From Capsulimonas sp. (GTDB lineage Bacteria > Armatimonadota > Armatimonadia > Armatimonadales > Capsulimonadaceae): a stretch of DNA of 10,918 nucleotides. A program made the position numbers and the translations under genes. The DNA lies in assembly GCA_025963815.1 (NCBI GenBank), contig JAOQAA010000165.1, forward strand, positions 1 to 10,918, written 5' to 3'. Positions 1 through 10,918 of this stretch are shown one piece after another (within the stretch, counting starts at the first letter, position 1; every line of letters begins with the position of its first letter). The notes below the pieces were generated by a model. That model did not search any database. It was not told where the DNA came from and saw only the letters and a list, made by a program, of their open reading frames with translations.

Positions 1-194
1 CCAGATTTCGCGGCGGAATTGGCGTCCGTGCCGTCGTCGAGCAGGGCTTTGACCTTGGCCGTGTCGCCCTTCTTCACGGCGTCGTGCAGCGCGGCGACGG
101 GTGAGAGCGGAGCGGCGGCGTGCGATACCGGCGCCCATGGCGCAAGAAGAACGAGCAGCAGCAGACGCGCGGACAGCGAGAAGTGTTTATACAT
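1..194 (-). CDS. Exported ankyrin-repeat protein, N-terminal part (cut by left window edge)
   Basis: The minus strand read from the ATG at 194 stays open to the window edge (64 codons). Residues 1-26 form a Sec-type signal peptide: a Lys/Arg-containing start (MYKHFSLSARL), a Leu-rich core and a cleavage-like SHA-AAP site. Residues about 36-64 fit the first ankyrin repeat, with LHDAVKKGDTAKVKALLDDG matching the helix-turn-helix consensus with its Gly-Asp turn, followed by DAN. Ankyrin repeats bind other proteins, and the signal peptide places this one outside the cytoplasm. Its start overlaps the 3' end of the DUF72 gene by 8 nt (ATGTATAA), and I see no good Shine-Dalgarno of its own, so translation is probably coupled. 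The number of repeats and any further domain lie beyond the window. The reading frame, signal peptide and repeat motif are all visible; the partner is unknown. Confidence 0.8.
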   Translation of the reverse strand, partial: MYKHFSLSARLLLLVLLAPWAPVSHAAAPLSPVAALHDAVKKGDTAKVKALLDDGTDANSAAKS

Positions 195-915
195 GGAGGA
201 TCGCCCGGAGTGTTTCGGCGTTTCGGACCGCATTGCCGTTGCCGTCGTTGTTGAAGTAGGCGTAAACGTCCAGGCCGCCGCCCGCCCAGTCGCGAATGCG
301 GTCCGCCCACCAATGTAGGTTCTGGTCGGAGTAAGAGCCACCGTAGAGGTATTGTTCGTCCGGCCCGTGCAGCCGGACGTATGCGAACGGACCGGTGGCG
401 CGCAGAATACAGGGCAGGTGTGCGCCGCTCATCACGCAGTACGCCGCACTGTGACGCTCCAGCAGCGCGAACGCTTCATCGGTGTTCCAGCTGGGGTGGC
501 GAAACTCAAGACATACCCGGATCCAATTGGGCGTATTCGCCAGAAAGTAATCCAAACGCGGTAGGTCGATCTCCATATCGGGCGGCAGTTGGACGAGCAG
601 AGGGCCGCGCTTACCGCCCAGCTCGTGGAGACCACGCTCGATCCGCTCCAGCCAGACTTCCGGCGACTTCAGCCGGGACGCATGCGTCAGCCCGCGCGGC
701 GCCTTGATCGTCATCACAAAGTCGTTCGGAACCTTGTCCCGCCATCCGGCAAACGTTGTGTCGCGGGGCCAGTGGTAATAGCTGCTGTTGACCTCGACGG
801 TCCCGAAGCGTTCGACATAATACGCGAGCCGCTTGCTCGACGGCGATCCTTCAGGATAAAGGACGCCGCGCCAATGATCATAGCTCCAGCCAGATGTTCC
901 GATGTGGATGGACAT
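187..915 (-). CDS. DUF72 family protein (YecE-like TIM-barrel)
   Basis: A 242-residue protein that matches the DUF72 family (PF01904) over its whole length, which is the family's usual size. Visible motifs in order are GTSGWSY at residues 6-12, the TVEVNSSYY strand at 39-47, FRHPSW at 138-143, YVRLHG at 179-184, the YGGSYSD segment at 191-197, and YAYFNNDGNGNAVRNA at 218-233. DUF72 proteins are predicted TIM-barrel-fold cytoplasmic proteins. Their biochemical role is not established to my knowledge, so none is assigned. The ATG at 915 gives the expected N-terminus. It lies only 5 nt from the end of the palindromic element at 921-1073, so most of its mRNA leader must come from that element, and no strong Shine-Dalgarno is visible (GTGAGG lies about 11 nt upstream). 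The 3' end overlaps the ankyrin gene. Confidence 0.93.
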   Translation of the reverse strand: MSIHIGTSGWSYDHWRGVLYPEGSPSSKRLAYYVERFGTVEVNSSYYHWPRDTTFAGWRDKVPNDFVMTIKAPRGLTHASRLKSPEVWLERIERGLHELGGKRGPLLVQLPPDMEIDLPRLDYFLANTPNWIRVCLEFRHPSWNTDEAFALLERHSAAYCVMSGAHLPCILRATGPFAYVRLHGPDEQYLYGGSYSDQNLHWWADRIRDWAGGGLDVYAYFNNDGNGNAVRNAETLRAILHV

Positions 916-920
916 GAGAT

Positions 921-1073
921 GAGGCCCTCACCCCCCGGCCCCCTCTCCCAATCCTGGGAGAGGGGGAGGCAGAATGGATTAAGATTTTTTATTCTAACCT
1001 TTAGAACTTAACTTCAAAACTCTGGCTCCCCTTCTCCCTGAATTGGGAGAAGGGGCTGGGGGATGAGGGCCTC
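921..1073. repeat. Palindromic REP/MITE-like element A (153 bp, 53-bp inverted arms)
   Basis: Positions 921-973 and the reverse complement of 1021-1073 align without gaps over 53 bp, with 46 identical by hand count. Each arm holds its own GC-rich hairpin: 939-950 pairs perfectly with 955-966 (12 bp, loop ATCC), and the right arm has an 11-bp stem around TGAATT. Where the two arms differ inside the stem, a C-G pair in one is a T-A pair in the other, so pairing is kept. The 47-bp centre is AT-rich and contains TTCTAA-CCT-TTAGAA (992-1006). There is no open reading frame of note. The element exactly fills the space between the stop codon of the YbjQ-like gene (1074) and the DUF72 start. It looks like a non-autonomous element of the REP/BIME or MITE type, and could also act as a transcription barrier or 3'-end stabiliser. 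The class is inferred. Confidence 0.85.
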
Positions 1074-1913
1074 TCAGCTAATCAACGGCAGCACGAGCGT
1101 CGGCGCTTCGATGACGTGGTCGCCGCTCGTTTCCTCCACGGCAGTGCCGATGGCGAAGAATTCGATCACGTGCGCGCCCCAGGCGTGGGTGCGTTCGTGG
1201 ATATTTGCGCCGACGATCCCTTTCGCGCCCAGCTCCTCGGCTTCTTTCTGCATCCGCTCCATCGCCAACTCGCGGCTGTCGTACATGGCCTGGGTGTACT
1301 GAGTCAGCTCGGCGTTCTGGCTGAAGTTACGGACGAAGGATCCGAAGGATTGCACCGCGACATGGTAGACGCAGTTGCCCATGACTAGGCCCAGCGGGCG
1401 GTAGCCGGAGCGCAATAAGATATAGAAATCCTGGCCGGAGAGATCCGAAGTGAAGGGACGGCCGCGCTTGTTTTTGAAGCGGTTCTTATCGCCTCGGTGC
1501 ACGACGGCGGTGCCGATGGCGACAAATTCGGCGATATGGTTGCCCCACTCTTTGTGATTGACTTCCAGGCGTACGCCCACCACGCCGTCCGCGCCAAGCT
1601 GGTGCGCTTCTTCCTCCATGCGGTCCATGGCGAGCTCGCGCGCGTGGTACATCGCCTGAGTCAGCACCGTCATCTCCTGGTTTTTCGACCACGCAGCTTG
1701 CTGGTAGCCGACATGGTAGATCGAGCTGCCGACAACCAGGCCCACCGGGTCGAAGCCGGCCTCCTTGACCAGCAGGAATTCACTCGTGGAGAGGTCGCTG
1801 GTAAAGAGCGTGCGCGATTCACTTGTGCCGCGCATTTCGACAAGCCGCTCGGTGGCGTGCTGCGGGATCGCGGTGATCTTCGGGTCGTTGATATCGTCTG
1901 AATTGAAAGCCAT
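1074..1913 (-). CDS. Double YbjQ-like (DUF74, 'heavy-metal-binding domain') protein
   Basis: The 279-residue protein has two tandem copies of a YbjQ/DUF74-like domain, at about 37-138 and 154-260. Each copy runs FTSDLS, then an (F/Y)xPxGLVxG turn followed by (I/V)YHV, then a helix of the type QAMYxxRELAMxRMxxEA, then LGAxG(V/I)VG, and ends EF(V/F)AIGTAV. Single-domain YbjQ proteins are about 105 residues, small and oligomeric; the 'heavy-metal-binding' label in databases is not backed by any Cys/His site I can see here. There is no signal peptide or membrane segment, so it should be cytoplasmic. I chose the ATG at 1913 because GAGGA lies just upstream; an in-frame TTG at 1931 would add six residues that include this site. 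It lies 46 nt after a related two-domain gene, so they are likely one operon. Function unknown. Confidence 0.88.
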   Translation of the reverse strand: MAFNSDDINDPKITAIPQHATERLVEMRGTSESRTLFTSDLSTSEFLLVKEAGFDPVGLVVGSSIYHVGYQQAAWSKNQEMTVLTQAMYHARELAMDRMEEEAHQLGADGVVGVRLEVNHKEWGNHIAEFVAIGTAVVHRGDKNRFKNKRGRPFTSDLSGQDFYILLRSGYRPLGLVMGNCVYHVAVQSFGSFVRNFSQNAELTQYTQAMYDSRELAMERMQKEAEELGAKGIVGANIHERTHAWGAHVIEFFAIGTAVEETSGDHVIEAPTLVLPLIS

Positions 1914-1917
1914 GGTT

Positions 1918-1922
1918 TCCTC
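1918..1922 (-). promoter_or_regulatory. Ribosome binding site deciding the start at 1913
   Basis: GAGGA on the minus strand lies 4 nt before the ATG at 1913. It supports that start over the upstream in-frame TTG at 1931. The TCCT immediately upstream can pair with AGGA in a short 4-bp hairpin (TCCTCCGAGGA), which might mildly mask the site. Confidence 0.6.
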
Positions 1923-1959
1923 GGAGGACAAGGTTTCTTGTGGGAATTTCGGAAGATCG

Positions 1960-2988
1960 TTATTCGATAGTGGCGTCCTTGGGCGTCGTCATTGAGACGG
2001 GCGTCAGCCGTCCGTCTCGCAGTGAGAGAATGTTGAGAGTAGGGGTAACATGACGCGGCGCGCCGGGGCGGGCGCGGATCGCCGTCCCCAGAATGCTGAT
2101 CACGATATTGTGGTGTTCACGCTCGTAAGCCGGGTCCTCGCCGGGGCCGCTCAGACGAATCTCGTCCAATCGGCGCTCGATCTTGACGCCCGCGACGCCG
2201 TTCGCGCCGTAGGCGCTCGCCTGCTTGTTGAGATGCGCCATCGCTCGAGTCCGTGCTTTGCTGAGTCCCGCGCTCCAGTGCGTCATCTCGACGTTGCTCC
2301 AAGAGCGGTGTACCCACTCGTCCTGCTGCGTCGTGAGCAGGAACCAGGTGCAGTGGCCCCAAACAAATGCGACGGGATCATATCCAGCGCGGCGCAGGGC
2401 GTACCATTCCTGGCCCGAGAGATCGCACATAAATGGCTGCTCCGGCGGACGCCCCGGCCCTTCGACCGCCGTGCCCATCACCTGCACTTCGATCGTCTTG
2501 TCCGCCCACTCATGACGAACCAGCGAGAAACGAACGCCGACTACGCCATGGCCGCCGATCATCTTCAGTTCCTGCGCCATCCGTCCGACGGCGAGGCGGC
2601 ACGCTTCGTTGTAAGCAGTCGAAAGCACAGACACTTCGCAGTCGCCCTGGCTCGACGCGTAGGCCTGTCCGACATGATAGACGGCGCTGCCTGTCACTAT
2701 GCCGCGCGGGTGAAATCCCTCGCGCCGCAAAAGTCCAGCCTCCTCCGGCGCAAGGTTGCTCGTGAACAGAATCTCGGACGCCTCATTGGTCCCAATCTCC
2801 TTCAAGCGCTCAATCGCCTGGATCGGCAGCCCCCCGGCCGCCAGCGCCCGTAAGTCGCTCGCCTGCCGTTTGATCTCAGCCTCGCGATTGGCCTTCGCCA
2901 ATTCGGCGACACGTTCGCGCTCCTGTTTTTGCGCGGCTCGCGCGGCGTCTTCCCCGGGAGATCGGCTCCCAAGTCCAAAAAACGGCAT
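1960..2988 (-). CDS. Double YbjQ-like protein with N-terminal coiled coil
   Basis: A 342-residue paralogue of the next gene downstream. The start MPFFGLGSR is followed by a charged Ala/Glu/Arg helix (about 11-48) that looks like a coiled coil. The first YbjQ-like domain is at about 74-176 (FTSNLA, GxxxxGIVTGSAVYHVG, GGHGVVGVRF, VQVMGTAV), and a second, more diverged one is at about 186-306 (CDLSGQEWYALRRAGYDP, GANGVAGVKI, ISILGTAI). In the second domain the YHV motif is replaced by TWF. Both paralogues end in a PTL-containing hydrophobic tail. I chose the ATG at 2988 because a clear GAGGAG site lies 6 nt upstream; the frame can be extended to 3042 but without a better start. No signal peptide is visible, so it is cytoplasmic. 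The role is unknown; partnership with the downstream paralogue is inferred from the 46-nt gap. Confidence 0.87.
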   Translation of the reverse strand: MPFFGLGSRSPGEDAARAAQKQERERVAELAKANREAEIKRQASDLRALAAGGLPIQAIERLKEIGTNEASEILFTSNLAPEEAGLLRREGFHPRGIVTGSAVYHVGQAYASSQGDCEVSVLSTAYNEACRLAVGRMAQELKMIGGHGVVGVRFSLVRHEWADKTIEVQVMGTAVEGPGRPPEQPFMCDLSGQEWYALRRAGYDPVAFVWGHCTWFLLTTQQDEWVHRSWSNVEMTHWSAGLSKARTRAMAHLNKQASAYGANGVAGVKIERRLDEIRLSGPGEDPAYEREHHNIVISILGTAIRARPGAPRHVTPTLNILSLRDGRLTPVSMTTPKDATIE

Positions 2989-2994
2989 CGGTGT

Positions 2995-3000
2995 CTCCTC
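2995..3000 (-). promoter_or_regulatory. Ribosome binding site deciding the start at 2988
   Basis: GAGGAG on the minus strand, 6 nt before the ATG at 2988. It is the strongest Shine-Dalgarno in the left half of the window, and it rules out the longer in-frame start at 3042. Confidence 0.75.
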
Positions 3001-3042
3001 TTTCCCTGGCGTCGCCTCTGGGCAAGTCAGCGATCGGCGCAA

Positions 3043-3279
3043 TCATTCATTACCGCAGCGCACAGGCTCCATCTTTGGTTCTGGAACGAACGGCGCTGTG
3101 TGCGGAATATGATTCAGATCCATCCACTGGCCCACGAGGAGCGGCTGGCGCGGCGCTGTGGCCGGCGCCGTAATGATTGGAGGCGTGGGAAGATGAATGA
3201 CGGTAGGCGCCTCCGCGGGAGTAGCGGTGAGGAGAACGGGCAGGAGTAAGATTAAGTTACTGATGGCTGATAGGATCAT
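3043..3279 (-). CDS. Small exported Pro/Thr-rich protein, hypothetical
   Basis: A 78-residue frame starting at the ATG at 3279. The first 23 residues look like a signal peptide, with a hydrophobic core (LILLLPVLL) and an AEA-PT cleavage-type site. The remaining 55 or so residues are rich in Pro, Thr and Ala, with no recognised domain; a TPP...TAPATAP segment is followed by LVGQWMDLNHIPH. It lies 54 nt upstream of the coiled-coil YbjQ gene in the same direction, so it may lead that operon. The palindromic element at 3319-3484 ends 39 nt before its start. Support is only the signal-like N-terminus and its position; the Shine-Dalgarno is weak and no family is recognised. It could be a chance frame. 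Confidence 0.45.
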   Translation of the reverse strand: MILSAISNLILLLPVLLTATPAEAPTVIHLPTPPIITAPATAPRQPLLVGQWMDLNHIPHTAPFVPEPKMEPVRCGNE

Positions 3280-3318
3280 GGGTTTGCTTTCTGGAGCGGT
3301 TTCCCGATACCGATTGCG

Positions 3319-3484
3319 TAGGAGGCGCCGGCGGTTGAAACCGCGCCTAGAAGTGCGCCAAAGTCCACCTCCGTGGACTAAATGCTATTTATCAGTTGTC
3401 AAGACAATCGATCGGCGGCCTTTAACCCACGGAGGTGGGTTTTGGTGCACATCTAGGCGCGGTTTCAACAGCCGGCGCCTACTA
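3319..3484. repeat. Palindromic REP/MITE-like element B (166 bp, 64-bp inverted arms)
   Basis: Positions 3319-3382 and the reverse complement of 3421-3484 align without gaps over 64 bp, with 56 identical by hand count. The outer part of each arm carries GGCGCCGGC and GTTGAAACCGCGCCTAGA. The inner part carries a hairpin, GTCCAC-CTCC-GTGGAC on the left and ACCCAC-CTCC-GTGGGT on the right. The four differences between these hairpins are two compensatory pairs, so both stems stay perfect. The centre (3383-3420) is unpaired and has no coding frame of note. It lies between pgm (stop at 3524) and the small exported protein gene, 39 nt from either gene. The arms do not resemble those of element A. 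The layout fits REP/BIME sequences moved in trans by a TnpA-REP (RAYT) transposase; no such gene is in the window. Confidence 0.88.
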
Positions 3485-3523
3485 ATGGATCCTGTGAGGT
3501 TAGAACGAGAATAGGTCCTGCGC

Positions 3524-5167
3524 CTACGCCCCCAGCGCCGCGCTCACGATCTGCTGCGCCTCTTCTTGAATGGCCTTCAAGTGCTCCGCGCCTTTAAAGC
3601 TTTCGGCGTAGATCTTGTAGATCGGCTCCGTGCCGGACGGACGCGCGGCGAACCAGCCATTTTCGGTGACGACTTTCAGGCCGCCAATGGGCGCGTCGTT
3701 GCCGGGGGCGCGGGTGAGCTTGGCGGTGATCTTGTCGCCGGCGAGGGTATCGGCGGTCACTTTGTCCGGGGTGAGGTTCGCCAGGATCTTGCCCTGCTCG
3801 ACCGTGGCGGGGGCGTCGATGCGCTCGTAGACGGGGCTGCCGAACTTGGCTTCCATTTCTTGATAGTGCTGGCCCGGATCGCGGCCGGTCTTGGCGGTGA
3901 TCTCGGCGGCGAGCAGGTCCAAAATGATGCCGTCTTTGTCCGTGGTCCAGACGGTTCCGTCGATGCGCAGGAAGGATGCGCCCGCGCTTTCCTCGCCGCC
4001 GAAGCCGTAGCTGCCGTCAACTAAGCCGTCGACGAACCATTTGAAGCCGACGGGGACTTCCGCGAGCCGGCGTCCGAGGCCGGCGGCGACGCGGTCAATC
4101 ATGGAGCTTGAGACCAGCGTCTTGCCCACGGCGGCGTCCGCGCGCCAGTTTGGCCGGTTTTGAAAGAGATAGGAGATCGCGACCGCCAAATAATGGTTCG
4201 GGTTCAGCAGGCCGACGCTTGGGGCGACCACGCCGTGCCGATCCGTATCCGGGTCATTGCCGAAGGCGATGTCGAAGCGGTCCTTCAGGCCAATCAAGCT
4301 CGCCATGGCGTACGGCGACGAGCAGTCCATGCGGATCTTGCCGTCCTTATCGACCGTCATAAACGAGAAGGTCGGATCGACATACGGGTTCACGATCTCG
4401 ATATTCAGGCCGTACTTCTCGATGATCGGCCGCCAGTAGCCGACCCCCGCGCCGCCCATTGGGTCGACGCCGATCTTGAGGCCCGAGTTCTTAATCGCGT
4501 CCATATCGATCACGTTCGCCAGATCATCCACATAAGGCGTCACATAATCGTACTGGTGTACGTTATCCAGCGAGAGAGCGTGGTCAATGCAATAGCGCTT
4601 GACGGACTTCAGGCCCTCGCGCAGTAGTTCGTTTGCGCGGTCCTGCACGATCTTCGTCGTTCCCGTGTCCGCCGGGCCGCCTGAAGGGGGATTGTACTTG
4701 AAGCCGCCGTCGCCGGGCGGGTTGTGCGAGGGCGTGATTACCACGCCGTCCGCCAGCCCTTCCGTGCGTCCTTTATTATAAGTGAGAATGGCGTGCGAGA
4801 TGACCGGGGTGGGGGTGTACCCGCGTCCCTCCTGCACGAAGACTTCGACGCCGTTCGCTGCAAGCACCTCAATCGCTGTCGTCAGCGCCGGCTCGGATAG
4901 CGCATGCGTGTCCATTCCCAGGTACAGCGGCCCCGTCGTTCCCTGCGACGCCCGGTACTCGGCGATCGCCTGTGAGATCGCCAGGATATGATCCTCATTG
5001 AATGTGCTGGCGAACGATGTTCCGCGATGCCCCGAAGTGCCGAACGCGACGGCGTGTGCGGGATTATTGGGGTCGGGCTTCTGCGTGTAATACGCCGAAA
5101 TCAAACGGGGAATATTGACGAGCATCTCCCGGGGAGCGGGCTTCCCGGCGAGTTCGGAGACGGCCAT
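3524..5167 (-). CDS. pgm: Phosphoglucomutase, alpha-D-glucose-specific
   Basis: This enzyme interconverts glucose 1-phosphate and glucose 6-phosphate in the cytoplasm, linking glycogen and trehalose turnover and sugar-nucleotide synthesis to glycolysis. The 547-residue protein is collinear with the 546-residue E. coli Pgm. All landmarks are intact: FGTSGHRG at 42-49, the catalytic phosphoserine loop TPSHNPP at 145-151 (Ser147), the Mg-binding loop DPDTDR at 305-310 (Asp305, 307, 309), the sugar-specificity loop GEESAGASF at 391-399, and the phosphate-binding loop RPSGTEP at 509-515. I chose the ATG at 5167 because [11 protein letters not shown] aligns with the start of the E. coli enzyme; an ATG at 5176 and a GTG at 5182 are in frame but would add residues. 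A 126-nt gap with a possible promoter separates it from the upstream genes, so it may be its own unit. Element B follows it. Confidence 0.97.
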
Positions 5168-5205
5168 AATTGTCATTCTCACTTTGCAATAGCTAGTATG
5201 CCGCT

Positions 5206-5211
5206 ATTGTA
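5206..5211 (-). promoter_or_regulatory. Possible -10 box upstream of pgm
   Basis: TACAAT on the minus strand matches the sigma-70 -10 consensus at five of six positions and lies about 39 nt before the pgm ATG. At 17 nt spacing the -35 position reads TTCGTT, which is a poor match. Treat as a weak candidate. Confidence 0.3.
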
Positions 5212-5237
5212 CCCGGCAAGAATGCGGGAACGAAGTC

Positions 5238-5259
5238 GCTGGCGATGCTAACCGCCAGC
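5238..5259. other. Short perfect hairpin between the duplicated-module gene and pgm
   Basis: GCTGGCG at 5238-5244 pairs perfectly with CGCCAGC at 5253-5259 around an 8-nt loop. On the minus strand it lies 35 nt after the stop at 5294 and just upstream of the candidate pgm promoter. No T-run follows it on either strand, so it is not a textbook intrinsic terminator; it could be a 3'-end stabilising stem or a dyad for a regulator. Confidence 0.35.
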
Positions 5260-5293
5260 TCTTAAGTTCCGCAGCCGGATGCGTGATCGTTTC

Positions 5294-6235
5294 TTATGGC
5301 AAGGCGTATACCTTCACGGTCAGCGCTTCGGTTGGGGAATTGTCGCCGTAGCCGCCGTCCACATCGTAAAACATGAACTGGATCGGCTTTCCTGTGCCTG
5401 CAAAGAGGAGATCATACGTATGGTCCTGGCGCCATGGACCCCACCAGAGGGCATGGGGAGTTTTTGAAAGGTCAGCTTCGTCCACTCCGATTCCGTAGTC
5501 CGTATTGCCGTCGCCGACATCCACCTGCCCCACGCCATCGGCGCGGTAGTCCATATACTCGGCATCGCCCTGGCCAAGCCCCCCGCCGCCGACACGGGCC
5601 TGCCCGATCGCTTGAAGGAGATAGACCGATGATTTGCGGGTCGTTAGGATCGTCGGGACAATCTTCTGAAGGACCGGAATCTGAAGCGTCTCCAGGGGTG
5701 CAGGGAGCGTCGAAAGTCGGTAGAGTGAGACCGCGATCGCGCCGCGATCTGAGAAGGCGGTCTCAGATCGTCCGGCGGGAGTAACGAGTTTCAGGGAGAG
5801 CGGCCCGCCGCTGCCAGTGACGATCATGTAGTAAGTATGGCTCTCACGATCCCCGCCGATCCACTTCATCCGCGACGGTCGGATCCCCGGCGCTGTGCGG
5901 AGAGACTTAAGGCCGACATCAATTCCAACATCCACGCCGTCTGCGACATCCGCCCCATGGCCGCTGTACTCCGCATCCACCGCGCCGACGCCTGAACCCG
6001 CTGCCCCGGATGCTTTCAACAGGTAAAGTTCGCCCTGATCGAGGCGGCTCTTGAAAGTTGCCCCCTCGTGGGGGACAACTCGGACAGACTCAAGAGGAGA
6101 AGGGAAGCGCGTATATTGCGTCGCCTGGCTCGGCCCGGCGAATACCGTGACGGCGATGCCCCCAAGAGCGGCGATAAGCAGCGATTCGCAGGTTCGGGAG
6201 CCGACACGCACGGATCGATAAGGTTGGATTTTCAT
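5294..6235 (-). CDS. Secreted protein with two copies of a Gly/Asp-rich beta-type module
   Basis: No named family is recognised. Of the 313 residues, about 1-39 are a long signal peptide (basic start, then LLIAALGGIAVTVFA, then a SQA-type site). The rest is an internal duplication, about 47-173 and 182-312. Each copy has (L/V)YLL(K/Q)A, a Gly-rich stretch with DAEY, an Asp/Gly-rich loop (ADGVDVGIDVG in copy 1; VDVGDGNTDYGIGVDEAD in copy 2), a Trp followed by HTY, a G(S/T)G(G/K)P turn, and a final strand of the type AxxVxxYxL. The copy-2 ending FYDVDGGYGDNSPTEALTVKVY resembles beta-sandwich binding modules, and the acidic loops could hold calcium; both ideas are inference. The gap to the upstream YEWREF gene is 73 nt. 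The Shine-Dalgarno is weak; a TATAAC lies 8 nt before the ATG at 6235. Confidence 0.8.
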   Translation of the reverse strand: MKIQPYRSVRVGSRTCESLLIAALGGIAVTVFAGPSQATQYTRFPSPLESVRVVPHEGATFKSRLDQGELYLLKASGAAGSGVGAVDAEYSGHGADVADGVDVGIDVGLKSLRTAPGIRPSRMKWIGGDRESHTYYMIVTGSGGPLSLKLVTPAGRSETAFSDRGAIAVSLYRLSTLPAPLETLQIPVLQKIVPTILTTRKSSVYLLQAIGQARVGGGGLGQGDAEYMDYRADGVGQVDVGDGNTDYGIGVDEADLSKTPHALWWGPWRQDHTYDLLFAGTGKPIQFMFYDVDGGYGDNSPTEALTVKVYALP

Positions 6236-6308
6236 ATCCCCATGTTATACGCCCGGAGCCGTTCAACCTGCCTGAATCTTCAAATGGCGCCTTTTTAGTT
6301 GGGTCCAT

Positions 6309-7136
6309 TTACGATTTTGGATCCAGCGGGATATTCTTGAACTCCCGCCACTCGTAAGAACGTGTCTGAAATACGATCTTCTGGACATCCCCCAACTGCA
6401 TCCCGGGGAAGCTGATCGTCTGTGTGTACATCCTTCCTGAGAGTTCGCCGGCAAGTTTAACGCCGGGGTGAAGACGCCCCTGCCGGTCCATGGCGGCGAA
6501 GCGGCTTTGATAATCGGCGCCGACATTGGTATTCGAAAGAGTAAACCCAACGGAGTTGTTCAATTGACTTGGCGGTGAAATTCCCAGAGTGATTGATTTC
6601 GCGCCCCATGGCCGCGTGATGAAGCGTACGCCTCCGCCGCCTCCAGGAGCGATCTCCGCTATCGACTTCCAGGATTTGCCGGCTACTCCGACGCGGATCG
6701 ATGCGGCGTGAAGCCTGCTGGGGAATGTCGCCGCGATCCCAAGGGCGCTGGGGCGGCGTGATTGAAAAGTAACCCATCGGTCGAACGAGTGAGACCCTGG
6801 AGCGGTGATTTGAACGGTGGCGTTGTTTGGGATTCCCACGCAGCGAAAGACAAAATCGCGCGCCTTATCATCACCTTGCGCGAGAAGAGGCTTCGATTTT
6901 GGCCGCGACGGAGCGTGGGAGATCGGCGCCCCCTGAGCGCTCCACCAATGCTGTCCGTCGGATGGGCTGTACGAGACGCCAACTAGCTGAACTTTCCCGC
7001 CGCCGGAGTATCGGACCTCGCTCGTTCCATTCGTCTGGGGGGCAGCCTTCTGTTCTTTTGCGTCCAGCGGCGGCGCGGCCGGGGCGAAAAGGCTCAGAGC
7101 CAGAATGGCCGCCCAAACGCCCCATTTATCATGCAT
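6309..7136 (-). CDS. Exported stand-alone copy of the M56 sensor domain (YEWREF family), copy 1
   Basis: A 275-residue protein: signal peptide about 1-26 (core VWAAILALSLFA, LDA-KE cleavage-type site), then one domain spanning the rest. The domain aligns end to end with residues about 369-598 of the M56 protease encoded at 8825-10621 and with the protein at 7940-8791. Shared landmarks are YSGGGKVQLVGV near the start, WWSA, ARDFVF, a central SIRVGVA strand, SITLGIS, RFAAMDRQG, and the closing KIVFQxRxYEWREFKNIPL, with YEWREF at 261-266. It has no protease, transmembrane or enzymatic motif. GGAGAG lies 8 nt before the ATG at 7136. It is clearly closer to the 7940-8791 copy than to the protease domain, so a stand-alone form probably duplicated after separating from the protease. 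Proposed role: free binding partner, decoy or ligand presenter for the sensor; not demonstrated. Confidence 0.85.
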   Translation of the reverse strand: MHDKWGVWAAILALSLFAPAAPPLDAKEQKAAPQTNGTSEVRYSGGGKVQLVGVSYSPSDGQHWWSAQGAPISHAPSRPKSKPLLAQGDDKARDFVFRCVGIPNNATVQITAPGSHSFDRWVTFQSRRPSALGIAATFPSRLHAASIRVGVAGKSWKSIAEIAPGGGGGVRFITRPWGAKSITLGISPPSQLNNSVGFTLSNTNVGADYQSRFAAMDRQGRLHPGVKLAGELSGRMYTQTISFPGMQLGDVQKIVFQTRSYEWREFKNIPLDPKS

Positions 7137-7183
7137 TCCTCGAACTCTCCATCTCTTGTGCTGGACGTGTGTCGCCGGCGCGC

Positions 7184-7828
7184 TTACGGCGTCAGCGATA
7201 TGCGGACTTCCTTGCCTTTATGGAGGCTCCAGTTCTTGAGTGTGACAACGAGATCCTTCGGCGTCATCCCCGACGAGACGGCGAAGAGGAGGGTGATTTT
7301 TTCGCCCGATCCGGGCAAGAGGGGTTTTGTGACCCAGCCGCCATGCGAGAGCATGTCGCAGACAATAGGCGGATACGAGTTGCTCTCGTTGTCGGTCAGG
7401 GCGGTCTTTTGATCGTCGCTGTAGAAGTCGAGCTGCTCCGTCGCCTTTGCCTGGGCGTTCTTCGCATAACAATCGATGGCGACGAAAGTAAGGCCCTGTT
7501 TTGGAGTAAACGTGTGCGAGGCGTCGTCGTACTCCGCGTCGGAATGCCACTTGGCATAGTCCTGTTCACTCGACGGGACCTTCAGGGTGTAAGAATCGAC
7601 TTGCTGAAATCCTATCACCTGAAAGCGCCACTGCCCGGTGAAGAGCATGTCGCCGACCTTGCCCTTTAGGCCCTCGACCTGGTTCGCTCCGCCGGCAGGC
7701 TTCGCCGGCTTGGCCTTGCTCGGCTTAGGCTTCGCTTTGGCGTCAGCGATGGAGAGAGGGGAGAACGCCGCGCAGGCGGCGAGGGCGGCGCACAGGAACG
7801 CGGCGCTTCGGAGTGAGATGACTTTCAA
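7184..7828 (-). CDS. Exported DUF4352-like protein, possible lipoprotein
   Basis: A 214-residue protein. The N-terminus has a hydrophobic core (AAFLCAALAAC) ending in LAAC, which fits a lipobox with Cys19; an alternative signal-peptidase I site follows ADA at about residue 30. A Lys/Pro/Ala-rich linker (31-46) leads to a single domain from about 58 to 214. That domain opens with GDMLFTGQWRFQVIGF, has TFVAIDCYAKNA in the middle (114-125) and ends with a GEKITLLFAV strand and LVVTLKN. This pattern fits the immunoglobulin-like DUF4352 fold, common in exported proteins of unknown role. The start is TTG at 7828, since the next Met is at residue 60 and would remove the signal; AAGGA lies 7 nt upstream. 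It sits between the two YEWREF genes, 47 nt from the downstream one, so it is probably part of the same locus. Confidence 0.82.
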   Translation of the reverse strand: MKVISLRSAAFLCAALAACAAFSPLSIADAKAKPKPSKAKPAKPAGGANQVEGLKGKVGDMLFTGQWRFQVIGFQQVDSYTLKVPSSEQDYAKWHSDAEYDDASHTFTPKQGLTFVAIDCYAKNAQAKATEQLDFYSDDQKTALTDNESNSYPPIVCDMLSHGGWVTKPLLPGSGEKITLLFAVSSGMTPKDLVVTLKNWSLHKGKEVRISLTP

Positions 7829-7835
7829 CGGAGAG

Positions 7836-7840
7836 TCCTT
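7836..7840 (-). promoter_or_regulatory. Ribosome binding site supporting a TTG start
   Basis: AAGGA on the minus strand lies 7 nt before the TTG at 7828. No ATG or GTG lies near enough to keep the signal peptide, so this site decides the start. Confidence 0.6.
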
Positions 7841-7939
7841 TCTTCAGCCCCTATCTTACTGGTTGTGGGCTATGGCGCGATGCGAATGCGTCCCTATTTT
7901 GCATTGAGCCCTAACAATCCTGCGCGCGGCTTGGAATTA

Positions 7940-8791
7940 TTACTTTGGCTCCAGCGGAATATCGTGAAATTCGCGCCATTCATAGGGACGTATTTGGAAA
8001 ACGATTTTCTGGATGTCCGCAAGATTGATATCTTTGAAATTGATCGTCTGGACCACCTCGGAACCAGTGAGTTCGGCATACAAAATATTTGCTGCGTGGA
8101 TGTGTCCCTGACGATCGACTGCGGCAAAGCGAGTCTGATAGTTCATCCCGAGATCGGAGTTTATCACCGTAAATCTGGGGCGTCCGTGGAGCATAGTTGC
8201 TGAGAAGATGCCGAGTGTTATGCTGGTAGCGCCCCAAGGCTGCCTGCTCATCCGAAGACCAACGCGGCTGGACGGGCTCAAGTTGCCGATAGAGGTCCAG
8301 GCTTTTTTCGCGATCCCTATCCGGATCGACGCCGTGCGGCTGCCAAGTGGGAAGGTCGCCGCGACACGCATCGCACTCGCTTTGTGACGCATCACGGGAA
8401 TCCAGTCGTCGGAAGACTGCGATCCCAACACATCTATCACTACGGCGGCGTCCATGGGTAAGCCCGTACGGACGAAGACGAACTCACGAGCGATTGACTG
8501 ATTATTCTCAAGAAGGTGGGGCCTGAAGTCGGCGCGCGCAGGAGCATGCGGGAGCGCCGCGCCACTGGCGCTCCACCAGCTCTGTCCCTCCGCGGGGCTC
8601 ACGGCGACGCCGATGAGCTGCACCTTGCCCCCGCCCGAGTAACGGACCACGCTCGTCGTTCGGACGGTATTCTGACCCTTTGCTTCCAACCGCTGTGTGG
8701 CGGCCAGACCGAAAACGCACTGCACCAGAACAACGACGCCCCCTGGCCACACGGCGTTCATTGCCCTGATCTTCTCACGATTTGTCAGCAC
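7940..8791 (-). CDS. Exported stand-alone copy of the M56 sensor domain (YEWREF family), copy 2
   Basis: A 283-residue protein with a signal peptide at about 1-37 (basic NREKIR start, core VVVLVQCVFGLAA), followed by one domain homologous to the C-terminal part of the M56 protease just upstream. Landmarks are YSGGGKVQLIGV, WWSASG, AREFVF, SIRIGIA, a Trp-Gly-Ala-x-SITLGI strand, RFAAVDRQG, and KIVFQIRPYEWREF near the end (YEWREF at 270-275). I chose the GTG at 8791, which has AAAGGA 8 nt upstream and supplies the positive charges of the signal peptide; the ATG at 8761 would remove them. It lies 33 nt after the protease gene, so cotranscription is very likely. The 148-nt region downstream up to the next start holds only the next gene's leader. 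Function as sensor-accessory or ligand-binding protein is inferred from homology and position. Confidence 0.85.
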   Translation of the reverse strand: MLTNREKIRAMNAVWPGGVVVLVQCVFGLAATQRLEAKGQNTVRTTSVVRYSGGGKVQLIGVAVSPAEGQSWWSASGAALPHAPARADFRPHLLENNQSIAREFVFVRTGLPMDAAVVIDVLGSQSSDDWIPVMRHKASAMRVAATFPLGSRTASIRIGIAKKAWTSIGNLSPSSRVGLRMSRQPWGATSITLGIFSATMLHGRPRFTVINSDLGMNYQTRFAAVDRQGHIHAANILYAELTGSEVVQTINFKDINLADIQKIVFQIRPYEWREFHDIPLEPK

Positions 8792-8799
8792 TGCTATTA

Positions 8800-8805
8800 T
8801 CCTTT
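8800..8805 (-). promoter_or_regulatory. Ribosome binding site supporting a GTG start
   Basis: AAAGGA on the minus strand, 8 nt before the GTG at 8791. The alternative ATG at 8761 has only weaker purine tracts (GAGAAG, AGGG) upstream. Confidence 0.55.
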
Positions 8806-8824
8806 CGCTCCTTGCTGACGGCGT

Positions 8825-10621
8825 CTATTTCTGAGGCTCCAGCGGCAGGTTTTTGAACTCGCGCCATTCGTACGGACGCGCCTGAAATACAATCTTCTTC
8901 ACATCCGAAATCTTCATCCCCTCAAAGTGGAGCGATTGCATTTGTGTCGTTCCGGAGACCCCGCTGCTTGTTCCCTTTCCGACATGAACGATATTGTGTT
9001 GATCGATAGCCACCACGCGTGTCGCTCCGTCCACAACAGTATTCGTGACGGTGAGCCCTGCGCTTCCAGAAAACAAGCTTAGATCGGAAACTCCGATCGT
9101 CACGTTGTGTCCGCGCCAGGATAGTGATCCCATACTCAGACCCCACGGGTCGAATTCATTCAGAGGTTCCCATGGGCCGGCCGCCAGACCAACACGAACT
9201 GAGGTTGTACGCGTGTCGCTGGGAAGCAGGGCGTTAACGGCGACTGTCGTTACGTCTTTGCTGGCGTTGGTCCACATTCCGCCGGATGTTTCACCCGGGA
9301 CGTCTGTCGCGATGCCGGCGTCGATTGGCGCGCCAATCACACGAAAGGCGAATTCACGCGCCGTATATTTCCCTGTGAACCCCAAACTACCATGGGGGTT
9401 TGTGTCGATCGGCGGCGCGCTTAGGCGCTTGCCACCGGCATTCCACCAGGTCTTTCCTGGAGCAGGGTATTCGGTGATTCCAAGAAGCTCAACCCTGCCG
9501 CCGGTGTAAACGACCTCACTTGTTGGAGCTGTGTCCGAATCTGCCGCTTCTTCTTTCGCCGCCAGACGCAGCGCGGAGATCGGCAGGACAATCGCCAGCG
9601 CCAGCAGCATCCCGCTGATCGCCCATTTTCGGGTGATCGCTCGGCGGCTCAATCCACTGGCTAGCACGGCTCTGATTCTTCCTTCGGTCTCGTTGGGCAG
9701 CGCCATGGCGATGGCGGCGCGCGGCGGCCTGGCGCCTTCCGGGATCGAGCGCAGCACATCGATCAGGCGCTGGGCGTAGTCGGCGGGGGCGACACCGGCG
9801 TTCAGCACGCAGTCGTCGCAGGCGCGCTCGCTGGTCTCGCGGATTTGCCGCGTCGCCATCCAGACCAGGGGATGGAACCAGTAAAGCGCGCACATGATCT
9901 GCGTCGCGATCCGGGTCGGCCAGTCCCAGCGCTGGATGTGGGCGAACTCATGGAGCAGCGCGGCGCGGACGCACTCGTCCGGCCAGTCTGCCGATTGCGA
10001 GGGAAGCAGCACGATCGGCCGCCGGGCGCCCCACATAATCGGCGCTGCAATCCCGCTGCGCGCATCGGCGACACAGACCTCGATATGACGTGCGATCCGC
10101 ATGCTCGCTTGGGCCTCCTGAGCGATGCGCGTCATTCGACCATCCAGCGCGTGGCTGTTGCGCCATGCCTGGTCCACCAGACGCAGCCCCACGGCGATTT
10201 GAACGACGATCCACAGTGTCCCAGTCAGCCATACCAAGCCAAGAACGAACGGCCAGTTCCAGGGCCGCCGATCGTTCGACAGCGCGGAGTGGGAGCCTTG
10301 TTCGATTTTGGAACTCGCAATGGCGGGCGCCATCTCGTGAGCGTCATTGGATGAGACTGGAGACACGGCGCTGGGCTGCGTCATCAATTTTACAATCGGC
10401 GAAGCGGCCGCGCTCGAAAGAGGAGCCCGAACGCGCCATGCCGGCCCAAGGACGGAAAGAAGCGGCAGAACGAGCGCGCCGGCCAGCGCCGTCGTCCAGA
10501 GAATATTGCGCGCGGACGCCGATGCGCGGCGAAGCAAGAAGTTCAGCGCGAAGGCGCTTATCAGAAGAATCGTAATCTTGCCGAGCAGCATGGGAGCGCT
10601 CTGCATCGAGAATTCCATCAT
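8825..10621 (-). CDS. BlaR1-like M56 membrane metalloprotease with a YEWREF sensor domain
   Basis: A 598-residue signal transducer of the BlaR1/MecR1 type (peptidase M56). Four membrane segments are visible at about 13-30, 40-60, 124-146 and 334-352. The cytoplasmic protease lies before the last one, with the zinc motif HEFAH at 224-228 and the third ligand candidate Glu265 in ERACDD. In the family, an outside signal activates the protease, which leads to loss of the BlaI repressor. The C-terminal region (about 369-598) should be outside the membrane. Here it is not the penicillin-binding domain of BlaR1: I see no SxxK or KTG set, but a beta-rich, Trp-rich domain closing with RPYEWREF at 582-589. 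The same domain occurs as free exported proteins in the next genes. The ATG at 10621 overlaps the repressor gene by 4 nt. The signal it senses is unknown. Confidence 0.92.
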   Translation of the reverse strand: MMEFSMQSAPMLLGKITILLISAFALNFLLRRASASARNILWTTALAGALVLPLLSVLGPAWRVRAPLSSAAASPIVKLMTQPSAVSPVSSNDAHEMAPAIASSKIEQGSHSALSNDRRPWNWPFVLGLVWLTGTLWIVVQIAVGLRLVDQAWRNSHALDGRMTRIAQEAQASMRIARHIEVCVADARSGIAAPIMWGARRPIVLLPSQSADWPDECVRAALLHEFAHIQRWDWPTRIATQIMCALYWFHPLVWMATRQIRETSERACDDCVLNAGVAPADYAQRLIDVLRSIPEGARPPRAAIAMALPNETEGRIRAVLASGLSRRAITRKWAISGMLLALAIVLPISALRLAAKEEAADSDTAPTSEVVYTGGRVELLGITEYPAPGKTWWNAGGKRLSAPPIDTNPHGSLGFTGKYTAREFAFRVIGAPIDAGIATDVPGETSGGMWTNASKDVTTVAVNALLPSDTRTTSVRVGLAAGPWEPLNEFDPWGLSMGSLSWRGHNVTIGVSDLSLFSGSAGLTVTNTVVDGATRVVAIDQHNIVHVGKGTSSGVSGTTQMQSLHFEGMKISDVKKIVFQARPYEWREFKNLPLEPQK

Positions 10622-10918
10622 TCGTCGGTTCCTCCCGTCGTCTCGTCTTGAAGGCGCTCGCCCTTGGCCTCTTCCGCCCGAGTCTGGTGAATGAGTTCCT
10701 CCAATCGCCCAAGCTCGTCTTCAGTTGGCCGCGCGTGCTGGTTCGCGAGCAGGGTCGCCACGGCGCGCTCCACACTGCCGCCGAAAAACGTCTGAACGAC
10801 ATTGTCAATCGCCGACTTCGCGACTGTGGTCCAGCTTTCCGTCGGCGTATAGACATACTTCGATCCGACTTCCGTGTGGCTGATCTGTCCCTTTTCCTCC
10901 AGAATCCGCAGAAACGTC
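10618..10918 (-). CDS. BlaI/MecI-family repressor, C-terminal part (cut by right window edge)
   Basis: The minus strand is open from the window edge to a TGA at 10618-10620 and encodes the last 99 residues. The visible part starts TFLRILEEKGQISHTEVGS followed by KYVYTP, which matches the end of the recognition helix and the wing of BlaI-type winged-helix repressors. It continues with the dimerisation region AKSAIDNVVQTFFGGSVERAVATLL and a Glu/Arg-rich tail. Family members are about 120-130 residues, so roughly the first quarter is missing, including most of the DNA-binding helices. The stop overlaps the protease start as ATGA, the typical layout of a repressor paired with its M56 antirepressor. 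The promoter and operator should lie beyond the right edge. Confidence 0.92.
   Translation of the reverse strand, partial: TFLRILEEKGQISHTEVGSKYVYTPTESWTTVAKSAIDNVVQTFFGGSVERAVATLLANQHARPTEDELGRLEELIHQTRAEEAKGERLQDETTGGTDE
10631..10635 (-). promoter_or_regulatory. Ribosome binding site of the M56 protease gene
   Basis: GGAGG on the minus strand, 9 nt before the ATG at 10621, inside the end of the repressor gene. It supports the first of the two adjacent ATG codons (10621 and 10618) as the start. Confidence 0.65.

What the first reader, a model, noticed from the sequence alone, without database searches (positions are those of the whole stretch)
6309..10621. Sensor domain of a BlaR1-like protease also encoded twice as free exported proteins
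The C-terminal extracellular domain of the M56 protease (about residues 369-598) recurs as the whole mature part of two signal-peptide proteins directly downstream. Seen in sequence: the same order of motifs (Y-S/T-GG, WW-x-A, AR-x-F-x-F, an SxRxG strand, xxLG(I/V)S, (A/V)xD(R/Q), KIVFQ-x-R-x-YEWREF) in all three. Known: BlaI/M56 pairs release a regulon when the protease senses an outside signal. Inference: the free copies may compete for, deliver, or titrate the ligand, or form a complex with the membrane-bound copy. I know of no described system of this layout.
Basis: partly seen in the sequence, partly recalled or inferred. Interest (0 to 1): 0.72.

Follow-up and report, generated by a model that had tools for sequence, protein, structure and literature searches.

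The report
Soluble copies of a membrane sensor
In a bacterium known here only from an incomplete genome assembly, a switch operon made of a repressor and a membrane protease also encodes two exported copies of the protease's own outside sensor domain; a second, separately evolved case suggests that such free sensor copies can be useful to these switches, although most relatives do without them.

Summary
The outer domain of the M56 protease (residues 362-598) is homologous over its length to two exported proteins of the same operon, F1 and F2 (blastp 4e-45 and 7e-51; F1 to F2 4e-85). An unrelated, older gene lies between them.
The domain, here called YEW, is in no Pfam family. It is the outer part of BlaI-linked M56 proteases (Armatimonadota, Planctomycetota), of six kinases and one ECF sigma factor, and occurs as free exported proteins.
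Free copies are usually not near M56: 17 of 19 loci have none in the stretch examined. The window's layout is an exception. A second one (L128) arose independently from its own locus. F2's signal peptide resembles the protease's last membrane helix.
The exact operator-like dyad occurs twice in the held genome, both before BlaI genes: a paralogue, and the one that most likely continues into the window.
Most likely mechanism (inferred): ligand-triggered BlaI cleavage induces soluble sensor copies that bind the same ligand or partner and damp the signal. Ligand and function are untested.

The parts
10618..10918 (-). BlaI/Penicillinase_R-type repressor, C-terminal 99 residues; N-terminal part off the window
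   Evidence: frame read; PF03965 48.2 bits at C518:10684-10917; its stop overlaps the M56 start
8825..10621 (-). M56 (BlaR1-like) membrane protease, 598 aa, HEFAH at residue 224, hydrophobic segments peaking at 12-30, 40-58, 126-144 and 333-351
   Evidence: PF05569 8.9e-29; hydropathy and motif
8828..9538 (-). outer sensor domain of the M56 protease (YEW domain, residues 362-598)
   Evidence: homology with F1/F2, profile match, nearly all-beta model pLDDT 79
9566..9631 (-). last membrane helix and juxtamembrane stretch of M56 (about residues 331-352), similar to the signal peptide of F2
   Evidence: score 49 against 524 cross-locus control pairs, best 41; orthologous pair scores 62
7940..8791 (-). 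F1: signal peptide plus free YEW domain (283 aa; possible start at 8761)
7184..7828 (-). DUFX: unrelated exported 214-aa protein, older neighbour of the phosphomutase gene; probably a bystander
   Evidence: scores with M56 and F1 at shuffle level; syntenic in G001, which lacks the M56/F1/F2 block here
6309..7136 (-). F2: signal peptide plus free YEW domain (275 aa)
   Evidence: orthologue P0002 in another Capsulimonas sp.; model pLDDT 76

Best explanation
The block BlaI - M56(YEW) - F1 - F2, with DUFX caught inside, is a self-contained, autoregulated signalling operon. Shown by sequence: the sensor domain, its two exported copies, the shared orientation, and an operator-like dyad over the -10 box before the BlaI that most likely continues into the window. 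Inferred: when a ligand binds the outer YEW domain, the M56 protease cleaves BlaI and the operon is expressed. F1 and F2 then fill the periplasm or cell surface with soluble YEW domains that bind the same ligand (or the sensor's own partner), so the output mirrors the sensor and damps or buffers the signal. Origin, inferred: F2 arose by copying the 3' end of the M56 gene from its last membrane helix onward, the helix becoming a signal peptide; F1 is its paralogue. A parallel event produced the second locus, L128.
For: Homology of the three domains. The window's domains and their orthologues form one branch (SH-aLRT 97), and the L128 copies with M56 L117 another (96), next to two further M56 sensors. 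F2 signal peptide like the M56 last helix. Exact GTGCTAA-N5-TTAGCAC occurs at two places in the own genome, both BlaI promoters; at C641 it lies on a TTGACA-17-TAATAT promoter. In the single-contig same-genus genome G001 the core dyad with up to 1 mismatch occurs at two loci, both before BlaI-M56(YEW). No such dyad in the window with up to 3 mismatches and no sigma-70-like consensus on the minus strand of 6000-10918, which fits one transcript. All 22 Armatimonadota M56-YEW genes examined have a BlaI-like gene in the same stretch. M56 and F2 have orthologues in another Capsulimonas sp. (87.8% and 88.7% over the domain), for both of which the longest contig is given as 49,840 bases, so they are probably on one contig.
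Against: No expression, ligand or binding data. Free YEW copies mostly live without M56 (17 of 19 loci) and most M56-YEW loci lack free copies (20 of 22), so free copies are not needed for signalling. The helix/signal-peptide similarity is not seen for F1 (score 21) or for the L128 copies (17, 16). No F1 orthologue of the other Capsulimonas sp. is among the 4 proteins found with F1. The operator pattern with up to 2 mismatches is rarer than its backward control (6 against 15; 4 against 22 in G001 with up to 1 mismatch), so only the exact sites carry weight. The C641 dyad also scores as a terminator-like hairpin followed by a T-rich tail, and the C299 dyad is followed by TTTTT, so a terminator or attenuator role is not excluded. 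The link from that promoter to the window rests on a contig join by 9 shared bases (no overlap of 10 or more) and on synteny. The genome is 69% complete, so operator sites may be missing. The promoter scan is a simple consensus (1.5 sites expected by chance, 1 found, on the other strand), and the 111-base gap between F1 and DUFX could hold a promoter it cannot see.
Confidence: 0.42

Rival explanations
1. Co-receptor or decoy subunit: F1 and F2 bind the M56 protein itself (sensor-sensor pairing), raising or lowering its activity, without catching a ligand of their own.
For: Same domain, same operon. BlaR1 is described as a domain-swapped dimer whose sensor domains face each other and can be cut off by signal peptidase (PMC9834060, passages seen), so a free sensor domain beside a membrane-bound one has a precedent.
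Against: No complex was modelled; F1 and F2 are only 34-38% identical to the M56 sensor, and 20 of 22 M56-YEW loci do without free copies.
Confidence: 0.2
2. Delivery: F1 and F2 are ligand-binding proteins that hand a ligand to the membrane sensor or to an importer or enzyme, like periplasmic binding proteins feeding a sensor.
For: Exported single domains of the same family as the sensor.
Against: No recognisable transporter or enzyme gene inside the block; the flanking phosphomutase and YbjQ-type genes are conserved in G001 without the block.
Confidence: 0.13
3. Unconnected paralogues: YEW is a common exported module, and F1/F2 are duplicates that happen to stay beside their source and serve some other cell-surface role.
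For: Free YEW proteins are usually unlinked to M56 (17 of 19 loci); own-genome copies on C353 sit among other genes, no M56 or BlaI detected on that 10,957-base contig.
Against: Two independent local expansions beside M56-YEW genes, M56 and F2 orthologues in a second species, and a position probably downstream of the BlaI operator.
Confidence: 0.25

Closest known systems
BlaI-BlaR1 / MecI-MecR1 (M56 protease) beta-lactam sensing
   Same: BlaI-type repressor gene overlapping an M56 protease gene, HExxH motif, C-terminal outer sensor domain, dyad over the repressor's own promoter (general layout of the known system partly recalled).
   Different: Sensor model is nearly all-beta with Ig-like matches, and shows no class D beta-lactamase motifs; the co-oriented downstream genes are copies of the sensor, with no beta-lactamase or PBP gene recognised.
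BlaR1 sensor domain and class D beta-lactamases
   Same: Sensor domain and a free exported protein share one fold (relation stated in PMC9834060, passages seen).
   Different: There the free relative is an enzyme; here the free proteins are same-operon paralogues in which no HExxH or K[TS]G motif was found.
RsgI anti-sigma factors of Clostridium thermocellum
   Same: Recalled: sensor modules of a membrane regulator resemble modules of the regulated exported proteins. Only the search listing was seen.
   Different: Different regulator, unrelated domains, outputs are enzymes (recalled).
Free YEW proteins of Armatimonadota (e.g. L061, L069, L074, C353 pair)
   Same: Same domain as a single-domain protein, mostly with an N-terminal hydrophobic stretch by eye.
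   Different: No M56 gene in the stretches examined.

Membership tests
BlaI-M56 one-component proteolytic switch | BlaI-type repressor next to an M56 protease | tested here: met
   PF03965 and PF05569 over their cut-offs, genes overlap
BlaI-M56 one-component proteolytic switch | HExxH zinc-protease motif between membrane segments, C-terminal outer domain | tested here: met
   HEFAH at residue 224, hydrophobic segments 126-144 and 333-351, YEW after that
BlaI-M56 one-component proteolytic switch | operator dyad at the repressor's own promoter | tested here: inconclusive
   dyad over the -10 box before the C641-end BlaI, which most likely continues into the window; the same dyad also scores as terminator-like; binding not tested
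BlaI-M56 one-component proteolytic switch | signal-dependent cleavage of the repressor | not testable with these tools
   needs experiment
BlaR1/MecR1 beta-lactam receptor | full-length match to the BlaR1 model, sensor included | tested here: not met
   NF000326 73.5 bits against a cut-off of 400, only residues 28-282 aligned
BlaR1/MecR1 beta-lactam receptor | penicilloyl-serine transferase motifs in the sensor (SxxK with K[TS]G; motifs recalled) | tested here: not met
   no K[TS]G in M56C, F1 or F2; no SxxK in F1, one each in M56C (position 211) and F2 (position 50), not at matching places
YEW sensor domain (named here) | profile match over most of the domain | tested here: met
   M56C 6e-65, F1 5e-70, F2 2e-78 with the A3 profile, which contains them
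Ig-like beta-sandwich domains | all-beta model with Ig-like best structural matches | tested here: inconclusive
DUF5643 (PF18705) | Pfam match over the cut-off | tested here: not met
   one relative (L074:7908-8594) at 15 bits against a cut-off of 34; none of the 24 A3 members matched it

The most novel reading that the evidence does not exclude
A class of self-referential switches: a repressor-protease pair whose outputs are soluble copies of its own sensor domain, made by turning the receptor's last membrane helix into a signal peptide, so that the cell titrates its own signal; it has evolved at least twice in Armatimonadota.
Probability: 0.25. Interest if true: 0.72.

Novelty: new variant of a known kind. 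Interest (0 to 1): 0.5.

Why it matters
BlaI/M56 pairs are many in this genome: nine M56 matches and ten BlaI matches, two of the latter probably halves of one gene. Their signals are unknown to me. A sensor module shared by M56 proteases, protein kinases and an ECF sigma factor, and also available as a soluble exported protein, gives a direct route to a ligand: F1 and F2 can be purified and screened without handling a membrane protease. If the soluble copies damp the switch, it would be a bacterial counterpart of soluble decoy receptors.

Tried and rejected
General rule 'free YEW next to BlaI/M56': rejected. Only 2 of 19 free-copy loci and 2 of 22 M56-YEW loci show it. A wider self-similarity test of 45 M56 C-terminal regions against the other ORFs of their stretches found free copies only in the window and in L128; the L132 hits are between two M56 genes, and the L170 hit (132 aa, at residues 3327-3455 of a 4,347-aa protein) lies outside its YEW matches.

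Beta-lactam sensor: rejected by the model match and motifs.

DUFX as a system component: unlikely, since it is a neighbour of the phosphomutase gene in G001 without the block, with relatives in 13 of 61 genomes, the own one included.

Known fold or function of YEW: no Pfam match over a cut-off to the domain in F1, F2, the proteins (whose only matches over a cut-off are the sigma-factor regions of L068) or the 24 A3 members; no close PDB relative by sequence (best E 0.22, FimG). The best Foldseek match of the F2 model is an IgA-Fc chain at E 9.9e-4 with TM 0.23. 3fbq is the top VIA match for F2 but not for M56C, so I do not build on it. That 3fbq belongs to the DUF4179/DUF5643 type was a guess from memory and was not tested.

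Database reach: the F1 search found 4 proteins, F1 and F2 themselves included, the M56 sensor search 2 and the 24-row profile 6 among the 7,995 candidates scored. The first genome-contig scan gave 49 pattern stretches and no confirmed relative.

Literature: searches for BlaR1/M56 with Armatimonadetes (13 of 13 listed), BlaR1 sensor and class D (20 of 31 listed), M56 with BlaI and planctomycet (0 papers), BlaR1 with signal peptidase and shedding (10 of 17), RsgI (8 of 20), Capsulimonas corticalis (8 of 13), peptidase M56 with Planctomycetes and sensor (10 of 789) and BlaI with M56 family and genomic context (10 of 184). None of the listed titles and abstract beginnings describes this layout; unlisted papers were not seen. 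Only PMC9834060 was opened (passages). The library lacks most subscription journals.

Limits: the tree is a quick search with SH-aLRT only; the profile searches scored at most 8 or 9 candidates per genome, so counts are lower bounds; A3 was built partly hits; local gene finding used an M56 profile of 9 own-genome proteins and a BlaI profile of only 3, so genes can be missed; many stretches end within 5-7 kb of the gene and some within 0.3 kb. 'Free' means a YEW match in an ORF of up to 345 aa without M56; one of the 24 (L135) is a weak partial match (3e-04). 10 of the 59 stretches hold no YEW match. The helix/signal-peptide control cut its helix windows by position, not by prediction; with that same recipe the window pair scores 74, but that window includes the first domain residues. 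One search read the own-genome loci on the + strand only and was redone on both strands.
Full report
WHAT IS THERE. All genes of interest are on the minus strand. In order of transcription: the last 99 residues of a BlaI-type repressor; an M56 protease of 598 aa whose start overlaps the BlaI stop; F1, 283 aa, 33 bases further on; DUFX, 214 aa, 111 bases further on; F2, 275 aa, 47 bases further on. The protease has HEFAH at residue 224 and hydrophobic segments peaking at 12-30, 40-58, 126-144 and 333-351; F1, F2 and DUFX each start with a hydrophobic segment. The part of the protease after its last helix is homologous to F1 and F2 over about 240 residues: M56-F2 37%, 7e-51; M56-F1 34%, 4e-45; F1-F2 47%, 4e-85; DUFX scores at shuffle level against M56 and F1. 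The nearest named proteins are from a Capsulimonas sp., a genus of Armatimonadota; that the window's genome belongs to this phylum is inferred from that.

THE DOMAIN. I call it YEW after its YEWREF-type end. No Pfam family matched it over a cut-off. A profile of 24 diverse copies (A3) finds it in 25 of 291 genomes of the phylum (the first profile, A1, found 15 of 291; A3 includes hits, and at most 8 or 9 candidates per genome were scored). I examined 59 stretches: the window, three early own-genome stretches, 20 fetched and 35. They hold 22 M56-YEW genes in 22 loci, all with a BlaI-like gene in the same stretch; 24 free YEW proteins of up to 345 aa in 19 loci; and 13 longer non-M56 proteins in 11 loci; 10 stretches, mostly own-genome M56 or BlaI loci, hold no YEW match. 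One of the longer proteins, in the same-genus genome G001, has ECF sigma-factor regions at its N-terminus. A scan of named genomes gave 23 loci: 15 with an M56 protease (BlaI-like gene detected beside 13), 6 with protein-kinase domains, one with an AhpC/TSA domain and one fragment; none holds a free YEW protein of up to 345 aa. One of the 15, L189, is the same DNA as L060 of the first set. By their record titles most are Planctomycetota, with one Verrucomicrobiales, one Pontiellaceae, one record titled Deltaproteobacteria (the fragment) and L189, an uncultured Chthonomonas. YEW is therefore a general outer sensor module carried by several kinds of membrane regulators.

HOW USUAL IS THE LAYOUT. 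It is unusual. Of the 19 loci with free copies, 2 also hold an M56 gene: the window and L128 (genome G124); 17 do not (20 of 24 proteins). Of 22 M56-YEW loci, 2 have free copies. Testing 45 M56 C-terminal regions, with YEW or without, against the other ORFs of their stretches gave the same two. In the single-contig same-genus genome G001 the hits were four M56 proteins and one ECF protein, none free. Some stretches end close to the gene, so misses are possible.

TWO INDEPENDENT ORIGINS. In the tree of 78 domains the window's M56, F1 and F2 domains with their Capsulimonas sp. orthologues form one branch (SH-aLRT 97), and the three L128 domains with the M56 of L117 form another (96) next to two more M56 sensors (96, quick search, no bootstrap). 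In L128 the two free copies lie upstream of BlaI, not downstream of M56. L117 shares the BlaI-M56 pair and a downstream gene with the same stretch near its start, but shows no free copy in its 1.6 kb of sequence upstream of BlaI. L128 therefore suggests free copies made from M56 sensors, not the reverse.

HOW F2 AROSE. The BLAST match of M56 and F2 starts at M56 residue 332, in the last helix. Helix/signal-peptide segments alone score 49; 524 pairs of M56 helix regions and N-terminal stretches of free proteins from different loci have mean 21.0, sd 4.4, maximum 41 (the control windows were longer, which favours the control, but were cut by position). The orthologous pair P0006/P0002 scores 62 with a shared RKW...AKE frame. 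F1 (21) and the L128 copies (17, 16) show no such trace. The simplest reading is that F2 began as a copy of the 3' end of the M56 gene with the helix reused as a signal peptide.

LOCUS HISTORY. The window is contig C518 of a 69%-complete, 734-contig genome. Contig C641 ends inside a BlaI gene whose last 9 bases equal the first 9 of the window's reverse strand, in frame; there is no overlap of 10 or more. In G001 one stretch carries relatives of the C641 genes including BlaI1 and M56-1, then the neighbours of the window (the 5294-6235 gene, DUFX, phosphomutase, two YbjQ genes, a gene that looks DUF72-like by eye), without BlaI2, M56-2, F1 or F2. So the contigs are very probably neighbours, the block BlaI2-M56-2-F1-F2 is an addition relative to G001, and DUFX is an old resident, though its order with the 5294-6235 gene differs. 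The G001 M56-1 has a different outer part (no YEW match there among the G001 rows), whereas M56-1 of C641 carries YEW, so sensor domains have also been exchanged or replaced at one locus.

REGULATION. Upstream of the C641-end BlaI, a 16-base-arm dyad containing GTGCTAA-TATTG-TTAGCAC overlaps the -10 box of a TTGACA-17-TAATAT promoter, flanked by an outer inverted repeat. The exact 19-base pattern occurs at two places in the held genome, this one and the BlaI of C299, whose M56 also carries YEW. With up to 2 mismatches there are 6 sites against 15 for the backward control. In G001 the 17-base core with up to 1 mismatch occurs at 4 sites in two loci, both before BlaI-M56(YEW) (backward control 22). 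The window holds no such site with up to 3 mismatches (0.12 expected), and the one sigma-70-like consensus in 6000-10918 is on the plus strand (1.5 expected). Against this reading: the C641 dyad with its T-rich tail is also listed as terminator-like, and the C299 dyad is followed by five T. Since the -10 box lies inside the dyad, and at C299 the neighbouring gene points away, I prefer an operator, but a terminator or attenuator is not excluded. F1, DUFX and F2 most probably depend on the BlaI promoter. Binding by BlaI was not tested.

MECHANISM. Shown by sequence: shared domain, shared orientation, dyad at the presumed promoter, second independent case. From established knowledge of BlaR1: ligand binding outside leads to BlaI cleavage, and the BlaR1 sensor domain is related to class D beta-lactamases and can itself be cut off by signal peptidase (PMC9834060, passages seen). 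Inferred: F1 and F2 are the induced output and bind what the sensor binds, buffering the signal or neutralising the ligand. Rivals are direct pairing with the membrane sensor, ligand delivery, and unconnected paralogues; they are listed with refuting results.

VERDICT. It is a known kind of switch (BlaI-M56) with a sensor domain outside Pfam and an unusual probable output. None of the papers listed in my searches (most lists were capped) describes it by title or abstract beginning, and the library holds open-licence papers only.

Noticed in passing
L068:6631-8781 (G001): A 717-aa protein with ECF sigma-factor regions at the N-terminus and a YEW domain at 298-556: a sigma factor that seems to carry its own outer sensor; the membrane segment between them was judged by eye.
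   Followed up: partly
L173, L177, L181, L184, L186, L188: Protein kinases of Planctomycetota, Verrucomicrobiota and Kiritimatiellota carry the YEW domain after the kinase domain; L184 also has polysaccharide-export domains.
   Followed up: partly
L163:6846-9389 against L002:5130-7733: M56-1 at the same syntenic place has YEW plus a tail in the window's genome but an unrelated outer part in G001: sensor replacement at one locus.
   Followed up: partly
C641 end (L164:13793-13829) and C299 (L003 about 3680-3720): The dyads before two BlaI genes are long hairpins followed by T-rich sequence, so operator and terminator/attenuator features coincide.
   Followed up: partly
window 5294-6235, minus strand: Exported 313-aa protein with two similar halves by eye (glycine- and aspartate-rich); no Pfam or PDB sequence match.
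   Followed up: partly
window 1074-3042, minus strand: Two neighbouring YbjQ-family genes, each with two matched stretches, conserved beside phosphomutase in G001.
   Followed up: no
L060, L063, L065: M56 proteases with two YEW matches in tandem (the second of L065 is weak, 1e-03).
   Followed up: no
L079, L110, L112, L115: Related 618-656-aa non-M56 proteins with one or two YEW matches, forming one branch (SH-aLRT 100).
   Followed up: no
L166:11863-14755 (G001): Downstream of an M56-YEW gene, in the same direction: genes that look by eye like an AraC-type regulator, an isochorismatase and a DJ-1/PfpI protein; possible targets of that switch.
   Followed up: no
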